64,000 nt of DNA, taken from contig NZ_CWKH01000001.1 of the NCBI RefSeq assembly GCF_001245615.1, positions 2,046,001 through 2,110,000 of the forward strand. The letters are read 5' to 3'. Under the pieces are notes generated by a model, which worked only from the letters and a program-made list of their open reading frames with translations, did not search any database and had not been told where the DNA came from. Positions 1 to 64,000 of the stretch are shown in pieces. Both the position numbers and the translations under genes were made by a program. Position 1 is the first letter of the stretch. The number at the start of each line of letters is the position of its first letter. This DNA comes from Mycolicibacterium neworleansense (lineage in GTDB: Bacteria; Actinomycetota; Actinomycetes; Mycobacteriales; Mycobacteriaceae).

Positions 1-29
1 CCTGGGGGCGCCGCCGCTCGGGCCCCAGG
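1..29. terminator. Hairpin at the window edge
   Basis: Arms at 1-7 and 23-29 are perfect complements (CCTGGGG/CCCCAGG) and may continue left of the window. It probably ends a gene lying outside. Positions 30-132 hold no gene that I can support. Confidence 0.35.
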
Positions 30-132
30 TGGGCGGCCCTCCCGCGGGCGGTTTCTACACTCATGAAGGAAAATGCTACACCGATGAATAATCACACGCC
101 AGAGGCGTTCACCTGGGATTTTGCGTTTCTTT

Positions 133-178
133 GTCACGCTGGAGTGGCTGCCATCTCCCAGCGCCACTCCAGCGTGAC
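133..178 (-). terminator. Hairpin terminator of the lactate monooxygenase gene
   Basis: A perfect 16-bp inverted repeat (arms 133-148 and 163-178, 14-nt loop) starts 7 nt past the stop codon of the minus-strand oxidase gene. No U-tract follows on either strand, which fits the U-less intrinsic terminators common in mycobacteria. Confidence 0.65.
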
Positions 179-185
179 GAGACGG

Positions 186-1346
186 TCAGTCGACCCGGTG
201 CAGTGCCTCAGGCGTGAGATCGGCCAGTGTCGGATACCCGTCGACTCCCATGATCAGATCGGTCTCGGCGAGCAGCGACCGCAGCACATGCACGATTCCG
301 TCGGCCCCACCCAGCGCCAGCCCGTAGGCATACGGCCGGCCGACGCCGACCGCGGTGGCCCCCAGCGCCAGCGCCTTGACGATGTCGGCGCCGTTGCGGA
401 TCCCAGAGTCGAACAACACGGGCAGCCCGTCGGCGGCCTCCACCACACCGGGCAGGCAGTCGATCGCGGGCAGGCCGCCGTTGGCTTGGCGCCCACCATG
501 ATTGGAGCAGTAGATGCCATCGACGCCACCGTCCTTGGCCCGGCGGACGTCATCGGGGTGGCAGATCCCCTTGAGGATCAGCGGCAGCTTGGTCAGTGAC
601 CGCAGCCACGGTAGGTCGTCCCAGGTGAGCGGATTGCCGAACAGGCTGACCCAGCGCAGAACGGTGGCCTGCGGGTTCTCCTCGGGCGGCTGTTGCAGGC
701 CGGCCCGGAACACCGGGTCGCTGGTGTAGTTGGCCAGGCACTTGCCGCGCAGCTGCGGGAAGTTCGAGGTGGCCAGATCCCGGGGACGCCAGCCCGGCAC
801 CCAGGTGTCGAGCGTGACGACGATGCCCTTGAACCCGGCCTTCTCGGCGCGTTGCACCAGGCTGGCCGCCAGATCCCGGTCGGTCGGTGTGTACAGCTGG
901 AAAAAACCTGGGGTGTCACCGAATTCGGCGGCGACGTCTTCCAGCGGGTCCTCGGTCAGGGTGGACAGCACCATCGGCACCCCGGTACGCGCGGCGGCGC
1001 GGGCACCGGCCAGATCTCCGTGACCGTCCTGCCCGCAGATGCCGAGCACCCCGATCGGCGCCATGAACAACGGCGACGGCAGCTTGAGCCCGAACAGGTC
1101 GACGGAGAGGTCTCGGTCCCGGTGGGCGTTGAACATGCGCGGCATCAGACCCCATCGGTCGAATGCGGTGCGGTTGACCTGCTGGGTGCGTTCGTCGCCG
1201 GCTCCTCCGGCCACATAGGACCAGATCGAGGCCGGCATGGCGGCTTGGGCTTTGGCCTCCAGTCCCGCGTAGTCCATCGGCATGGTCGGCAGCACGCCGG
1301 ACAGCCCCTGCAGGTAGATCTCGAGTTGGTAATCGCCGTATGCCAT
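186..1346 (-). CDS. Lactate 2-monooxygenase-like FMN alpha-hydroxy-acid oxidase
   Basis: The protein has 386 residues and belongs to the FMN-dependent alpha-hydroxy-acid oxidising family (TIM barrel), which oxidises L-lactate or a related 2-hydroxy acid. The catalytic block N-H-G-G-R-Q lies near residue 283 and the flavin-phosphate segment ([19 protein letters not shown]) follows it. The segment MAPIGV places Gly99 where the M. smegmatis lactate 2-monooxygenase has its characteristic Gly99, whereas oxidases of the family carry Ala there. This favours the monooxygenase, which releases acetate and CO2. I chose the ATG whose complement is at 1344-1346; a longer frame to 1388 would add 14 atypical residues. 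The substrate is inferred from family resemblance. Confidence 0.85.
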
Positions 1347-1394
1347 GACGGCTACCTTGCCATCCCGGAGCCGTCCGGGACCTCGCACCCGGTC

Positions 1395-2261
1395 TCAGCC
1401 GGCGGTGTCGGCCTCGGCTTTTGCCAACTCGGCCTTCCATTGCCGGAAAGTCTCCTCGGTACGCCCGCGACGCCAGTACCCCGAGATTGAGGCGGCCCAT
1501 TTCGCGGCGACGCCGCGTTCCTTACGGATGTAGGGACGCAGGTTGTGCATGACGGCCTGCGCCTCACCGTGGATGAACACCTGCACCTGACCCGGCAGCC
1601 AGGTAGCGTCCTTCACGGCGGCGATCAACGGCGCGTTGTCTCCGGAATGGTCGTCACCAACCAGGTCGGCGCGGCCACCCCGGTGGATCCAGTTGACCTC
1701 GACGCCGGCGGGGGCGGTGAGTTGGACTTCGTCATGCGAGTCGGCCACCTCGATGAAAACTTTGCCGATCGCGTCGGCGGGCAAGGCCTCCAGGGCGGCA
1801 CCGATGGCCGGCAGCGCCGATTCGTCACCGGCCAGCAGGTGCCAGTCGGCGGCCGGGTCGGGGTTGTAGGCACCACTGGGCCCCATCAGGTAGGCAGGTT
1901 GGCCCGGTACCGCCGACGCGGCCCAGGGTGCGGCCACACCCTGCTCACCGTGCACGACGAAGTCGATGGTGATCTCGCCACGCTCCGTGTCGAACTTGCG
2001 CACCGTGTAAGTACGCACAGTCGGTCGTTGTTCGGCGGGCAACTCCTGAAAGCTGTCCAGTGTCAAGGGTTTCGGGAGCGCCGACACATCCACATTCGCC
2101 GGAACGACGACGAGTTTGACATAGGCATCGCTGAAGTCGTTGGGCGAGAACGTGTCGAAGCCCGTGCCCTCGCCCGATCCGCCCAGCACCAACCGGACGA
2201 TGTGGTCGGTCAACTGCTCGCGATGCACCACCTGAAAGGTGTGCACGGGTCGTCCTGCCAT
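1395..2261 (-). CDS. Siderophore-interacting FAD protein (ViuB/SIP family)
   Basis: The 288-residue protein matches the SIP family of flavin ferric-siderophore reductases. The FAD-binding R-T-Y-T motif is at residues 83-86, a central NAD(P)H region follows, and the C-terminus has the family's S-G-Y-W-R block. It sits next to dprA in the same relative place as Rv2895c (viuB) of M. tuberculosis, apart from the intervening hydratase operon. Expected role: cytosolic reduction of ferric siderophore to release iron. It lies 48 nt upstream of the lactate monooxygenase start and may share its transcript. The upstream region contains only half of an IdeR-like site, so iron control cannot be shown here. 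Confidence 0.88.
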   Translation of the reverse strand: MAGRPVHTFQVVHREQLTDHIVRLVLGGSGEGTGFDTFSPNDFSDAYVKLVVVPANVDVSALPKPLTLDSFQELPAEQRPTVRTYTVRKFDTERGEITIDFVVHGEQGVAAPWAASAVPGQPAYLMGPSGAYNPDPAADWHLLAGDESALPAIGAALEALPADAIGKVFIEVADSHDEVQLTAPAGVEVNWIHRGGRADLVGDDHSGDNAPLIAAVKDATWLPGQVQVFIHGEAQAVMHNLRPYIRKERGVAAKWAASISGYWRRGRTEETFRQWKAELAKAEADTAG

Positions 2262-2350
2262 GGTGCGCCTCCAAGATCATCTGCCGCTCGTTTGTTAGCC
2301 GACCTCATCGACTATACGGAGACCACCGGCCGGCCTGGGTGCTACGTGAA

Positions 2351-2722
2351 TCAGGCTTCGAGCCTCCTTCGCACCGCAGCCAGCCGCTCCTGCAGCTCGG
2401 TTTCGGTGATCACGCCCCGAGCCACCAGCGAATGCGCGAGGGCGACGAGCTGGTTCTCGGGATACGGCAGGTCGGCATATACGGTGGCCGACAGTTGGTC
2501 TTCCTCGTCGCGTCGTTGTTTGAAGTCGGGAACCCCGGTGCCGCAGGCAGCGCGGTCGAGCGCGTCACAGAAACCGTCGAGGCTGGTCTTCCACGGCGGG
2601 ACCAGGTTTTCGACGCCGTACTTGGCCGCCATCAGCGGCCAGACCTGATTGCGTTCCACGATCCGGGCGAGTGTCGGGATCGGGTCATCCCCGAGTGGCG
2701 TCGGATCATGCGATGCGTTCAC
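2351..2722 (-). CDS. Nitrile hydratase/thiocyanate hydrolase activator-like protein
   Basis: This 123-residue protein resembles the N-terminal helical domain of nitrile hydratase beta subunits (the PENQLVALAHSLVARG segment and C-terminal helix). Small beta-N-like proteins such as P14K/NhlE/P15K act as metallochaperones that load cobalt or support cysteine oxidation in the alpha subunit. It is the third gene after beta and alpha, the usual position of an activator, and follows alpha by only 9 nt. It could instead be a third structural subunit, as in thiocyanate hydrolase or toyocamycin nitrile hydratase. Sequence alone does not separate these options. Confidence 0.6.
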   Translation of the reverse strand: MNASHDPTPLGDDPIPTLARIVERNQVWPLMAAKYGVENLVPPWKTSLDGFCDALDRAACGTGVPDFKQRRDEEDQLSATVYADLPYPENQLVALAHSLVARGVITETELQERLAAVRRRLEA

Positions 2723-2731
2723 CGGTCCCCC

Positions 2732-3442
2732 TTATTCGCCGGCGGGGTGCGTCGCGGGCCGGGTGTCGGTGATGACGTTGGTGGTCACCCCGGCCCTGGG
2801 CAGTGCGACGCCGATGAGGCAGTCGCGGGTGATGATCTCGGTCAGCTGATCCTCGGTCCAGCCGTCGGTGCCCTCGGGACGCATCGGCATCACCATGAAC
2901 CGATGCTTCTGGTTCGAATCCTGGACGCGCACGTCGACGGTGTCGGGCAGATACAGCCCGAATTCGGCGAGCACCTGCCGGGGCCAACGCACCAGCCGGC
3001 GCCGGTAGTTCGGGGTCCGGTACCACTCGGGCGAGTTGCCGAGAATCGGGCGTGGGTAACACGAGCAGAGCGCGCAGACGATCACATGGTGCACGGTCGG
3101 GGTGTCTTCGAGAATCTGAAATGCGGTGAAGTCGCTGGGGGTGCCGAATCCGGTGGGCTCCAGCCAGTCGACGCCGACCTCCTTGCTGGCCGTCATCGGC
3201 TCCGCGGCGGCCAGCTGTTTGAAGTCGGGGTCCAGCCAGGCCCGGGCGACCAGCCGGGCGGCGGGGGTCGGACCGATCTGCTCGGCGAACTCGGTGAAGA
3301 GTCGATGCTCCTCGGCGGTGAAAATCCCTTTCTCGATACACAGTTCGCGTAGGGCGATCTCCAGTACCTCGAAGTCGGTGATCTCGTCGACCATCGGTTT
3401 GACGGTGCGCTCGTGATCGTGATCATGGTCGTGCTCTGCCAT
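2732..3442 (-). CDS. Nitrile hydratase-type alpha (thiocyanate hydrolase gamma-like) subunit, variant metal site
   Basis: The 236-residue protein is the metal-bearing subunit of the nitrile hydratase/thiocyanate hydrolase family, which hydrates C-N triple bonds. The metal claw is Cys123-Ala-Leu-Cys126-Ser127-Cys128. In the family, cobalt enzymes have Thr and iron enzymes Ser at the second position, so Ala124 is unusual. The following Y-P-R replaces the usual P-W. The remaining hallmarks are present: L-G-N-S-P-E-W-Y-R, the P-R-x-V-L-A-E-F-G block and a C-terminal RDCLIGVALP segment. The N-terminus is histidine-rich (H-D-H-D-H-D-H), a likely metal-binding tail. It lies between the beta and activator genes. 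Substrate is unknown. Confidence 0.82.
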   Translation of the reverse strand: MAEHDHDHDHERTVKPMVDEITDFEVLEIALRELCIEKGIFTAEEHRLFTEFAEQIGPTPAARLVARAWLDPDFKQLAAAEPMTASKEVGVDWLEPTGFGTPSDFTAFQILEDTPTVHHVIVCALCSCYPRPILGNSPEWYRTPNYRRRLVRWPRQVLAEFGLYLPDTVDVRVQDSNQKHRFMVMPMRPEGTDGWTEDQLTEIITRDCLIGVALPRAGVTTNVITDTRPATHPAGE

Positions 3443-3481
3443 GGTGCGCCCTTCGTCTCAGAGCCTGATAGGCGGTAGAGG

Positions 3482-4321
3482 TCAGCCGGCTGCCTGCAGC
3501 CAGTGCTCGGGAATCTCGGTTCTCAACGTGTCGGTGGCCGTTCCGGTGTAGCCGTCCCACAACTGCGCCATGGTGAAGCTGACGACGTAGAACCATTCGG
3601 GTGTGGCATCGGTCCGGTCCCAGGTCTCGTCCTCTGCTGCCGGGCTTTCGTATGCCACCGCGGCGATCTCACCGCGCGCACCGCGGACGTATTCGGGGGT
3701 GCGGGTGTAGAACAGCACCGGCAGCTCACGCACCAGCACCGAATCCCCCACCTTGAACTTCGGCTCCCCGGCCCGGCCGGCATACACCTGTGGGTCGCCT
3801 TTGCCCTTGGCGTGCACGATGTGGCTGTTGCGCTTGACGTCCGAACCGTCGCCTTGGCACTTCGGCCTGGCCTCAAGGCGCTTACCGGCCAGTCCGCCGG
3901 CGTAGCGCTCCTGAACTTCGGCCATCCGTTCGGACAGTTCGGTCAAGCCGATGTGATGCTTCTCCACGAGGACCCGCGCGACCGACAGGAGCCACCGGCC
4001 GTAGTACGGGAAGCCCAGATAGACCGCGCGCCCGACGTCGACGTTACCCATCCGGCGCCGTTCCTCCGACAGCCAAATACCCCGCCAGGCAAGGACTTCG
4101 CAGATGACATACGTCATGTGCTCCCAGTACTCATAGTCCTTGTTCTCGTACTTCATCGGGGCGTCCGGCTCCCCGCCGACATCGTGCACCGGTTTCATGT
4201 AGGCGGTGAAGCGGTCATGGTCGAGCAGGTCCGGCGTCGGCGCGTCGGGCAGTTCCGTATATGCCGACTTGAGGCGAGCGACCAATGCCAACTGGGCGGC
4301 GCGGTCAGCGGCTGTGCTCAT
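3482..4321 (-). CDS. Nitrile hydratase-type beta subunit
   Basis: The 279-residue protein contains both halves of a nitrile hydratase beta subunit. The N-terminal half has the V-H-D-V-G-G motif near residue 45 and the helical Y-Y-G-R-W-L block. The C-terminal SH3-like barrel has F-K-V-G-D-S-V, T-R-T-P-E-Y-V-R-G and a late L-W-D-G segment. Thiocyanate hydrolase splits these halves into two genes, so the fused form favours a nitrile hydratase layout. It is the promoter-proximal gene of the operon, with alpha 39 nt downstream. A strong GGGGAGGG ribosome-binding site precedes the ATG. Confidence 0.8.
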   Translation of the reverse strand: MSTAADRAAQLALVARLKSAYTELPDAPTPDLLDHDRFTAYMKPVHDVGGEPDAPMKYENKDYEYWEHMTYVICEVLAWRGIWLSEERRRMGNVDVGRAVYLGFPYYGRWLLSVARVLVEKHHIGLTELSERMAEVQERYAGGLAGKRLEARPKCQGDGSDVKRNSHIVHAKGKGDPQVYAGRAGEPKFKVGDSVLVRELPVLFYTRTPEYVRGARGEIAAVAYESPAAEDETWDRTDATPEWFYVVSFTMAQLWDGYTGTATDTLRTEIPEHWLQAAG

Positions 4322-4344
4322 GTCGAACCCTCCCCCTACCCCGA

Positions 4345-4364
4345 CGCACCGCCGTTACGGTGCG
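4345..4364. promoter_or_regulatory. Inverted repeat in the nitrile hydratase operon leader
   Basis: CGCACCG (4345-4351) and CGGTGCG (4358-4364) form a perfect 7-bp palindrome with a 6-nt spacer, 23 nt upstream of the beta-subunit start. It could be an operator or a leader hairpin; nothing identifies a regulator. The rest of the 151-nt gap to dprA (4365-4472) holds no gene. Confidence 0.35.
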
Positions 4365-4472
4365 ACAGCGCGCCTGGGTCGTGAGCTCACTCGATGGAGG
4401 CAAATTAACACCGGGTCGGCACGCCCGGCAGCAGATCGGCGCCAATCCCGCCGACCTTGACGCCGGGGACAT

Positions 4473-5615
4473 TTATGCGGACCGGGCCCGGCGCCGGCGC
4501 ACGATGCGCCAGCATCCGTCGACGCTCTCCACCAGTCCGGCGAGTTCCAGCATCGTCAGCGGCCCCAGGACCTGATGCGGCGGCAGCGCAGCGAGCATCG
4601 AGATCTCGTCCACGGTGTGGGCACCGCGCGCGGGCAACGCGTCGTACACCTGTTTCTCGGCCGGCGCGAGCTCGTCGAGCAGCGCAGTCGGATGAGGCTG
4701 CTCGGGCGCCAGTTCACCTATCTGGCCGACGAGTTCGACGACCTGCTCGGCCCGGCCGACCAGATGCGCGCCGTTCTGAAGGAGTGCGTGACAGCCGGCC
4801 GAGGCCGCCGAGGTCACCGGACCCGGCACCGCGCACACCGAGCGCCCCATCGCCTTGGCCCATGACGCGGTGCTGGCCGCCCCGCTGCGCAACCCGGCCT
4901 CCACCACCACCGTTGCCCCGGAGAGGGCGGCCACCAACCGGTTACGGGTGAGGAAACGTAGCCGGCCCGGCGGCGTTCCCGGCGGGTACTCGCTGACCAG
5001 CACGCAGTCCTGGCGAATCCGGTGGAACAGAGTGCTGTGACCCGCGGGGTACGGATTGTCGATGCCGCCGGCCACGATCGCGACCGTCACGCCCTCGCAT
5101 GCCAGCGCGGCGCGATGCGCCGCCCCGTCGATACCGTAGGCACCGCCGGAAACCACCGCCACCTCGCGTTCGACCAATCCGGCGGCCAGTTCGGCAGCCA
5201 CGTGCTCGCCGTAGGCAGTGGCCGCACGGGTGCCCACGATCGCCGCGGCACGGTCGGTCGCTTCGTCAAGGCGTACGGGCCCGGCGGCCCACAACACCAG
5301 CGGAGGATGACCATTCGGGCGGTTGAGTTCCTTGTCGCCGCGCAGCGCCCGAAATCGCAGCAGCGGCCATTCCTCGTCATCGGGGGTGATCAGCCGCCCG
5401 CCCATCCTGTCCAGGACATCCAGGTCATCTGCCGCACAATCGAATTCCCGACGCGCCTCGACCCGGACCAGCAACTCGTCCTCGACCTGACCGGCCTTGA
5501 CCCGTCCGGCCGCCTCGACCGGACCCACCTGCGTGACCAACGCGGTCAACTGCGGGCACGGCGGCTCGGCCACCCGCGACAGATACGCCCAGGCCCGGCG
5601 CAACTCGTCAGTCAT
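4473..5615 (-). CDS. dprA: DNA-processing protein DprA
   Basis: The 380-residue protein has the DprA/Smf Rossmann core: A-I-V-G-T-R-A near residue 127, V-V-S-G-G-A-Y-G-I-D-G-A-A-H about 30 residues later, and the R-F-L-T-R-N-R-L block. The C-terminal winged-helix (DprA DML1-like) domain is present. DprA loads RecA onto incoming single-stranded DNA during transformation, although its role in mycobacteria is not settled. It overlaps the upstream comM-like gene by 4 nt, indicating translational coupling, and corresponds to Rv2896c. Confidence 0.93.
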   Translation of the reverse strand: MTDELRRAWAYLSRVAEPPCPQLTALVTQVGPVEAAGRVKAGQVEDELLVRVEARREFDCAADDLDVLDRMGGRLITPDDEEWPLLRFRALRGDKELNRPNGHPPLVLWAAGPVRLDEATDRAAAIVGTRAATAYGEHVAAELAAGLVEREVAVVSGGAYGIDGAAHRAALACEGVTVAIVAGGIDNPYPAGHSTLFHRIRQDCVLVSEYPPGTPPGRLRFLTRNRLVAALSGATVVVEAGLRSGAASTASWAKAMGRSVCAVPGPVTSAASAGCHALLQNGAHLVGRAEQVVELVGQIGELAPEQPHPTALLDELAPAEKQVYDALPARGAHTVDEISMLAALPPHQVLGPLTMLELAGLVESVDGCWRIVRRRRARSA

Positions 5616-7123
5616 GGCATATCCCCGGCCTGCCGGAAGCTCAACGCCGCGGCGACGTCCTCTTGGGCGGGCATGGTCCGCCCGGCCAGATCAGCCAAAG
5701 TCCAGGCGACCTTCAAACACCGGTCGGCACCGCGCATGCTGATCACCCCACGGTCGAGCACGGATCGCAACGGCTCCATCGCTGCTTTCGGCAGCCGGAA
5801 TTCACGCCGCAGCAGCGGGCCGCTGACCTCGGCGTTGGTCCCGATCCCATACGGTTTCCACCGTTCCCGGGCGGCGAGGCGCGCGGCGGCGACGCGCTCA
5901 CGCACCACAGCGCTGGACTCGCCCGACTGCGGCATGAACGCCCCCGCGGTGACCGGGTAGAGCTCTACCCGCAGGTCGACGCGGTCCACCAGTGGCCCCG
6001 ACAGCTTGCTGCGATACCGCAGTTTGGCTTGGGCCGAACACACGCAGTCGGCCGAATTGGGCGGTGCGCACGGGCACGGGTTGGCCGCCAGCACAAGTTG
6101 GAAACGGGCCGGGTAGGTCGCCACCCCGTCACGGCGCGCCAACCGAATCTCACCGTCCTCCAGAGGAGTTCGCAACGCTTCCAGGGCACTTGAGCCCAAC
6201 TCGGCGAACTCGTCGAGAAACAGCACGCCGCGGTGGGCTCGGCTTACCGCTCCCGGCCGGGCGAATCCGCTGCCGCCGCCGACCAGGGCCGCAACGCTGG
6301 AGGTGTGGTGCGGTGCCACGAACGGCGGCCGGGTGATCAGCGGTGTGGCCCCCGCCAACAACCCCGCCACGGAATGAACGGCCGTCACCTCAAGCGACTC
6401 GACGGGTGACAGCGGCGGCAACAGCCCGGGAAGCCGTTGCGCCAACATGGTTTTCCCGATCCCGGGCGGACCGGTGAGCATCAGGTGATGGGCACCGGCC
6501 GCCGCCACCTCGACGGCGTAGCGTGCCTTGGCCTGCCCGACCACGTCGGCGAGGTCCGCGATCGGCTCCGGTGCGCAGCCCGGCGCCGCGACCCTGGCCT
6601 GCAGGATTCCCTTTCCGTCGAGCCAGGCCTGTAGCTGCCGAAGCGTCCGTACCCCGCACACCTCGATACCGTCGACCAGGCTGGCCTCGGCCAAATTGTC
6701 TTCGGGTACCACCACCCTGGGCCAGCCCTCCTGCTTGGCGGCCAGGACCGCAGGCAGCACACCGTGGACCGGACGGACGCGGCCGTCGAGCGCAAGTTCG
6801 CCGAGCAGCACCGACTTCTCCAGCCGCGCCCAGGCCGTCTTGGTGTGCGCCGAGAGCACGGCAGCTGCCAAGGCCAAGTCGTAGACCGAACCGACCTTGC
6901 GCAAGGTGGCCGGTGACAACGCCAATGTCAGGCGCGACATCGGCCACGTGTTGCCGCAGTTGGTGATCGCGGCCCGCACCCGGTCCCGAGACTCCTGCAA
7001 CGCGGTGTCGGGCAGCCCCACCAAGTTCACGCTGGGCAGCCCCGAGGTGATGTCCGCCTCGATCTCCACGATCACGCCGTCGATCCCACGCACGGCAACC
7101 GAATAGGCTCTGCCCAAACCCAT
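5612..7123 (-). CDS. YifB/ComM-type magnesium chelatase-like AAA+ ATPase
   Basis: The 503-residue protein has the N-terminal Lon-protease-like S5 fold domain of the family (G-L-P-S-V-N-L-V-G-L-P-D). A magnesium-chelatase-type AAA+ core follows with Walker A G-P-P-G-I-G-K-T near residue 217, Walker B L-F-L-D-E-F-A-E, and a CxCxxP-type cysteine cluster (N-P-C-P-C...C-V-C). ComM is a hexameric branch-migration helicase that aids integration during natural transformation in other bacteria. It sits between yraN (1-nt gap) and dprA (4-nt overlap), the same order as Rv2898c-Rv2896c. Confidence 0.92.
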   Translation of the reverse strand: MGLGRAYSVAVRGIDGVIVEIEADITSGLPSVNLVGLPDTALQESRDRVRAAITNCGNTWPMSRLTLALSPATLRKVGSVYDLALAAAVLSAHTKTAWARLEKSVLLGELALDGRVRPVHGVLPAVLAAKQEGWPRVVVPEDNLAEASLVDGIEVCGVRTLRQLQAWLDGKGILQARVAAPGCAPEPIADLADVVGQAKARYAVEVAAAGAHHLMLTGPPGIGKTMLAQRLPGLLPPLSPVESLEVTAVHSVAGLLAGATPLITRPPFVAPHHTSSVAALVGGGSGFARPGAVSRAHRGVLFLDEFAELGSSALEALRTPLEDGEIRLARRDGVATYPARFQLVLAANPCPCAPPNSADCVCSAQAKLRYRSKLSGPLVDRVDLRVELYPVTAGAFMPQSGESSAVVRERVAAARLAARERWKPYGIGTNAEVSGPLLRREFRLPKAAMEPLRSVLDRGVISMRGADRCLKVAWTLADLAGRTMPAQEDVAAALSFRQAGDMP

Positions 7124-7124
7124 T

Positions 7125-7493
7125 TCAACCCACCCCCTTGAGATGTGCCAGCTCCGGTTCGCGGCGACGTCCGATGCGCACCCCGATCACGTCGATGCGC
7201 AGCGCGGCGTACCGGGCCTCCTGCTCGGCCAGCCACAGCGCCGCCAGCCGACGGATGCGGCGCACCTTCTGGACCGTGACCGCTTCGGCGAGCCCACCGA
7301 AACCGTCCCCGGTGCGGGTCTTCACCTCGACGAACACCACTGTGTTCGTGGCGACCTCCTCGGCGATCACATCCAGTTCGCCGTAACGACAGCGCCAGTT
7401 GCGCGTCAGCATGTGCAATCCCTGGGCCGCCAGATGCTCGACGGCCAGCTGTTCACCCAGTGCGCCGATCTCGGCCCGTGTCAGAGAACTCAT
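7125..7493 (-). CDS. YraN family (UPF0102) endonuclease-like protein
   Basis: The 122-residue protein has the conserved UPF0102 core: G-E-x-L-A-V-E-H-L at the start, R-N-W-R-C-R-Y-G-E-L-D-V-I and V-F-V-E-V-K-T-R. The E...D...E-x-K pattern is that of the PD-(D/E)xK nuclease fold, but its function is not established. I chose the internal ATG (complement 7491-7493), which gives the family's usual length; the frame extends upstream to 7565. It is the first gene of the yraN-comM-dprA operon and matches Rv2898c. Confidence 0.85.
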   Translation of the reverse strand: MSSLTRAEIGALGEQLAVEHLAAQGLHMLTRNWRCRYGELDVIAEEVATNTVVFVEVKTRTGDGFGGLAEAVTVQKVRRIRRLAALWLAEQEARYAALRIDVIGVRIGRRREPELAHLKGVG

Positions 7494-7611
7494 GTCCACA
7501 CCGTGCGGACACGGTCCGACAGCCTCGGCTCCGTCAGGCTCGGTTATCCCCAGCGTCGCTTTCATCCACAGGCAGTGGATCGTTGCAGCTCTCTCGGCGA
7601 GCCCACCCCGG

Positions 7612-7617
7612 TAGTGT
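7612..7617 (+). promoter_or_regulatory. Probable -10 box (TAGTGT) of the iron transporter operon
   Basis: TAGTGT fits the mycobacterial TANNNT -10 pattern. The implied transcription start is near 7624, inside the IdeR-like palindrome, as expected for iron-dependent repression. No clear -35 is visible at standard spacing. Confidence 0.45.
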
Positions 7618-7619
7618 TC

Positions 7620-7638
7620 TTAGGTGATGCTCAGCTAA
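7620..7638. promoter_or_regulatory. IdeR/DtxR-type iron box
   Basis: TTAGGTGATGCTCAGCTAA matches the IdeR consensus TWAGGTWAGSCTWACCTWA at 15 of 19 positions. Its 8-bp arms are complementary with a single mismatch. It ends 18 nt before the start of the ferric-binding protein gene, so iron-replete IdeR would block this promoter. Confidence 0.75.
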
Positions 7639-7656
7639 CGCCGAAAGGGTCACTCG

Positions 7657-8673
7657 ATGCGCACACGTTGGAGCCGCCGGGTTGCTGTAGTTCTGTCTGC
7701 CGTCGCTGTCGCGACCGGCATGGTCGCCTGCTCCGGTTCGGAGTCTGACGAGCTGCTGATCTACAACGCCCAGCACGAGTCGCTCACCAAGGAGTGGATC
7801 GACGCGTTCACCAAGGAGACCGGCATCAAGGTCACCTACCGGCAGGGCGGTGACACCGAGCTGGGCAATCAGCTGGTGGCCGAGGGCGCCGCCTCCCCGG
7901 CCGACGTGTTCCTCACCGAGAACTCCCCGGCGATGGCGGCAGTCGAGCGCGCCGGACTGTTCGCCGACGTCCAACAGCAGACCCTCGATCAGGTCCCGGC
8001 CCAGTTCCGGCCGTCATCGGGCAAGTGGACCGGCGTGGCGGCACGCTCGACGGTATTCGTCTACAACAAGGCCAAGTTGCCCGCCGAGCAGCTGCCCCGC
8101 TCGATCATGGATCTCCAGCAGCCGCAATGGAAGGGGCGTTGGGGTGCCCCGCCGGCCAAGGCGGATTTCCAGGCGATCGTGGCGGCCATGCTGGAGCTGA
8201 CCGGTGAGCAGGCCACCGCCCAGTGGCTGGCCGGTTTGAAGGCCAATGCCGTTGTGCTCCAAGACAACATCGCCACTTTGCGCGCCGTCAACGACGGCCA
8301 GGTGGACGGTGGAATCATCTACCACTACTACTGGTTCCGCGATCAGTCCAAGACCAAGGAGATCAGCGGCAACACCGCCTTGCATTACTTCAAGAACGAA
8401 GATCCCGGCGCGTTCGTCAGCATTTCCGGCGGCGGCGTCCTGAAATCGAGCAAGAAGCAGGACCAGGCCCAGCAGTTCGTCCGGTTCATCACCGGTAAGG
8501 CCGGCCAGGAGGTGCTGCAGAAAGGCACGTCGTTCGAATACCCGGTCGCCAGCGGCATCGCCGCCAACCCGGCCCTGCCGCCGTTGGACACGCTACAGGC
8601 GCCCGCGGTCAACCCCTCCAATCTCGATGCCGCCAAGGTCACCGATCTGATGACGAAAGCCGGCTTGCTGTAA
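7657..8673 (+). CDS. Ferric iron ABC transporter substrate-binding lipoprotein
   Basis: The 338-residue protein belongs to the FbpA/AfuA/FutA ferric-binding family. It begins with a lipoprotein signal whose lipobox is V-A-C near residue 24. The mature part starts L-L-I-Y-N-A-Q-H-E, typical of the family. Tandem tyrosines in I-I-Y-H-Y-Y-W-F, near residue 227, match the Fe(III)-coordinating tyrosine pair. It is probably anchored outside the membrane and feeds iron to the permease encoded next. It opens a four-gene operon behind an IdeR-like box, with a GAAAGGG ribosome-binding site. Confidence 0.88.
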   Translation: MRTRWSRRVAVVLSAVAVATGMVACSGSESDELLIYNAQHESLTKEWIDAFTKETGIKVTYRQGGDTELGNQLVAEGAASPADVFLTENSPAMAAVERAGLFADVQQQTLDQVPAQFRPSSGKWTGVAARSTVFVYNKAKLPAEQLPRSIMDLQQPQWKGRWGAPPAKADFQAIVAAMLELTGEQATAQWLAGLKANAVVLQDNIATLRAVNDGQVDGGIIYHYYWFRDQSKTKEISGNTALHYFKNEDPGAFVSISGGGVLKSSKKQDQAQQFVRFITGKAGQEVLQKGTSFEYPVASGIAANPALPPLDTLQAPAVNPSNLDAAKVTDLMTKAGLL

Positions 8674-10245
8674 TTGATCGCCACAGAAGCACCGTCGGCT
8701 CAGCCGGTCACGCAGCGCTCCGCAGGCGCCAGACCGGGGCCGGTGCTGAGCACGGCCGTGGTGCTGCTCCTGGCCGCCACTTTCATCCCGCTGGCCTACG
8801 TCGGCTGGTCGGTGATCACCACCGGTCCGGCCCGGGTGCTCGAGCTCGTGGTGCGGCCCCGTGTCGGAGAGCTGCTGCTCAACACCGTGGGCCTGGTGGT
8901 GGTCACGGTGCCGGTGTGCGTGATGCTCGGAGTCGGTGCGGCCTGGCTGGTTGAGCGCACCGATCTGCCGGGCCGCACATGGTGGCGACCGGTGTTCGTC
9001 GCACCGCTGGCCGTGCCCGCGTTCGTCAACAGCTACGCCTGGGTCAGTGTCGTGCCCTCGTTGCACGGGATGTCGGCAGGGGTGCTGATCGCGACGCTGT
9101 CCTACTTCCCGTTCGTCTACGTGCCCGCCGCGGCGACGCTGCGCCGGATCGATCCGGCACTGGAGGAATCTGCGCGTGCGCTGGGTTCCGGATCCGCCGG
9201 GGTGTTCTTTCGGGTGGTGCTGCCGCAGCTGCGTCTGGCGATCCTGGGCGGCGCCCTGCTGATCGGGGTCCACCTGCTGGCCGAGTACGGCGCGTTCGCG
9301 ATGATCCGCTTCTCGACCTTCACCACCGCGATCTTCGAACAGTTCCAAGCCACGTTCGACGGTGCCGCCGGCGCGACGCTGGCCGCGGTACTCGTGTTGC
9401 TGTGCCTGCTGTTGCTGGTCACCGAGGCCGCGGCCCGCGGCAATGCCCGGTTTGCCCGGGTGGGTGCCGGCGCGCAACGCTCCGCCGCGCCGATGCGGTT
9501 GGGGCGCGGCAGGTTACCGGCCACCGCTGGGCTGCTGAGTCTGGCCGTGTTGGCATTGGGGGTACCGCTGTGGACGCTGACGCGGTGGCTCTGGATCGGC
9601 GGCACGCAGGTGTGGGAGCCGACGCAGATGGGCACGGCACTGGCCCAGACCGCCGCCCTGGCCGCCGTGGCCGCCGTCCTGACCACCGTGCTGGCCTTCC
9701 CGTTCGCCTGGGTCGCCGTCCGCTACAGCGGTCTGCTGGCCCGCTCGATCGAGGGCGCCAACTTCATCACGAGCTCGATGCCCGGCATCGTCACCGCTCT
9801 GGCCCTGGTCACGGTTGTGATCCACTACGCGCCACCGCTCTACCAGTCCGCGGCACTGGTGATTTGTGCCTATGTACTGCTGTTCCTGCCGCGGGCTCTG
9901 GTCAGCCTGCGCTCGGGCCTGGCACAGGTGCCGCCGTCGGTGGAAGAGGCCTCGCGCTCACTGGGCGCCTCACCCACGCGGACGTTCGTGCGTGTCACCC
10001 TGCGGTTGACCGCTCCGGCCGCGGCCGCCGGTGCTTCACTGGTATTCGTAGCCGTGGCAACGGAATTGACCGCGACGCTGTTGCTGGCACCAACCGGCAC
10101 TCGAACGCTGGCCATGCGGTTCTGGTCGCTGTCCAGCGAACTGGATTACGCGGCAGCGGCACCCTACGCGCTGATGCTGATCGCCATGTCCGTACCCGTG
10201 ACCCTGATGCTGTTGCGCCAGTCGACGAAGGTGGCTGCCCTGTGA
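8674..10245 (+). CDS. Ferric iron ABC transporter permease (FbpB type)
   Basis: The 523-residue protein consists of two fused binding-protein-dependent permease halves with about 12 membrane segments. Each half carries an EAA-type loop: E-E-S-A-R-A-L-G near residue 165 and E-E-A-S-R-S-L-G near residue 425. The fused form is typical of FbpB/SfuB/HitB iron permeases. The only sensible start is a TTG immediately after the TAA of the substrate-binding gene, indicating tight coupling. The gene overlaps the ATPase gene at GTGA. Confidence 0.88.
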   Translation: MIATEAPSAQPVTQRSAGARPGPVLSTAVVLLLAATFIPLAYVGWSVITTGPARVLELVVRPRVGELLLNTVGLVVVTVPVCVMLGVGAAWLVERTDLPGRTWWRPVFVAPLAVPAFVNSYAWVSVVPSLHGMSAGVLIATLSYFPFVYVPAAATLRRIDPALEESARALGSGSAGVFFRVVLPQLRLAILGGALLIGVHLLAEYGAFAMIRFSTFTTAIFEQFQATFDGAAGATLAAVLVLLCLLLLVTEAAARGNARFARVGAGAQRSAAPMRLGRGRLPATAGLLSLAVLALGVPLWTLTRWLWIGGTQVWEPTQMGTALAQTAALAAVAAVLTTVLAFPFAWVAVRYSGLLARSIEGANFITSSMPGIVTALALVTVVIHYAPPLYQSAALVICAYVLLFLPRALVSLRSGLAQVPPSVEEASRSLGASPTRTFVRVTLRLTAPAAAAGASLVFVAVATELTATLLLAPTGTRTLAMRFWSLSSELDYAAAAPYALMLIAMSVPVTLMLLRQSTKVAAL

Positions 10246-11300
10246 CCGACGATGTCCTGCAGGTACGTGGACTTCGCAAGGCCTTCAACGGCGCTGCGGT
10301 GCTCGACGGCATCGACCTGTCCCTGACGCCGGGCACCATCACCGCGGTGGTCGGGTCTTCCGGCTGCGGCAAGACCACACTGCTGCGGGTCATCGCCGGC
10401 TTCGAATCCCCCGACGCCGGCACCGTGACCATCGGCGGACGTGAGATGGCCGGTCCCACAAACACTGTCGCCCCGCATCGTCGCGATATCGGTTACGTGG
10501 CGCAGGACGGTGCGCTGTTCCCGCACCTGACGGTGGCCCAAAACGTCGCCTACGGTTTGCCTGAGCGCGGGGCCGCCGCACGAGCCCGGGTCGGCGAACT
10601 CCTGGACACCGTGTCCCTGGATTCCTCGTTCGCCGATCGCCGGCCGCACCAGCTCTCCGGCGGTCAGCAGCAGCGGGTGGCACTGGCCCGGGCGCTGGCC
10701 CGGCGGCCGGTGGTGATGTTGCTCGACGAGCCGTTCAGCGCCCTGGACACCGGTCTGCGCGCCGCCACCCGCAAGTCGGTGGCCCAGGCGCTGTCCGATA
10801 CCGGGGTGACCACACTGATCGTGACGCACGACCAGGAGGAGGCACTGTCGATCTCCGATCAGGTCGCGGTGATGCGCGAAGGTCGGTTCACCCAGGTAGG
10901 AACGCCCGAGCACGTGTACCGCCAACCCGCCGACCGGTTCACCGCCGAGTTCCTCGGGGATTGCATCACGGTGGCAGGCACCGTCACCTCGGGGTGGGCC
11001 CTGTGCGCACTGGGCCGGATACCGGTGCAGGCCGGCGCCCCCGACGGGCCCTGCACGCTGGTGCTGAGGCCCGAACAGCTTGTCGCCACGGCGATCTCGG
11101 ACTGCGCGGGCGATGTCGACGCGGCCGCCCCCGTGGGGACCGTGGTCGCCACCGAGTTCCTCGGACACGATGTGCTGCTCACCATCGAGCCGCCCGCTGC
11201 CGGTGAGCCCATCGTCGTGCGGCAGCACAGCCTGAATCCGCCCGCCCGCGACACCAAGGTCCGGATCGACGTGCGGGGCACGGGGACGGCATTGCCGTGA
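10242..11300 (+). CDS. Ferric iron ABC transporter ATP-binding protein (FbpC type)
   Basis: The 352-residue ATPase has Walker A G-S-S-G-C-G-K-T-T, signature L-S-G-G-Q-Q-Q-R, Walker B L-L-L-D-E-P-F-S-A-L-D and the His-loop T-H-D-Q-E-E-A. A C-terminal TOBE-like extension from about residue 240 is typical of FbpC and CUT1 ATPases. It starts at a GTG overlapping the permease stop. Its own stop overlaps the GTG of the following ligase-acyltransferase gene, so all four genes are translationally linked. Confidence 0.9.
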   Translation: MTDDVLQVRGLRKAFNGAAVLDGIDLSLTPGTITAVVGSSGCGKTTLLRVIAGFESPDAGTVTIGGREMAGPTNTVAPHRRDIGYVAQDGALFPHLTVAQNVAYGLPERGAAARARVGELLDTVSLDSSFADRRPHQLSGGQQQRVALARALARRPVVMLLDEPFSALDTGLRAATRKSVAQALSDTGVTTLIVTHDQEEALSISDQVAVMREGRFTQVGTPEHVYRQPADRFTAEFLGDCITVAGTVTSGWALCALGRIPVQAGAPDGPCTLVLRPEQLVATAISDCAGDVDAAAPVGTVVATEFLGHDVLLTIEPPAAGEPIVVRQHSLNPPARDTKVRIDVRGTGTALP

Positions 11301-13846
11301 ACCGCGTCGTCGAGGAGTTACTGGCCCACGGCGACCGGATCGCGGTGGTGACCGAAGCCCAACAGGTCAGCTACGCGGCCCTCGCCGATCTCGTGTCGCA
11401 GGCCGCAGCGGCGCTGGGGCCGGAACGCCGGCTCGTGCTTCTCAAGGCACGCAACGACCTTGACACCCTGGTGCACTATCTGGGCGCGCTCGCCGGTGGG
11501 CACGTAAGCCTGCCGTTACCCGCGCGCGGTGATCACCGCACGATCCTGCAGACGTACCGCCCCGATACCGTGATCGACGCCGAGGGCATCCACCATCGAA
11601 ACACCCACAGCACCCACCGCCTGCACGACGACCTCGCACTCCTGATGTCGACCTCGGGCAGCACCGGGTCACCGAAGTTGGTCCGCCTCTCCCACACCAA
11701 CCTGGCCAGCAACGCCGCCGCCATCGCCGAATATCTCGATATCGGTGAAACCGACCGGGCTGCAACCACTTTGCCGATCTCCTACTGCTACGGGCTTTCG
11801 GTGGTCAACAGCCACCTGCTGCGCGGTGCGGGCCTGATCCTCACGGATCGCTCGGTGGTGGAAGACGAGTTCTGGGACCTGTTCACCCGGCACCGGGCCA
11901 CCACCTTCGCCGGGGTGCCCCACACGTTCGACCTGCTGGACCACATCGGCTTCGACACCCTGCACCTGCCCCACCTGCGCTACATCACCCAGGCGGGTGG
12001 GCGGATGGCGCCCGATCAGGTGCGCCGCTTCGCCGCACTGGGGCAACGCCGTGGCTGGCAGCTGTTCGTGATGTACGGGGCCACCGAAGCCACCGCCAGA
12101 ATGGCCTATCTGCCACCGGAATTGGCCCTGGCACATCCCGAAGCCATCGGACATCCGATCCCAGGCGGCAGCCTGTCCATCCGCTCTGGTGACGGCTGGG
12201 CCGACGGCACGGGTGAACTGGTCTACCGCGGCGCCAATGTGATGCTGGGATATGCGCAGCGGCCGGCGGATCTGGCCCTCGGGGCCACGATCGAGGAACT
12301 GCGCACCGGCGACATCGCACGACGCACGCCCGAAGGCCTGTACGAGATCATCGGCCGCAGCGGACGATTCGTGAAGCTGTTCGGACTGCGCATCGACCTG
12401 GACCGGGTGCAACGCGGCCTTGCCGAACGCGGAGTGACGGCGCTGTGCACGGACGATGGCGACGCTCTCGCCGTCGCCGCCGTGGACACGGGTAAGGCGA
12501 GCACCGACGAGGTTCGGCAGTTGACCGCCGCCCTGGCCGACATTCCGGCCGGGTCGGTGCGCGCCACGGTGGTTCCGGAATTGCCCAGGCTGATCTCTGG
12601 CAAACCCGACTACGCAGCGGTACGCACGCTCGCCGCCGAACCACCGGCCACCGATGTCGCGGATCTGAAGGCCTTGTTCGCCGAGGTGCTGCATATACCG
12701 GTCCAATGCATCGACCCCGACGACAGCTTCATCGACCTGGGTGGAAATTCGCTGTCATACGTGGCGATGTCGGTTCGGCTGGAACGCGCGCTGGGACAGC
12801 TGCCGAAAGATTGGCACCGGATGGCGCTGCGCGATCTGGAGCGTAGCTGTGCGGCCCGGCCGAGCCGCTGGGCAACCGTGGAAACCAGCGTCGCGCTGCG
12901 CGCCGCGGCCATCGTGCTCATCGTCGGCTCGCACGCCGAACTGTTCGCGCTGTGGGGTGGCGCGCACATCCTGCTCGGGGTGGCCGGTTACAACTTCGGC
13001 CGGTTCTGCCTGACACCGGTACCGCGGTCGACCCGGTTACGGCACCTGCGCAACACGATCGCCTGGATCGCGGCGCCTGCCATCGTCTGGGTGGCCGTCG
13101 CACTGGTCCTCACCGACGACTATCACGCGTCGAATCTTCTACTGGCCAACAAATTTCTCGGGCCGCCCGACAGCATGACCGCCGGGCGGCTGTGGTTCGT
13201 CGAGGTGCTGGTCTGGATCCTGGTGGCGCTGACCGCGGTGTGCGCATTGCCGGGCGCCGACCGATTGGAGCGCCGGCGCCCATTCGGTTTCGCCGCGGTG
13301 TTCCTGGCCCTGGGGCTGGTGTTGCGTTATGACCTACCGGGTTTCGGCCTGGGCCGGGAGGCCTGGTTCACGGTGCTGGCGTTCTGGTTCTTCGCGGCCG
13401 GATGGGCGGCGGCCAAGGCAACGACCACATGGCAGCGGGTACTCGTCACGGTGGTGCTGGCGGTCGGCGTGCACGGCTACTTCGCCAACAGCGGTCGGGA
13501 AACGCTGGTGCTGGCAGGGTTCGCGCTGTTGATCTGGTTGCCCTCGGTGCGCTGTCCGGCCGGGGTGGCGATCGGGTGCGGGGTACTCGCCGAGGCCTCA
13601 CTCTTCATCTACCTCACGCATTACCAGGTCTATCCGCTGTTCGGTGACCACCGAGTGCTCGGTGTGCTGGCCGCACTGCTCGTCGGAATCGTGCTCACCT
13701 ATGTGGTCGACGTGGTCCGAAAGCGACTGGCAGGCACGAACGCCACGGCGCTGCGCGGCCGGCATATGGCCCGCTACGCTGCGCGTGCGCTATCCCTGAG
13801 CGACACTCCTCGGTCTCAGAGTGGGCAATCAGGCATTACGCCTTGA
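11297..13846 (+). CDS. Fusion of AMP-forming ligase, phosphopantetheine carrier and membrane acyltransferase
   Basis: The 849-residue protein has three parts. Residues 1 to about 450 are an adenylating enzyme: S-T-S-G-S-T-G-S-P-K, Y-G-A-T-E-A, R-T-G-D-I-A and the catalytic Lys436 in I-S-G-K-P-D-Y. Residues about 455-525 are a carrier domain with Ser485 in G-G-N-S-L-S as the phosphopantetheine site. From about residue 530 there are nine or ten hydrophobic segments resembling acyltransferase family 3, with His546 in G-S-H-A-E-L and a late Y-L-T-H-Y motif. In principle one polypeptide could activate an acyl or aminoacyl group, carry it and transfer it across the membrane. It is coupled (GTGA) to an IdeR-controlled iron transporter. 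Substrate and acceptor are unknown. Confidence 0.78.
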   Translation: MNRVVEELLAHGDRIAVVTEAQQVSYAALADLVSQAAAALGPERRLVLLKARNDLDTLVHYLGALAGGHVSLPLPARGDHRTILQTYRPDTVIDAEGIHHRNTHSTHRLHDDLALLMSTSGSTGSPKLVRLSHTNLASNAAAIAEYLDIGETDRAATTLPISYCYGLSVVNSHLLRGAGLILTDRSVVEDEFWDLFTRHRATTFAGVPHTFDLLDHIGFDTLHLPHLRYITQAGGRMAPDQVRRFAALGQRRGWQLFVMYGATEATARMAYLPPELALAHPEAIGHPIPGGSLSIRSGDGWADGTGELVYRGANVMLGYAQRPADLALGATIEELRTGDIARRTPEGLYEIIGRSGRFVKLFGLRIDLDRVQRGLAERGVTALCTDDGDALAVAAVDTGKASTDEVRQLTAALADIPAGSVRATVVPELPRLISGKPDYAAVRTLAAEPPATDVADLKALFAEVLHIPVQCIDPDDSFIDLGGNSLSYVAMSVRLERALGQLPKDWHRMALRDLERSCAARPSRWATVETSVALRAAAIVLIVGSHAELFALWGGAHILLGVAGYNFGRFCLTPVPRSTRLRHLRNTIAWIAAPAIVWVAVALVLTDDYHASNLLLANKFLGPPDSMTAGRLWFVEVLVWILVALTAVCALPGADRLERRRPFGFAAVFLALGLVLRYDLPGFGLGREAWFTVLAFWFFAAGWAAAKATTTWQRVLVTVVLAVGVHGYFANSGRETLVLAGFALLIWLPSVRCPAGVAIGCGVLAEASLFIYLTHYQVYPLFGDHRVLGVLAALLVGIVLTYVVDVVRKRLAGTNATALRGRHMARYAARALSLSDTPRSQSGQSGITP

Positions 13847-13964
13847 TGGCGCTGTACCGCGGCGATCGTCGACATCACCGAGACGCCGTAGCAGATGTCC
13901 GAACTCGCGCGCTCTGGGTAGGCACGAATTCTGGGGCAGCCCATCCAGGTCAACGGTGCGGGCT

Positions 13965-14462
13965 TTACCGCAGCGGGTTGGGAACTGGAGACTGCGGCAC
14001 GCCGCTCAGCTTGCGAAGAGTGGCGATGCAGTCATGAAGCTCTTCGAGGGCGACACCGGCCACCTTCGCGCGGAAGAACTCATGCAGGCGGCGCAATGAC
14101 TCCTGCTGCACGTCCGCGCCGCGCGGCGTCACCTCGATTCGGGTGACTCGCCGGTCGGTTTTCGACGGTGTCCGGCGCAGCAGCCCCGCGGTGATGAGCT
14201 TGTCGATGTCTGAGGTGATCGTGCTGGGCAAAACATTGAGGTATTCGTGCAGCAAACCGGGGCGGTCGAGCCCGGCATGGACCAGGAACACGATGCCCAA
14301 GCCGCGTTCAGAGATGGCGTACTCGTGAGCCACGGGGATGGTGAGTGCTGAAAGCATGCGTTGAACGTCCATGACGGCGCCGAGGAAGTCGACGATGTCG
14401 GCATCGTCAGCAGCGCCAATGGTGTCGGTCACGCTGCCATACGATACCCGCCCGCCCCCCAC
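13965..14462 (-). CDS. MarR family transcriptional regulator
   Basis: The 165-residue protein has a MarR winged-helix: L-P-S-T-I-T-S-D-I-D-K-L recognition helix region, a G-L-L-R-R wing lead-in and the T-D-R-R-V-T-R-I-E-V-T-P-R-G beta-wing. The start could be the ATG at 14462 or a GTG ten codons in. It is divergent from the AveC-like operon across a 115-nt gap containing a palindrome that is almost repeated upstream of the mce operon. It is therefore the likely regulator of both. The effector is unknown. The 118-nt convergent gap to the left (13847-13964) shows nothing recognisable. Confidence 0.88.
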   Translation of the reverse strand: MGGGRVSYGSVTDTIGAADDADIVDFLGAVMDVQRMLSALTIPVAHEYAISERGLGIVFLVHAGLDRPGLLHEYLNVLPSTITSDIDKLITAGLLRRTPSKTDRRVTRIEVTPRGADVQQESLRRLHEFFRAKVAGVALEELHDCIATLRKLSGVPQSPVPNPLR

Positions 14463-14479
14463 CAGAGCCTCGCGTCAAA

Positions 14480-14500
14480 ATAGTTCATAATCTGAACAAT
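14480..14500. promoter_or_regulatory. Operator-like palindrome between the MarR and AveC-like genes
   Basis: The core GTTCATAATCTGAAC (14483-14497) has perfect 5-bp arms, extending to 8 bp with one mismatch. It shares 11 of 13 positions of its TTCA...CTGAA core with the palindrome at 19941-19957. It is the expected kind of site for the adjacent MarR protein. Confidence 0.6.
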
Positions 14501-14577
14501 GTGCGCTATCGTCCTCCACTGAGGCGAGATTCGTCTCACGCGTCAACAACGGTCGCGGTGAAACAGCACGGAGTGTC

Positions 14578-15708
14578 ATGGAGCCACCGATTCGTGTCGA
14601 TAAACCCACGGGCGCCGACGACGGCACGCGCCCGTCCGTGAAGGCGCGTTGGAAGGGCTGGATCGGCTGGACCGTCGCCGTCGCGCTGGCGATCGTCGTT
14701 CTGGCAAGTGCGGAGAAACACGGCCCGGTATCACCGGAGAACGCGAATCCAGATGGGTTAGGTAAGCCACCGCCGGTGGAACCGCTGTTGTACCCCTTTG
14801 ATTGGGTGTTCTGGGGACAGATATTGGGCGCGCTTCTCGCCGTCGGCATCCTCATCGCATCGGTGGTGGCTTGGCGACGTCAGCCCGGTCATCCGGTCGT
14901 ACTCATGGTCATCGCCACCAGCACCCTGTTGTGGTGGGACCCGATCAACAACTGGGCCATCGGGTTGGTCTACAACCCGAAGATGTGGCACTTTCCCCGA
15001 GATTGGCCGTGGTTCAACATCTCTCCGATCATCGAACCGCTGACGTCCTTCATCTACTCGCCCTACGTGCTGCTCCCCTACTTCCTGGCCATGCCGATCC
15101 TGCGCGCCCTTCAGCGCCGCAGCGACCCGAAGGGCTTCGTATGGCGTCACCCGCTGGTCTCGATCGCCGTGCTGACGTTCCTCATCGGCGTCGTCTGGGA
15201 TGCCGCCCAAGAGATCTTGCTGACGCGGGCTCAGTTCCTGACCTATACCCATGTCATCGAATTCGGCTCGATCGATGTGGGCAAGTACAGTCAGTTTCCG
15301 CTGTTGATGGCCAGCGTGCTCATTACGATCATCATGATCCCGGCATCGGTGCTGCTCTATCGCGACGACACCGGAAAGACTCAGGCGGACAAGATCGCTC
15401 AGCGACTGCACCTGCACCGCCGCCACCCCAAACTCGCCACGTTCCTGGTGATGACACTCGTCCTCAATGTCGCGATGATCAGTTTCAGTTCGACCTTCTG
15501 GCTCGTGCGCGCGACGGGCGCCGCGTCTACTGTGGCCTGCCCGTGGCCATACCCACAAGCCAAGACCTGGGATCCGCGCGGTTACTACGAAGCCCAGGGT
15601 GCCCCGGGACCGTTCACCGCCGGTGAGGCGAGCACCTGGCAGATCGGTCAGCCCGACGGCAGGCCAACCGACATCACAGTGGAGTCCGACCGCTGCAATT
15701 CCCAGTGA
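14578..15708 (+). CDS. AveC-like (spirocyclase family) integral membrane protein
   Basis: The 376-residue protein has about seven hydrophobic segments: residues 23-42, 79-97, 108-120, 160-178, 200-216, 240-262 and 296-316. W-W-D-P-I-N-N-W and an F-I-Y-S-P-Y-V-L-L-P-Y block are typical of mycobacterial proteins named AveC-family. AveC itself acts in spiroketal formation in avermectin synthesis; the activity of mycobacterial members is unknown. Here it leads an operon with the VWA and MoxR genes, overlapping the first at GTGA. The ATG at 14578 has a CACGGAG ribosome-binding site. The name reflects resemblance, not a demonstrated reaction. Confidence 0.65.
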   Translation: MEPPIRVDKPTGADDGTRPSVKARWKGWIGWTVAVALAIVVLASAEKHGPVSPENANPDGLGKPPPVEPLLYPFDWVFWGQILGALLAVGILIASVVAWRRQPGHPVVLMVIATSTLLWWDPINNWAIGLVYNPKMWHFPRDWPWFNISPIIEPLTSFIYSPYVLLPYFLAMPILRALQRRSDPKGFVWRHPLVSIAVLTFLIGVVWDAAQEILLTRAQFLTYTHVIEFGSIDVGKYSQFPLLMASVLITIIMIPASVLLYRDDTGKTQADKIAQRLHLHRRHPKLATFLVMTLVLNVAMISFSSTFWLVRATGAASTVACPWPYPQAKTWDPRGYYEAQGAPGPFTAGEASTWQIGQPDGRPTDITVESDRCNSQ

Positions 15709-17402
15709 CCTCGGCTGGGGTCGGGCCAGAGAACGACCGCGCACCTCACCTGTACGGCATGCTCGCGTCTGCCGTCGCCGGCCGCCGCATCGAAGTGGTC
15801 GCCGGCAGACCCGATGAGCCCGCCTGGTCCGATGGTCACACGATCGTCGTTGATCCTACGCAAGATAAGCAACGCGCCATCGAAGCGGTGGTGGTCCACG
15901 CCGCACTGATCGGCGCCGGCAGCCTGGCGGGCGAAGTCCTGCGGCCGCTGGTGTGGCGCAGCAGATTACGCCGTCGCTTCCTGTGCATCGAGGGTCCACG
16001 CGCGGTCGCCGGACTGCGGGGTCTATTGCCGCGGTCGCTGACCTACATGATCTGTGACGACGCTGCGGCGCTCAGCGACTCACCGGCCAGTTCTCTGGCG
16101 CTGGCCCGAACCCGTGCGGCCATACCAGAGTTCGGACTCTATCTGGGGACACTGCGGCCACGAGAGATACTGTCGGCACGGCGCAGAGATTCGGTGGGCG
16201 CGGTGGGGCCCAACGCGTCCCTCGGTGACAGCAGCGATGTTGAGCGGTCCGCGACCGATGACAGGCCGACACAGCCTGTACCGCAGGCCCGGATGCCCGA
16301 CGACTCCTCCTTGTTCGCGGCCGGGAACGGCTCCACATTGATTGGGCGCCTCCTGAGGGCAATGATGCGCGGCGCAGGTCTTACCGACGAGGACGGGCCG
16401 ATCGGCGGTGATTGCAGACCAAGTGCGAGCGTGGTGGGCCGCACCGGCTCAACCCTGTCCATGGCAGGGCCAGTCGCGGACGAACCTGGTATTTCCCATC
16501 CGGACAAACTGTTTCGATATCCCGAGTGGGATTCGAGGATCGAGAGCTACCGACCCAACTGGTGCACAGTGCGGGTCATCGAACCCGACAATCACGCTGG
16601 CTGTTCGGTGACCGCAGCCGAGCTGGGTCTGCGACGGCCGCTGTCTCGCCTGGGAACTGGAGCCGAGATCGGCCACCGGCAGCCCTACGGAGACGACATC
16701 GACATCGATGCCGCCATCGAAAATCAGATCGGCGTACTCGCCGCACGCGACCCCGACGAGTCGTTCTACCTCGCGACTATTCGTAACCGGCGGGACCTGG
16801 CGGCGCTGATTCTGCTTGACGTCTCCGGGTCCACCGCCGAGCCCGGCATGGGGCGGGTTGCCGTTCACGATCACCAACGGGCAACCGTGGCCGCGCTGGC
16901 CACGACCATGCATCGACTCGGCGACCGAGTCGCGGTGTATGCCTTCTCCTCGCACGGTCGCCACAACGTCCGGTTGACCGCGTTGAAGACTTTTGCCGAA
17001 CACAGCGAGCAGCCGCTGCTCAACCGTCTGGACCGCGTGCAGCCATCGGGATATTCGCGACTGGGCGCGGCAATCCGGCACGGCGCCAACATCATCGAGC
17101 AAGGCGGTCACACCTCCCGGCGCCTGCTGGTGGTGGTCTCGGACGGGCTTGCGTTCGACCACGGATACGACCTCGATCACGGTGCCCGAGACGTTCGGCG
17201 AGCCCTCGCCGAAGCACGTGGTCGCGGTACCGGATGTCTGTGCCTGACTGTCGGCGCCACTGGTTCCGGCGAGGATCTTCGACATGTCTTCGGCACTGCC
17301 GCGCACGCCGCGGTTCCCCTGCCCGACCAGCTCGCATCGGTCATTGTCCGCCTGACTCGAACGGCGTTGCGCACCGCCGATGTCCGACGCAGACCCCGCT
17401 AA
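15705..17402 (+). CDS. VWA-domain protein of the NorD/CbbO activation type
   Basis: The 565-residue protein has a C-terminal von Willebrand A domain with a metal-ion-dependent adhesion site: D372-V-S-G-S, a later S-G-Y-S-R and V-V-S-D-G. The preceding segment (F-R-Y-P-E-W-D-S-R...Y-R-P-N-W-C-x-V) is characteristic of NorD proteins. These work with a MoxR ATPase to insert metal or remodel a client enzyme such as nitric oxide reductase or Rubisco. No such client gene is nearby, so the target is probably another protein of this locus. It overlaps the MoxR gene by 23 nt. Confidence 0.8.
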   Translation: MTSAGVGPENDRAPHLYGMLASAVAGRRIEVVAGRPDEPAWSDGHTIVVDPTQDKQRAIEAVVVHAALIGAGSLAGEVLRPLVWRSRLRRRFLCIEGPRAVAGLRGLLPRSLTYMICDDAAALSDSPASSLALARTRAAIPEFGLYLGTLRPREILSARRRDSVGAVGPNASLGDSSDVERSATDDRPTQPVPQARMPDDSSLFAAGNGSTLIGRLLRAMMRGAGLTDEDGPIGGDCRPSASVVGRTGSTLSMAGPVADEPGISHPDKLFRYPEWDSRIESYRPNWCTVRVIEPDNHAGCSVTAAELGLRRPLSRLGTGAEIGHRQPYGDDIDIDAAIENQIGVLAARDPDESFYLATIRNRRDLAALILLDVSGSTAEPGMGRVAVHDHQRATVAALATTMHRLGDRVAVYAFSSHGRHNVRLTALKTFAEHSEQPLLNRLDRVQPSGYSRLGAAIRHGANIIEQGGHTSRRLLVVVSDGLAFDHGYDLDHGARDVRRALAEARGRGTGCLCLTVGATGSGEDLRHVFGTAAHAAVPLPDQLASVIVRLTRTALRTADVRRRPR

Positions 17403-18261
17403 TCACGAGAGGATCAGCATCCCGATGCCCACACCCGTCGATGTGGCGACACCCGCTCCTACCCCGCCGACGCAGCGGCCCTTCTACCACGCCGTCGGCA
17501 ATGAAGAGCGGGTGTTCACCGCGGCGTTCCGACAACAACTTCCGGTGTTGCTCAAGGGACCGACAGGATGCGGAAAGACACGATTCGTCGAGGCGATGGC
17601 CCACGACATGGGGCGGCCGCTCATCACCGTCTCATGCCACGACGACCTGACCACCGCCGACCTCGTTGGACGATTCCTGCTGCGCGGCGGGCAAACCGAA
17701 TGGGTCGATGGGCCACTGACGCGCGCGGTACGCACCGGCGCGATCTGCTACCTCGACGAGGTGGTCGAGGCTCGCCAGGACACCACTGTCGTGCTTCACC
17801 CCCTCGCCGATCACCGGCGAACACTCCCCATCGAACGCCTCGGTGAAACCGTCACTGCCGCACCGCAATTCTGCCTTGTCGTCTCCTACAACCCTGGCTA
17901 TCAAAGTGTTCTCAATGACCTGAAGGATTCCACGCGGCAGCGCATGGTCGCGATCGAATTCGGCTATCCGGAGCCAGACGTGGAGATCGCCATCGTGCAA
18001 CGCGAAAGCGGCGCCGACGCCCACACCGCACAAGACTTGGTCCGCCTTGCGCAGGCCATTCGGCGTCTTGACACGGCGGGGCTGCGGGAGGTGGCCTCGA
18101 CCCGGGTCCTGGTTGCCGCCGCCCGCCTCACCGAGGCCGGTCTGCCGCTGCGCGAGGCCGCCGAGGCCGCCATCATCGCCCCACTGACCGATGACCAGGC
18201 TGTCGGCGCGAGCCTTCGGCAGCTGCTCGATGTCTACCTGGCAGACCCGCCGCACAACTGA
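17380..18261 (+). CDS. MoxR AAA+ ATPase of the CbbQ/NorQ family
   Basis: The 293-residue ATPase has Walker A K-G-P-T-G-C-G-K-T at about residues 59-67 and Walker B I-C-Y-L-D-E-V-V-E-A. The sensor region S-Y-N-P-G-Y-Q and the C-terminal CbbQ_C-like region (R-L-D-T-A-G-L-R-E-V-A-S-T-R) follow. CbbQ/NorQ proteins form rings that act on a VWA partner bound to the client enzyme; the partner here is the overlapping upstream gene. A second ATG 15 codons in is an alternative start. The gene ends 6 nt from the convergent GMC oxidoreductase stop. Confidence 0.88.
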   Translation: MSDADPANHERISIPMPTPVDVATPAPTPPTQRPFYHAVGNEERVFTAAFRQQLPVLLKGPTGCGKTRFVEAMAHDMGRPLITVSCHDDLTTADLVGRFLLRGGQTEWVDGPLTRAVRTGAICYLDEVVEARQDTTVVLHPLADHRRTLPIERLGETVTAAPQFCLVVSYNPGYQSVLNDLKDSTRQRMVAIEFGYPEPDVEIAIVQRESGADAHTAQDLVRLAQAIRRLDTAGLREVASTRVLVAAARLTEAGLPLREAAEAAIIAPLTDDQAVGASLRQLLDVYLADPPHN

Positions 18262-18267
18262 CGGGTA

Positions 18268-19914
18268 TCAGCCGGCGAGGATCAGTTCGGCGGCGTGCTC
18301 GCCGATCATCATCGACGCGGCATTCGTATTGCCCCCAACGATGCTCGGCATGACCGAGGCGTCGGCCACCCGGAGCCCCTCCACGCCCCTCACCCGCAGC
18401 GAGGGATCGACCACCGCCCGGTCATCAGTTCCCATCCGGCATGTCCCGACAGGGTGATAGACGCCAGATGCGTTGCGCCGTACGAAGTCCACCAGGCCGG
18501 CGGCCTTCACATCGGACCCCGGCAGCACCTCACGACCTACCTCACGCGAGAACGCCGGATGTGTCAGTGTTTCGCGCACCAACTCCATGCCGGCCACCAG
18601 GGTCGCCAGATCTCGAGGTTCGGCCAGATAGTTGGGGTCGATCAGTGGCGCGGCAAAGGGATCAGTCGAGGCCAAGCGCAGGGTCCCGCGGCTCTCGGGA
18701 TAGATCATCGTCGGCAGCAGCGTCAATGACAGCGCCGAATCCACCGGCAGGTGCAGGCCCGGCTGATCCTGATTCTCCGGATAGCCCATCGGAAGGATGA
18801 ACATCTGCAAGTCCGGAACGTCGCTGCCGCGGCGCGTTCCGCTGTCAACGAACGCGACCGCCTCGAACAGCGTGTGCGCCAGATACGTCGATCTCGGACG
18901 CGCGTATTCCCGCGCAGCGACGGTCGCGAAACTCAGTGGAGAAGCGCTGCGCCCACCGTGGGCCTGGTAGGACAGCGGCACGAACAAGTGGTCGTGCAGA
19001 TTGTCACCCACCGGCACGTCCGCGACCACCGTGATCCCATGCTCACGCAGGTGCGCTGCATGGCCGACGCCGGAGAGCATCAGAAGTCGCGGCGAACCGA
19101 GCGACCCGGCGCTGACGATCACCTCGCGATTCGCGCGGGCAACGCCGATCGGTGCCCGCTTGCGACCGGCAGCCAACTCCACACCCGTGGCGCGGCCGTT
19201 GTGTACCAGCACCCGGGTCGCGGTCACGCCGGTGAGCACGCGCAGATTGGTTGGCGCATCCCACAAATACCCGCGATCGGTCCCCACTCTGCGGCCGGCG
19301 CAGGCACTCTGCTGTATCGGCGCCACCCCGGCCTGCCGCGCACCGTTGTAGTCGTCATTCATCTCAACTCCGGCGGTCGCCGCCAGCGCGGCCATGTAGC
19401 TTTCGGTGACGCCGGCCAGACCCGTGGCCCGCTCCACGGCAATGGGTCCGTGTCCGCCGCGCAGCTCGCTGGGGCCGTCCTCGAAACTCTCCAGGCGGCG
19501 GAAGGATGGCAGCACGTCGGAGAACGCCCAGCCCTTGGCTCCATCGGCAGCCCAATCGTCGTAGTTCTGTCGATGTCCGCGCACGAATGCCATTCCGTTG
19601 ATCACGCTTCCGCCACCGAGTACCCGCCCATGCGACTGGGGAAGCTTGCGGCCGTTCATATGTCGCTGCGGGACGCTGTAAGCAGGCCAGGTGACCAGCC
19701 GCTGCAGCGGGGTGACCGCGTGGATTGCTCCACACATGCCGGGAACCGTTACCAGCGGGCCACGTCGCCGGCGGCCCGACTCGATCAGGGTGACTGTCGC
19801 ACCGGTGTCGGCCAGTCGCCGGGCCACAATCGCCCCTGCGCTACCCGATCCCACAACCACGTAGTCCGCCGGCTCCGGCCCGGCAGAATCTCCGGCCACC
19901 CGTGCTCGTTTCAT
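18268..19914 (-). CDS. GMC family FAD-dependent oxidoreductase
   Basis: The 548-residue protein has the N-terminal FAD motif V-V-G-S-G-S-A-G at about residues 20-27, the GMC signature G-R-V-L-G-G-G-S-V-I-N-G-M, and a C-terminal Y-H-P-V-G-T-C-R-M-G containing the catalytic histidine region. The family oxidises alcohols, choline, sterols or sugars; the substrate here is unknown. It is divergent from the mce operon, and the 88-nt gap contains a second copy of the MarR-type palindrome 27 nt from its start codon. A shared function with lipid import is plausible. Confidence 0.88.
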   Translation of the reverse strand: MKRARVAGDSAGPEPADYVVVGSGSAGAIVARRLADTGATVTLIESGRRRRGPLVTVPGMCGAIHAVTPLQRLVTWPAYSVPQRHMNGRKLPQSHGRVLGGGSVINGMAFVRGHRQNYDDWAADGAKGWAFSDVLPSFRRLESFEDGPSELRGGHGPIAVERATGLAGVTESYMAALAATAGVEMNDDYNGARQAGVAPIQQSACAGRRVGTDRGYLWDAPTNLRVLTGVTATRVLVHNGRATGVELAAGRKRAPIGVARANREVIVSAGSLGSPRLLMLSGVGHAAHLREHGITVVADVPVGDNLHDHLFVPLSYQAHGGRSASPLSFATVAAREYARPRSTYLAHTLFEAVAFVDSGTRRGSDVPDLQMFILPMGYPENQDQPGLHLPVDSALSLTLLPTMIYPESRGTLRLASTDPFAAPLIDPNYLAEPRDLATLVAGMELVRETLTHPAFSREVGREVLPGSDVKAAGLVDFVRRNASGVYHPVGTCRMGTDDRAVVDPSLRVRGVEGLRVADASVMPSIVGGNTNAASMMIGEHAAELILAG

Positions 19915-19940
19915 CCAAGGCCTCCGTTGACACTAGATTC

Positions 19941-19957
19941 ATTTCAGATTCTGAAAT
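19941..19957. promoter_or_regulatory. Operator-like palindrome between the GMC oxidoreductase and mceA genes
   Basis: ATTTCAGATTCTGAAAT has perfect 7-bp arms around a 3-nt centre. Its core TTCAGATTCTGAA differs at only two positions from TTCATAATCTGAA next to the MarR gene. It is placed to control both divergent promoters. Confidence 0.62.
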
Positions 19958-20002
19958 ATTATCGGCATCACTGTAGCCCGCTCGACGCGAGGGAGGTAGT
20001 GG

Positions 20003-21220
20003 GTGGGGCAACCACGAAGGTCCGGTGATCGACGGCGCCGACCGCAATACCCGCGAGTCCTTGCCGGTCTGATCACCATCACGGCGCTCGCCGGAGTCGT
20101 CGTGCTGGCTGTCAGCCTGTTTCGCGGCGACTTCAGTCAGGGACTGCCGGTGACAGTGCTCTCCGAGCGTGCCGGATTGGTCCTCAACACCGATGCCAAG
20201 GTGAAACTGCACGGAGTTCAGATCGGCCGGGTCACCGCCATCACCGCCCGACCCGGCGGTGATGCCGCCATTCAGCTTGCCCTCGACGAATCCCAGATCC
20301 CTCTCGTGCCGGCCAACGTGCTCGTCGAGATCGCCTCGCCCACCGCGTTCGGCGCCAAGTCAGTCGAACTCATCGTCCCCGAACACCCTGTATCGCAGCG
20401 GATCTCAGCCGGACAAATCATCGAAGCACGCCATGTGATGGTGGAGATCAACACCCTCTTTGAGCAACTCACCACATTGCTCGACCACGTCGCACCCGAC
20501 AAACTCAACGAAACGCTCTCGGCATTGGGATCGGCGCTGGGTGGGCGAGGACACCAAATCGGGCAGACAATCGACGATTTCGATGCGTTCCTGGCCGCCA
20601 CCGAACCGGCCCTTCCGGCCTTGAGCCGCGAGTTGTCGGTTGCGCCCTCCGTCTTCAACGCCTACGCCGACGCGGCACCAGACCTGGTCACCACCGTCGA
20701 CAATGTCACCCGCATCAGCCAGTCCATCATCGATGCGCAGGACCATCTCGACGCATTTCTGCTCAGCACCATCGGGTTGGCCCACAGCGGCACCCCGATA
20801 CTGAGCGAGAACGGCCGGCCGTTGGCCGACGCGCTACACCTGTTGGCTCCCACCACCGATCTGACCAACGAGTACAACGCCGCGCTGCACTGTCAGCTGA
20901 CGGCAATGGCATACATATCCAAGTGGGAGCCGCTGCGGATCCCCGCTGCCGAGGTGATCGCCGGCCTCACCGCAGGGCAGGAACGCTATCGCTATCCCGG
21001 CGATCTACCGAAAGTCGCGGCGAAAGGCGGGCCGCACTGCGAGGACCTGCCGGTGCCGTTCCTCGGCCGGCCCCGCTGGGTGGTCGCCGACACCGGCGCC
21101 AACCCCTGGAAGTACGGAAACCAAAACATCCTGCTCAACACCGACGGGCTCAAACAATGGCTTTTCGGCCCGATCGACGGCCCACCGCGCAACACCGCCC
21201 AGATCGGACAACCCGGATGA
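20003..21220 (+). CDS. Mce family protein, position A
   Basis: The 405-residue protein has one N-terminal membrane anchor (about residues 20-40), then an MlaD/Mce domain with L-V-L-N-T-D-A-K-V-K-L-H-G-V-Q-I-G-R-V, and a long helical C-terminal region. Mce proteins assemble as hexameric tunnels that move lipids across the cell envelope, with one copy each of A to F. The GTG start follows a GGGAGG ribosome-binding site. It is the first of six genes joined by ATGA-type overlaps. No yrbE permease pair precedes it, contrary to the usual operon. Confidence 0.9.
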   Translation: MGQPRRSGDRRRRPQYPRVLAGLITITALAGVVVLAVSLFRGDFSQGLPVTVLSERAGLVLNTDAKVKLHGVQIGRVTAITARPGGDAAIQLALDESQIPLVPANVLVEIASPTAFGAKSVELIVPEHPVSQRISAGQIIEARHVMVEINTLFEQLTTLLDHVAPDKLNETLSALGSALGGRGHQIGQTIDDFDAFLAATEPALPALSRELSVAPSVFNAYADAAPDLVTTVDNVTRISQSIIDAQDHLDAFLLSTIGLAHSGTPILSENGRPLADALHLLAPTTDLTNEYNAALHCQLTAMAYISKWEPLRIPAAEVIAGLTAGQERYRYPGDLPKVAAKGGPHCEDLPVPFLGRPRWVVADTGANPWKYGNQNILLNTDGLKQWLFGPIDGPPRNTAQIGQPG

Positions 21221-22245
21221 CACGGCGCACCACGACAACCGTCATCAAATTCGGCACCTTCGCCGTCGTCATGACAGTGCTGACCGCCATGCTCTTCGTC
21301 ATTTTCGGCGAGTACCAACCCGGTTCCAAGACTGCGTATTCGGCGATCTTCAGGGATGTCTCCAGCCTGCGCGAAGGCGACTCGGTGCGCATGGCCGGCA
21401 TCCGGATCGGAACTGTCGAAAACGTCTCGCTCCGTGCGGACACCACCGTCGAAGTGCACTTCGACGCCGATCGAGCCGTCGTTCTCACCCCCGGTACGCG
21501 AGCGGTGGTGCGCTATCTCAACCTCGTCGGCGACCGGTACCTCGAACTGATCGACAGTCCCGGGCCCAACGGCACGCTGGCCGCCGGGGCACAGATCCCC
21601 CTCGAGCGCACCGCCGGAGCACTCGATCTCGACCTGCTGCTCGGCGGTCTGAAGCCCGTCATCCAGGGCCTCAAGCCCGACGACATCAATGCGCTGACCT
21701 CGTCATTGATCGCAATCTTCCAGGACCAAGGCACCACCTTGGATTCACTCATGTCCAAGACCACGTCGTTCACCAACACCTTGGCCGACAACAGCGCCAC
21801 CGTGCAGTCGGTCATCGACAACCTGAAATCCACCCTGCAAACGCTGTCAAAGGACAGCGATCAATTCTCCGGAGTGATCGACCGCCTGCAACGACTGGCC
21901 GACGGTTTGTCGACAGACCGCGATCCGATCGGCGCAGCCATCGAGTCGCTCAACAACGGCACGGCCTCCATGGCCGAGCTTCTGACCCAGGCGCGGCCGC
22001 CCCTGTCCGGCACTGTCGACGAACTCAACCGCCTGGCACCGCTACTCGACCAGGACAAGGACCGGTTGGAAACCGGTTTGCGCATGGCCCCCGAGAACTA
22101 CAACAAGCTCATCCGCACCGGCGCCTACGGAAGCTTCGTCAACTACTACCTGTGCGGCATCGCAGTCCGCGTATCCGATCTTCAAGGCCGGACCGCCGAA
22201 TTCCCCTGGTTCAAACAAGAAACCGGAAGATGCGGGGAGCCGTGA
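21217..22245 (+). CDS. Mce family protein, position B
   Basis: The 342-residue protein has an N-terminal membrane segment (about residues 9-29), a Mce domain with S-L-R-E-G-D-S-V-R-M-A-G-I-R-I-G-T-V, and a helical tail ending in the G-A-Y-G-S-F-V-N-Y-Y-L-C-G block typical of B and C subunits. It overlaps the A gene at ATGA, so translation is coupled. It is expected to form one subunit of the hexameric lipid-transfer tube. Confidence 0.9.
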   Translation: MTRRTTTTVIKFGTFAVVMTVLTAMLFVIFGEYQPGSKTAYSAIFRDVSSLREGDSVRMAGIRIGTVENVSLRADTTVEVHFDADRAVVLTPGTRAVVRYLNLVGDRYLELIDSPGPNGTLAAGAQIPLERTAGALDLDLLLGGLKPVIQGLKPDDINALTSSLIAIFQDQGTTLDSLMSKTTSFTNTLADNSATVQSVIDNLKSTLQTLSKDSDQFSGVIDRLQRLADGLSTDRDPIGAAIESLNNGTASMAELLTQARPPLSGTVDELNRLAPLLDQDKDRLETGLRMAPENYNKLIRTGAYGSFVNYYLCGIAVRVSDLQGRTAEFPWFKQETGRCGEP

Positions 22246-23327
22246 TGCTGAAATATCGTGGCGCACACCTCATCCGATCCGGCTTCATCGGACTGGTCCT
22301 GGTGACACTGATCATCGCGGTCGGACTGCAACCCGAACGCTTGCTGTCGCTGGCATCTCAAATCACCTATCGGGCTTTGTTCACAGAAGCCGGGGGGCTC
22401 ACCGACGGCAACAAGGTCAAGCTGTCGGGCGTAGACGTCGGGACCGTCACCGACGTGTCCTTGCAGGGCCTGCAGCCCCTGATCACCTTCAAGGTCGACG
22501 CCACGGTACGGCTGGCGTCGGACACCTCGGCACACATCCGCACCGGCAGCCTCCTGGGCGAGCGGATGCTGGTGCTGGAGTCCGTGGGCAACGGAACCCT
22601 GCGCCCGTTCGACGTGATCCCGCAGACCCGCACATCTTCGCCGTACTCACTAACCGACGCTGTCGGCGACCTGACGCGCAACACCGCAGCAACCGATACC
22701 ACGACGCTGAACCAGGCGCTGCAAACCCTGGCAACCACCATCGACCAGGTCGCGCCCCAGCTCGGCCCCACCTTCGACGGGCTCACCCGACTGTCAAGAT
22801 CACTCAACACCCGCAACCACACGCTGCAACAGCTACTCTCCTCGACCTCGGAAATCACCGGCATTCTGGCCGACCGCAGCCAGCAACTCAACGCCCTGAT
22901 CCTCAACGCCAACGACCTCGTCGATGTCCTCGTGCAGCGGCGGCAAGCGATCATCGAGCTACTCGCCAACAGCTCCGCAGTGGCCGAACAACTTTCGGGA
23001 CTCATTCACGACAACCAGCAGGAGCTCGCGCCCACCCTCGACAAACTCAACGCTGTCACCGCGATGCTGGAACGCAGCCGCGACAACATCGCCAAGATGC
23101 TGCCCTCGCTGGCGAAATTCCAGATCACCCTTGGTGAAACCGTGGCCAATGGCTTCTACTACAACGCCTACGTCCCCGACCTCATCCCCGGCAATCTCCT
23201 ACAACCGTTCCTCGACTACGCGTTCGGGTTCCGGCGTCCAGGCAACACCGGACGCCCTTCCGACAACGCGGCACCACGCGCCGAGTTCCCCATACCCCGC
23301 AACGGTATTCCGGAGGCACCCCGATGA
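22245..23327 (+). CDS. Mce family protein, position C
   Basis: The 360-residue protein has an N-terminal membrane segment (residues 12-30), the Mce domain motif T-D-G-N-K-V-K-L-S-G-V-D-V-G-T-V, and long helical repeats ending in N-G-F-Y-Y-N-A-Y-V-P-D. A GTG one codon upstream is an alternative start; both overlap the preceding stop. It forms part of the continuous A-F operon. Confidence 0.9.
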   Translation: MLKYRGAHLIRSGFIGLVLVTLIIAVGLQPERLLSLASQITYRALFTEAGGLTDGNKVKLSGVDVGTVTDVSLQGLQPLITFKVDATVRLASDTSAHIRTGSLLGERMLVLESVGNGTLRPFDVIPQTRTSSPYSLTDAVGDLTRNTAATDTTTLNQALQTLATTIDQVAPQLGPTFDGLTRLSRSLNTRNHTLQQLLSSTSEITGILADRSQQLNALILNANDLVDVLVQRRQAIIELLANSSAVAEQLSGLIHDNQQELAPTLDKLNAVTAMLERSRDNIAKMLPSLAKFQITLGETVANGFYYNAYVPDLIPGNLLQPFLDYAFGFRRPGNTGRPSDNAAPRAEFPIPRNGIPEAPR

Positions 23328-24640
23328 TGACAACCGCCCGGATCCGATGGACTGCGGCCGTGATGCTGGTCGCCCTGATCGCCGCCGCCTCGACATGGCT
23401 CGCCCGCGTGACCCTATTCGCGCCGAAAACCATCACCGCGCACTTCACACACGCCAGCGCGATCTATCCCGGGGATCAGGTCCGAGTGTCAGGAGTGGCA
23501 GTCGGCACCATCGACGCCATCGACCCCCATGGGACCCAGTCCACAGTGACCATGCGCATCGACCGCCAGGTGCCTGTCCCCAGCAACGCCAATGCCGTCA
23601 TCGTCGCACCAAACCTCGTCGCCGCCCGCTACATTCAGCTCGTCCCCCCAAGCACACCCAGTACCACCGTCATCGACGACGGCGCACTGATCCCGATCGA
23701 CCGCACCGCGGTCCCCGTCGACTGGGACGAAGTCAAACAACAACTCATGCGCCTGGCCACCGACCTGGGCCCACACAACGGTGTGTCGACCACCTCAGCC
23801 GCCCGGTTCGTCGACAGCGCCGCCAACGCCATGAAGGGCAACGGCGACAAACTACGCCGAACACTGGCCGAACTGTCCGGCGTCGGCCGCATCCTTGCCG
23901 ACGGCAGCGGGAACATCGCCGATATCCTCGAAAACCTCCAAGTGTTTGTCAGCGCCCTCAAGGACAGCAACGTACAAATCGTCCAATTCCAGGACCGGTT
24001 CGCCACGCTGACCAGCACTTTGGACAACAGCCGATCAGAACTGGACGCGGCGCTGACCAATCTGTCGACGGTCGTCGGTGAAGTTCAGAACTTCATCTCC
24101 GGCACCCGCGACAAGGCCAGCGAACAGCTACAGCGGCTGACCAACGTCACGCAGACCCTCGTCGATCACCGCAAGGACCTCGAACAGGTTCTCCACGTCG
24201 CACCCCACGCCCTGGCCAATACCGTCAACATGTTCGACCCCCAATTGGGCTCTGGGACCGGCGCATTCGTCCTGACCAACTTCTCCAGCCCGGTCCAGTT
24301 CATCTGTTCCTCAATCCGGGCCATCGCCAACGTGACGGCGTCCGAAACAGGCAAGCTGTGCGCGCAGTACCTCGCGCCGGCACTCAACGCTGCGAACTTC
24401 AACATGCTGCCGTTCCCCATCAACCCGTTCCTGGCGAAATCCCCACCGCCGGAGGACTTGATCTATACCGAACCCGGCTTGATGCCCGGAGGCGCAGGGC
24501 CCAGCCCCGGCCCGCCCGAAACACCGCCCGCCGTTTCGGCCTACGGCCCCGCGCCCGCCAATCCCCTCGGACTGCCCGACATGCTGCTGCCGGCCGAGCC
24601 GGCGCCGGCCCAACCGAAACCAGGGACACCACAGCCATGA
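23324..24640 (+). CDS. Mce family protein, position D
   Basis: The 438-residue protein has a membrane segment (residues 10-26) and a Mce domain motif Y-P-G-D-Q-V-R-V-S-G-V-A-V-G-T-I. A helical region and a C-terminal proline-rich tail from about residue 385 follow. The tail is typical of D subunits and may lie in the cell wall. It overlaps both neighbours at ATGA. Confidence 0.9.
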   Translation: MMTTARIRWTAAVMLVALIAAASTWLARVTLFAPKTITAHFTHASAIYPGDQVRVSGVAVGTIDAIDPHGTQSTVTMRIDRQVPVPSNANAVIVAPNLVAARYIQLVPPSTPSTTVIDDGALIPIDRTAVPVDWDEVKQQLMRLATDLGPHNGVSTTSAARFVDSAANAMKGNGDKLRRTLAELSGVGRILADGSGNIADILENLQVFVSALKDSNVQIVQFQDRFATLTSTLDNSRSELDAALTNLSTVVGEVQNFISGTRDKASEQLQRLTNVTQTLVDHRKDLEQVLHVAPHALANTVNMFDPQLGSGTGAFVLTNFSSPVQFICSSIRAIANVTASETGKLCAQYLAPALNAANFNMLPFPINPFLAKSPPPEDLIYTEPGLMPGGAGPSPGPPETPPAVSAYGPAPANPLGLPDMLLPAEPAPAQPKPGTPQP

Positions 24641-25857
24641 TCAACGCTTCAACGCTGCGTCGGATGGTGAGCGCCGGGTGTTGCCTATTGCTGACCTCGA
24701 CGGCCGGATGCGCCTTCCACGGCATCAACTCCCTTCCCCTTCCCGGCGCCGTCGGACGGGGTCCGGACGCGCGGATATACCACGTCGAGATCGCCAATGT
24801 CGGTACGCTCGAAGCGAACTCACCGGTGATGATCAGCGACGTCGTTGTCGGCAGCATCGCCTCGATGCAAGTCAAGAACGGCCATGCCGACGTGGAGGTC
24901 TCGATTCGGCCCGACGTACCGGTACCGGCCAATGCCGTCACCACCATCGGCCAAACCAGCCTGCTCGGCTCCAGCCACCTCACCCTCGATCCACCCGTCG
25001 ACCAAGCCCCGACCGGGCGATTGCCGGCCGGCTCGACACTGACGCTGAACCAATCGTCGACCTACCCAACCACCGAACAGACTCTCGCCGCGGTGTCAGC
25101 GCTGGTCAACTCCGGCGGCCTCGGCCAAATCGGCGACATCATCCACAACATGAATACCGCGCTGTCGGGCCACGAACCACAGCTGCGCGACCTGCTCGGA
25201 CGGTTGGACCGGCTGGTCGGCACCTTCGACGCCCAACGCAGCGACATGGTCGAAGCAATGCGCGCAGTGGACCGCCTCACCGGCACATTCGGTGCACAGA
25301 AGGACGTGCTGACCCGCGCGCTTCACACGATGCCCGGCGCACTGGACGTACTCGTCAAGCAGCAACCGACCTTCACCTCGGCATTACACGAACTCGGCGT
25401 TTTCGCCGAAACCGCAACACAAGTGGTCGATGAAACCCAGGCAGACCTGGTCATCAACCTCCGCAACCTCCAACCCACGATCTGCAGCCTGGCCAACGTC
25501 GGACCCGATCTGGACCGAGGGCTGGCGTTCCTGTCCAGCTACCCACTGACCCAGGACTTCATCGACCGCGCGGTACGGGGCGATTACATCAACCTGTTCG
25601 CCACCATCGACCTGACCGTCAACCGGCTCAAGAGCGGGATGTTCCTCGGAACCCGTTGGGGGCAGGAAGGATTGACCCTGGTCCCCGCCCCCGGGGATCC
25701 CGGCTACGACGCCTACTACAGCAACAACCCCCTGGCAGCCGGCATAGCCCCACCGATGACGCCCAACCCCACCGGCCTGCCCGAAGGTGCCGGGCCGCCC
25801 CCACCCCGCATCCCCGGCACACCGCCGCCCACCAACGGAGCCATCGGAGGCTGCTGA
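24637..25857 (+). CDS. Mce family lipoprotein, position E
   Basis: The 406-residue protein has a lipoprotein signal with a lipobox T-A-G-C near residue 24, as usual for the E subunit (LprK-like). The Mce domain contains L-E-A-N-S-P-V-M-I-S-D-V-V-V-G. The tail is proline-rich. Translation is coupled to D and F by ATGA overlaps. Confidence 0.9.
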   Translation: MINASTLRRMVSAGCCLLLTSTAGCAFHGINSLPLPGAVGRGPDARIYHVEIANVGTLEANSPVMISDVVVGSIASMQVKNGHADVEVSIRPDVPVPANAVTTIGQTSLLGSSHLTLDPPVDQAPTGRLPAGSTLTLNQSSTYPTTEQTLAAVSALVNSGGLGQIGDIIHNMNTALSGHEPQLRDLLGRLDRLVGTFDAQRSDMVEAMRAVDRLTGTFGAQKDVLTRALHTMPGALDVLVKQQPTFTSALHELGVFAETATQVVDETQADLVINLRNLQPTICSLANVGPDLDRGLAFLSSYPLTQDFIDRAVRGDYINLFATIDLTVNRLKSGMFLGTRWGQEGLTLVPAPGDPGYDAYYSNNPLAAGIAPPMTPNPTGLPEGAGPPPPRIPGTPPPTNGAIGGC

Positions 25858-27479
25858 TGCTGACACGCTTCATCCGCACCCAGCTGGTCATCTTCACCGT
25901 GGCGTCAATGATCGGTATCGCAGCAATGGCTTTCTCCTACATACAAGTGCCCACGCTGCTCGGAATCGGACGGATCACCGTCACCTTGAATCTGCCCGGC
26001 GCCGGCGGCCTGTACCGCTTCGGCAACGTCACCTACCGCGGCAGCCAGGTCGGCAAGGTGACCGCCATCGAGCCCACCGCACAAGGAGCCAAAGCAACAC
26101 TCTCGCTGCAGAGCTCACCGAAGATTCCGGCCGACCTGCAAGCACAGGTTCGCAGCGTCTCGGCGATCGGTGAACAGTACGTGGAACTACGCCCACGCAC
26201 CGACGCCGCGCCCTACCTGCACGACGGCTCGGTGATATCTGCCCACGACACCACCATCCCCCAACAGGTCGGCCCGATGCTCGATCAGCTCAGCGCCCTG
26301 CTCGCCAGCGTCCCCAAAGACTCACTGTCCCAGCTTCTCAACGAAACCTCCCAGGGCCTCGGCGACGCCGGCTATGACCTCGGCTCACTCCTCGACTCGT
26401 CCGCACACGTCGCCGGCGAGCTCACCCCGACCGCAGAACGGACCCGCCGACTCGTCGAAGACAGTGAGCCGCTGCTCGATTCACAAGCCCAGACGTCGGA
26501 GGCGATCCGGGTCTGGGCTCGCAGCCTGGCTGGTGTCACCACGCAACTGACCACCAACGATCCGGAGATTCGCGGACTGCTGCAACGTGGTCCCGGAGCC
26601 TTTCAGGAAGCGACCCGCCTCCTCGAACAAGTCAAACCCACCCTTCCGATACTGCTGGCCAACCTCACCTCGATCGGACAGGTCGGCGTCACCTACCACC
26701 CCGCACTCGAGCAGATCCTCGTGCTGCTGCCACCACTGACCTCCATGTTCATCGGCGCCGGACCGAACAACAACTACGTCGGCAAAGGCCTTGGCGATTT
26801 CCGGCTCACCGTGGCAGACCCGTCGCCGTGCACCGTCGGATATCTGCCGCCCAACCAGTGGCGCGCACCCGACGACACCAGCCCCGCCGAGACCCCCGAC
26901 GGGCTGTACTGCAAACTGCCCCAGGACGCACCCATCGCTGTACGGGGTGCCCGCAATTACCCCTGCATGGGACACCCCGGAAAACGTGCACCGACAGTCG
27001 AAGAATGCGACAGCGACAGACCCTTCGAGCCGCTCGCCCAACGCCAGCATGCGCTCGGCCCCCACCCCTTCGATCCCAACCTGATCAGCCAAGGCATCCC
27101 GCCCGATTGGCGAGTCGGACAGAACGATCACATCTACGGCCCGCCCGAAGGCACACCTGCCGCACCCGGTCAACAACCGCCCGGCGTTTCACTTCCGGCG
27201 CCGCCAGACGCGCCACCAACGAGTGCCCCTGCACCATCGGTATCCGAAGAACCTCCGCCGGTGCAACCGAGCGTCCCACCGGATGCTCCCGCCGCGCAGC
27301 CCCAAGCATCGGGGCCGCTGCAGCCGTACGGTTTCGGTGCCGACCAGCCCGTGACGATCGCCCGCTATGACCCCGGCACTGGAAAATACCTGGCTCCCAA
27401 CGGGCAGGTCTACGAACAACGCACCCTCTCCACCGACGGCCAGACGCAGACATGGAAGCAACTCATCATGCCCGGATGA
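25857..27479 (+). CDS. Mce family protein, position F
   Basis: The 540-residue protein has an N-terminal membrane segment (about residues 10-30), a Mce domain with G-G-L-Y-R-F-G-N-V-T-Y-R-G-S-Q-V-G-K-V, a cysteine-containing central part and a proline-rich tail (about residues 415-490). F is the last canonical subunit. A small secreted protein gene follows after 41 nt. No mce-associated (mas) genes of the usual type follow it. Confidence 0.9.
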   Translation: MLTRFIRTQLVIFTVASMIGIAAMAFSYIQVPTLLGIGRITVTLNLPGAGGLYRFGNVTYRGSQVGKVTAIEPTAQGAKATLSLQSSPKIPADLQAQVRSVSAIGEQYVELRPRTDAAPYLHDGSVISAHDTTIPQQVGPMLDQLSALLASVPKDSLSQLLNETSQGLGDAGYDLGSLLDSSAHVAGELTPTAERTRRLVEDSEPLLDSQAQTSEAIRVWARSLAGVTTQLTTNDPEIRGLLQRGPGAFQEATRLLEQVKPTLPILLANLTSIGQVGVTYHPALEQILVLLPPLTSMFIGAGPNNNYVGKGLGDFRLTVADPSPCTVGYLPPNQWRAPDDTSPAETPDGLYCKLPQDAPIAVRGARNYPCMGHPGKRAPTVEECDSDRPFEPLAQRQHALGPHPFDPNLISQGIPPDWRVGQNDHIYGPPEGTPAAPGQQPPGVSLPAPPDAPPTSAPAPSVSEEPPPVQPSVPPDAPAAQPQASGPLQPYGFGADQPVTIARYDPGTGKYLAPNGQVYEQRTLSTDGQTQTWKQLIMPG

Positions 27480-27520
27480 CCCCTGACCCCCGCCACTCAA
27501 CGGAGCTGAAGGAGATCGCC

Positions 27521-28018
27521 ATGTTTGTGAGCCGCGTCGCCGCGTCACTGACCATCCTGACCGCAGCAGCGACCCTGAGCATCGCTACAGCCGCTGTGGC
27601 CCAAGCCCTTTCATGCGACCGGCCGATCAACGGGACGTTCACCGCAACCTCGGACGGGCAGTGGGCCAAGACCCGCGAAGTGTTTCACGACGAAGCGACC
27701 GTCGTCACCACCTGGACCGTCAGCTCCACGTGCGACGACGTCATGCACTGCGCCGGCAACATCCACAGTCAGCAAGGCTGGAACAGCGATCTGCGCTGCC
27801 AATCCGGTCACTGGTACACCACGCATCGCATCCAGGATTGGCAACCCTGCCCCGACGGCAGCACCACGCCCGGGGACCAGTCGTTCCGCTTCTGGCGAGT
27901 CTCCGACAACCCCGAAACCTTCGAAGGCTACGACCGCACCATCGGCCCCAGCGGCGGATGCGGCGTCAACCTTTGGCTCACCGTCGAAATGCCACTCACC
28001 ATCACCAAGACCGGCTGA
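27521..28018 (+). CDS. Small secreted six-cysteine protein of the mce operon
   Basis: The 165-residue protein has a Sec signal peptide with a likely cut after A-V-A-Q-A near residue 29. The mature part holds six cysteines (probably three disulfides) and many tryptophans (G-Q-W-A-K-T, T-T-W-T-V-S, G-W-N-S-D-L, F-R-F-W-R). I recognise it only as resembling mycobacterial secreted proteins of unknown function. The ATG has a GAAGGAG ribosome-binding site, and the gene lies 41 nt after mceF, so it may be an accessory or lipid-binding component of the system. The 75-nt convergent gap after it shows nothing. Confidence 0.7.
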   Translation: MFVSRVAASLTILTAAATLSIATAAVAQALSCDRPINGTFTATSDGQWAKTREVFHDEATVVTTWTVSSTCDDVMHCAGNIHSQQGWNSDLRCQSGHWYTTHRIQDWQPCPDGSTTPGDQSFRFWRVSDNPETFEGYDRTIGPSGGCGVNLWLTVEMPLTITKTG

Positions 28019-28093
28019 CCGAACGTCCCCCCGCAGCGAGCGCCGGCACCGGGAACACACACCATCCAAGCTGTGGGCGGTCTTCACTCAGTG

Positions 28094-28909
28094 TCAGCGA
28101 GTTTCGTGGTCCGAAACCCGCTCGGCGACCAGCCCCTCCTGCACCAACGTCGCCGCAACCGCACCGTCGGCGCGCAGCAAGCTTGACGTGATCAGGCCAC
28201 GGCCCCGCGCGGCGGCCGGCGAGCGCGATTCCAGCAGGTTCCATTCGCCGGCCCGCACCGGGCGGTGAAACCAGATCGACGAATCGGTCGTGCCACTGCG
28301 GTGACTGCGCGACCGCATGCTGTAGCCGTGCACGGCCAAGGCCGGATCGATCCCGTACAGGTCGGTGATGTACACCGCGATCAGCATGTGCACCAACGGA
28401 TCCTCGGGCAGGTCGGTGGTGACCCGCCACCACATCCGTCGCACGAACTCTTCGCCCTCTCCGGCATCGTCGATGCGGATGTCGAACTCATCGAGCGGCA
28501 GGGATGGCGCCGGCCCGGGCGGCCCGGTGCACGGCAGCACCTCGGGATCGTGCGGCATCGCACTCAACCCGTGTTCGGGCCCGGCCAGTGCGGTCGCGAA
28601 CGACACCGTGGCCGTGGTCAGCATGCGGCCATGCTCATACGATTCGACGCGCCGGGCCGACGCCGTACGCCCGTCGTACACCCGGGAGACGCGGTGCTCG
28701 ACTGCTTCCCCGGCGTCCCCGCCGCGCAGAAACTGCAGGTGCATGTTGGTCGGTGTCCGGTCATAACCGACCGTCCGGCATGCGGCCGCCAGGCTCTGTG
28801 CGGCCAGCAGGCCGCCGTAGGCCCGCTTGCCCTCCGGACCGCTGGCCCGTCCGGTGAACACCTCACCGTCGGCGGCACGTAGATCCAAGAGCTTCAGCAG
28901 GGTACTCAC
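28094..28909 (-). CDS. Acyl-CoA thioesterase II (TesB type)
   Basis: The 271-residue protein has the double hotdog layout of TesB: G-G-L-L-A-A-Q-S-L-A-A-A near residue 33, H-L-Q-F-L-R-G-G-D near residue 59, and a C-terminal half with T-T-D-S-S-I-W-F-H-R-P. It would hydrolyse acyl-CoA to free acid and CoA. It overlaps the CoA-transferase gene by 4 nt and is the last gene of a four-gene minus-strand operon. Confidence 0.88.
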   Translation of the reverse strand: MSTLLKLLDLRAADGEVFTGRASGPEGKRAYGGLLAAQSLAAACRTVGYDRTPTNMHLQFLRGGDAGEAVEHRVSRVYDGRTASARRVESYEHGRMLTTATVSFATALAGPEHGLSAMPHDPEVLPCTGPPGPAPSLPLDEFDIRIDDAGEGEEFVRRMWWRVTTDLPEDPLVHMLIAVYITDLYGIDPALAVHGYSMRSRSHRSGTTDSSIWFHRPVRAGEWNLLESRSPAAARGRGLITSSLLRADGAVAATLVQEGLVAERVSDHETR

Positions 28910-30135
28910 CGCTCGTCGGTACCCGTTGCGACGGTGCCGGATTCGGTCAAGGCGTCGATCTCCTCGGTGCCGAGGCCGAGATGTTCGGCCAGCACGGCGG
29001 TGGTGTCGTCACCGAGCGCTGGCGCGGGGACCGCCGGCGGATACATGCCGCCGATCGATACCGGCAGCCCCGGTGCCAGGTAGGTACCGATACGGGGTTG
29101 CTCCAGCGGAGTGAACAGCGGGTTGGCGACCACCCGGTCGTTGACGGCTACCTCGGCGAAGCTGCGGTACCGCTCCCAGAGCACCGAGGTGCCCGACAGC
29201 GCGGCACTGATCTCATCGGCGGTGTGCTCGCTGAACCACAGGGTGAACAGCCCGGTCAAAGCGTCGCGGTGGGTGTAGCGCTGGCCTTCGTCGGTGAAGT
29301 CGGCACCGAACGCCTCGGCAAGGGCGGCAACGGCTTTGGTGGTCCCGGTGACCTCGGTGAGGTCACGGAAGTGCCGGCCGGTAAGCGCCACGAGCATGAA
29401 GCCGACGCCGTCGCTGCTGGTGAAGTTCTGCCCGTAGGTCCCGTAGAGCGTGTTGCCGAGACGCTCACGGCCGGTGCCGTTGATCATCACCTCGGTCAGG
29501 AACCCGAGATTGCCCGCGGTGGCCAGCGCGACGTTCTCCAACGGGATACTGATCCGTGCCCCCTCACCGGTCGAATCACGTTCACGCAGCGCGGCACTCA
29601 CCGCCAGCGCCACGTACAGTCCGCAGCTGACATCCCAGGCCGGCAGCACATGATTGACCGGGGTGGCCAACTGTGCGGGCCCGGTGACCATGGGGAAACC
29701 CAGACCGGCGTTGACCGTGTAATCCACCCCGGTGCCGCCGTCGGCCCGGCCCGACACCTCGACGTGGATCAGGTCAGGCCGCAGGGCGGACAGCACATCG
29801 TAGGAATGCCATTGCCGCCCCGCCACGTTCGTGATGAGCACACCGGCCTCGGCGATCAGCCGTTGCACCAGCTGCTGCCCCTCGGGTGAGCGCATGTCAG
29901 CAGCCAGCGATCGCTTGCCCTTGTTCAGCCCGGCCCAGTAGATGCTCTCGCCACCGTCGGTGAGCGGCCAGCGGTGGTAGTCGGCAGCGCCCCCGATGGG
30001 GTCCACCCGCACCACCTCGGCCCCCAGCTGGGCCAGGGTCATGCCCGCCAGCGGCACAGCGACAAAGCTGGAGATCTCGATGACGCGCACCCCGGCCAGC
30101 GGACGGGTCGGATCCGGCGTTACAGATTCAGCCAT
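28906..30135 (-). CDS. CaiB/BaiF family CoA-transferase or acyl-CoA racemase
   Basis: The 409-residue protein starts with the family motif L-A-G-V-R-V-I-E, followed by L-A-Q-L-G-A-E-V-V-R-V-D. A catalytic-type aspartate lies in V-L-P-A-W-D-V-S-C-G. Members move CoA between carboxylic acids or epimerise 2-methylacyl-CoA; the sequence does not decide which. I used the ATG at 30135 rather than a TTG three codons upstream. It follows the dehydrogenase gene by 13 nt. Confidence 0.88.
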   Translation of the reverse strand: MAESVTPDPTRPLAGVRVIEISSFVAVPLAGMTLAQLGAEVVRVDPIGGAADYHRWPLTDGGESIYWAGLNKGKRSLAADMRSPEGQQLVQRLIAEAGVLITNVAGRQWHSYDVLSALRPDLIHVEVSGRADGGTGVDYTVNAGLGFPMVTGPAQLATPVNHVLPAWDVSCGLYVALAVSAALRERDSTGEGARISIPLENVALATAGNLGFLTEVMINGTGRERLGNTLYGTYGQNFTSSDGVGFMLVALTGRHFRDLTEVTGTTKAVAALAEAFGADFTDEGQRYTHRDALTGLFTLWFSEHTADEISAALSGTSVLWERYRSFAEVAVNDRVVANPLFTPLEQPRIGTYLAPGLPVSIGGMYPPAVPAPALGDDTTAVLAEHLGLGTEEIDALTESGTVATGTDER

Positions 30136-30148
30136 GCCAGTCAAGCTA

Positions 30149-32305
30149 TCAAGCCCGTTCGCCGACCAGTTTCACCGCGGCGGCCTCGATGGTGTCCTCG
30201 GACAACAGCACCTCCCGTGCGGCGTCGCCCAGCGGGATGAAACTGTCGGCGCTCGACACCCGCTGCACCCGGCCCGAGTAGCCGTGATCGTCGAGTTCGG
30301 CCAGCACACCTTCCCCGACTCCCCCGGTGCGGCGGGTCTCGTCGACGATGAGCACCCGGCCGGTCGCCTCCGCCTCGCGCAGCATGTCCTCGACCGGCAG
30401 CGGCGACAGCCAGCGCAGGTCGACCACCCGGGCGGCGATCCCGGCCCGCTCCAACCGGCGGGCCACCCGCAGGCTCATCCACAAACCGTTGCCGAACGTC
30501 AGGATGGTCAGGTCCGCGCCGTCGCCATGGGTGCGGGCCGCGCCGATGCGCACGGGTTGGGACGGATAGGCCGCCAGCCACTGCTGATCGCCATCGGTAT
30601 AGAGGTCCTTGGTGTGGTACAGGGCGATCGGTTCGAGGTAAACACACACCGCGCCAGCGGTTTTCGTGGCAGCTACACAGGTGTGCAGCATGGCCGCGGC
30701 GTCATCGGGCCGGGCCGGACAGGCGATCACCACCCCGGGGATGTCGCGGATCGCGGCGATCGAGTCGTCGTTGTGAAAGTGACCGCCGAACCCCTTCTGA
30801 TAGCCGAGGCCGGCGATCCGCACCACCATCGGATTGCGGTACTGGCGGTTGGAGAAGAACTGCAGAGTGGCCCCCTCGCCGCGGATCTGGTCGGCGGCGT
30901 TGTGCAGATAGGCCAAATACTGGATCTCCGGGATCGGCAGCAGACCCGATACGCCCGCTCCCAGCGCCAGGCCCAGGATGGTCTGTTCGTCGAGCAGGGT
31001 GTCGAACACGCGCGCAGGCCCGGCAGCAGCCTGCAGGCCGCGGGTCACGCCGTAGACGCCGCCCTTGCGGGCGATGTCCTCGCCGAACACGATCGCCTCC
31101 GGATGCGCCTGCAGCACCTCCTGCAGCGCCCGGTTGATGGCCAGCGCCAAGGTCAGCGGCGGACCACCTGGTTCAGCCGGGGCGACAGACACCGCCCTGG
31201 CGTCGTCGAGCGTTTCGCGCAGCGGTCGCATCACCGCCGTCGTGCTGTCCAACTGCGGACAACCGCTGACCGCGCGGGCCAGCTCCATCACCTCAGCCCG
31301 TTTGTCCTCGTACCGTTGTACGACCTGCGCGGGGGTCAAGATGCCATGGGCGACAAGTGTTCTCGCGGTGTTGAGCACGGGATCGCGCTCATAGTCGGAG
31401 AGGATCTCGGCGGGCCGCCGGTAGGACTGCTCGTAGTCGGTGCCGGCATGCCCCATCAGTCGCACCGTCCTCAGGTGCAGGAACGCCGGTTTGCGTTCGT
31501 GGCGCACCCAATCGGCGGCGGCGCGTGCGGACTCAAGCGCGTCGACGAGGTCGCAGCCGTCGGCCGCGACGTACCTCAGCCCTGCGCGGTCCCCGTAGGC
31601 ACGGGCGATCCAGCCGCGCGGCGTCGGTGTGCTGATCCCGATGCCATTGTCCTCGCACACGAACAGCAGGGGCATCGGCAGGCCTTGGTAGGCGGCGTGC
31701 AGGGCCGCGTTGACGGCGCCGGCGGTCGTCGAGTGGTTGGCCGAGGCGTCACCGAAGCTGCACACCGTGACCGCGTCGTCGGGCCATGGGCAGACCACGC
31801 CCAGCTTGCGGGTCCGGGCGATCGAGAATGCGACCCCGACCGCCCGGGGCAGATGCGAGGCGATGGTGGAGGTTTGCGGGATGATGTTCAGGTCATGACG
31901 GCCGAAGACCTTGTGCCGCCCACCCGAGATCGGCTCGGCGGTGGCCGCCACCAGCCCGAGCAGCACGTCGCGCAGCGGATCCGAGCCGTCGACCTGCGCG
32001 GCGCGGGCCAGGTAGAAGCCGCCTGACCGGTAGTGCAGCAGCGCCGGATCGGTGGGCCGCAGTGCGGCGGCGACGGCCGCATTGCCCTCGTGCCCCGACG
32101 ATCCGATGGTGTAGAAACCCTTGCCCTGCGAACGCAGCCGGCGCGCGGCCAGGTCCAGATGCCTGCTGCCGAGCTGAGCATCGAAGAGCGCCAGCGGGTT
32201 TGGCACGTTGAGCGTGGGCGCTTCCCCCCGCCCGGGTGCGGTCAGCGCCGCTACCGTCGCGGTGAAGTACTCATCGATGGGCTCAATCCCCGAAACAACG
32301 GCCAT
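30149..32305 (-). CDS. Fused E1 alpha/beta thiamine-dependent 2-oxoacid dehydrogenase-like protein
   Basis: The 718-residue protein joins an E1 alpha half (residues 1 to about 330; thiamine motif G-D-A-S-A-N-H-S-T ending in E-D-N-G-I-G-I-S) to an E1 beta half (about 375-718; V-F-G-E-D-I-A-R-K-G-G-V-Y-G-V-T and D-E-T-R-R-T-G-G-V-G-E-G). Both halves of a branched-chain-type dehydrogenase are thus in one chain. No E2 or E3 gene lies nearby. It starts 1 nt after the HAD gene stop. The substrate is unknown; the acyl-CoA neighbours suggest a branched or methyl-branched acid. Confidence 0.82.
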   Translation of the reverse strand: MAVVSGIEPIDEYFTATVAALTAPGRGEAPTLNVPNPLALFDAQLGSRHLDLAARRLRSQGKGFYTIGSSGHEGNAAVAAALRPTDPALLHYRSGGFYLARAAQVDGSDPLRDVLLGLVAATAEPISGGRHKVFGRHDLNIIPQTSTIASHLPRAVGVAFSIARTRKLGVVCPWPDDAVTVCSFGDASANHSTTAGAVNAALHAAYQGLPMPLLFVCEDNGIGISTPTPRGWIARAYGDRAGLRYVAADGCDLVDALESARAAADWVRHERKPAFLHLRTVRLMGHAGTDYEQSYRRPAEILSDYERDPVLNTARTLVAHGILTPAQVVQRYEDKRAEVMELARAVSGCPQLDSTTAVMRPLRETLDDARAVSVAPAEPGGPPLTLALAINRALQEVLQAHPEAIVFGEDIARKGGVYGVTRGLQAAAGPARVFDTLLDEQTILGLALGAGVSGLLPIPEIQYLAYLHNAADQIRGEGATLQFFSNRQYRNPMVVRIAGLGYQKGFGGHFHNDDSIAAIRDIPGVVIACPARPDDAAAMLHTCVAATKTAGAVCVYLEPIALYHTKDLYTDGDQQWLAAYPSQPVRIGAARTHGDGADLTILTFGNGLWMSLRVARRLERAGIAARVVDLRWLSPLPVEDMLREAEATGRVLIVDETRRTGGVGEGVLAELDDHGYSGRVQRVSSADSFIPLGDAAREVLLSEDTIEAAAVKLVGERA

Positions 32306-32306
32306 C

Positions 32307-33080
32307 TCAGATCAATTCGATGGCTTCGGCGATCGAGGGCAGCACCCGGCTGGGCCGGAATGGATAACGTTCGATGTCGGAGACCGACGTCGACCCGGTC
32401 AGCACCAGAATTGTCTCCAACCCGGCCTCGATCCCGGCCACCACATCGGTGTCCATCCGGTCCCCGACCATCACGGTGCTCTCCGAGTGCGCCTCGATCC
32501 GGTTGAGCGCGCTGCGGAACATCATCGGATTGGGCTTGCCGACGAAATAGGGGTCGCGGCCGGTGGCCTTGGTGATCATCGCGGCCACCGATCCGGTCGC
32601 GGGCAACGGCCCCTCCGCCGACGGGCCGGTGACGTCGGGGTTGGTGGCGATGAACCGGGCACCGCCGAGGATCAGCCGGACGGCCTTGGTGATCGCCTCG
32701 AACGAATACGTGCGGGTCTCCCCCAGCACCACGTAGTCCGGCGCGATGTCGGTCAGGGTGTAGCCGGCCTCGTGCAGTGCGGTGGTCAGCCCGGCCTCAC
32801 CGATCACATACGCCGAGCCCCCCGGCTGCTGATCGGACAGGAACGCCGCCGTGGCCAGGGCCGAGGTCCAGATCGATGCCTCGGGGATGAGCAATCCCGA
32901 TCGCGCCAGCCGGGCGGCCAGATCGCGCGGCGTGAAGATCGAGTTGTTGGTCAGCACCAGGAACGGCCGTTCCTTGTCGGCCAGGGTCTGCAGGAATTCG
33001 GCGGCACCCGGGAGCGCATGTTCCTCGCGCACCAGGACGCCGTCCATGTCGGTTAGCCAGCACTGGGCAGGTGGACGCAC
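32307..33080 (-). CDS. HAD family phosphatase (NagD type)
   Basis: The 257-residue protein has the nucleophile motif L-T-D-M-D-G-V-L at residues 8-15, L-T-N-N-S near residue 43, and the late G-K-P-N-P and V-G-D-R-M-D-T-D motifs of NagD-like HAD subclass IIA enzymes. It would dephosphorylate a small phosphorylated metabolite. It is the first gene of the minus-strand acyl-CoA operon, and its upstream region is shared with the terminator at 33146-33205. Confidence 0.88.
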   Translation of the reverse strand: MRPPAQCWLTDMDGVLVREEHALPGAAEFLQTLADKERPFLVLTNNSIFTPRDLAARLARSGLLIPEASIWTSALATAAFLSDQQPGGSAYVIGEAGLTTALHEAGYTLTDIAPDYVVLGETRTYSFEAITKAVRLILGGARFIATNPDVTGPSAEGPLPATGSVAAMITKATGRDPYFVGKPNPMMFRSALNRIEAHSESTVMVGDRMDTDVVAGIEAGLETILVLTGSTSVSDIERYPFRPSRVLPSIAEAIELI

Positions 33081-33145
33081 GGGTCAAGTCTGCCAAGTTG
33101 CGCCGCGGATCTGGGGCCAACCGGGTGATAGCGGTGTAAACGCAC

Positions 33146-33205
33146 ACCGAGACCGCACTCAGGGACAGATTTTTCGCGATTCTTGTCCCTGAGCGCAGTC
33201 TCGGT
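33146..33205 (-). terminator. Long hairpin after the aminotransferase gene
   Basis: 22-nt arms (33146-33167 and 33184-33205) pair with only two non-Watson-Crick positions. In minus-strand RNA both become G-U wobbles, whereas in plus-strand RNA they would be A-C mismatches, so the structure suits the minus transcript. It begins 17 nt after the aminotransferase stop codon. Confidence 0.6.
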
Positions 33206-33222
33206 GAAGAGCGGGCGCTAGA

Positions 33223-34608
33223 TCAGTTGGCGTGCTGATCGGCGACGTCGAGCGCGGAGTCCAGGATCGCCAGACCCTCGCGCGCCTCCTCCTCGGTGAC
33301 GTTGCACGGCGGCACCACGTGGATGCGGTTGAAGTTGGCGAACGGCAGCAGTCCGTTGGCCTTGCAGGCACCGACGACGGCGTTCATCGCCGGGCTGGAG
33401 CCACCGTAGGGCGCCAACGGCTCCCGGGTCTGCTGGTCGGCGACCAGTTCGACGGCCCAGAACACGCCGGCACCGCGGACCTCGCCGACGCTGCGGTGCT
33501 TGGCGGCCAACTCGGCCAGTCCGGGACCGATGACCTCGGCGCCGATCTTGGCCGCGTTCTCCACCATGCCCTCTTCTGCCATCGCGTTGATGGTCGCCAC
33601 GGCGGCCGCGGTGGCCAGCGGGTGCCCGGAGTAGGTCAGCCCACCCGGGTAGGGCCGGTGCGCGAACGTCTCGTAGATGGCCGGGCTGATCGCCACACCA
33701 CCGAGCGGCACGTATCCGGAGTTCACGCCCTTGGCGAAGGTGAGCAGATCGGGCACCACGTCGAAGTGATCGATGGAGAACCACCTTCCGCTGCGCCCGA
33801 ATCCGGCCATCACCTCGTCGGCGATGAACACGATGCCGTAGCGGTCGCAGATCTCCCGCACCCCGGCCATGTATCCGGGCGGGGGCACCATGATGCCCGC
33901 GGTGCCCGGAATCGACTCCAGGATGATCGCGGCGATGGTGGTCGGGCCCTCCATCTGGATCAGCTTGTCGAGGTAGGCCAGCGCGCGCTGGGATTCCTGT
34001 TCTTCGGTCTCGGCGTAGAACGACGAGCGATACAGAAACGGTCCATTGAAGTGCACGATGCCTGCGTTGCCGCGGTCGTTGGGCCAGCGCCGCGGGTCAC
34101 CGGTCAGGTTGATCGCGGTGTCGGTGCCACCGTGGTAGGCGCGGTAGCGCGACAGCACCTTGTAGCGGCCGGTGTGCAGGCGGGCCATGCGCACCGCGTG
34201 CTCGACCGCGTCGGCACCACCGTTGGTGAAGAACACCTTGTTCAGGTCACCGGGGGTGCGCTCGGCGATCAGCCGGGCCGCTTCAGAGCGGGCCGCATTG
34301 GCGTACTGCGGAGCGACCGTGCACAGCTTGGCGGCCTGCTCGGCAATGGCGGCAACAACTTTCGGGTGCTGATGACCGATGTTGGTGTTGACCAGCTGGC
34401 AGGAGAAGTCCAGCAGGCGGTTGCCGTCGCCGTCCCACACATACGAACCCTGCGCGGCAGTGATCGTCATCGGGGAGATCTCCTCCTGGGCGGACCAGGA
34501 GTGGAACACGTGCGCGCGGTCGAGTTCATAGGCCCGCGCGGCCTCGGCCTTTGCCGCCTCGACGGTCAGCCCGTTGGGCAGCACGGAGGACTCTTGGGTC
34601 ACAGTCAT
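33223..34608 (-). CDS. Class III omega-amino acid aminotransferase
   Basis: The 461-residue PLP enzyme has I-A-D-E-V-M-A-G-F-G-R-S-G and the Schiff-base lysine in L-T-F-A-K-G-V-N. The family covers beta-alanine, GABA and other omega-amino acid aminotransferases. The gene lies 13 nt after a semialdehyde dehydrogenase and is divergent from a PucR regulator, which suggests that the aldehyde product (for beta-alanine, malonate semialdehyde) goes straight to that dehydrogenase. I chose the ATG at 34608; the open frame extends upstream to 34770 but overlaps the dehydrogenase. Confidence 0.85.
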   Translation of the reverse strand: MTVTQESSVLPNGLTVEAAKAEAARAYELDRAHVFHSWSAQEEISPMTITAAQGSYVWDGDGNRLLDFSCQLVNTNIGHQHPKVVAAIAEQAAKLCTVAPQYANAARSEAARLIAERTPGDLNKVFFTNGGADAVEHAVRMARLHTGRYKVLSRYRAYHGGTDTAINLTGDPRRWPNDRGNAGIVHFNGPFLYRSSFYAETEEQESQRALAYLDKLIQMEGPTTIAAIILESIPGTAGIMVPPPGYMAGVREICDRYGIVFIADEVMAGFGRSGRWFSIDHFDVVPDLLTFAKGVNSGYVPLGGVAISPAIYETFAHRPYPGGLTYSGHPLATAAAVATINAMAEEGMVENAAKIGAEVIGPGLAELAAKHRSVGEVRGAGVFWAVELVADQQTREPLAPYGGSSPAMNAVVGACKANGLLPFANFNRIHVVPPCNVTEEEAREGLAILDSALDVADQHAN

Positions 34609-34621
34609 GAGTGGAATTCTC

Positions 34622-36115
34622 TCACTTGTTCTCGGGGAAGCCGAGGTTGATGCCGCCGTGGCTGGGGTCCAGCCAGCGGGTGGTGATGGCCTTGGTGCGG
34701 GTGAAGAAGTGCACGCCCTCGGCGCCGTGGGCGTGGCTGTCGCCGAACAGCGACGCCTTCCAGCCGCCAAAGCTGTAGTAGGACATGGGAACCGGGATCG
34801 GCACGTTGATGCCGACCATGCCGACCTCGACCTCGTTCTGGAACCGTCGCGCGGCGCCGCCGTCGTTGGTGAAGATCGCCGTGCCGTTGCCGTACGGGTT
34901 GTTGTTGATCAGCGCAAGAGCTTCGTCGTAGGTCTCGACGCGCAGCACCGAAAGCACGGGGCCGAAGATCTCGTCGGTGTAGACACTCATCTGGGGAGTG
35001 ACGTTGTCGAGCAAGGTCGGACCCAGCCAGAAGCCGTCGGCCCCGCCGTTGGCGATGACGGTGCGACCGTCGAGCACGACCTTGGCACCGTCGGCCTCAC
35101 CGGCATCGATGTAGGAGGCCACCTTGTCACGGTGCACCTTGGTCACCAGCGGCCCCATGTCCGAATCCTTGGTTCCGTCACCGGTTTTGATTGTGGCGGC
35201 GCGCTCGGCGATCTTGGCCACCAGATCATCGGCGATGGGGCCGACCGCGACGGCGGCCGAGATGGCCATGCAGCGCTCACCGGCGGAACCGAAGCCGGCG
35301 TTGACCATGGCGTCGGCGGCCAGGTCCAGGTCGGCGTCGGGCAGGATCACCGCGTGGTTCTTGGCACCGCCGAGCGCCTGCACCCGCTTGCCCGAAGCGG
35401 TGGCGGTGGCGTAGACGTACTGGGCGATCGGGGTGGAGCCGACGAACGAGATCGCCTTGATCTTGGGGTTGGTCAGCAGCTCGTCGACCGCGGTCTTGTC
35501 ACCCTGCAGCACGTTGAACACGCCTTCGGGCAGACCGGCCTCGGCCCACAGCCGGGCCATCCACAGCGAGGCACTCGGATCCTTCTCCGACGGCTTGAGC
35601 ACCACGGTGTTGCCCGCGGCGATGGCGATCGGGAAGAACCACATCGGCACCATCGCCGGGAAGTTGAACGGCGAGATGATGCCGACCGGGCCAAGCGGCT
35701 GCAGCACGGAGTGCACATCCACACTGGTCGAGGCATTCTCGGTAAACCCGCCCTTGAGCAGACTCGGGATGCCACAAGCGAATTCGACGACCTCAAGGCC
35801 ACGGCTGACCTCGCCGAGCGCGTCGGAGAGCACCTTGCCGTGCTCGGCGGTGATGAGCGCGGCCAGCTCATCCTTGCGGGCATTGAGCAGCTCTCTGAAC
35901 GCGAAGAGCACCGAGGTGCGCTTGGCCAGCGACGTGTCGCGCCAGGCCGGGAAGGCGGCCACGGCGGCATCGATCACCGCGCGCGCGTCATCCACGCTGG
36001 CCAGGGCGACCTCACCGGTGACCGCGCCCGTGGCCGGATTGGTTACCGGGGCGGTGGCGGTCGAAGTGCCGGCAAAGATCTTGCCGTCGCGCCAGTGCTG
36101 GATGACATCGCTCAT
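34622..36115 (-). CDS. mmsA: CoA-acylating methylmalonate/malonate semialdehyde dehydrogenase
   Basis: The 497-residue aldehyde dehydrogenase has the MmsA features: the I-S-P-F-N-F-P-A-M-V-P-M-W segment, F-V-G-S-T-P-I-A-Q-Y-V, G-G-A-K-N-H-A and the catalytic cysteine in S-A-G-E-R-C-M-A-I. MmsA converts (methyl)malonate semialdehyde, CoA and NAD+ to propionyl- or acetyl-CoA with CO2 release. The start at 36115 matches the family N-terminus (H-W-R-D-G-K). Its promoter lies in the 111-nt gap shared with the PucR gene. Confidence 0.9.
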   Translation of the reverse strand: MSDVIQHWRDGKIFAGTSTATAPVTNPATGAVTGEVALASVDDARAVIDAAVAAFPAWRDTSLAKRTSVLFAFRELLNARKDELAALITAEHGKVLSDALGEVSRGLEVVEFACGIPSLLKGGFTENASTSVDVHSVLQPLGPVGIISPFNFPAMVPMWFFPIAIAAGNTVVLKPSEKDPSASLWMARLWAEAGLPEGVFNVLQGDKTAVDELLTNPKIKAISFVGSTPIAQYVYATATASGKRVQALGGAKNHAVILPDADLDLAADAMVNAGFGSAGERCMAISAAVAVGPIADDLVAKIAERAATIKTGDGTKDSDMGPLVTKVHRDKVASYIDAGEADGAKVVLDGRTVIANGGADGFWLGPTLLDNVTPQMSVYTDEIFGPVLSVLRVETYDEALALINNNPYGNGTAIFTNDGGAARRFQNEVEVGMVGINVPIPVPMSYYSFGGWKASLFGDSHAHGAEGVHFFTRTKAITTRWLDPSHGGINLGFPENK

Positions 36116-36212
36116 GAATCCGAACCTTCCTGTGGCTTGGGGTACGGCATTAACTTTGAGCCACGGCCGATCCTGTTCCGGCCAGCATCCTGTAAGTCTC
36201 GTTGACTCGTTC

Positions 36213-36227
36213 TTTACACTTTGTAAA
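36213..36227. promoter_or_regulatory. Palindrome overlapping the PucR start, containing a -10 box
   Basis: TTTACA-CTT-TGTAAA is a perfect 6-bp palindrome whose last base is the A of the PucR start codon. TACACT (36215-36220) fits TANNNT and would put the transcription start at or next to the ATG. This suggests a leaderless mRNA and autoregulation. Confidence 0.55.
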
Positions 36228-37831
36228 TGATCCCGACCGTGCGCGACATCATCGCGCTCCCGGTGGTGCGGGCCGGTGAGCCCGAGGTACTCAGTGCCCA
36301 ACAACTCGACCGCCCGGTGCGCTGGGTCCACGTCAGCGACATGCCCGACCTCGCCGGCCTGCTGCAGGGCGGCGAGCTGGTGCTCACCACCGGCGCCGCA
36401 CTGCGTGACGCACCCCGCGACTACCTGCGGCGGATGCAGCGCGCCGGCGTCGTCGGCGTGGTGGTCGAACTGGGCACCCGCATCGAATCACTACCCGACA
36501 GCGTCGGCCAGATGGCCCAAACCCTCGGCCTGGCGCTGGTGGTCCTGCATCGGGAGACCAAGTTCGTCGAGGTCACCGAGGCGGTGCACCGGCTCATCGT
36601 CGCAGACCAGTACGAGGAGCTCGAGTTCGCCCACCGGACACACAAGACGTTCACCGAGTTGAGCATGAAACGCCCGACGATGGCCGACATCGTGCGCGCG
36701 GCCGCCGAGATGATCGACGAATCGGTGGTACTCGAAGACTTGTCGCACCAGGTGCTGGCGATCTCACCCCGCAACGAGGCGGCCACCACCGTGCTCGCCG
36801 ACTGGCAACGCCGGTCCCGGGCGCTGACCGAGCCGTGGGCCACGACCGCTGTCGGCCCGCGCGCCGAGGAGTGGGGCCGGCTGATCGTGCCGCGCGCCCC
36901 GGCCGCACCGGTGAAAACCACGATGGTCCTGGAACGCGCCGCACAGGCGCTGGCCCTGCACCGGATGGCCGAACGCGGCCGCTCCGGTCTCGAACATCAG
37001 GCCCAGAGCGGGCTGATCGACGACGTCCTGGGCGGACGGATCGCCGACGACCGTGAGGCAGACGCCCGGGCCCTGGCCCTGGGTCTGCGACCCGGCGGCC
37101 CCTACCTGCCGACCACAGTCCGAGTGGGTGCGCCACTGGACCGGCTCGACCCGGTCGGTACCCAACGCCGCAACATCCGCATCCTCGATGCGGTGGCCCA
37201 CAGCGTGAAAGCCCAAGGGCACAGCGCGATCTGCTCGATCCGGCGGGACGGCGAGGTGGGCCTGGTGCTGGCGCTGAACCCACGGCGCGGATCCAGCGCC
37301 GAAGCCACGCTGAGCCGGCTGGCCGAGGGCTGGCGCGAGGCCATCTCCCGCGGCGGAGACTCCGACAAGGTCGTCATCGCGGTCGGCGGCGGCGCAGGCG
37401 CATTCGCCGACGCCGTCCACGGCCTGCGCGAGGCCGCCCATGTCGCCGAGGTCGCGGCGTCGATGCCGGATCTGACCCGTCCATTCGTGCGGGCCTCCGA
37501 CGTGCGGCTGCGCGGGCTGATCACACTGCTGCTCGACGATCCTCGGGTCCAGATGTTCGCCGAGACCGAACTCAAGACGCTGCTGATCCACGATGCCGAT
37601 CAGGGCAGCGACGACGTGGAAGTGCTGCGGGGTTACCTGGAACTGGCAGGCAACAAGTCGGCGCTGGCAAAACGCCTGCACATGAGCCGCCCGGCGCTCT
37701 ACAGCCGGCTCGCCTCGATCGAACGCCGGCTCGGCGTCAACCTCGACGACGGTGAATCGATGACCTCACTGCACGTGGCACTGCTCATCCTCGATGCGCA
37801 ACGCAGTGCCCGCCCGCAATCGACAGACTGA
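36227..37831 (+). CDS. PucR family transcriptional regulator
   Basis: The 534-residue protein has the N-terminal PucR domain (P-T-V-R-D-I-I-A-L-P-V-V through G-E-L-V-L-T-T-G), a central GGDEF-like region, and the C-terminal HTH_30 helix-turn-helix (L-E-L-A-G-N-K-S-A-L-A-K-R-L-H-M-S-R). PucR proteins often activate purine, GABA or other amino-compound catabolism. It is divergent from mmsA and the aminotransferase, its likely targets. There is no visible ribosome-binding site, consistent with leaderless translation. Confidence 0.92.
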   Translation: MIPTVRDIIALPVVRAGEPEVLSAQQLDRPVRWVHVSDMPDLAGLLQGGELVLTTGAALRDAPRDYLRRMQRAGVVGVVVELGTRIESLPDSVGQMAQTLGLALVVLHRETKFVEVTEAVHRLIVADQYEELEFAHRTHKTFTELSMKRPTMADIVRAAAEMIDESVVLEDLSHQVLAISPRNEAATTVLADWQRRSRALTEPWATTAVGPRAEEWGRLIVPRAPAAPVKTTMVLERAAQALALHRMAERGRSGLEHQAQSGLIDDVLGGRIADDREADARALALGLRPGGPYLPTTVRVGAPLDRLDPVGTQRRNIRILDAVAHSVKAQGHSAICSIRRDGEVGLVLALNPRRGSSAEATLSRLAEGWREAISRGGDSDKVVIAVGGGAGAFADAVHGLREAAHVAEVAASMPDLTRPFVRASDVRLRGLITLLLDDPRVQMFAETELKTLLIHDADQGSDDVEVLRGYLELAGNKSALAKRLHMSRPALYSRLASIERRLGVNLDDGESMTSLHVALLILDAQRSARPQSTD

Positions 37832-37836
37832 TCTGT

Positions 37837-39249
37837 TCAATCGGTGAGAAGTTTCTTCTGCACCTTGCCCATCGCGTTTCTCGGCAGCTCGCCGACGAAG
37901 ACCACTTCGCGCGGCCGCTTGTGCTGCGACAGTGTCTGGGCCACGAACTCGATGAGCCCCTCGGCGAGCTGTGGCCGATTCCCGTCATCGGTCACGACGT
38001 ATGCCACAACCCGCTGCCCCAAGTCGGCATCCGTGCGGCCGACAACGGCTGCCTCGCGCACCGAGGGGTGAGCGAGCAACGCGGTTTCGACCTCCCCCGC
38101 GCCGATTCGATATCCGCCCGACTTGATCAGATCCACTGACTCCCGCCCGACGATTCGGTGAAATCCGTCCGTGTCACGAGTGGCGACATCGCCGGTCATG
38201 AACCAGCCGTCGTCGGTCCATGCGTCCACGGTGGCCTGGGGTCGATTGAGGTAGCCATCGAACAGCATGGGGCCGCGCACCTGGAGCCGTCCGATGCTGT
38301 TGCCGTCGTCGGGAACTACATGGCCGTCGTCGGCGCACAGCCGGGTATCGACGCCGAGAACGGGTTGGCCGACCGAGCCGGGTCGGCGTTCACCGTCGGC
38401 CCGGGTGGACAACGTGATCATCGTTTCGCTCATGCCGTACCGCTCGATCGGTGTGCAACCGGTGAGCTCGGCGATGCGGTGGAAGACCGGCGTGACCAAC
38501 GGCGCGCTGCCCGATACCAGCAGCCGGGCGCCCCGCAACGCCCGTGCCGATGGTTCGTCGGCTGCGATGCGCGACCACACCGTGGGCACGCCGAAGTACA
38601 TCGTGCCGGCCGTGGCGGCATAGCGCTCCGGTCGCGGCTTGACGGTATGGACCACCCGGGAGCCGATGCGCAGCGAAGCGAGCACGCCGAGCATCAGCCC
38701 GTGCAGGTGGAACAACGGGAGACCGTGCACCACGGTGTCGTCGCGCGTCCATTGCCAGGCGTCGGCCACGGCGTCGATACCGGCCGCCAGCGCCCGGTGG
38801 CTGAGATTGACGCCTTTGGGAGCACCCGTGGTCCCCGACGTGTACAGAATCATCGCGACTGCTTCGGGTGACGGCGCGTCGGGCAATTCGCCACGTCCGC
38901 GCCCCCGCACCGTTGCCGGTACCGCGGGGAGTTGTGAGTCCCGATGCGGCGGTCCCGCCCAACTCGTGACGCGGGCATCGGTGAGCATGTGCCGCAGCTC
39001 TGCAGAGCCCGAGTCGGGGGGAATCGGCACCACAGGGACGCCCGCCAGCAGGCAGCCGACCACGGCGACAACCGTCTCCAGCGTCGGTTGGGCGCACACC
39101 GCAACCGGTCCCCCGTCAGGCAAGTTGCCGGCAAGCGCACAGGCAGCCTCGAACAGCTGCGCTCGCGACACGCTGCGCGCACCCACCGAGATTGCGGCGG
39201 TGGCGTCGACCGAGTCGCTCGCGGCAGGGTCCAGTGACGTCAAAAGCAT
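37837..39249 (-). CDS. matB: Malonyl-CoA synthetase-like acyl-CoA ligase (MatB type)
   Basis: The 470-residue AMP-forming ligase has Y-T-S-G-T-T-G-A-P-K-G, P-L-F-H-L-H-G-L, Y-G-M-S-E-T, R-R-P-G-S-V-G-Q-P and a C-terminal K-S-G-G-Y-R-I-G...N-A-M-G-K-V-Q-K. The L-F-H-L-H-G and R-R-P-G-S-V-G blocks resemble malonyl-CoA synthetases. It follows a MatC-type carrier by 36 nt, strengthening the malonate assignment. No malonyl-CoA decarboxylase gene lies in the window. The start at 39249 gives the family's usual length. Confidence 0.75.
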   Translation of the reverse strand: MLLTSLDPAASDSVDATAAISVGARSVSRAQLFEAACALAGNLPDGGPVAVCAQPTLETVVAVVGCLLAGVPVVPIPPDSGSAELRHMLTDARVTSWAGPPHRDSQLPAVPATVRGRGRGELPDAPSPEAVAMILYTSGTTGAPKGVNLSHRALAAGIDAVADAWQWTRDDTVVHGLPLFHLHGLMLGVLASLRIGSRVVHTVKPRPERYAATAGTMYFGVPTVWSRIAADEPSARALRGARLLVSGSAPLVTPVFHRIAELTGCTPIERYGMSETMITLSTRADGERRPGSVGQPVLGVDTRLCADDGHVVPDDGNSIGRLQVRGPMLFDGYLNRPQATVDAWTDDGWFMTGDVATRDTDGFHRIVGRESVDLIKSGGYRIGAGEVETALLAHPSVREAAVVGRTDADLGQRVVAYVVTDDGNRPQLAEGLIEFVAQTLSQHKRPREVVFVGELPRNAMGKVQKKLLTD

Positions 39250-39285
39250 GGGCGGACAAGTCCTTTCGTTGCTGGTAGCGGCCAC

Positions 39286-40641
39286 TCAGAACACCATGCC
39301 CGGAAGGACAAGGGCCCCGACGAGCAGAACCGGGCCGATCACGACCATCGACAGCCCCCACCGCATCAGCAACCTGGTCATGCGGGGCCGCTGCGCTTCG
39401 TCGACGGTGGTCGCCACCAGCGTCGCCCCCACGGTGGAGAACGGTGATACGTCGACGATGGACGCGCACACGCCGAGCGCGCACATCAGTGCCCAACCGG
39501 GAATGCCTCCGGCCGCGACCAGGGGCAGTGCGAGCGGAACCAGCGCCGCCAGCATTCCGGTGGTCGAGGCGAACGCCGAGACGAGCCCTGCCACAAGGCA
39601 TATGAAAAGCGCAGCCAGCAGCGGAACGCCGATATGGCCGGCAAATTCACCGAGCAGGTCGACCGAGCCCAGTTTGTCGAGCACACCGGCGAACGTGATG
39701 ATGCCGCCCACCAGCAGGACTGTCGACCAGTCGATCCGCGGAATTGCCTTGTTACCCGATCGTGGATCCACGAGGGTGAGCACAGCGCCGAGCGCGAACG
39801 CCAACACACCGATGTCGGGATCCATGCCCGCCAGCGACAGCCCAATGACCGCTCCGATCAGGCCGAGCATGGCAGCCAAGGTGGCAATCTGGTTGGGCGT
39901 GAAGGAGTTTCGTTCGGTTCCCGGAGGCAGGTCGAAGCTCGACGCCCCGCCACGAGGCGCACTCCGTGCGCTGCCGCCGCCGACGGTGACCAGCCGGTCT
40001 TCGGCCGCCAGCGCCATCGCCGGCTCGATCACCGCGGCGCGGTGCAGCAGTTTCAACCCTCCGAACAGCACGTAGGCCACCGCCAGCAGAATCAGGTTGA
40101 CCGCCAGGGCCACGATGCACAAGACGAACGGATTGAGATCGATGCCGGCCTGATGCGCGGTGCCGTAGGTGACGATGCCGAACAGACTGGTGGGCGCGAA
40201 TGCCCCAGCGCTCAGGCCGGTGCCGATCGACAATGCCATCAGCATCGGATCGATCGCGCGCTTGTCCGCCACCATCATTCCGATCGGCGCCATCACCAAC
40301 CCGCCCAGCGGGGAGCCCATCGCCGAGATCGCCGCGGTCAGCGAGAAGAACACCAGGGGCAACAGCACCGTCCGATGCCCGACCTTGACCAAGGTGACCT
40401 CGATGATGCGGTCGATGGTGCCGTTGGCGTGGGCGATCCCGAAGAAGTAGGTCACGCCGACCAGCAACACCAGAATGTCGATCGGAAAGCCGTCGATGAT
40501 GTCGTCGATCGACATCTCCGCCAGACCTAGCCCCACTCCGGCCGCCGCGGCGAACATCAACACGCCCAGGTGGGCATTGCGCCATGCCGAAACCGCGAAG
40601 ACACCGACGAAAACCGCCAGCGCCAGCAGCTGAATTGTCAT
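39286..40641 (-). CDS. MatC-type dicarboxylate (malonate) carrier
   Basis: The 451-residue integral membrane protein has about 11-12 hydrophobic segments. Its N-terminal half resembles the MatC N-terminal domain (V-G-V-T-Y-F-F-G-I-A-H-A-N-G-T, M-G-S-P-L-G-G-L-V-M-A-P-I-G), and the C-terminal half is like an SLC13/CitM permease. MatC is the malonate carrier of rhizobia. It is the first gene of the pair with the MatB-like ligase and is divergent from an IclR regulator. Confidence 0.8.
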   Translation of the reverse strand: MTIQLLALAVFVGVFAVSAWRNAHLGVLMFAAAAGVGLGLAEMSIDDIIDGFPIDILVLLVGVTYFFGIAHANGTIDRIIEVTLVKVGHRTVLLPLVFFSLTAAISAMGSPLGGLVMAPIGMMVADKRAIDPMLMALSIGTGLSAGAFAPTSLFGIVTYGTAHQAGIDLNPFVLCIVALAVNLILLAVAYVLFGGLKLLHRAAVIEPAMALAAEDRLVTVGGGSARSAPRGGASSFDLPPGTERNSFTPNQIATLAAMLGLIGAVIGLSLAGMDPDIGVLAFALGAVLTLVDPRSGNKAIPRIDWSTVLLVGGIITFAGVLDKLGSVDLLGEFAGHIGVPLLAALFICLVAGLVSAFASTTGMLAALVPLALPLVAAGGIPGWALMCALGVCASIVDVSPFSTVGATLVATTVDEAQRPRMTRLLMRWGLSMVVIGPVLLVGALVLPGMVF

Positions 40642-40680
40642 TCCATCGCCTTTCGAAACGTTGGACCCGCTTCCCCAACT

Positions 40681-40710
40681 GGTCCACTGTGTGGCACAGT
40701 GGTCTACTGT
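40681..40710. promoter_or_regulatory. IclR operator candidate between matC and the regulator
   Basis: CCACTGTG-TGG-CACAGTGG (40684-40702) is a perfect 8-bp palindrome. GGTCCACTGT (40681-40690) recurs as GGTCTACTGT 20 bp later (40701-40710), two helical turns apart. TACTGT in the second copy and its complement TACAGT both fit -10 boxes, one for each divergent gene. Confidence 0.65.
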
Positions 40711-40778
40711 ATGAACCGGTGCGGGTAAGCTAGCTCACATCTGCACCGCGGGTCAATGTGGATCGCAGAGGAGGGCGC

Positions 40779-41519
40779 ATGTCGACGAACAGCGTGGTGT
40801 CCGCGTTTCAGGTATTGGAGGCGGTCGCAAAGCTGCAACCGGTGGGCCTGTCCGAGCTCACGCGCGCGGTCGGCCTCCCCAAGAGCACAGTGCAGCGGTG
40901 TTTGCTCACGCTGCACGAGATCGGCTGGCTGCGACCCACTTCCGCGCAGCCGACGCGATGGAACCTGACCTACCGCGCATTCTCTGTCGGCAGCCGGGCC
41001 GGCGACCATCAGCCGATGCGCGAAACCGCGCTGCCGTTTCTGAACGAGTTGCAGCTCAACACCACCGAGACCATCCACCTTGCCGCGCCAGACGGACCGG
41101 AACTGGTACTCATCGAACGCCTGGACACCGCCCACCCCCTGCGCGCCTTCATGCCATTGGGGTCACGGATTCCTTTGCACGCGTCGGCAACCGGAATCGC
41201 TTTTCTCGCCGCCAGCACCGACGAATATGTCGCGCAATATCTTTCGCAGCACCTCGCACCGCAAACCGACCACACCATCACCGATCCGGACCGGTTGAGC
41301 GAAGCGATCGAGTTGGTTCGGACCCGTGGGTACTCGGTCAACGAGCAGGGCCTGAACTCCGGCATCACCGCACTCGGCGCCAGTATCGTCAATGCCCAAC
41401 GCGAACCCATCGGATCGGTGTCGATATCGGGACCGAGCAGCAGGATTACCGCCGACAAGTTCGCTAGGTTCGGGACTGCGGTGCGCGAGACCGCAGAACG
41501 AATCTCGGCGGCACTGTGA
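40779..41519 (+). CDS. IclR family transcriptional regulator
   Basis: The 246-residue protein has an N-terminal winged helix (L-S-E-L-T-R-A-V-G-L-P-K-S-T-V-Q-R) and the IclR ligand-binding domain (P-L-R-A-F-M-P-L-G-S-R-I-P-L-H-A-S-A-T-G and G-L-N-S-G-I-T-A-L-G). It is divergent from the malonate carrier and ligase genes across a gap with a strong palindrome, so it probably controls them and itself. The ATG at 40779 has an AGAGGAGGG ribosome-binding site. Confidence 0.92.
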   Translation: MSTNSVVSAFQVLEAVAKLQPVGLSELTRAVGLPKSTVQRCLLTLHEIGWLRPTSAQPTRWNLTYRAFSVGSRAGDHQPMRETALPFLNELQLNTTETIHLAAPDGPELVLIERLDTAHPLRAFMPLGSRIPLHASATGIAFLAASTDEYVAQYLSQHLAPQTDHTITDPDRLSEAIELVRTRGYSVNEQGLNSGITALGASIVNAQREPIGSVSISGPSSRITADKFARFGTAVRETAERISAAL

Positions 41520-41553
41520 ACTCGCGCAGAACTGGCGGAGAGGCGATACCGAC

Positions 41554-41940
41554 ATGGCAGATCGCAATGTGCTGGGCGGCCCGCTCGAGGAGTGCGGCAC
41601 CGACCCGCTCACCGGGTTCTACCGCGACGGGTGCTGCTCGACCGGCGACGCCGACGCGGGCCGGCACACCATCTGCGCTGTCGTGACCACCGAGTTCCTC
41701 GAACATCAGCGGTCCATCGGCAACGACCTGTCCACACCGGCACCGCAGTACCGGTTTCCCGGCCTGACGCCGGGCGACCGCTGGTGCGTCACCGCGGCCA
41801 ACTGGCTGCGCGCGCACAACGACGGCAGGGCGGCCCCGGTGGTGCTGGCCGCCACTCACGAACGCACCCTCGACCTGGTGCCCCTCGACGTCCTCGAGCA
41901 GTACGCCGTCGATGTTCCGGACGACCTGGGCAGCCTCTGA
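41554..41940 (+). CDS. DUF2237 family protein
   Basis: The 128-residue protein matches the DUF2237 family: N-V-L-G-G-P-L-E-x-C at the start, T-G-F-Y-R-D-G-C-C, a central V-T-x-E-F-L and D-R-W-C-V-T-A-x-x-W near residue 80. Its cysteines may bind metal, but no function is known to me. It lies 34 nt after the IclR gene and 19 nt before the SelO gene. Confidence 0.85.
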   Translation: MADRNVLGGPLEECGTDPLTGFYRDGCCSTGDADAGRHTICAVVTTEFLEHQRSIGNDLSTPAPQYRFPGLTPGDRWCVTAANWLRAHNDGRAAPVVLAATHERTLDLVPLDVLEQYAVDVPDDLGSL

Positions 41941-41959
41941 GGGTCCGTAGGCTCGGGAC

Positions 41960-43414
41960 GTGAGCGTCGCATCGGATCCGACCGTCATCCTGGACAACCG
42001 CTTCGCCCGCGCCCTGCCCGAGATGGCGGTCGCGTGGCAGGCCGAGCCGGCCCCGGCCCCGCGGTTGCTCGTGCTCAACGAGCCGCTGGCCGCCGAGCTC
42101 GGCCTCGATATGTCATGGCTTCGCACACCCGACGGGCTCGGCCTGCTGGTCGGCACGGCGGTCCCCGATGGAGCCACGCCCGTCGCGCAGGCCTACGCCG
42201 GCCATCAGTTCGGCGGGTACGTCCCGCTCCTGGGCGACGGTCGCGCGCTGCTGCTCGGCGAGTTCGTCGACCCCGGTGACCGTCTCCGCGACCTGCATCT
42301 CAAAGGATCGGGACGGACCCCGTTCGCCCGGGGCGGCGACGGCCTGGCCGTCGTCGGGCCCATGCTGCGCGAGTACATCGTCAGCGAGGCGATGTACGCC
42401 ATGGGCATCCCCACCACCCGAGCGCTTGGCGTGGTGGCCACCGGACGCGAGGTACGGCGCGAGACGATGCTGCCAGGGGCGGTGCTGGCCAGGATCGCCG
42501 CCAGCCACCTTCGAGTCGGCAGTTTCCAGTACGCCGCCGCACGCGCCCAGGCCGACGGAGACACGGGGCTGCTGCGCCGGCTGGCCGACCACGCCATCGC
42601 CCGCCACCACCCCGACGCGGCCGGCGCGGCCAACCCGTACCTGGCGCTGTACGAGGCGGTCATCTCGGCGCAGGCCGCGCTGCTGGCACAGTGGATGCTG
42701 GTCGGGTTCGTGCACGGTGTGATGAACACCGACAACATGACGATCTCTGGCGAGACCATCGACTACGGGCCGTGCGCATTCATGGAAACCTTCGATCCCG
42801 CAACGGTATTCAGCTCGATCGACCATGGCGGTCGCTATGCCTACGGCAACCAGCCGACTGTCGCCGGATGGAACCTCGCCCGGTTCGCCGAGGCCCTGCT
42901 CCCCCTGCTCCACGACGACGGTGAGCGGGCCGTCGAGCTCGCCACCGCAGCGCTGCACGGCTTCGGGCCGCAGTTCACCGGCGTGTGGTCGGCAGGGATG
43001 CGCGCCAAGCTCGGACTGTCCGCCGACATCGACGACGACACCGCCCGCACTCTCACCGATGACCTGCTTGTGCTGCTGCAGCAGAACCGGACTGATTACA
43101 CGTCCTTCTTCCGTGACCTCAGCCGCGCCGCGCGTGGACAGACAACGATCGCCGGCGGATTCGGCGACTGGCTGGCGCGGTGGCATGCCCTAGAACCCGA
43201 CGCCGACGCGATGGACCGGGTGAACCCCGTCTACATCCCGCGCAACCACCTGGTCGAGGAAGCGTTGACCGCCGCCACCGAGGATGACCTGGAACCCGTC
43301 CAACACCTCATGGACGCCCTGACCTCGCCCTATGACGAGCGGCCCGGCCTCGAACGGTATGCGGCACCAGCGCCGGCCGACTTCGGGACCTACCGCACGT
43401 TCTGCGGAACCTGA
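41960..43414 (+). CDS. selO: SelO/YdiU family protein AMPylase
   Basis: The 484-residue pseudokinase-fold protein has [33 protein letters not shown], the catalytic-type H-G-V-M-N-T-D-N and the metal-binding D-Y-G-P-C. SelO transfers AMP from ATP to protein hydroxyls, and E. coli SelO is linked to redox stress. The length matches bacterial homologues (about 480) and there is no C-terminal selenocysteine, as expected in bacteria. It starts at GTG. Confidence 0.9.
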
Positions 43415-43438
43415 CGACCTCCCGCTACTCTCGGTGAG

Positions 43439-44143
43439 GTGACGACGATCACCGTGGACACCCCGGCCGGTCCGATCGACGCCCTGCTCAACGCCCCCGG
43501 TGGCGAAGGGCCCTGGCCCGGGGTGGTGATCATCCACGACGCGATCGGCTACGGGCCCGACAACGAGGCGATCTCGGAACGGGTCGCGGCCGCCGGCTAT
43601 ATCGCCCTCACTCCCAACCTCTACTCCCGCGGCGGCCGGGCCCGATGCATCACCCGGGTGTTCCGCGAGCTGCTGACCCAACGCGGCCGCGCGCTCGACG
43701 ACATCCTGGCCGCCCGCGACCACCTGCGTGCGCACCCGCAATGCACCGGCACTGTCGGCATCGCGGGGTTCTGCATGGGCGGTCAGTTCGCGCTGATCAT
43801 GGGCCCCAAGGGATTTGGCGCCTCAGCACCGTTCTACGGCACGCCGCTGCCGAAGCGGCTCGACCAGACATTGGACGCGTCATGCCCGGTGGTGGCCAGC
43901 TTCGGCCGCCGGGATCCGATGGGCATCGGCGCCGCGGGCCGGTTGCAGCGGGTGGTGGACGACAAGAACATCCCCGCCGACATCAAGGTCTACCCCGAAG
44001 CCGGGCACAGCTTCGCCAATCAACTGCCAGGGCAGGCGTTTCTGCGAATCGCCGGCTTCGGATACAACGAGGCCGCCACTGCCGACGCCTGGTCGCGGGT
44101 GTTCGCGTTCTTCGGCGAGCACCTGGTCACTGAAGCCAACTGA
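43439..44143 (+). CDS. Dienelactone hydrolase family protein
   Basis: The 234-residue alpha/beta hydrolase has the cysteine nucleophile in G-F-C-M-G-G, E-A-G-H-S-F with the catalytic histidine, and an intervening acidic residue. Dienelactone hydrolases open dienelactones in aromatic degradation, but many family members act on other esters. No aromatic pathway genes are adjacent. Its 3-prime end overlaps the convergent M20 gene by 17 nt. Confidence 0.85.
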   Translation: MTTITVDTPAGPIDALLNAPGGEGPWPGVVIIHDAIGYGPDNEAISERVAAAGYIALTPNLYSRGGRARCITRVFRELLTQRGRALDDILAARDHLRAHPQCTGTVGIAGFCMGGQFALIMGPKGFGASAPFYGTPLPKRLDQTLDASCPVVASFGRRDPMGIGAAGRLQRVVDDKNIPADIKVYPEAGHSFANQLPGQAFLRIAGFGYNEAATADAWSRVFAFFGEHLVTEAN

Positions 44144-45386
44144 GCCCGGCCACCACCAGCGCTTCGGTACCGGTGTCCAACGTCGGCTGGAGCACCGGGG
44201 CGAATCGCGGTGAATGGTTCACCGGAATGTCGGCGCCCACGCGGTCGGCGGCCACGGCGGCCTCGAAGGTCTGCTCGTCGATGCCGCCGAAGCCCCAATA
44301 GGTGTAGGGCGCTTTCAGGGCAGCCGGAATGTCACCGAAGTCCTCACTGGCCGCCCCGGCCGGCATGGTCTGCGCCCGGTCGCCGAAGTACTCGCTGAAC
44401 GCGGCCTCGACACGAGCCGTCACCGCAGCGTCGTTGACGGTCAGCGGAAAGTTGGCGTACAACTCGAATTCCGGCTCGCGCGGTGAGTCGGACGCCTGGC
44501 ACTCGCCGATGACCACCCGCCGGATCGCGGCGAGCACCGCGGTGCGCACCGATTCGTCGAACGTGCGCAGGTTGAGTTCGAGCACCGCGTGGTCACCGAT
44601 GACGTTGCTCTTGGTCCCCGACTGGATGCTGCCGACCGTCAGGACGACCGTCTGGCTCGGATCGACCTCGCGCGACACGATCGTCTGCAAGCGGATGACG
44701 ATCATCGACGCCAGCACCACCGGATCCACCGTGGCCTGCGGCATCGAACCGTGCCCGCCGCGACCGTAGACGGTGATCTTCATGCTGTCGGCCGCCGACA
44801 ACACCGGACCGCTGCGGGTACGCAATTGCCCGGCCGGCGCCGGAAAAACGTGCTGGGCCATCGCCACATCGATCGGGCCGACGAGATCGGCCAGCCCGTC
44901 CTCGACCATCCCGCGGGCACCATTGCCCACCTCTTCGGCGGGCTGGAAGACCGCGATCACGGTGCCACGCCAGTGATCCGTTGCCCGGGCGAACAATTCG
45001 GCCGCACCCAGCAGACACGTCACGTGAGTGTCGTGACCACAGGCATGCATCACGCCGGCCTCGCTACTCGCATACGGCAGATCGGTTGCCTCGGTCACCG
45101 GAAGCGCATCCATGTCCGCGCGCAACAGCACCCGGGGGCCGTCGCCGTTACGCAGTACACCGACCACGCCGGTGCCCCCGACACCTTCATGGACGGTCAG
45201 GCCGGATTCCCGCAGGCGGGCGGCCACCAAGCCGGCCGTGCGGTGTTCCTGATGCGAGAGTTCGGGATGCTGATGCAGGTCCCGGTAGAGCGGCTCCTGC
45301 CATGCGCGCACCTCGGGCAGGTGCGCCAGCACGGCCTCGGCGCGGCGGCGAACATCGTCGGGCCCGGTACTGACAGTCGCCGTCAC
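44127..45386 (-). CDS. M20 family amidohydrolase
   Basis: The 419-residue metallopeptidase-like protein has the metal-binding A-C-G-H-D-T-H-V-T, the acidic pair in P-A-E-E-V-G-N-G-A, and the dimerisation insert with G-R-G-G-H-G-S-M-P. The family includes hippurate hydrolases and N-acyl amino acid amidohydrolases. It lies 18 nt upstream of the conserved DUF2469 gene and marks the right end of the accessory block. Confidence 0.9.
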   Translation of the reverse strand: MTATVSTGPDDVRRRAEAVLAHLPEVRAWQEPLYRDLHQHPELSHQEHRTAGLVAARLRESGLTVHEGVGGTGVVGVLRNGDGPRVLLRADMDALPVTEATDLPYASSEAGVMHACGHDTHVTCLLGAAELFARATDHWRGTVIAVFQPAEEVGNGARGMVEDGLADLVGPIDVAMAQHVFPAPAGQLRTRSGPVLSAADSMKITVYGRGGHGSMPQATVDPVVLASMIVIRLQTIVSREVDPSQTVVLTVGSIQSGTKSNVIGDHAVLELNLRTFDESVRTAVLAAIRRVVIGECQASDSPREPEFELYANFPLTVNDAAVTARVEAAFSEYFGDRAQTMPAGAASEDFGDIPAALKAPYTYWGFGGIDEQTFEAAVAADRVGADIPVNHSPRFAPVLQPTLDTGTEALVVAGLSWLQ

Positions 45387-45404
45387 GTCGCCCCCTGTCC
45401 GCCG

Positions 45405-45710
45405 TTACTCCGGCAACCGCAGCTCGGGCTTCTCGACCTCTTCGATGTTCACGTCCTTGAACGTGATGACCCGCACCTGTTTGACGAACCTGGCCGGGCG
45501 GTACATGTCCCACACCCAGGCATCGGCGAGCCGCAGTTCGAAGTAGACCTCGCCCTCGGAGTTACGCGGAATCAGCTCCACGCTGTTGGCGAGATAGAAC
45601 CGGCGCTCGGTCTCCACGACGTAGCTGAACTGCCCGACGATGTCCTTGTATTCGCGGTACAGCGAGAGCTCCATCTCGGTTTCATACTTCTCGAGATCCT
45701 CGGCGCTCAT
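45405..45710 (-). CDS. DUF2469 family protein (Rv2901c-like)
   Basis: The 101-residue protein begins [15 protein letters not shown] and contains N-S-V-E-L-I-P and a D-M-Y-R-P-A-R-F-V block, the conserved actinobacterial DUF2469 pattern. Its function is unknown. It overlaps rnhB by 4 nt, as expected for the homologue of Rv2901c. Confidence 0.9.
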
Positions 45711-46504
45711 CTGCTCGGCTGTCCTTCTGGTTGTGCTGATGCCCTGTCGACCATCTTTGCGTACGTCGTTTCAGGATGCCGCATCGGTGCCACATCGCGT
45801 CGGACGTCTGCCATCTCTGCGGCCCGCCGCACCCCGGTTGTCTCTGCGGCCCGCCGCACGTTCACATACGAGTGGCGGTGCTCCACACACGGACCCAACT
45901 CGGTCAACGCCGCGGAGTGTGCGGGGGTGCTGTATCCCTTGTGCTCGGCGAACCCGTAGCCGGGATGGTGCTGTTCCATCTCGACCATCAGCCGGTCCCG
46001 GCTGACCTTGGCCAGCACACTGGCCGCGGCGATGCAGGCCGCTGCGGCATCTCCCCCGATGACCGGTAGGGACGGCACCGCCAGGCCCGGCACCCGGAAG
46101 CCGTCCGACAGCACATAGCCCGGCCGCAACGACAACCCCGCCACCGCACGCCGCATGCCTTCGATATTGGCCACGTGCACGCCGAGCCGGTCGACCTCAT
46201 CGGAGGGGATGAACACCACGTGATAAGCCAGCGCATAGCGGCGGATCAGGGGAAACAGCCGCTCACGCTCGCGCTCGCCGAGCTTCTTGGAATCGTCGAG
46301 GGAGGCCAGGCTGTCCATCCGGTTCGGCCCCAGCACACAGGCCGCCACCACCAGCGGACCCGCGCAGGCCCCGCGACCCACCTCGTCCACCCCGGCAACC
46401 GGGCCCAGACCGTTGCGGTAGAGCGCGGATTCCAGGGTGCGCAGACCCGATGACCTCCGGATCACCGTTCGCGGCGGCCACGACGTCTTCACCACTGGAG
46501 GCAC
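45707..46504 (-). CDS. rnhB: Ribonuclease HII
   Basis: The 265-residue enzyme has the RNase HII DEGR-type motif [14 protein letters not shown] and the later G-Y-x-F-x-x-H-K-G-Y-S-T. It cleaves ribonucleotides embedded in DNA. The tail after residue 215 contains two copies of V-R-R-A-A-E from a 27-bp tandem DNA repeat. It lies 10 nt downstream of lepB and matches Rv2902c. Confidence 0.92.
45814..45859. repeat. 27-bp tandem repeat in the rnhB tail
   Basis: TCTCTGCGGCCCGCCGCAC occurs at 45814-45832 and 45841-45859. The period is 27 bp, or nine codons, and the frame is kept. Confidence 0.8.
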
Positions 46505-46514
46505 AGGGCAGCTC

Positions 46515-47375
46515 CTAGGAGTCGGTCTGCGGGTTCACGCCATTGATACCGCCCCAGCGGGACGGTGGCCAGGCGATGAACCGTGCCTTTCCGATTACAT
46601 TCTCCACCGGAACGGTGCCGGCCATCGGATCGCCGGTGCACTGCAGACCTTCCCGTGCGTCGGCCGGCAGATTGCTGCAATGCACACGCGAATCGGCCGA
46701 GTGCGTGCGGTTGTCACCCATCACCCACAGCCGGTCCGGCGGGACGGTGACTGGCCCGAACTCAGGCCCCAGGCACGGATAGATGCCCGGGTCGGCCATC
46801 ATGGTGGCCGGATCCAGATACGGCTCGTTCAGCGGCTTGCCGTCGACCGTCAGGCCGGTGTCGGCACGGCACTGCACGGTCTGGCCGCCCACCGCGATCA
46901 CCCGTTTGACCAGGTCGTTCTCGTCCGGCGGGACGAACCCCACGAACGAGAGGGCGTTCTGCACCCAGCGGATGGCGGTGTTGTCCGAACGGATCGACTT
47001 GTACCCGATGTTCCACGACGGCGGGCCCTTGAAGACCACCACGTCGCCGGGCTCCGGCTGGGAGAACCGGTAGGTGACCTTGTCGACCATGATCCGATCA
47101 CCCACGCAGCCGGCGCAGCCGTGCAGCGTGGGCTCCATGGATTCCGACGGAATCAGATAGGGGCGTGCGATGAACGTGAGGGTCACGTAGTAGAGCACCA
47201 GGGCGATGGACGCCAGAATGGCGATCTCACGGGCCGTGGAGTGTTTGCGCTTGGGCGACTCGTCCGGCGCTTGGCCGGTGGCCGACTCCGCCGAAGCTGA
47301 AGCGGAATCAGGATTTGAGTCGGATTCGAGGCTGCCCTCCGAGCGCGCGTCGGCAGATTCGGTGGGTCCGGTCAC
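46515..47375 (-). CDS. lepB: Signal peptidase I
   Basis: The 286-residue protein has a charged N-terminal region, one membrane segment ([12 protein letters not shown]), the catalytic serine in [10 protein letters not shown], the lysine in V-K-R-V-I-A-V-G-G, and the late M-G-D-N-R-x-x-S-x-D-S-R box. It removes signal peptides outside the membrane. The start is uncertain: I chose a GTG (47375) downstream of rplS, since the longest frame (to 47519) would overlap rplS. Equivalent of Rv2903c. Confidence 0.9.
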
Positions 47376-47442
47376 AGGCACCACAGTAGCGAGCGAGGTG
47401 ACCGGTCCCGCGACGAGAGCTTCGTCAGGCGGAGCAGCGCGC

Positions 47443-47784
47443 TCAGCGCTTTTCCTTGATCTTCGCCTTCTTGCCGCGCAGTTCGCGCAGGTAGTAGAGC
47501 TTGGCGCGACGCACGTCACCGCGGGTCACGACATCGAGGTGATCGATGTTGGGCGAATGCACCGGGAAGGTCCGCTCGACGCCGACGCCGTAGCTCTCCT
47601 TCCGCACGGTGAAGGTCTCGCGGATGCCGCCGCCCTGACGACGGATCACGACACCCTTGAAGACCTGGATGCGCTCCTTCGAGCCCTCGATCACCTTCAC
47701 GTGCACGTTGACGGTGTCGCCGGGGCTGAAGGTCGGGATGTCGTCGCGCAGCGACGCCTGATCGACGAAGTCCAGCGTGTTCAT
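47443..47784 (-). CDS. rplS: 50S ribosomal protein L19
   Basis: The 113-residue protein carries the L19 pattern: [25 protein letters not shown] and [14 protein letters not shown]. It binds at the 30S-50S interface. The ATG at 47784 gives the usual length. Promoter elements lie in the 323-nt gap upstream. Confidence 0.96.
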
Positions 47785-48107
47785 CGGTGACACTTCCTTG
47801 TTGTTCGCGGCTCCGGACGGGCGCGACATGGCGCCCAGCCGAAGCTATTTTCGGGTGTATCGGGGTGTATCTCGCACCGGAAGGCGGACAAGCCGGCCCA
47901 GTCGTGCGCAGACAACTGCTCAATTGTGCCAGATGGGTCCCCATACCGTGAAATCCGGCGAGTCTGCGCACCCATCTGCAACGACTCCGGCAGCATACTT
48001 CGAGCACAACTAAGCACGCGCTCCCCAAGGCAAACAGTTAGGCTTCACCCACCGATGTGCCGGTCCTGCAGAGCCCATCGGATTTTATGGACGGTTCAAG
48101 GAGGACC
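47785..48107. promoter_or_regulatory. Divergent regulatory region between rplS and lppW
   Basis: This 323-nt gap holds no gene. It contains the rplS promoter-like element near 47898-47935 (minus strand), leaving a leader of about 110 nt before rplS, and the start region of lppW on the plus strand. No further element is clear. Confidence 0.5.
47898..47935 (-). promoter_or_regulatory. Promoter-like element shared with rpsP
   Basis: On the minus strand CTGGCACAATTG (47921-47932) is followed by GTTGTCTGCGCACGACT. The same 12-mer and a similar following stretch occur upstream of rpsP. CACAAT is a plausible -10 box. Confidence 0.5.
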
Positions 48108-49064
48108 ATGCGACGGCGGCCGTCGAAGCTGACGATGGCGAGCGCGGCCAGCATGACAGCAGTGGTCGCGATGGCCGTCATCACCGTCGGCTGCGAAGCC
48201 CGGGTCTATGGCACTCCCCCGGTCGCCCCCGACGCACCTCAGCTGACCGTCGTCGTCCCCCAGGGCAGCATGGCTCCGCTGCCCGAGGCATCTCCCGGTG
48301 AACCCGCAGCCAGCTTCACCGGCCTCGAAGGCCGCGCCCAGCAGGCCACCGAGGACGCCGCCGATGCCGGCGCCGAGATCACCGTGCTGGTCCTCGACCG
48401 CAACACCGGGCAGCTGGTGTCCAACGGAAACGGGACCACCATCGCCATCGCATCGGTGGTCAAGTTGTTCATCGCCGACGATCTGCTCCTGCAGGAAGCC
48501 AAGAAGCAGACGGTCCTCAGCCCCGAGGACCGCAAGAACCTCGACGTGATGCTGCGGTCCTCGGACGACAGTGCCGCCGAGGTCTTCTGGAACCGCAGCG
48601 GTGGCAGCGCCATCGTCAACCGGGTGGCTGCCCGCTACGGCCTGGGCTCGACCCGGCCGCCGAACGACGGTAGGTGGTGGAACACCATCAGCACCGCCGC
48701 CGACCTGGTGCGCTACTACGACATGTTGATGAACGGCAGCGGCGGTCTCCCCGCCGAACAGGCCAACGTCATCCTGTCCAACCTCGCCCAGTCCACCCCG
48801 AATGCCATCGACGGCACCCAGCCGGGCGGCATCTACCCCCAGCGGTTCGGCATCCCCGAGGGCCTCTATTCAGAACCGGTCGCGGTCAAGCAGGGTTGGA
48901 TGTGCTGCATCGGCTCGGATTGGATGCACCTGTCGACCGGCGTGATCGGCCCCGACCGTCGCTTCATCATGGTGATCGGCTCACTGCAGCCCACCAACGC
49001 CGCCACCGCGCGCGACACCATCACCGACGCCGTCAAGACGATGTTCCCCGGCGGTCGGATCTAG
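48108..49064 (+). CDS. lppW: LppW-like lipoprotein with a beta-lactamase fold
   Basis: The 318-residue protein has a lipoprotein signal with lipobox V-G-C near residue 29. Its serine beta-lactamase-like domain has S-V-V-K as the S-x-x-K motif, S-D-D-S in the S-D-N position, and K-Q-G-W where K-T-G is usual. The altered third motif suggests weak or different activity. The ATG at 48108 has an AAGGAGG ribosome-binding site. Position and length match Rv2905. It ends tail-to-tail with trmD in a shared CTAG. Confidence 0.82.
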
Positions 49065-49744
49065 GATTCGTCGAGCAGGTCCGGTCGGCGCTCACGGGTG
49101 CGTTGCAGCGATTGCTCATGGCGCCACGCCGCGACCTTGGCGTGATCCCCCGACAGCAGCACATCGGGCACTTCGAGCCCACGCCAGCTCTGCGGACGGG
49201 TGTAGCTCGGCCCCTCGAGCAGGCCGTCGGAATGCGAATCCTGTTGATGCGATGCGGGATTGCCCAGGACCTCGGGCATCAACCGGACCACCGCCTCGAT
49301 CATGACCAGGGCCGCCGACTCACCGCCGTTGAGGACGTAATCGCCGATGGAAACCTCTTCGACCCGCATCCGGCGAGCCGCGTCGTCGGCCACCCGCTGA
49401 TCGATCCCCTCATACCGCCCGCAGGCGAACACCAGATGAGACTCGGCACTCCAGCGCTCGGCCACCGCTTGGGTGAACGGCCGTCCGGCAGGGGTCGGCA
49501 CCACCAGAAGTGTTTCCTCGGAACAGATCTCATCGAGCGCCTCACCCCACACCGGCGCTTTCATGACCATCCCCGGGCCCCCGCCGTACGGTGAATCATC
49601 CACCGAACGGTGCACATCGTGGGTCCAGTTCCGCAGATCATGCACGGAAACGGAGAGGATTCCGGCCTCGATCGCCTTGCCCGGCAACGACTGCCGGATC
49701 GGATCGAGGTAGGCCGGGAAGATCGTGATGACGTCAATGCGCAC
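49061..49744 (-). CDS. trmD: tRNA (guanine37-N1)-methyltransferase
   Basis: The 227-residue SPOUT methyltransferase begins [10 protein letters not shown]. It contains [21 protein letters not shown], the trefoil-knot [11 protein letters not shown], and [12 protein letters not shown]. It makes m1G37 in tRNA to keep the reading frame. It follows rimM by 11 nt. Confidence 0.96.
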
Positions 49745-49755
49745 TGCGTCGCCCG

Positions 49756-50283
49756 TCAGACCTGGTCCAGGTTCAGCAGACCGTCCGGAGGATCGATGAC
49801 GACGGTTCCGGTGTCCCGGGACACCGAGGTGACGATGGCGCTGACGAACGGGATCAGCACTTCGCGGCTGTCCGCGTCGGCTTTGACCGACAGCAGTTCA
49901 CCGGCTGCGGTGTGCAGAACCTCGCGGACCACGCCCACCGCGGTGCCGTCGACCGTGACGACCCGAAGACCTTCGAGTTCGTGGTCGTAGAACTCGTCGG
50001 GATCATCGATCGCGGGCAGATCGGCGGTGTCGACGATGAACACCGTGCCACGCAGCTCATCGGCGGCGTTGCGGTCCGTGACGCCGGCCAGGCGAATCAG
50101 CAGCCGACCGGCATGATCACGGACGGACTCGACCGAGAAAGTGCGCTCGGCACCCCCCTTGGCGCGGCCCCGAAGGGCCACGCCGGGGGTGAACCGGGCG
50201 GCGGGGTCGTCGGTACGGACCTCGACGACAACCTCACCGGAAATGCCGTGAGCTTTGACAACCCGCCCGACAACCAGGTCCAT
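49756..50283 (-). CDS. rimM: Ribosome maturation factor RimM
   Basis: The 175-residue protein has the RimM N-terminal domain ([14 protein letters not shown]) and the PRC-barrel ([11 protein letters not shown]). It ends with the I-P-F-V-S-A-I-V segment. It assists 16S 3-prime domain assembly. The ATG at 50283 gives the family length. It lies 10 nt after the KH gene. Confidence 0.94.
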
Positions 50284-50293
50284 GGATCCGACG

Positions 50294-50536
50294 CTACTGG
50301 TCGGTGTCCACCACGTCGACGCGGATACCGCGCCCACCGATGCCCGCGACCAGGGTCCGCAGCGCGGTGGCCGTGCGGCCGCCGCGGCCGATGACCTTGC
50401 CCAGGTCATCGGGGTGCACGTGCACCTCGACGGTCCGCCCACGGCGGCTGGTGACCATGTCGACGCGTACGTCGTCGGGATTGTCCACGATGCCGCGGAC
50501 CAGGTGCTCGACGGCGTCGACCACGACAGAACTCAC
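50294..50536 (-). CDS. KH-domain RNA-binding protein (Rv2908c-like)
   Basis: The 80-residue protein carries one KH fold with the G-R-G-G loop ([10 protein letters not shown]) preceded by H-P-D-D-L-G-K-V. It is the KhpA type, which binds RNA in translation or cell-shape control. It lies 8 nt after rpsP and before rimM. Confidence 0.92.
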
Positions 50537-50544
50537 TGCGCTGC

Positions 50545-51021
50545 TCAGCTCTCGCTTGCGGCGTCGTCGGCAGCGGCCTCGGCCGCCGGCGCCTCAGCCT
50601 CGGTGCCGGCCTCGGCAGCCTCGTCCTTCTTCGGAGCCTTCTTCTTCTTGGGCGTGACGGCCGCGGCACCGGTGCCGCTCTCGGCCTCGGCCAGCGCGGC
50701 GTTGAACAGCTCCAGCTTGGACGGCTTGGGCTCCTTGACCTTCAGCGTGCCCTCGGCGCCCGGCAGGCCCTTGAACTTCTGCCAGTCACCGGTGATCTTC
50801 AGCAGGGCCAGCACCGGCTCGGTGGGCTGGGCGCCAACACCCAGCCAGTACTGCGCGCGCTCCGAATCGATCTCGATCAGGCTCGGCTCTTCCTTGGGGT
50901 GGTAGCGGCCGATGACCTCGATGGCGCGGCCTTCGCGGCGGGTCCGCGCGTCGGCGACAGCGATGCGGTACTGGGGGTTGCGGATCTTGCCAAGCCGGGT
51001 GAGCTTGATCTTGACAGCCAT
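50545..51021 (-). CDS. rpsP: 30S ribosomal protein S16
   Basis: The 158-residue protein starts [12 protein letters not shown] and contains [11 protein letters not shown] and G-R-Y-H-P-K. The S16 core covers about 85 residues; the rest is a long Ala/Glu/Lys-rich tail, as in other mycobacterial S16. It opens the rpsP-KH-rimM-trmD operon. Confidence 0.95.
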
Positions 51022-51127
51022 GGTTAAGCACTTCTCCTTGAGTGTCACGCTGCAATTCGGCGATGCGGGCGGAATTGCCCGATCCGGTTTTGCCTTACGT
51101 GTGTGACCGCCGCGCAGCGCATTGAAC

Positions 51128-51163
51128 GAGTCGCACGGCAGACAGCCGACAATTGTGCCAGAG
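51128..51163 (-). promoter_or_regulatory. rpsP promoter-like element shared with rplS
   Basis: On the minus strand TTGGCC-N17-CACAAT is followed by TGTCTGCCGTGCGACTC. CTGGCACAATTG (51150-51161) is identical to the element upstream of rplS. It lies about 105-140 nt before the rpsP start; the rest of the 170-nt gap shows nothing. Confidence 0.5.
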
Positions 51164-51191
51164 CAGGCAGTACCGGCCAAAATCGCGAGAG

Positions 51192-51611
51192 TCAGACGAC
51201 CTTGTCGAAGCACTTGGTCTCGACGCGGCGGCTCATCCGCCACCCGTCGTCGGTGCGGACGAACTCGTCCTCGTACCAGAGCCCGCAGAACAGCACCTGC
51301 TGCTCCAGCCCGGGCAGCACCATCGGGTTGAAGCAGATGGTGCGGGAGGATGCTCTGTCCCCCTCGATCCGGACGTCGAAATTGCCGAGCATGTGGGCGT
51401 AGGCCGGGAAGTTCGGCAGCACTTCGGCCAGCCAGGCCTTGACCTCCGGGTACTGGCCGTCGATGCCGCCCATTGCCCGGTAGTCGATGTAGGCATCGGG
51501 CGTGAACACCGCGTCGAGGTCGTCGAACAATCGACGATCGATCGCAGTGGAGTAGTCGATCAACAACTGCTGGATCTCCAGACGGTCCGAAATCTCGGCC
51601 AGGCTCAACAT
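51192..51611 (-). CDS. NTF2-like (SnoaL-like) protein
   Basis: The 139-residue protein has the SnoaL-4 pattern of an alpha+beta cone: [22 protein letters not shown], and a late D-G-W-R-M-S-R-R. It may be an isomerase, dehydratase or binding protein, and the function is unknown. Position matches Rv2910c. A GTG at 51626 is an alternative start. Confidence 0.82.
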
Positions 51612-51643
51612 GTCTCGATTCAACACGATTAGGCTGGCGCGCC

Positions 51644-52531
51644 ATGGGGAGGTTCGTCAGCTTCGCGGTGGTGGTGATGGCCACACTGATCCCGCTCTCG
51701 ACTCTGACCGGCGCCACGCCCGCGCGAGCGGATATCGAGGTGCAGCAGGTGGGCGCGGCCCCGATCCCCGACGGTCCCGCGCAGGGCTGGGTGGTCGCCG
51801 ACCTCGACACCGGTCAGGTGCTGGCCGCCCGCAACGAGAACACCCGCTACGCGCCGGCGAGCACCATCAAGACCCTGCTGGCCCAGGTGGTGCTCGACGA
51901 GGTGCCGCTGGACTCCACCATCGTGGCCGAGGAAGCCGACACCCGGGTCGAGTGCAACTGCGCCGGTGTCGCTCCCGGCCAGACCTATACGGCGCGCCAA
52001 CTGCTGGAGGCGGCACTGCTGGCGTCGGGCAACGATGCCGCCAACACCCTGGCCCGCATGCTCGGTGGCCCGGGGGCCGCCGTCGCCAAGATGAACGCCA
52101 AGGCCGCAGCGCTCGGCGCGCACAACACCAATGTCGCGACACCGTCGGGACTCGACGGGCCGGGTATGCCGTTCTGGTCGACACCTCACGACCTGGCGAC
52201 GATCTTCCGCGGCGCGATGACCAATCCGGTGTTCGCACAGATCACCGCGATGCCCTCGACGACCTTCCCCAGCAAGACCGGCGATCGGGTCCTGGTCAAC
52301 CAGGACGAGCTGTTGCATCGCTACCCCGGTGCCATCGGCGGCAAGACCGGCTTCACCGACATCGCCCGCAAGACGTTCGTCGGGGCCGCACAACGGGACG
52401 GCCGCCGGTTGGTGGTCACCATGATGTACGGGCTGATCAAGGAAGGTGGGCCGACCTACTGGGACCAGGCGGCCACCCTGTTGGACTGGGGTTTCGCCCA
52501 GGACCGTTCGGCCAGCATCGGCTCGCTCTGA
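51644..52531 (+). CDS. dacB2: D-alanyl-D-alanine carboxypeptidase, DacB2 type, copy 1
   Basis: The 295-residue protein has a signal peptide, then the penicillin-binding motifs S-T-I-K (S-x-x-K) near residue 73, S-G-N near residue 126 and K-T-G in G-G-K-T-G-F. It trims the terminal D-Ala of peptidoglycan stem peptides outside the membrane. Only 79 nt separate it from a close paralogue, suggesting tandem duplication. Rv2911 is the single homologue at this position in M. tuberculosis. Confidence 0.92.
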
Positions 52532-52610
52532 ATCCTGCGGTGAGGTCCGATATCTGAAGGAAACCTGACCGTGCGCGCAGCGAGTCCAAAGCTGGGTAGC
52601 GTCGTCGGGC

Positions 52611-53438
52611 GTGCGAAGACTGTTCGTGACGCTCGCGCTCGGCCTCGGCACGGTGATGGCAGCCGCGGCCCTCGGGGCTCCACCGGTCGCCGCAGCGCCA
52701 GGGGTGCAGCCGGCAGGCGCCCAGATTCCCGACGGTCCCGCCAAGGCCTGGCTGGTCGCCGACATGGACACCGGCCAGGTGATCGCCGCCAAGGATGCCA
52801 ACGGCTCCTACGCCCCGGCCAGCACCATCAAGCCGCTGTTGGCGATGGTCGTGCTGGACCACCTTCGGCCCGACAACTTCGCCCGGGCCAACCAGTCCCA
52901 CACCAAGGTCGAATGCTCGTGCGTCGGCCTCACCCCCGGACAGCCGTACACCACCCGGCAACTGCTCGAAGCGCTGCTGATGGTGTCCGGCAACGATGCG
53001 GCGAACATGCTCGCCGACATGCTCGGAGGCCAGCCCGCCACCGTGGCGGCGATGACCCGCAAGGCGGCCAGCGTCGGCGCGCGCAACACCCGCGCCTCGT
53101 CGCCTTCGGGTCTCGACGGCCCCGGCTGGGAAACCGTCACCACACCGCACGACCTCGCGGTGATCCTGCGAGCGGCGCTGAAGTATCCGCTGATCGCCCA
53201 GATCATGCGCCAACCCTCGGCACAGTTCCCGGGCAAGACGCTGACCAACCAGAACGAACTTCTCCAGCGCTATCCCGGTGACATCGCCGGCAAGACCGGA
53301 TACACCGATCTGGCCCGAAAGACGTATGTGGGTGCCGCCCAACGCGGTAACCGGCGCCTGGTCGTCGTCCAGATGTACGGGACCGGTGACCTCTACGGTC
53401 AGGCGATCGAACTGTTCGACTACGGTTTCTCACACTGA
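52611..53438 (+). CDS. D-alanyl-D-alanine carboxypeptidase, DacB2 type, copy 2
   Basis: The 275-residue protein starts at GTG with a signal peptide. It carries S-T-I-K, S-G-N and G-K-T-G-Y, in the same order as copy 1. Large stretches match copy 1 closely: [19 protein letters not shown] and A-R-K-T. It has the shorter C-terminus. A small hairpin (53439-53455) follows the stop. Confidence 0.92.
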   Translation: MRRLFVTLALGLGTVMAAAALGAPPVAAAPGVQPAGAQIPDGPAKAWLVADMDTGQVIAAKDANGSYAPASTIKPLLAMVVLDHLRPDNFARANQSHTKVECSCVGLTPGQPYTTRQLLEALLMVSGNDAANMLADMLGGQPATVAAMTRKAASVGARNTRASSPSGLDGPGWETVTTPHDLAVILRAALKYPLIAQIMRQPSAQFPGKTLTNQNELLQRYPGDIAGKTGYTDLARKTYVGAAQRGNRRLVVVQMYGTGDLYGQAIELFDYGFSH

Positions 53439-53455
53439 CCGTCGGCTTCGGACGG
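53439..53455 (+). terminator. Short hairpin after the second dacB2-like gene
   Basis: CCGTC (53439-53443) and GACGG (53451-53455) pair around a 7-nt loop directly after the stop codon. It is weak and lacks a U-tract. Confidence 0.3.
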
Positions 53456-53490
53456 TAAAAGGTAAAGCCCCACCGGGACTCACAAGAAAC

Positions 53491-53509
53491 TAAGGTAACC
53501 CTAAATTCG
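53491..53509. promoter_or_regulatory. Weak IdeR-like box upstream of the diflavin reductase
   Basis: TAAGGTAACCCTAAATTCG matches the IdeR consensus at 14 of 19 positions; the left half is strong and the right half poor. It lies 35 nt before the start codon. Confidence 0.35.
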
Positions 53510-53543
53510 CGTGGCTCGCCCGCGCGCGATGAGGGGAGCCGAT

Positions 53544-55088
53544 GTGTCCGACCGTGAGTTCTCGTTGGTGGTCGCCTATGGAACCGACATGGGCAACGCC
53601 GAAGACGCCGCCATGTCGTTCGCCGAAGCCGCCACCGCTGCCGGGATTCCCGCCGAGGCCGTGGAGCTCAACCAGGTCGAACTCGACCACCTCAGCACCA
53701 CAACGCATTTCATCGTGGTCACGTCCACCTTCGGCGACGGCGAGTTTCCCGACACCGCCACGTTGTTCTGGGAGGCCATCAGCGCCTCGACCGAGCGGCT
53801 CGAGCACATGAGCTTCGCGGTGCTCGCGCTCGGCGACACCTCTTACGAATTGTTCTGCAACGCAGGAAAACTCCTCGATGCTCGCCTCGAAGAGCTCGGC
53901 GCGACCCGCCTGGCCGACCGAGTCGACGTCGACGGGTACTACGAAGAACCGGCCGCCGCCTGGACCACCGATCTCGTCAAGCAACTCACCGCCGCTCAGG
54001 CCGGTCCCGCCGCGCCGCCCGTCGCCGTCGCCGACAATCCCGAGCCCACACCCCGAAGCCAGGAACGCAACCGCACCTTCACGACGCCGCTGAAGGTCAA
54101 TCGACTGCTCACCTCGACGGAATCCGACAAGGAGGTCCGTCACTACGAGCTCGACCTCACCGGTTCCGGGATCGCGTATCAGGCCGGAGATTCACTCGCC
54201 GTCCACCCGGCCAACGATCCCGACCTGGTCGCGGCGATCCTGGCCGAACTCAAGGTCGGGCCCGAGTATCGCGTGGCCGACGCGGACGAGACGCTGGGCG
54301 TCTTGCTCACCGAGCAGCTCGAGATCCGCACCCCGTCGCGCGCACTGCAGGAGCTGGCAGGCACCGCCGCCTATGGCGAGGATGTCCTCGACCTCATCCG
54401 GCGCGCCGACCTCACGGTCGACGAGGTCATCGACACGTTGCGCCCGTTGCAGTTTCGCGACTACTCGATCGCTTCGAGCCCCCTGGTGCACCCCGATCGC
54501 GTGCACCTGACCGTGGCCACCGTGCGCTACCCCGCCGGCGACCGACAGCACGGTGGCGTGGCCTCGACCTATCTGGCCGAGCGCACCCAGTCGGTCCGGA
54601 TCCACTTGCGGCCCAACCATCATTTCCGGCTGCCGGCCGGCGATGTGCCGATCATCATGATCGGACCGGGCACCGGTATCGCGCCGTTCCGGGCGTTCCT
54701 GCAGGAGCGGCAGGCCGCCGCCGCATCAGGACGGTCCTGGTTGTTCTTCGGGGACCGGCGACGGACCACCGACTTCCTCTACGGCGAGGAGCTCACGGGA
54801 TTCGTCGAGTCCGGCACATTGACCCGGCTCGACCTGGCGTTCTCCCGCGACCAGGATGCGAAAGTGTATGTCCAGCAACGTATGCGGGAGCACGCTGCCG
54901 AGTTGTTCGCGTGGCTACAGGACGGCGCATACCTCTATGTCTGCGGTGACGCCGACCGGATGGCCAAGGACGTCGACGCCGCACTGCACGAGATCGTCGC
55001 CGAGAGCGGCGGTATGGACGCCGAGGCCGCACACGCCTACGTCAACGACCTGATCAAGACCCACCGCTACCTGCGCGACGTCTACTAG
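53544..55088 (+). CDS. CysJ-like diflavin reductase
   Basis: The 514-residue protein joins an FMN flavodoxin domain (about residues 5-145; G-T-D-M-G-N-A-E and S-T-F-G-D-G-E-F-P) to an FAD/NADP reductase (R-D-Y-S-I-A-S-S, G-G-V-A-S-T-Y-L, G-P-G-T-G-I-A-P-F-R). It ends in Y-L-R-D-V-Y like sulfite reductase flavoprotein. It would pass NADPH electrons to a partner oxidase or reductase not encoded nearby. The GTG at 53544 has a GAGGGGAG ribosome-binding site. Confidence 0.88.
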   Translation: MSDREFSLVVAYGTDMGNAEDAAMSFAEAATAAGIPAEAVELNQVELDHLSTTTHFIVVTSTFGDGEFPDTATLFWEAISASTERLEHMSFAVLALGDTSYELFCNAGKLLDARLEELGATRLADRVDVDGYYEEPAAAWTTDLVKQLTAAQAGPAAPPVAVADNPEPTPRSQERNRTFTTPLKVNRLLTSTESDKEVRHYELDLTGSGIAYQAGDSLAVHPANDPDLVAAILAELKVGPEYRVADADETLGVLLTEQLEIRTPSRALQELAGTAAYGEDVLDLIRRADLTVDEVIDTLRPLQFRDYSIASSPLVHPDRVHLTVATVRYPAGDRQHGGVASTYLAERTQSVRIHLRPNHHFRLPAGDVPIIMIGPGTGIAPFRAFLQERQAAAASGRSWLFFGDRRRTTDFLYGEELTGFVESGTLTRLDLAFSRDQDAKVYVQQRMREHAAELFAWLQDGAYLYVCGDADRMAKDVDAALHEIVAESGGMDAEAAHAYVNDLIKTHRYLRDVY

Positions 55089-55099
55089 ACGAGCGACTT

Positions 55100-55138
55100 G
55101 TGCACCTGCGGTGACGGTGGGCGTTACGGCAGGTGCAC
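55100..55138. terminator. Bidirectional hairpin between convergent genes
   Basis: GTGCACCTGC (55100-55109) and GCAGGTGCAC (55129-55138) are perfect 10-bp arms with a 19-nt loop, 11 nt past one stop and 16 nt from the opposing one. Confidence 0.6.
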
Positions 55139-55154
55139 GAATCACAGGTCAGAG

Positions 55155-56219
55155 TCAGAAGGCGCGGCCGCGCAGGATCACCAGATCCGGCCGGCTGACC
55201 CCGCCGTGACGCGGATCGTCGGTGTAGCAGACCAGGTCCGCGGACGCCCCGTGCTCGAGCGCGGGCCGCCCCAACCACGCCCGAGCATCCCAGCTGGCCG
55301 CCCCCAATGCGGCCGTGGGACTCATCCCGATCCCTTTGAGCGCCTCGATCTCATCGGCGATGCGGCCGTGTGCGATCATCCCGCCGGCATCGGTGCCCGC
55401 GAAAATCGGCACCCCCGCCTCGTAGGCTGCGCCCACCCGGCTACGGCACGACCCGTAGAGGTCGCGCATGTGCTTGGCATACACGGGGTATTTAGCTGCC
55501 GCATCGGCGATGCCGGGGAAATTGTCGATGTTGATCAGCGTGGGCACCAACGCCGTGCCGTGCTCCAGCATCAGATCGACGATGTCGTCGGTGATTCCGG
55601 TGCCGTGCTCGATGCAGTCGATACCGGCGTTGATCAGACCGGGCAGGGCGTCCTCGCCGAACACGTGCGCGGTGACCCGCGCCCCCTCGGCGTGGGCGGC
55701 GTCGACGGCGGACTTGAGGATCTCGTCGGACCACAACGGTGCCAGGTCCCCGACACCACGGTCGATCCAGTCGCCGACCAGCTTCACCCAGCCGTCGCCC
55801 CAGCGAGCCTGCTCGGCCACCGCGGCGGGCAGCTGCGACTCGTCCTCGATGTCGATCGGCAGCCCCGGCGAATAACGCTTGGGGCGGGCCAGATGCCGGC
55901 CGGCCCGGATGATGCGCGGTAGGTCCTCGCGATCGTCGAAACCGCGGGTGTCCACCGGCGACCCGGCGTCCCGCAGCAGCAGCGCGCCGGCATCCCGTTC
56001 GGTTTCGGCCTGGGTCACCGCCTCGTCGAGGTCGACGGCACCGCCGGGGCCCAGGCCCACGTGGCAGTGCGCGTCGACCAGGCCCGGAATGATCCAGCCG
56101 CCGTCGAAGACGGTGTCGGCGTTCGCCATCGGTTCCGCGCTCAGCACGCCCCGGTCGATCCACCATTCGACAGGCTCGCCGTCAGGCAGACCGCGTCCCC
56201 GGACGTGGAGCGCGCTCAC
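55155..56219 (-). CDS. Amidohydrolase family protein (Rv2915c-like)
   Basis: The 354-residue protein has the metal-binding D-A-H-C-H motif, a later T-A-H-V-F-G-E-D, I-E-H-G-T and an F-A-G-T-D-A-G-G motif. These are the imidazolonepropionase/prolidase-like amidohydrolase pattern. The substrate is unknown. It follows ffh by 5 nt. The intervening Rv2913c and pknI homologues of M. tuberculosis are absent here. Confidence 0.88.
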   Translation of the reverse strand: MSALHVRGRGLPDGEPVEWWIDRGVLSAEPMANADTVFDGGWIIPGLVDAHCHVGLGPGGAVDLDEAVTQAETERDAGALLLRDAGSPVDTRGFDDREDLPRIIRAGRHLARPKRYSPGLPIDIEDESQLPAAVAEQARWGDGWVKLVGDWIDRGVGDLAPLWSDEILKSAVDAAHAEGARVTAHVFGEDALPGLINAGIDCIEHGTGITDDIVDLMLEHGTALVPTLINIDNFPGIADAAAKYPVYAKHMRDLYGSCRSRVGAAYEAGVPIFAGTDAGGMIAHGRIADEIEALKGIGMSPTAALGAASWDARAWLGRPALEHGASADLVCYTDDPRHGGVSRPDLVILRGRAF

Positions 56220-56224
56220 CGAAT

Positions 56225-57778
56225 CTACTTCTGGCCCGGGAACTTCAGCTTCGACAGGTCGAAATCGGCCAGACCGGGCGGTAATTCGTCCAGGCCCTTG
56301 GGCATGTTGGACAGATCCGGGAACCCGGCCGGCATACCGGCTCCGAACGGGTTCTTCGGCGGGGTCGGACCCCGGCCCTTCTTCTTGCCGGCCTGCTTGT
56401 TCTTGCCCTTGGCCGCCTTGCGCGGGGAATTCTTGCGCCCGAACGGCATGCCCATCTGACCGGCCATCGACGACATCATCTTGCGGGCGTCGAAGAACCG
56501 GTCCACGAGCTGGTTGACCTCGGAAACCTCGACACCGGAGCCATTGGCGATACGCAGCCGGCGCGAGGCATTGATGATCTTGGGATCGGCCCGCTCGGCC
56601 GGTGTCATGCCACGGATGATGGCCTGCACCCGGTCCAGCTGCTTGTCGTCGACGGCGGCCAGCGCGTCCTTCATCTGGCCGGCCCCGGGCAGCATGCCCA
56701 GCAGGTTGCCGATCGGGCCCATCTTGCGGATCGCCAGCATCTGCTCGAGGAAGTCTTCCAGCGTCAGCTCGCCGGAGCCGATCTTGGCGGCGGCCTCCTC
56801 GGCCTTCTGCTGGTCGAAGACCTGCTCGGCCTGCTCGATGAGGGTGAGCACATCGCCCATCCCCAGGATGCGGCTGGCCATGCGGTCGGGGTGGAAGACA
56901 TCGAAGTCTTCGAGCTTCTCCCCCGCGGAAGCGAACAGGATCGGCACGCCGGTGATCTCGCGGACCGACAGTGCGGCACCACCGCGGGCGTCGCCGTCGA
57001 GCTTGGTCAGCACGACGCCGGTGAAGCCGACGCCCTCACGGAACGCCTCGGCGGTGGCGACGGCGTCCTGACCGATCATCGCGTCGAGGACGAAGAGGGT
57101 CTCGTCGGGCTTCACGGCGTCGCGGATGGCCGCGGCCTGCCCCATCAGCTCCTCGTCGATGCCCAGGCGGCCGGCGGTGTCGACGATGACCACGTCGAAG
57201 TGCTTGGCCCGGGCCTCGGCCATACCGGCAGTCGCAACCGCGACCGGATCACCGTGGCCACCGATCTCCAGGCCGTCGGGTGAGGTACCCGGGTGCGGGG
57301 CGAAGGAAGCCACACCGGCGCGCTCTGCGACGATCTGCAGCTGGTTGACGGCACCGGGCCGCTGCAGGTCACAGGCCACCAGCAACGGGGTATGCCCCAG
57401 TCCCTTGAGCCATTTCGCCAGCTTGCCCGCCAGCGTCGTCTTACCGGCACCCTGCAGACCGGCCAGCATGATGACCGTCGGCGGGTTCTTGGCGAACGCC
57501 AGCTGACGGGTCTCGCCGCCGAGGATGCCGATCAGCTCCTCATTGACGATCTTGACCACCTGCTGCGCGGGGTTCAGCGCGGCCGAGACCTCGGCGCCCT
57601 TGGCGCGATCCTTGATGCGCGAGACGAAGGCACGCACCACGGGCAGCGAGACGTCGGCCTCCAACAAGGCCAACCGGATCTCGCGCGCCGTGGCGTCGAT
57701 ATCGGCGTCGGTCAACCGCCCCTTGCCGCGTAGGCCCTGCAGGGCGCCGGTCAACCGGTCAGACAGGCTCTCAAACAC
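56225..57778 (-). CDS. ffh: Signal recognition particle protein Ffh
   Basis: The 517-residue GTPase has the N-domain, the G-domain (G-L-Q-G-A-G-K-T-T, D-T-A-G-R, T-K-L-D-G-D-A-R-G-G) and the methionine-rich M-domain with the S-G-V-E-V-S-E-V-N SRP-RNA loop. It binds signal sequences and delivers ribosomes to FtsY, which is encoded at the right end of the window. Confidence 0.96.
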   Translation of the reverse strand: MFESLSDRLTGALQGLRGKGRLTDADIDATAREIRLALLEADVSLPVVRAFVSRIKDRAKGAEVSAALNPAQQVVKIVNEELIGILGGETRQLAFAKNPPTVIMLAGLQGAGKTTLAGKLAKWLKGLGHTPLLVACDLQRPGAVNQLQIVAERAGVASFAPHPGTSPDGLEIGGHGDPVAVATAGMAEARAKHFDVVIVDTAGRLGIDEELMGQAAAIRDAVKPDETLFVLDAMIGQDAVATAEAFREGVGFTGVVLTKLDGDARGGAALSVREITGVPILFASAGEKLEDFDVFHPDRMASRILGMGDVLTLIEQAEQVFDQQKAEEAAAKIGSGELTLEDFLEQMLAIRKMGPIGNLLGMLPGAGQMKDALAAVDDKQLDRVQAIIRGMTPAERADPKIINASRRLRIANGSGVEVSEVNQLVDRFFDARKMMSSMAGQMGMPFGRKNSPRKAAKGKNKQAGKKKGRGPTPPKNPFGAGMPAGFPDLSNMPKGLDELPPGLADFDLSKLKFPGQK

Positions 57779-57807
57779 GTGGTAAGCCTAGCGGCCGGGC
57801 CCGAGTG

Positions 57808-57824
57808 CGGTGGTGAGCCCACCG
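57808..57824 (-). terminator. Short GC hairpin between glnD and ffh
   Basis: CGGTGG (57808-57813) and CCACCG (57819-57824) form a 6-bp stem with a 5-nt loop in the 66-nt gap after glnD. The weak, GC-rich sequence makes chance likely. Confidence 0.3.
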
Positions 57825-57844
57825 GCCGGGGCCCCGCTCGGAGG

Positions 57845-60340
57845 TCAGCTCGCGTGCTCAGCCGGTTTCGTCGGCTTGGCCGGCGGTGCGGGCAGGATCT
57901 TGAGCATGTCGCGCTCCAACTCCGCGCGTATCGCGGCCCGGCCGGCCTCGTCGGCGGCCAGTGCCGGTGCGGTGATGCAGAAGACATCCACCACCGATGA
58001 GCCCAGCGTGGTCACCTTGGCCCAGGCGACGTCCACCCCGTCCCGCTCGAACACCGCGGTCAACCGGGCCAACAGGCCGGCCCGGTCGATTGTGCGGATC
58101 TGGACGATCAGGTCCCCGGGCGCCGCCCCGGCCGACCACAGGATGCGCGGCGGGGCCGGCACGTGGTTGGCCGGCACCGACGCCAGGATCTCACCGGCGC
58201 GGGTCGTGGGCTGCAGGGCCGCCTCCTGGTCGCGCCGTTCCAACGCACCGATCACGTCCAGTTCGCCGTCGAGCGCCAGGATGAACTGCTGACGCAGCAG
58301 CTCGGCGGCCGGTGGTGCACCGAAATGCGGCGACACCACGAAGGTGTTGATCGCCGATCCCTCGTGACTGTTGACCGATGCCGAGTGGACCCGCAGCGAG
58401 TTCAGCGCCAGCACCCCGGCCGCCTTCGACAGCAGGCCGCGCCGGTCGGCGGCGATCATCGTCACGTTGTAGATGTGCGGGCCGTCGCCCTCGGTGAGCT
58501 CGACATGGACGCCGGCCTCGGCGGCCAGCGCCACGAACCGCGGCTCGATGGGATCGGGCTGCGGCAGCGGTTCACCGGCCATCACCAGCCGGCATCGCCG
58601 GACCAGGTCACCGATCAGCGACGCCTTCCAGTCCCCCCACACGCCCGGCCCGGTGGCCAGCGAATCAGCCTCGGCCAGCACGTGCAGCAGTTCCAGCAGC
58701 ACCATGTCGCCGCCCAGCGCATCGGCCACAGCGTCAATGGTCTTGGGGTCCTGCAGATCTCGCCGCGTCGCGGTGTCCGGCAGCAGTAGGTGGTACCGCA
58801 CGATCTTCGACAGCACCTCGATATCCGACGGCCACAGGCCCAGCCGGGTGCCGATCTGTGTGGCCAGTTCGGCACCGATCACACTGTGGTCGCCGCCGCG
58901 GCCCTTGCCGATGTCGTGGCACAGTGCGCCCAGCAGCAACAGGTCCGGACGTGATACCCGGGTCGTGAAAGCCCCTGCCCGCGAGACGGTTTCGACGAGA
59001 TGGCGATCAACGGTCCAGGTGTGCACGACGTCGCGCGGGGGCAGGTCTCGCACTGCGCCCCACTCCGGGAACAGCCGTCCCCACAGGCCGGTACGGTCCA
59101 GGGCCTCGATGGTGGCGACCGCCGCGGGGCCGGACGCGAGCAGTACCAGCAGATCCTTGAGCGCCTGACGCGGCCAGGGCGTCCGCAGTTCCGGTGCGGT
59201 TTCGGCCAATCGGCTCAGCGTGGACACCGCCATCGGCAGCCCGGTACTGGCCGAGGCGGCCGCGACCCGCAGGATCAGGCCCGGATCACGTTCCGGCCGG
59301 GCGTCGCGGGCCAGGATCACCTCTCCGGCGTACTCGATCACCCCTTCGTCGAGCGGGCGGCGCACGGGCCGGCGCAGGGCGGCGAAGCCACGCCGCGGCA
59401 GGGCGTTGGCGGCGGTGCGGATCCCCGAGTCGACGTAGTAGCTCACGGTGCGCGCGGCATCGGAGAGGGTGCGGGCCAGATCGAATCGGTCGCCGATCCG
59501 CAGCGCCGCGCCGATCTCGTCGGCATGCTGAGCCAGCAACAGTTCCCGGCCCCGACCGGAGACCCGGTGCAGCTCGGTACGTACGTTCAGCAGGGCCAGG
59601 TGGGCATCGCCGAGGGTTCCGGTCGGCGAGGCCAGCGCCCGGCTGGGATAGACGTCGGCCAGCTGCGCTATGGCGAGCGCATTGAGCAGCTGGACATCTC
59701 GCAGACCGCCACGGCCCGACTTCAGGTCCGGCTCGGCGCGGTGCGCGATCTGGCCGCTGCGCTCCCACCGCGCCTGCGCATGCTCGACGAGTTCGTCGAA
59801 TCGCGAGGCGATTCCGATCCGCCACTGCCGGCGCCCGCCACCGACCAGAAGCGCCGACAGTTCTGAGTCACCGGCGATGTGGCGGGCGTCGAGCATCGCC
59901 AGGCCCACTGCGATGTCTTCACCGGCCACCTTGAGCGCCTCGGGCACGGTGCGCACACTGTGATCGATACGAATGTTGGCGTCCCACAAGGGGTACCAGA
60001 GCTTCTCAGCCACCTCGGAGACGAGTTCGACCGGCATGTTGTCATGCAGCAACGTCAGATCGAGGTCGGAATACGGCAACATCTCGCCGCGGCCAAGGCC
60101 GCCGGTGGCCACGATCGAGAACCCACTGGTGGCGGTGATGCCGATCTCGGCAGCCTTTGTGGCGAGCCAGAATTCGTGCAGATCCAGCAACGCTTCCCGC
60201 AGAGCGGTCGCGTCCAGTTGGCGCGATCCGCCGGAGAGCAACTGCTGGGTGGCCGCGGCCAGATCGTTGGCGGGCCGTGACGGCGCCGCCGGAGCCTCCT
60301 GAGAGGAAGCTCCGGCGGTGTCTTGGTTGTTCTCTGTCAT
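57845..60340 (-). CDS. glnD: PII uridylyl/adenylyltransferase GlnD
   Basis: The 831-residue protein has the nucleotidyltransferase domain ([13 protein letters not shown]), the HD domain (A-L-C-H-D-I-G-K-G) and two C-terminal ACT domains. In actinobacteria the enzyme adenylylates PII at Tyr51. It ends the amt-glnB-glnD operon. The ATG at 60340 was chosen for its GGAGGAG ribosome-binding site, which sits in the arm of a leader hairpin. Confidence 0.94.
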
Positions 60341-60345
60341 TTCGA

Positions 60346-60400
60346 CTCCTCCCCGGCCGATCACCGGGTAGTGCTCACGCGATTGCTGGCCGGGGAGAAG
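60346..60400 (-). promoter_or_regulatory. Hairpin masking the glnD ribosome-binding site
   Basis: In minus-strand RNA 13-nt arms (60388-60400 and 60346-60358) pair with one U-G wobble around a 29-nt loop. The downstream arm contains the whole GGGGAGGAG ribosome-binding site. It could limit glnD translation or end glnB transcription. Confidence 0.6.
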
Positions 60401-60421
60401 ACGTCTCGATGGACGCTCCGA

Positions 60422-60766
<345 letters not shown>

Positions 60767-62122
60767 TTATTCCTCCCCGCCGTGACGACCAAGAACAGAA
60801 CCGGTTCCGACAGCGACGAAGTCGTAGGCACTCTCGGCGTGCTCGGCCTCATCGATACCGGATGCTTCCTCTTCTTTGTCCAGGCGCAGGCCCACGGTGT
60901 ATTTGACAATCAACGCCAAGATAGCGGTACCCACCGCCGAATAGAGCAGAACAGCACCGGCCCCGACGGCCTGTCGCCACAGCTGGTCGAACCCGCCACC
61001 GTAGAACAGACCGGCAACCGCGGCAGGCGCTTCCTTGGTGGCCACCAGGCCGACCAGCAACGTGCCGACGATGCCGCCGACCAGGTGGACACCGACGACG
61101 TCGAGCGAATCATCGAATCCGAACTTGAACTTCAGGCCCACCGCCAGCGCGCACAGCACGCCTGCGACAGCACCGATCACGAGCGCACCGACGACGTTCA
61201 CCGACGAGCAGGACGGCGTGATCGCCACCAATCCGGCAACGATGCCCGACGCCGCGCCCAGGGATGTGGCGTGGCCGTCGCGGAGGCGCTCGGTGAGGAG
61301 CCAGGCCAGCATCGCGGTCGCCGTCGCCACGGTGGTGGTGACGAAGGTCGTACCGGCAATTCCGTTGGCCGATACCGCAGAACCGGCGTTGAAGCCGTAC
61401 CAGCCGAACCACAGCAGGCCGGCGCCCAGCATCACGAACGGGAGGTTGTGCGGGCGCATGGGCGTGCCGGGCCATCCGAGCCGCTTGCCGAGGATGATGG
61501 CCAGCACCAGGCCCGCGGTTCCGGCGTTGATGTGCACCGCGGTGCCACCGGCGAAGTCAATTGCCTTGAGCTGGTTTGCGATCCATCCCCCGTGGTGAAT
61601 CACGGTCTCACCGTCGGAGCCCTTGACGTCGAAGTCGAATACCCAGTGCGCAACCGGGAAGTAGACAAAGGTCGCCCACAGCCCGACGAACAGCAACCAG
61701 CCGCCGAACTTGATGCGGTCGGCGACAGCACCGGAGATCAGCGCCACCGTGATGATCGCGAACATCAGCTGGAAACCCACGAACACGGTGGCCGGGATCG
61801 TCCCCGCCAGCGCGATGGGCGCATCGGCCGAACCGTTCGCCCCGATCAGGCCCTTGAGACCGAAGAACTGGGCCGGGTTGCCGATCACTCCGGCGGTGTT
61901 GTCACCGAACGCGACCGAGTAGCCGTACAGCGCCCACAGCACCGTCACGACACCCATGGCGCTGACGCTCATCATGATCATGTTGAGCACGCCCTTGGCA
62001 CGAACCATGCCGCCGTAGAAGAAGGCCAGACCCGGCGTCATCAACAGCACAAGTGCGGCGCTGGCCAGCATCCATGCTGTGTCACCGGTGTCCGGCGCAC
62101 CCAATATCGGGAATTGCTCCAC
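60767..62122 (-). CDS. amt: Ammonium transporter Amt
   Basis: The 451-residue membrane protein has the Amt pattern: D-T-A-W-M-L-A-S-A-A-L-V-L-L-M-T-P-G-L, F-Y-G-G-M-V-R, A-G-L-V-L-A and the A-H-I/D-V-V-G-V-H-L-V-G-G histidine region. It conducts ammonium and is capped by PII. The start is a GTG with an AAGGAGGA ribosome-binding site. Confidence 0.95.
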   Translation of the reverse strand: MEQFPILGAPDTGDTAWMLASAALVLLMTPGLAFFYGGMVRAKGVLNMIMMSVSAMGVVTVLWALYGYSVAFGDNTAGVIGNPAQFFGLKGLIGANGSADAPIALAGTIPATVFVGFQLMFAIITVALISGAVADRIKFGGWLLFVGLWATFVYFPVAHWVFDFDVKGSDGETVIHHGGWIANQLKAIDFAGGTAVHINAGTAGLVLAIILGKRLGWPGTPMRPHNLPFVMLGAGLLWFGWYGFNAGSAVSANGIAGTTFVTTTVATATAMLAWLLTERLRDGHATSLGAASGIVAGLVAITPSCSSVNVVGALVIGAVAGVLCALAVGLKFKFGFDDSLDVVGVHLVGGIVGTLLVGLVATKEAPAAVAGLFYGGGFDQLWRQAVGAGAVLLYSAVGTAILALIVKYTVGLRLDKEEEASGIDEAEHAESAYDFVAVGTGSVLGRHGGEE

Positions 62123-62223
62123 TCGCAGTTTCCTCCTTCACCACGCCACGGCCGCAAGGATTTACGACCATTGACCTGGTCCAGAACAATGCTGAGTGGA
62201 TGTTTCAGCCACGGCGCCGTTGC

Positions 62224-62239
62224 GTTTCGCTCGTGTGAA
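62224..62239. promoter_or_regulatory. GlnR-type box (distal)
   Basis: On the minus strand TTCAC-N6-GAAAC, one base off the GTNAC-N6-GAAAC consensus. It is 32 bp, about three helical turns, from the second box. Confidence 0.6.
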
Positions 62240-62255
62240 CGGATAGGCAGGCTGC

Positions 62256-62271
62256 GTTTCGCCGGTGTTAC
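62256..62271. promoter_or_regulatory. GlnR-type box (proximal to ftsY)
   Basis: On the minus strand GTAAC-N6-GAAAC, a full match to the actinobacterial GlnR consensus. It lies upstream of amt, a classic GlnR target. Confidence 0.7.
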
Positions 62272-62297
62272 ACCGCGCTTTTCCCTGGGTTTTCTGG

Positions 62298-63644
62298 TCA
62301 GCCCAGCAGGGCGTCGACGAATGCCGCCGGCTCGAACGGCGCGAGATCGTCGGGGCCTTCGCCGAGCCCGACGAGCTTCACCGGGACACCAAGCTCCTGC
62401 TGCACCCGGAACACGATTCCGCCCTTGGCGGTGCCGTCGAGCTTGGTCAGCACCACCCCGGTGATATCGACGACCTCGGCGAACACCTTGGCCTGCGGCA
62501 GGCTGTTCTGCCCGATCGTGGCGTCGAGCACGAGCAGCACCTCGTCGACCGCCGCACGCTTCTCCACCACCCGCTTGACCTTGCCGAGTTCGTCCATCAG
62601 ACCGGTCTTGGTGTGCAGGCGGCCCGCGGTGTCGATCACAACCACATCGGCCCCGGCCTTGACGCCCTCGTCGACGGCGTCGAACGCCACCGACGCGGGG
62701 TCGGCGCCTTCTGCCCCGCGCACCACCTCTGCACCGACACGCGCGGCCCAGGTCTGCAGCTGGTCGGCGGCCGCAGCACGAAACGTGTCGGCCGCGCCGA
62801 GCACGACGCGGCGGCCATCGGCCACCAACACGCGTGCCAGCTTGCCGACCGTGGTGGTCTTGCCGGTGCCGTTCACGCCGACCACGAGCAACACCGACGG
62901 CTTGTCAGCATGCGGCAGTGCCTTGATCGAACGGTCCAGCTCGGGACGCAGCTCCGACATCAGCACCTCACGCAGCACCGCCCGCGCATCGGCTTCACTG
63001 CGCACGTTCTTGCTGGCCATCCGCTCACGCAAGGCTCCGACGACCGATTCGGTGACCACCGGACCGAGGTCGGCGATCAGCAGGGTGTCCTCGACGGCCT
63101 CCCATGAGTCCTCGTCGAGATCGCCTCCGCCGAGCAGCCCGAGCATGCTGCGACCCAACGCGTTCTGAGACTTGGCGAGGCGGCCGCGCAGCCGGTCCAT
63201 CCGCCCTTCGGCGGGTGCGATGTCCTCGACGGCGGCGGCGACGGCGTCGGGCGCCTCCTCCGGTTCGACGACCGCTTCCGGCTCGACCGGTTCGGCAGGT
63301 TTCTCCGGCGCGACCGGCGCCACCGGTTCGACGGGTGGTTCTGGCAGCTGGACGTCGGAGATGGTGCGTTTTGGTGCGTCCCGCGGAATGGTCGCGTCAT
63401 CGCCGACCGCCGGCAATCCACTGGTGTCGATGCGCTCGACCGTCGGGGTGCCCGACTGGCTGAACGTGATGCCGGAGGAAGCCGTATAGCCGCCGGAGCG
63501 GTCGATCGGTTTCGTGGCGTCGCGTTCGGACAGGCTGATCCGCCGCCGCCGGTAGCGCACCAATCCCACCGTGATCGCGACGACAACGAGCACGGCGACG
63601 ACCGCGATAGCGATCCACAGACCCAACAACGCACCTTCTGTCAC
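62298..63644 (-). CDS. ftsY: Signal recognition particle receptor FtsY
   Basis: The 448-residue protein has an N-terminal membrane helix (residues 5-28), an acidic proline-rich linker, and the NG GTPase domains: G-V-N-G-T-G-K-T-T-T, D-T-A-G-R and T-K-L-D-G-T-A-K-G-G. It is the membrane receptor for Ffh. The membrane helix is typical of actinobacterial FtsY. The 175-nt gap to amt holds the GlnR boxes. Confidence 0.95.
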   Translation of the reverse strand: MTEGALLGLWIAIAVVAVLVVVAITVGLVRYRRRRISLSERDATKPIDRSGGYTASSGITFSQSGTPTVERIDTSGLPAVGDDATIPRDAPKRTISDVQLPEPPVEPVAPVAPEKPAEPVEPEAVVEPEEAPDAVAAAVEDIAPAEGRMDRLRGRLAKSQNALGRSMLGLLGGGDLDEDSWEAVEDTLLIADLGPVVTESVVGALRERMASKNVRSEADARAVLREVLMSELRPELDRSIKALPHADKPSVLLVVGVNGTGKTTTVGKLARVLVADGRRVVLGAADTFRAAAADQLQTWAARVGAEVVRGAEGADPASVAFDAVDEGVKAGADVVVIDTAGRLHTKTGLMDELGKVKRVVEKRAAVDEVLLVLDATIGQNSLPQAKVFAEVVDITGVVLTKLDGTAKGGIVFRVQQELGVPVKLVGLGEGPDDLAPFEPAAFVDALLG

Positions 63645-64000
63645 GCCGCCATTGTCTCAGGGCGGCCACCCGGGACAGACCGGCCCCGTTTCGCGCCCCG
63701 TCCCACTTGACCATCGAGGCGGTCGACTCCAGCCGGAACATCGGCGTACCAGATTGCTCAAAATCGCGGTACATACACGTACCAAAGCGGTATCTTCTAC
63801 GCACTGCCCAAGCGTTCCGGCATGTCCAGCGCGAGCCGTAGATTTCATCTACGGCTTAACTGCATTGTTCGGCCATTCGACGTAAAACTGATATCTACCT
63901 CGATAAATCAATTTCTTAACGATATTTTTTCAATTCGCTGACAACCGACTTTGGAGTGGTCCACGATCCCCAATGGGTCGGGAAAGGCTTCAGCGTGGTC
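63645..64000. other. Gene-free right end with an AT-rich stretch
   Basis: No gene is supported in these 356 bases. Bases from about 63840 to 63945 are clearly AT-rich for this genome (for example GATATTTTTT near 63921) and do not resemble mycobacterial coding sequence. In M. tuberculosis smc follows here on the same strand as ftsY; its end is not seen. Confidence 0.5.

Follow-up and report, generated by a model that had tools for sequence, protein, structure and literature searches.

An FbpABC-type importer and a ligase-carrier-acyltransferase fusion in Mycolicibacterium neworleansense look like parts of one undescribed iron-capture route

For bacteria that lack a TonB outer-membrane route, we are aware of no settled account of how FbpA receives Fe3+, nor do we know of a described FbpABC operon that includes an acyl-transfer enzyme. 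A locus of Mycolicibacterium neworleansense raises the question whether such an enzyme can belong to an importer of this kind. In the 64,000-nucleotide stretch of DNA analysed here (the window), the plus strand carries fbpA (7657-8673; ferric-binding protein, 338 aa, HYY motif at 223-225), fbpB (8674-10245; double-length permease, 523 aa, TTG start uncertain), fbpC (10242-11300; ATPase with a TOBE_2 domain, 352 aa) and a gene whose 849-aa product fuses an AMP-forming ligase, a carrier and an acyltransferase-3 (AT3) domain (11297-13846). All four were assigned with Pfam, fbpA also by solved-structure matches and the fusion by alignment. The initial annotation described the importer genes as overlapping, which is true of fbpB/fbpC and fbpC/fusion (4 bases each), while the fbpB start directly abuts the fbpA stop (overlap 0).

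A search of PDB structures with FbpA returned the solved ferric-binding proteins 8k7n (1.8e-128), YfuA (7.9e-127) and SfuA (2.6e-124); the matches to 8k7n, 1xvx and 1xvy are all 2.6e-124 or better and span residues 9-338 or 31-338. By sequence the window's FbpA is a ferric-binding protein of the SfuA/YfuA type, and it retains as H40, E88, Y224 and Y225 the iron ligands H9, E57, Y195 and Y196 of Haemophilus influenzae FbpA (cited in PMC3534580). In the available text of PMC6684656, the M. smegmatis importer supports siderophore-independent growth at low iron, a strain lacking both siderophores grows less well at low iron once msmeg_3635 is deleted, and no acyl-transfer enzyme is named in the operon. 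Sodium citrate upregulates MSMEG_3635/3636, according to the accessible part of PMC10597346. Apart from this importer itself, no description of an importer combined with a ligase-carrier-AT3 system was found in the full-text literature, in agreement with the initial annotation, which knew of none.

The IdeR-like palindrome noted earlier is borne out: TTAGGTGATGCTCAGCTAA at 7620-7638 (no strand assigned) precedes fbpABC and agrees at 15 of 19 positions with what we take to be the IdeR consensus. A scan of the 64-kb window for the full consensus with up to 3 mismatches gave no match, so the box counts as having 4. A pattern derived from the box occurs once in the 64 kb and in none of 100 shuffled sequences, a circular result since the box is its own source. 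We regard 7620-7638 as a putative iron box of the IdeR/DmdR type.

All three proposed domains of the fusion protein pass the Pfam gathering scores: AMP-binding (1.4e-43), PP-binding (4.4e-10) and Acyl_transf_3 (8.9e-9; PF01757 with 35.3 bits against a gathering score of 31). Pfam and alignment place the adenylate-forming domain with K436 at residues 1-452 (11297-12652), the carrier domain with the phosphopantetheine Ser485 in LGGNS at 12653-12799 and the AT3 domain with R535-X10-H546 and R577-XX-R580 at 12854-13732, all on the plus strand. No MBOAT family is listed by Pfam for the fusion; the C-terminus is an acyltransferase of the AT3 type, as judged only by Pfam and the RX10H and RXXR motifs. 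Several hydrophobic peaks lie within residues 533-800, and a profile of the AT3 part found no PDB match at E ≤ 1.

Relatives were compared over the best 80 of at least 580 confirmed loci, which are not a random sample. K436, S485, R535, H557, R580, W633, E636 and H775 are invariant in these 80, H546 is kept in 79 and R577 in 76; Lys436, Ser485 and His546 had been correctly positioned in the initial annotation. H546 is replaced by Arg in a metagenome copy (L050) and also in L025, apparently the same contig. The ligase pocket residues C164, Y165, S168, T210, T231, A233, M259, A267 and R268 (within 11297-12652, plus strand) are kept in 79-80 of the best 80, with domain identity down to 55%. Since hardly any variation touches the catalytic residues, the AT3 motifs or the ligase pocket, a single acid probably serves throughout. 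When the genome was searched for the DltA family, every match fell below the cut-off, and eight of these loci were reused as alignment partners. In the alignment to eight NRPS adenylation domains of the same genome, Cys164 occupies the column of the amino-acid Asp, presumably NRPS position 235; among the best 80 of at least 580 loci the residue is Cys in 79 and Ser in one. The activated substrate is probably a non-amino carboxylic acid. Arg268 was rejected as proof of a dicarboxylate substrate, being present also in two stand-alone ligases (L028, L029), and an apparent FbpC-ligase joined protein (P0252) was discarded as evidence, its junction resembling an out-of-frame stretch.

The link between fusion and importer, guessed from a single locus, proved strong in two genome samples that are fairer than the 80 best loci. 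Among 118 genomes of the genus, fbpA was found in 43/43 with the fusion and 9/75 without it, and among 246 Actinomycetes genomes in 40/40 and 28/206, respectively; these counts are based on fbpA alone, not fbpBC, and their Fisher values ignore relatedness among genomes. In the class sample, the 17 genera with the fusion all fall inside the 34 with fbpA, of 103 in total. Nine genomes of the genus and 28 of the class have fbpA alone, so the importer can do without the fusion. AT3 matches in genomes were judged by eye and lie in open frames of at least 800 codons, with one exception of 509 at a contig end (G049); of the 45 in the genus, one (G085, 8.6e-49) represents a distant second copy. Homologues were taken as the best 120 of 7531, 369 and 6279 matches, the scored candidates numbering 8000 or 7999 in each search.

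In both samples and among the relatives, the fusion is found mostly near iron transporters rather than away from them: fbpA lies within 8 kb in 33/40 class and 31/43 genus genomes, and all three fbp genes were matched within 10 kb at 54 of the best 80 of at least 580 loci (including L066, scored as linked although its best fbpC match lies beyond the fusion), with two loci cut at a contig end and 24 without any. Among these 80, 29 are divergent, 21 have fbp upstream and co-directional, and 4 have fbp downstream. A Streptomyces homologue is represented by S. xanthophaeus (L070), and in Rhodococcus opacus B4 the cassette sits on plasmid pROB01. The genomes of the unlinked fusions carry fbpA elsewhere in 23 of 24 cases, several near contig ends, some of which could therefore adjoin the fusion in reality. 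Transporter and antisense frames aside, no neighbouring family found with our home-made gene caller recurs widely outside mycobacteria at the best 80 loci; only family 26 was noted, at 5 loci.

Iron boxes of at least 13/19 accompany this pairing. Among the linked loci of the best 80 of at least 580 they precede 19/21 fbpA-first, 29/29 divergent and 4/4 fusion-first units, compared with 31/1979 random 300-nt windows, which may contain true boxes, while divergent regions were scanned up to 476 nt. One region cut wrongly (L054, 5279 nt) was counted as a miss, another (L080) measured 195 nt, and L040 and L089 were excluded. Among the unlinked loci of these 80, boxes precede 23/24 fbpA genes and 12/24 fusions; the 12 fusions without a box directly upstream include all five Nocardia loci. 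The linked FbpA of the same 80 loci all have the paired Tyr (54/54), His is kept in only 21 and Glu in 17, and the commonest replacements are Asn for His (25) and Gln for Glu (33).

Relatives with the same domain order (A-T-AT3) occur in Sinorhizobium, Rhizobium, Leisingera, Paracoccus, Roseateles and Shinella, several with a carrier or AT3 score below the Pfam cut-off. They are 34-36% identical to the fusion overall and 24-25% in AT3, retaining R535, H546, W633, E636 and H775, whereas H557, N566 and RXXR are lost and C164, T210 and Q232 altered. An Fe3+ importer adjoins the relative in 2 of 11 proteobacterial strains (12 loci, two Paracoccus records being counted once), Paracoccus and Pararhizobium; Pararhizobium A13 was chosen for a binding protein seen close by, the others without such knowledge. 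The other nine have no adjoining Fe3+ importer. The partner binding proteins are yet another class than the actinobacterial FbpA. In Paracoccus, annotated phospholipid synthesis genes come after the importer.

We consider it slightly on the probable side that at low iron the fusion, by transmembrane acyl transfer, produces an iron ligand or surface on the extracytoplasmic side to supply FbpABC. The four genes would form one iron-repressed uptake unit, in which FbpABC, by family assignment and as tested by others for a mycobacterial relative, would carry Fe3+ across the inner membrane. With ATP, the ligase would activate a specific small carboxylic acid, probably not an amino acid, and load it onto the fusion's own phosphopantetheine arm; domains and residues suggest that the arm offers the thioester to the AT3 pore, from which the acyl group would pass to an acceptor outside the membrane. 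The product may be an iron ligand, either set free or kept at the envelope, that would yield its Fe3+ to FbpA, a role we infer from the near-obligate partnership of fusion and fbpA and the shared iron boxes. Against this reading stand the 24 of the best 80 of at least 580 loci away from fbp, half of them without a 13/19 box, the nine of 11 proteobacterial strains, the genomes with fbpA alone, and the iron-ligand His and Glu that often differ in linked FbpA of these 80. The missing solved-structure match of the AT3 profile also counts against it, as does acetyl-CoA as the AT3 donor in the available text of PMC9833829.

Among the alternatives, it is unlikely, but deserves most weight, that the fusion alters an envelope lipid or glycan at low iron, changing charge or permeability much as Dlt does with teichoic acid and helping FbpA indirectly without any iron ligand. 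In the accessible text of a review (PMC9558356), acylation of surface sugars is the role most often connected with AT3 enzymes, the cassette has neither an exporter nor any other biosynthetic gene that is widely shared, and the Paracoccus phospholipid genes fit; a general envelope change, however, would be expected with other iron systems too and does not by itself explain fbpA in every sampled fusion genome. Acylation by the fusion of FbpA, or of a different Fbp subunit, would account for a fusion found only alongside fbpA while fbpA can stand alone. This is improbable, given that two FbpA types (~72-93% and ~34-41% identical to the window's) pair with the fusion in the genus, few positions are constant over 18 aligned FbpA rows and the proteobacterial partners are of another class. 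Still less probable is an AT3-like domain that exports or hydrolyses, an activated precursor thereby giving rise to a simple acid chelator that the protein secretes: AT3 domains with non-transferase partners exist, e.g. the racemase VanT (in the available parts of PMC9558356 and PMC12423673), but free-acid export would need neither ATP activation nor a carrier, and the OafB model links the retained RX10H and RXXR to binding of the acyl donor, as far as the text of PMC9833829 extends. A passenger that shares only iron regulation and serves an unrelated low-iron adaptation, as boxes of at least 14/19 before 10/24 solitary fusions (best 80 of at least 580 loci) and the mostly importer-free proteobacterial relatives might suggest, is very improbable: no fusion genome in either sample, across 17 genera, lacked fbpA, the arrangement labels (unlinked and proteobacterial loci included) require 17 changes on the tree, and the pairing recurs in two proteobacterial strains.

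The importer and fusion pair thus looks, in many actinobacteria, like parts of one undescribed iron-capture route. More tentatively, and with rather more doubt than confidence, this may be a widespread route in Actinomycetota and some Alphaproteobacteria, in which one protein passes a carrier-bound acyl group through an AT3 pore to make a ligand dedicated to FbpABC. If so, 'siderophore-independent' FbpABC uptake would gain its missing partner, and the fusion would be, to our knowledge, the first AT3 enzyme whose acyl donor is a thioester on a tethered carrier. With an enzyme as near-obligate partner, the iron source of the importer becomes testable, and an AT3 acyltransferase with built-in activating and carrier domains offers a handle on the donors that AT3 pores accept.

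Among known systems, SfuABC, YfuABC, FbpABC and M. smegmatis MSMEG_3633/3635/3636 share with the importer a binding protein, double permease and ATPase, the window's FbpA being close to the SfuA, YfuA and HitA structures. NRPS-type siderophore synthetases share adenylation and carrier domains and iron control, whereas the fusion is one module that ends in AT3 and, with only AMP-binding, PP-binding and Acyl_transf_3 above the Pfam cut-off, has no condensation domain. The AT3/TmAT proteins OafB, OatA and VanT have in common with it PF01757, RX10H and RXXR, and a hydrophobic C-terminal domain. AT3 enzymes are discussed with acetyl-CoA rather than a carrier as donor in the available text of PMC9833829, and the known AT3 fusions named in the accessible literature carry SGNH, racemase or NRF domains; in the window protein ligase and carrier instead precede AT3, so that a tethered thioester, and not CoA, is the probable acyl donor. 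The likeness to DltA-DltC-DltB, which D-alanylates teichoic acid, was proposed in the initial annotation; it stands for the order of ATP activation, carrier loading and transfer across the membrane, and fails for the transferase, which is AT3 where Dlt has the MBOAT DltB, and for the amino-acid Asp, which the ligase lacks. As the review judges MBOAT DltB unrelated to AT3 in its available text (PMC9558356) and the Asp is missing, the Dlt logic is an analogy only. The fusion, a single polypeptide tied to an iron box and an importer, would work like Dlt but by its domains is not Dlt.

On the plus strand of the window, which belongs to a genome of 6.29 Mb, a 19-base IdeR/DmdR-type palindrome (iron box, 7620-7638) is followed by the ferric ABC importer genes fbpA, fbpB and fbpC and by an 849-codon gene (11297-13846). 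The product of the latter carries AMP-binding, PP-binding and Acyl_transf_3 domains in this order (Pfam), and the fbpA, fbpB and fbpC products fall into Pfam families of importer parts. Overlaps of 4 bases were found at the fbpB/fbpC and fbpC/fusion joins, and the crystallised proteins SfuA, YfuA and HitA are near full-length relatives of the window's FbpA. The initial annotation had described this locus correctly. Among the matches listed, the closest named homologues of the fusion (84-86% identity) are from M. boenickei, M. farcinogenes, M. syngnathidarum, M. porcinum and M. peregrinum. At 13965-15708, a minus-strand frame for a MarR-type regulator is divergent from one for an AveC-like protein (PF17198, 2.2e-43), and two adjacent minus-strand frames at 2732-4321 are presumably nitrile hydratase subunit-like.

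The central proposal of that annotation, a link of the fusion to iron uptake, was borne out well beyond the locus. In 118 genomes of the genus, searched separately with the acyltransferase-3 (AT3) part and with FbpA, the fusion was found in 43 and fbpA in 52; fbpA was present in 43/43 fusion genomes versus 9/75 others (Fisher 1e-23, relatedness ignored). The class sample (n = 246) yielded the fusion in 40 and fbpA in 68 genomes, with fbpA in all 40 fusion genomes versus 28 of the 206 others (Fisher 5e-28, relatedness ignored). Counted by genus, the 17 fusion genera all lie inside the 34 fbpA genera, out of a total of 103 (2e-10, relatedness again ignored). fbpA was located at most 8 kb from the fusion in 31 of the 43 fusion genomes of the genus and in 33 of the 40 in the class sample. 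Among the best 80 of 580 fusion loci in GTDB genomes, 54 have matches to fbpA, fbpB and fbpC within 10 kb, a contig end interrupts 2 more and 24 have no fbp hits within this distance; 23 of the 24 genomes with an unlinked fusion carry at least one FbpA elsewhere, and the remaining one is a 2.8 Mb metagenome bin. Some observations speak against a role in iron capture: many genomes have fbpA without the fusion, a third of the best 80 loci are unlinked, and the FbpA proteins of linked loci differ at two of the four classical iron ligands.

In mycobacteria fbpABC precedes the fusion, the two are divergent in Streptomyces, Actinomadura and several Micromonosporaceae, and the fusion comes first in Rhodococcus and a few others. 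When seven labels for gene arrangement, among them unlinked and proteobacterial, are mapped onto a quick tree of 83 proteins, they require 17 changes; the arrangement changes without importer and fusion separating. Outside mycobacteria, the families found in at least five loci are the fusion, FbpA, permease, ATPase, their antisense frames and one Nocardia neighbour. Cassettes are plasmid-borne in M. crocinum and R. opacus, and two fbpABC-fusion cassettes occur together in a 4.0 Mb genome from the genus (L022, L023). Iron boxes were scored as the best match to the 19-base consensus per upstream or intergenic region, a match of 13/19 being reached by 31 of 1979 random 300-base windows. At least 13/19 positions matched in 19/21 fbpA-first loci, 4/4 fusion-first loci, 23/24 unlinked fbpA genes and 12/24 unlinked fusions, and at least 14/19 in 29/29 divergent regions. 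No box of at least 13/19 was found directly upstream of the five Nocardia fusions.

A yraN-like gene often adjoins the cassette or the lone fusion, as does a gene that we take to be comM-like (window 4473-7565; L030, L042, L048, L106), and in several species a presumably CoA-transferase-like gene flanks the opposite side; the position looks as if it were a single slot of gain or loss. At five mycobacterial loci lacking fbpABC (L042, L047, L048, L052, L106), frames of 280-440 codons from a common family occupy the place just upstream of the fusion. In a Corynebacteriales metagenome bin (L107 1433-10280, contig of L027) the fusion lies between what we assume to be dehydrogenase-like and PKS-like frames and is preceded by a 14/19 iron box.

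Within the enzyme, K436 of the ligase and S485 of the carrier are invariant in the best 80 loci. The ten pocket positions of the ligase, which we presume to follow GrsA numbering, are each identical in 79 or 80 of these loci, and identity of the domain overall drops to 55%. In an alignment to eight NRPS A domains encoded in the window's genome, Cys164 stands where an Asp holds the amino group of the amino acid. We infer that a single acid, not an alpha-amino acid, would be used throughout the family. Arg268 hints at a second acidic group on this acid, but stand-alone ligase relatives have it too. The AT3 motifs RX10H and RXXR are kept (R535 80/80, H546 79/80, R577 76/80, R580 80/80); in the OafB model they line or flank the acetyl-CoA pore (PMC9833829). 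Arg replaces the near-invariant His546 in L025 (5274-7784) and L050. Judged from the list, the best 120 of 369 AT3 matches appear to be fragments of the fusion family. On an 8.3 Mb contig of Nocardia huaxiensis, a 463-residue carrier-AT3 protein without most of the ligase (P0228) is a split or broken relative.

Alpha- and Betaproteobacteria have a sister clade of proteins with this ligase, carrier and AT3 combination (L142-L147, L151, L153-L158), where no Fe3+ importer adjoins the relative in 9 of 11 strains examined. In Paracoccus SMMA_5 the fusion relative is followed by convergent genes for an iron permease, an Fe(3+) SBP and an ATPase, and then by annotated phospholipid synthesis genes; in Pararhizobium A13 the three importer genes are divergent from the relative. 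Since this SBP is of a different class from FbpA (best solved relative 1y9u), the pairing of fusion and importer recurs with a different importer. The Paracoccus importer runs into annotated lysophospholipid acyltransferase, phosphatidate cytidylyltransferase and CDP-alcohol phosphatidyltransferase genes (L158 1369-7348; L151 1011-5582), possibly a hint at a lipid acceptor. Annotated zinc transporter genes lie about 5 kb from the Leisingera copy.

A full-text literature search found no description of the fusion or its tie to FbpABC. Deletion of msmeg_3635 in M. smegmatis harms low-iron growth when both siderophores are gone, and the passages of this account dealing with the importer name no ligase-carrier-AT3 enzyme (PMC6684656). 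SfuABC relatives are reported in Arthrobacter and rhodococci in the relevant section of PMC3534580, and the passages seen of PMC12161575, on the S. coelicolor DmdR1 regulon, show no fusion-type locus. There is a substantial chance that fusion and FbpABC constitute a distinct route of iron capture. Likening the fusion to a single-chain Dlt describes its possible mode of action fairly, but Dlt is wrong as a family name. AT3 proteins are named as fusions with SGNH, racemase and NRF in the sections seen of PMC9558356 and PMC12423673, none of them with ligase and carrier, the two domains that precede AT3 here.
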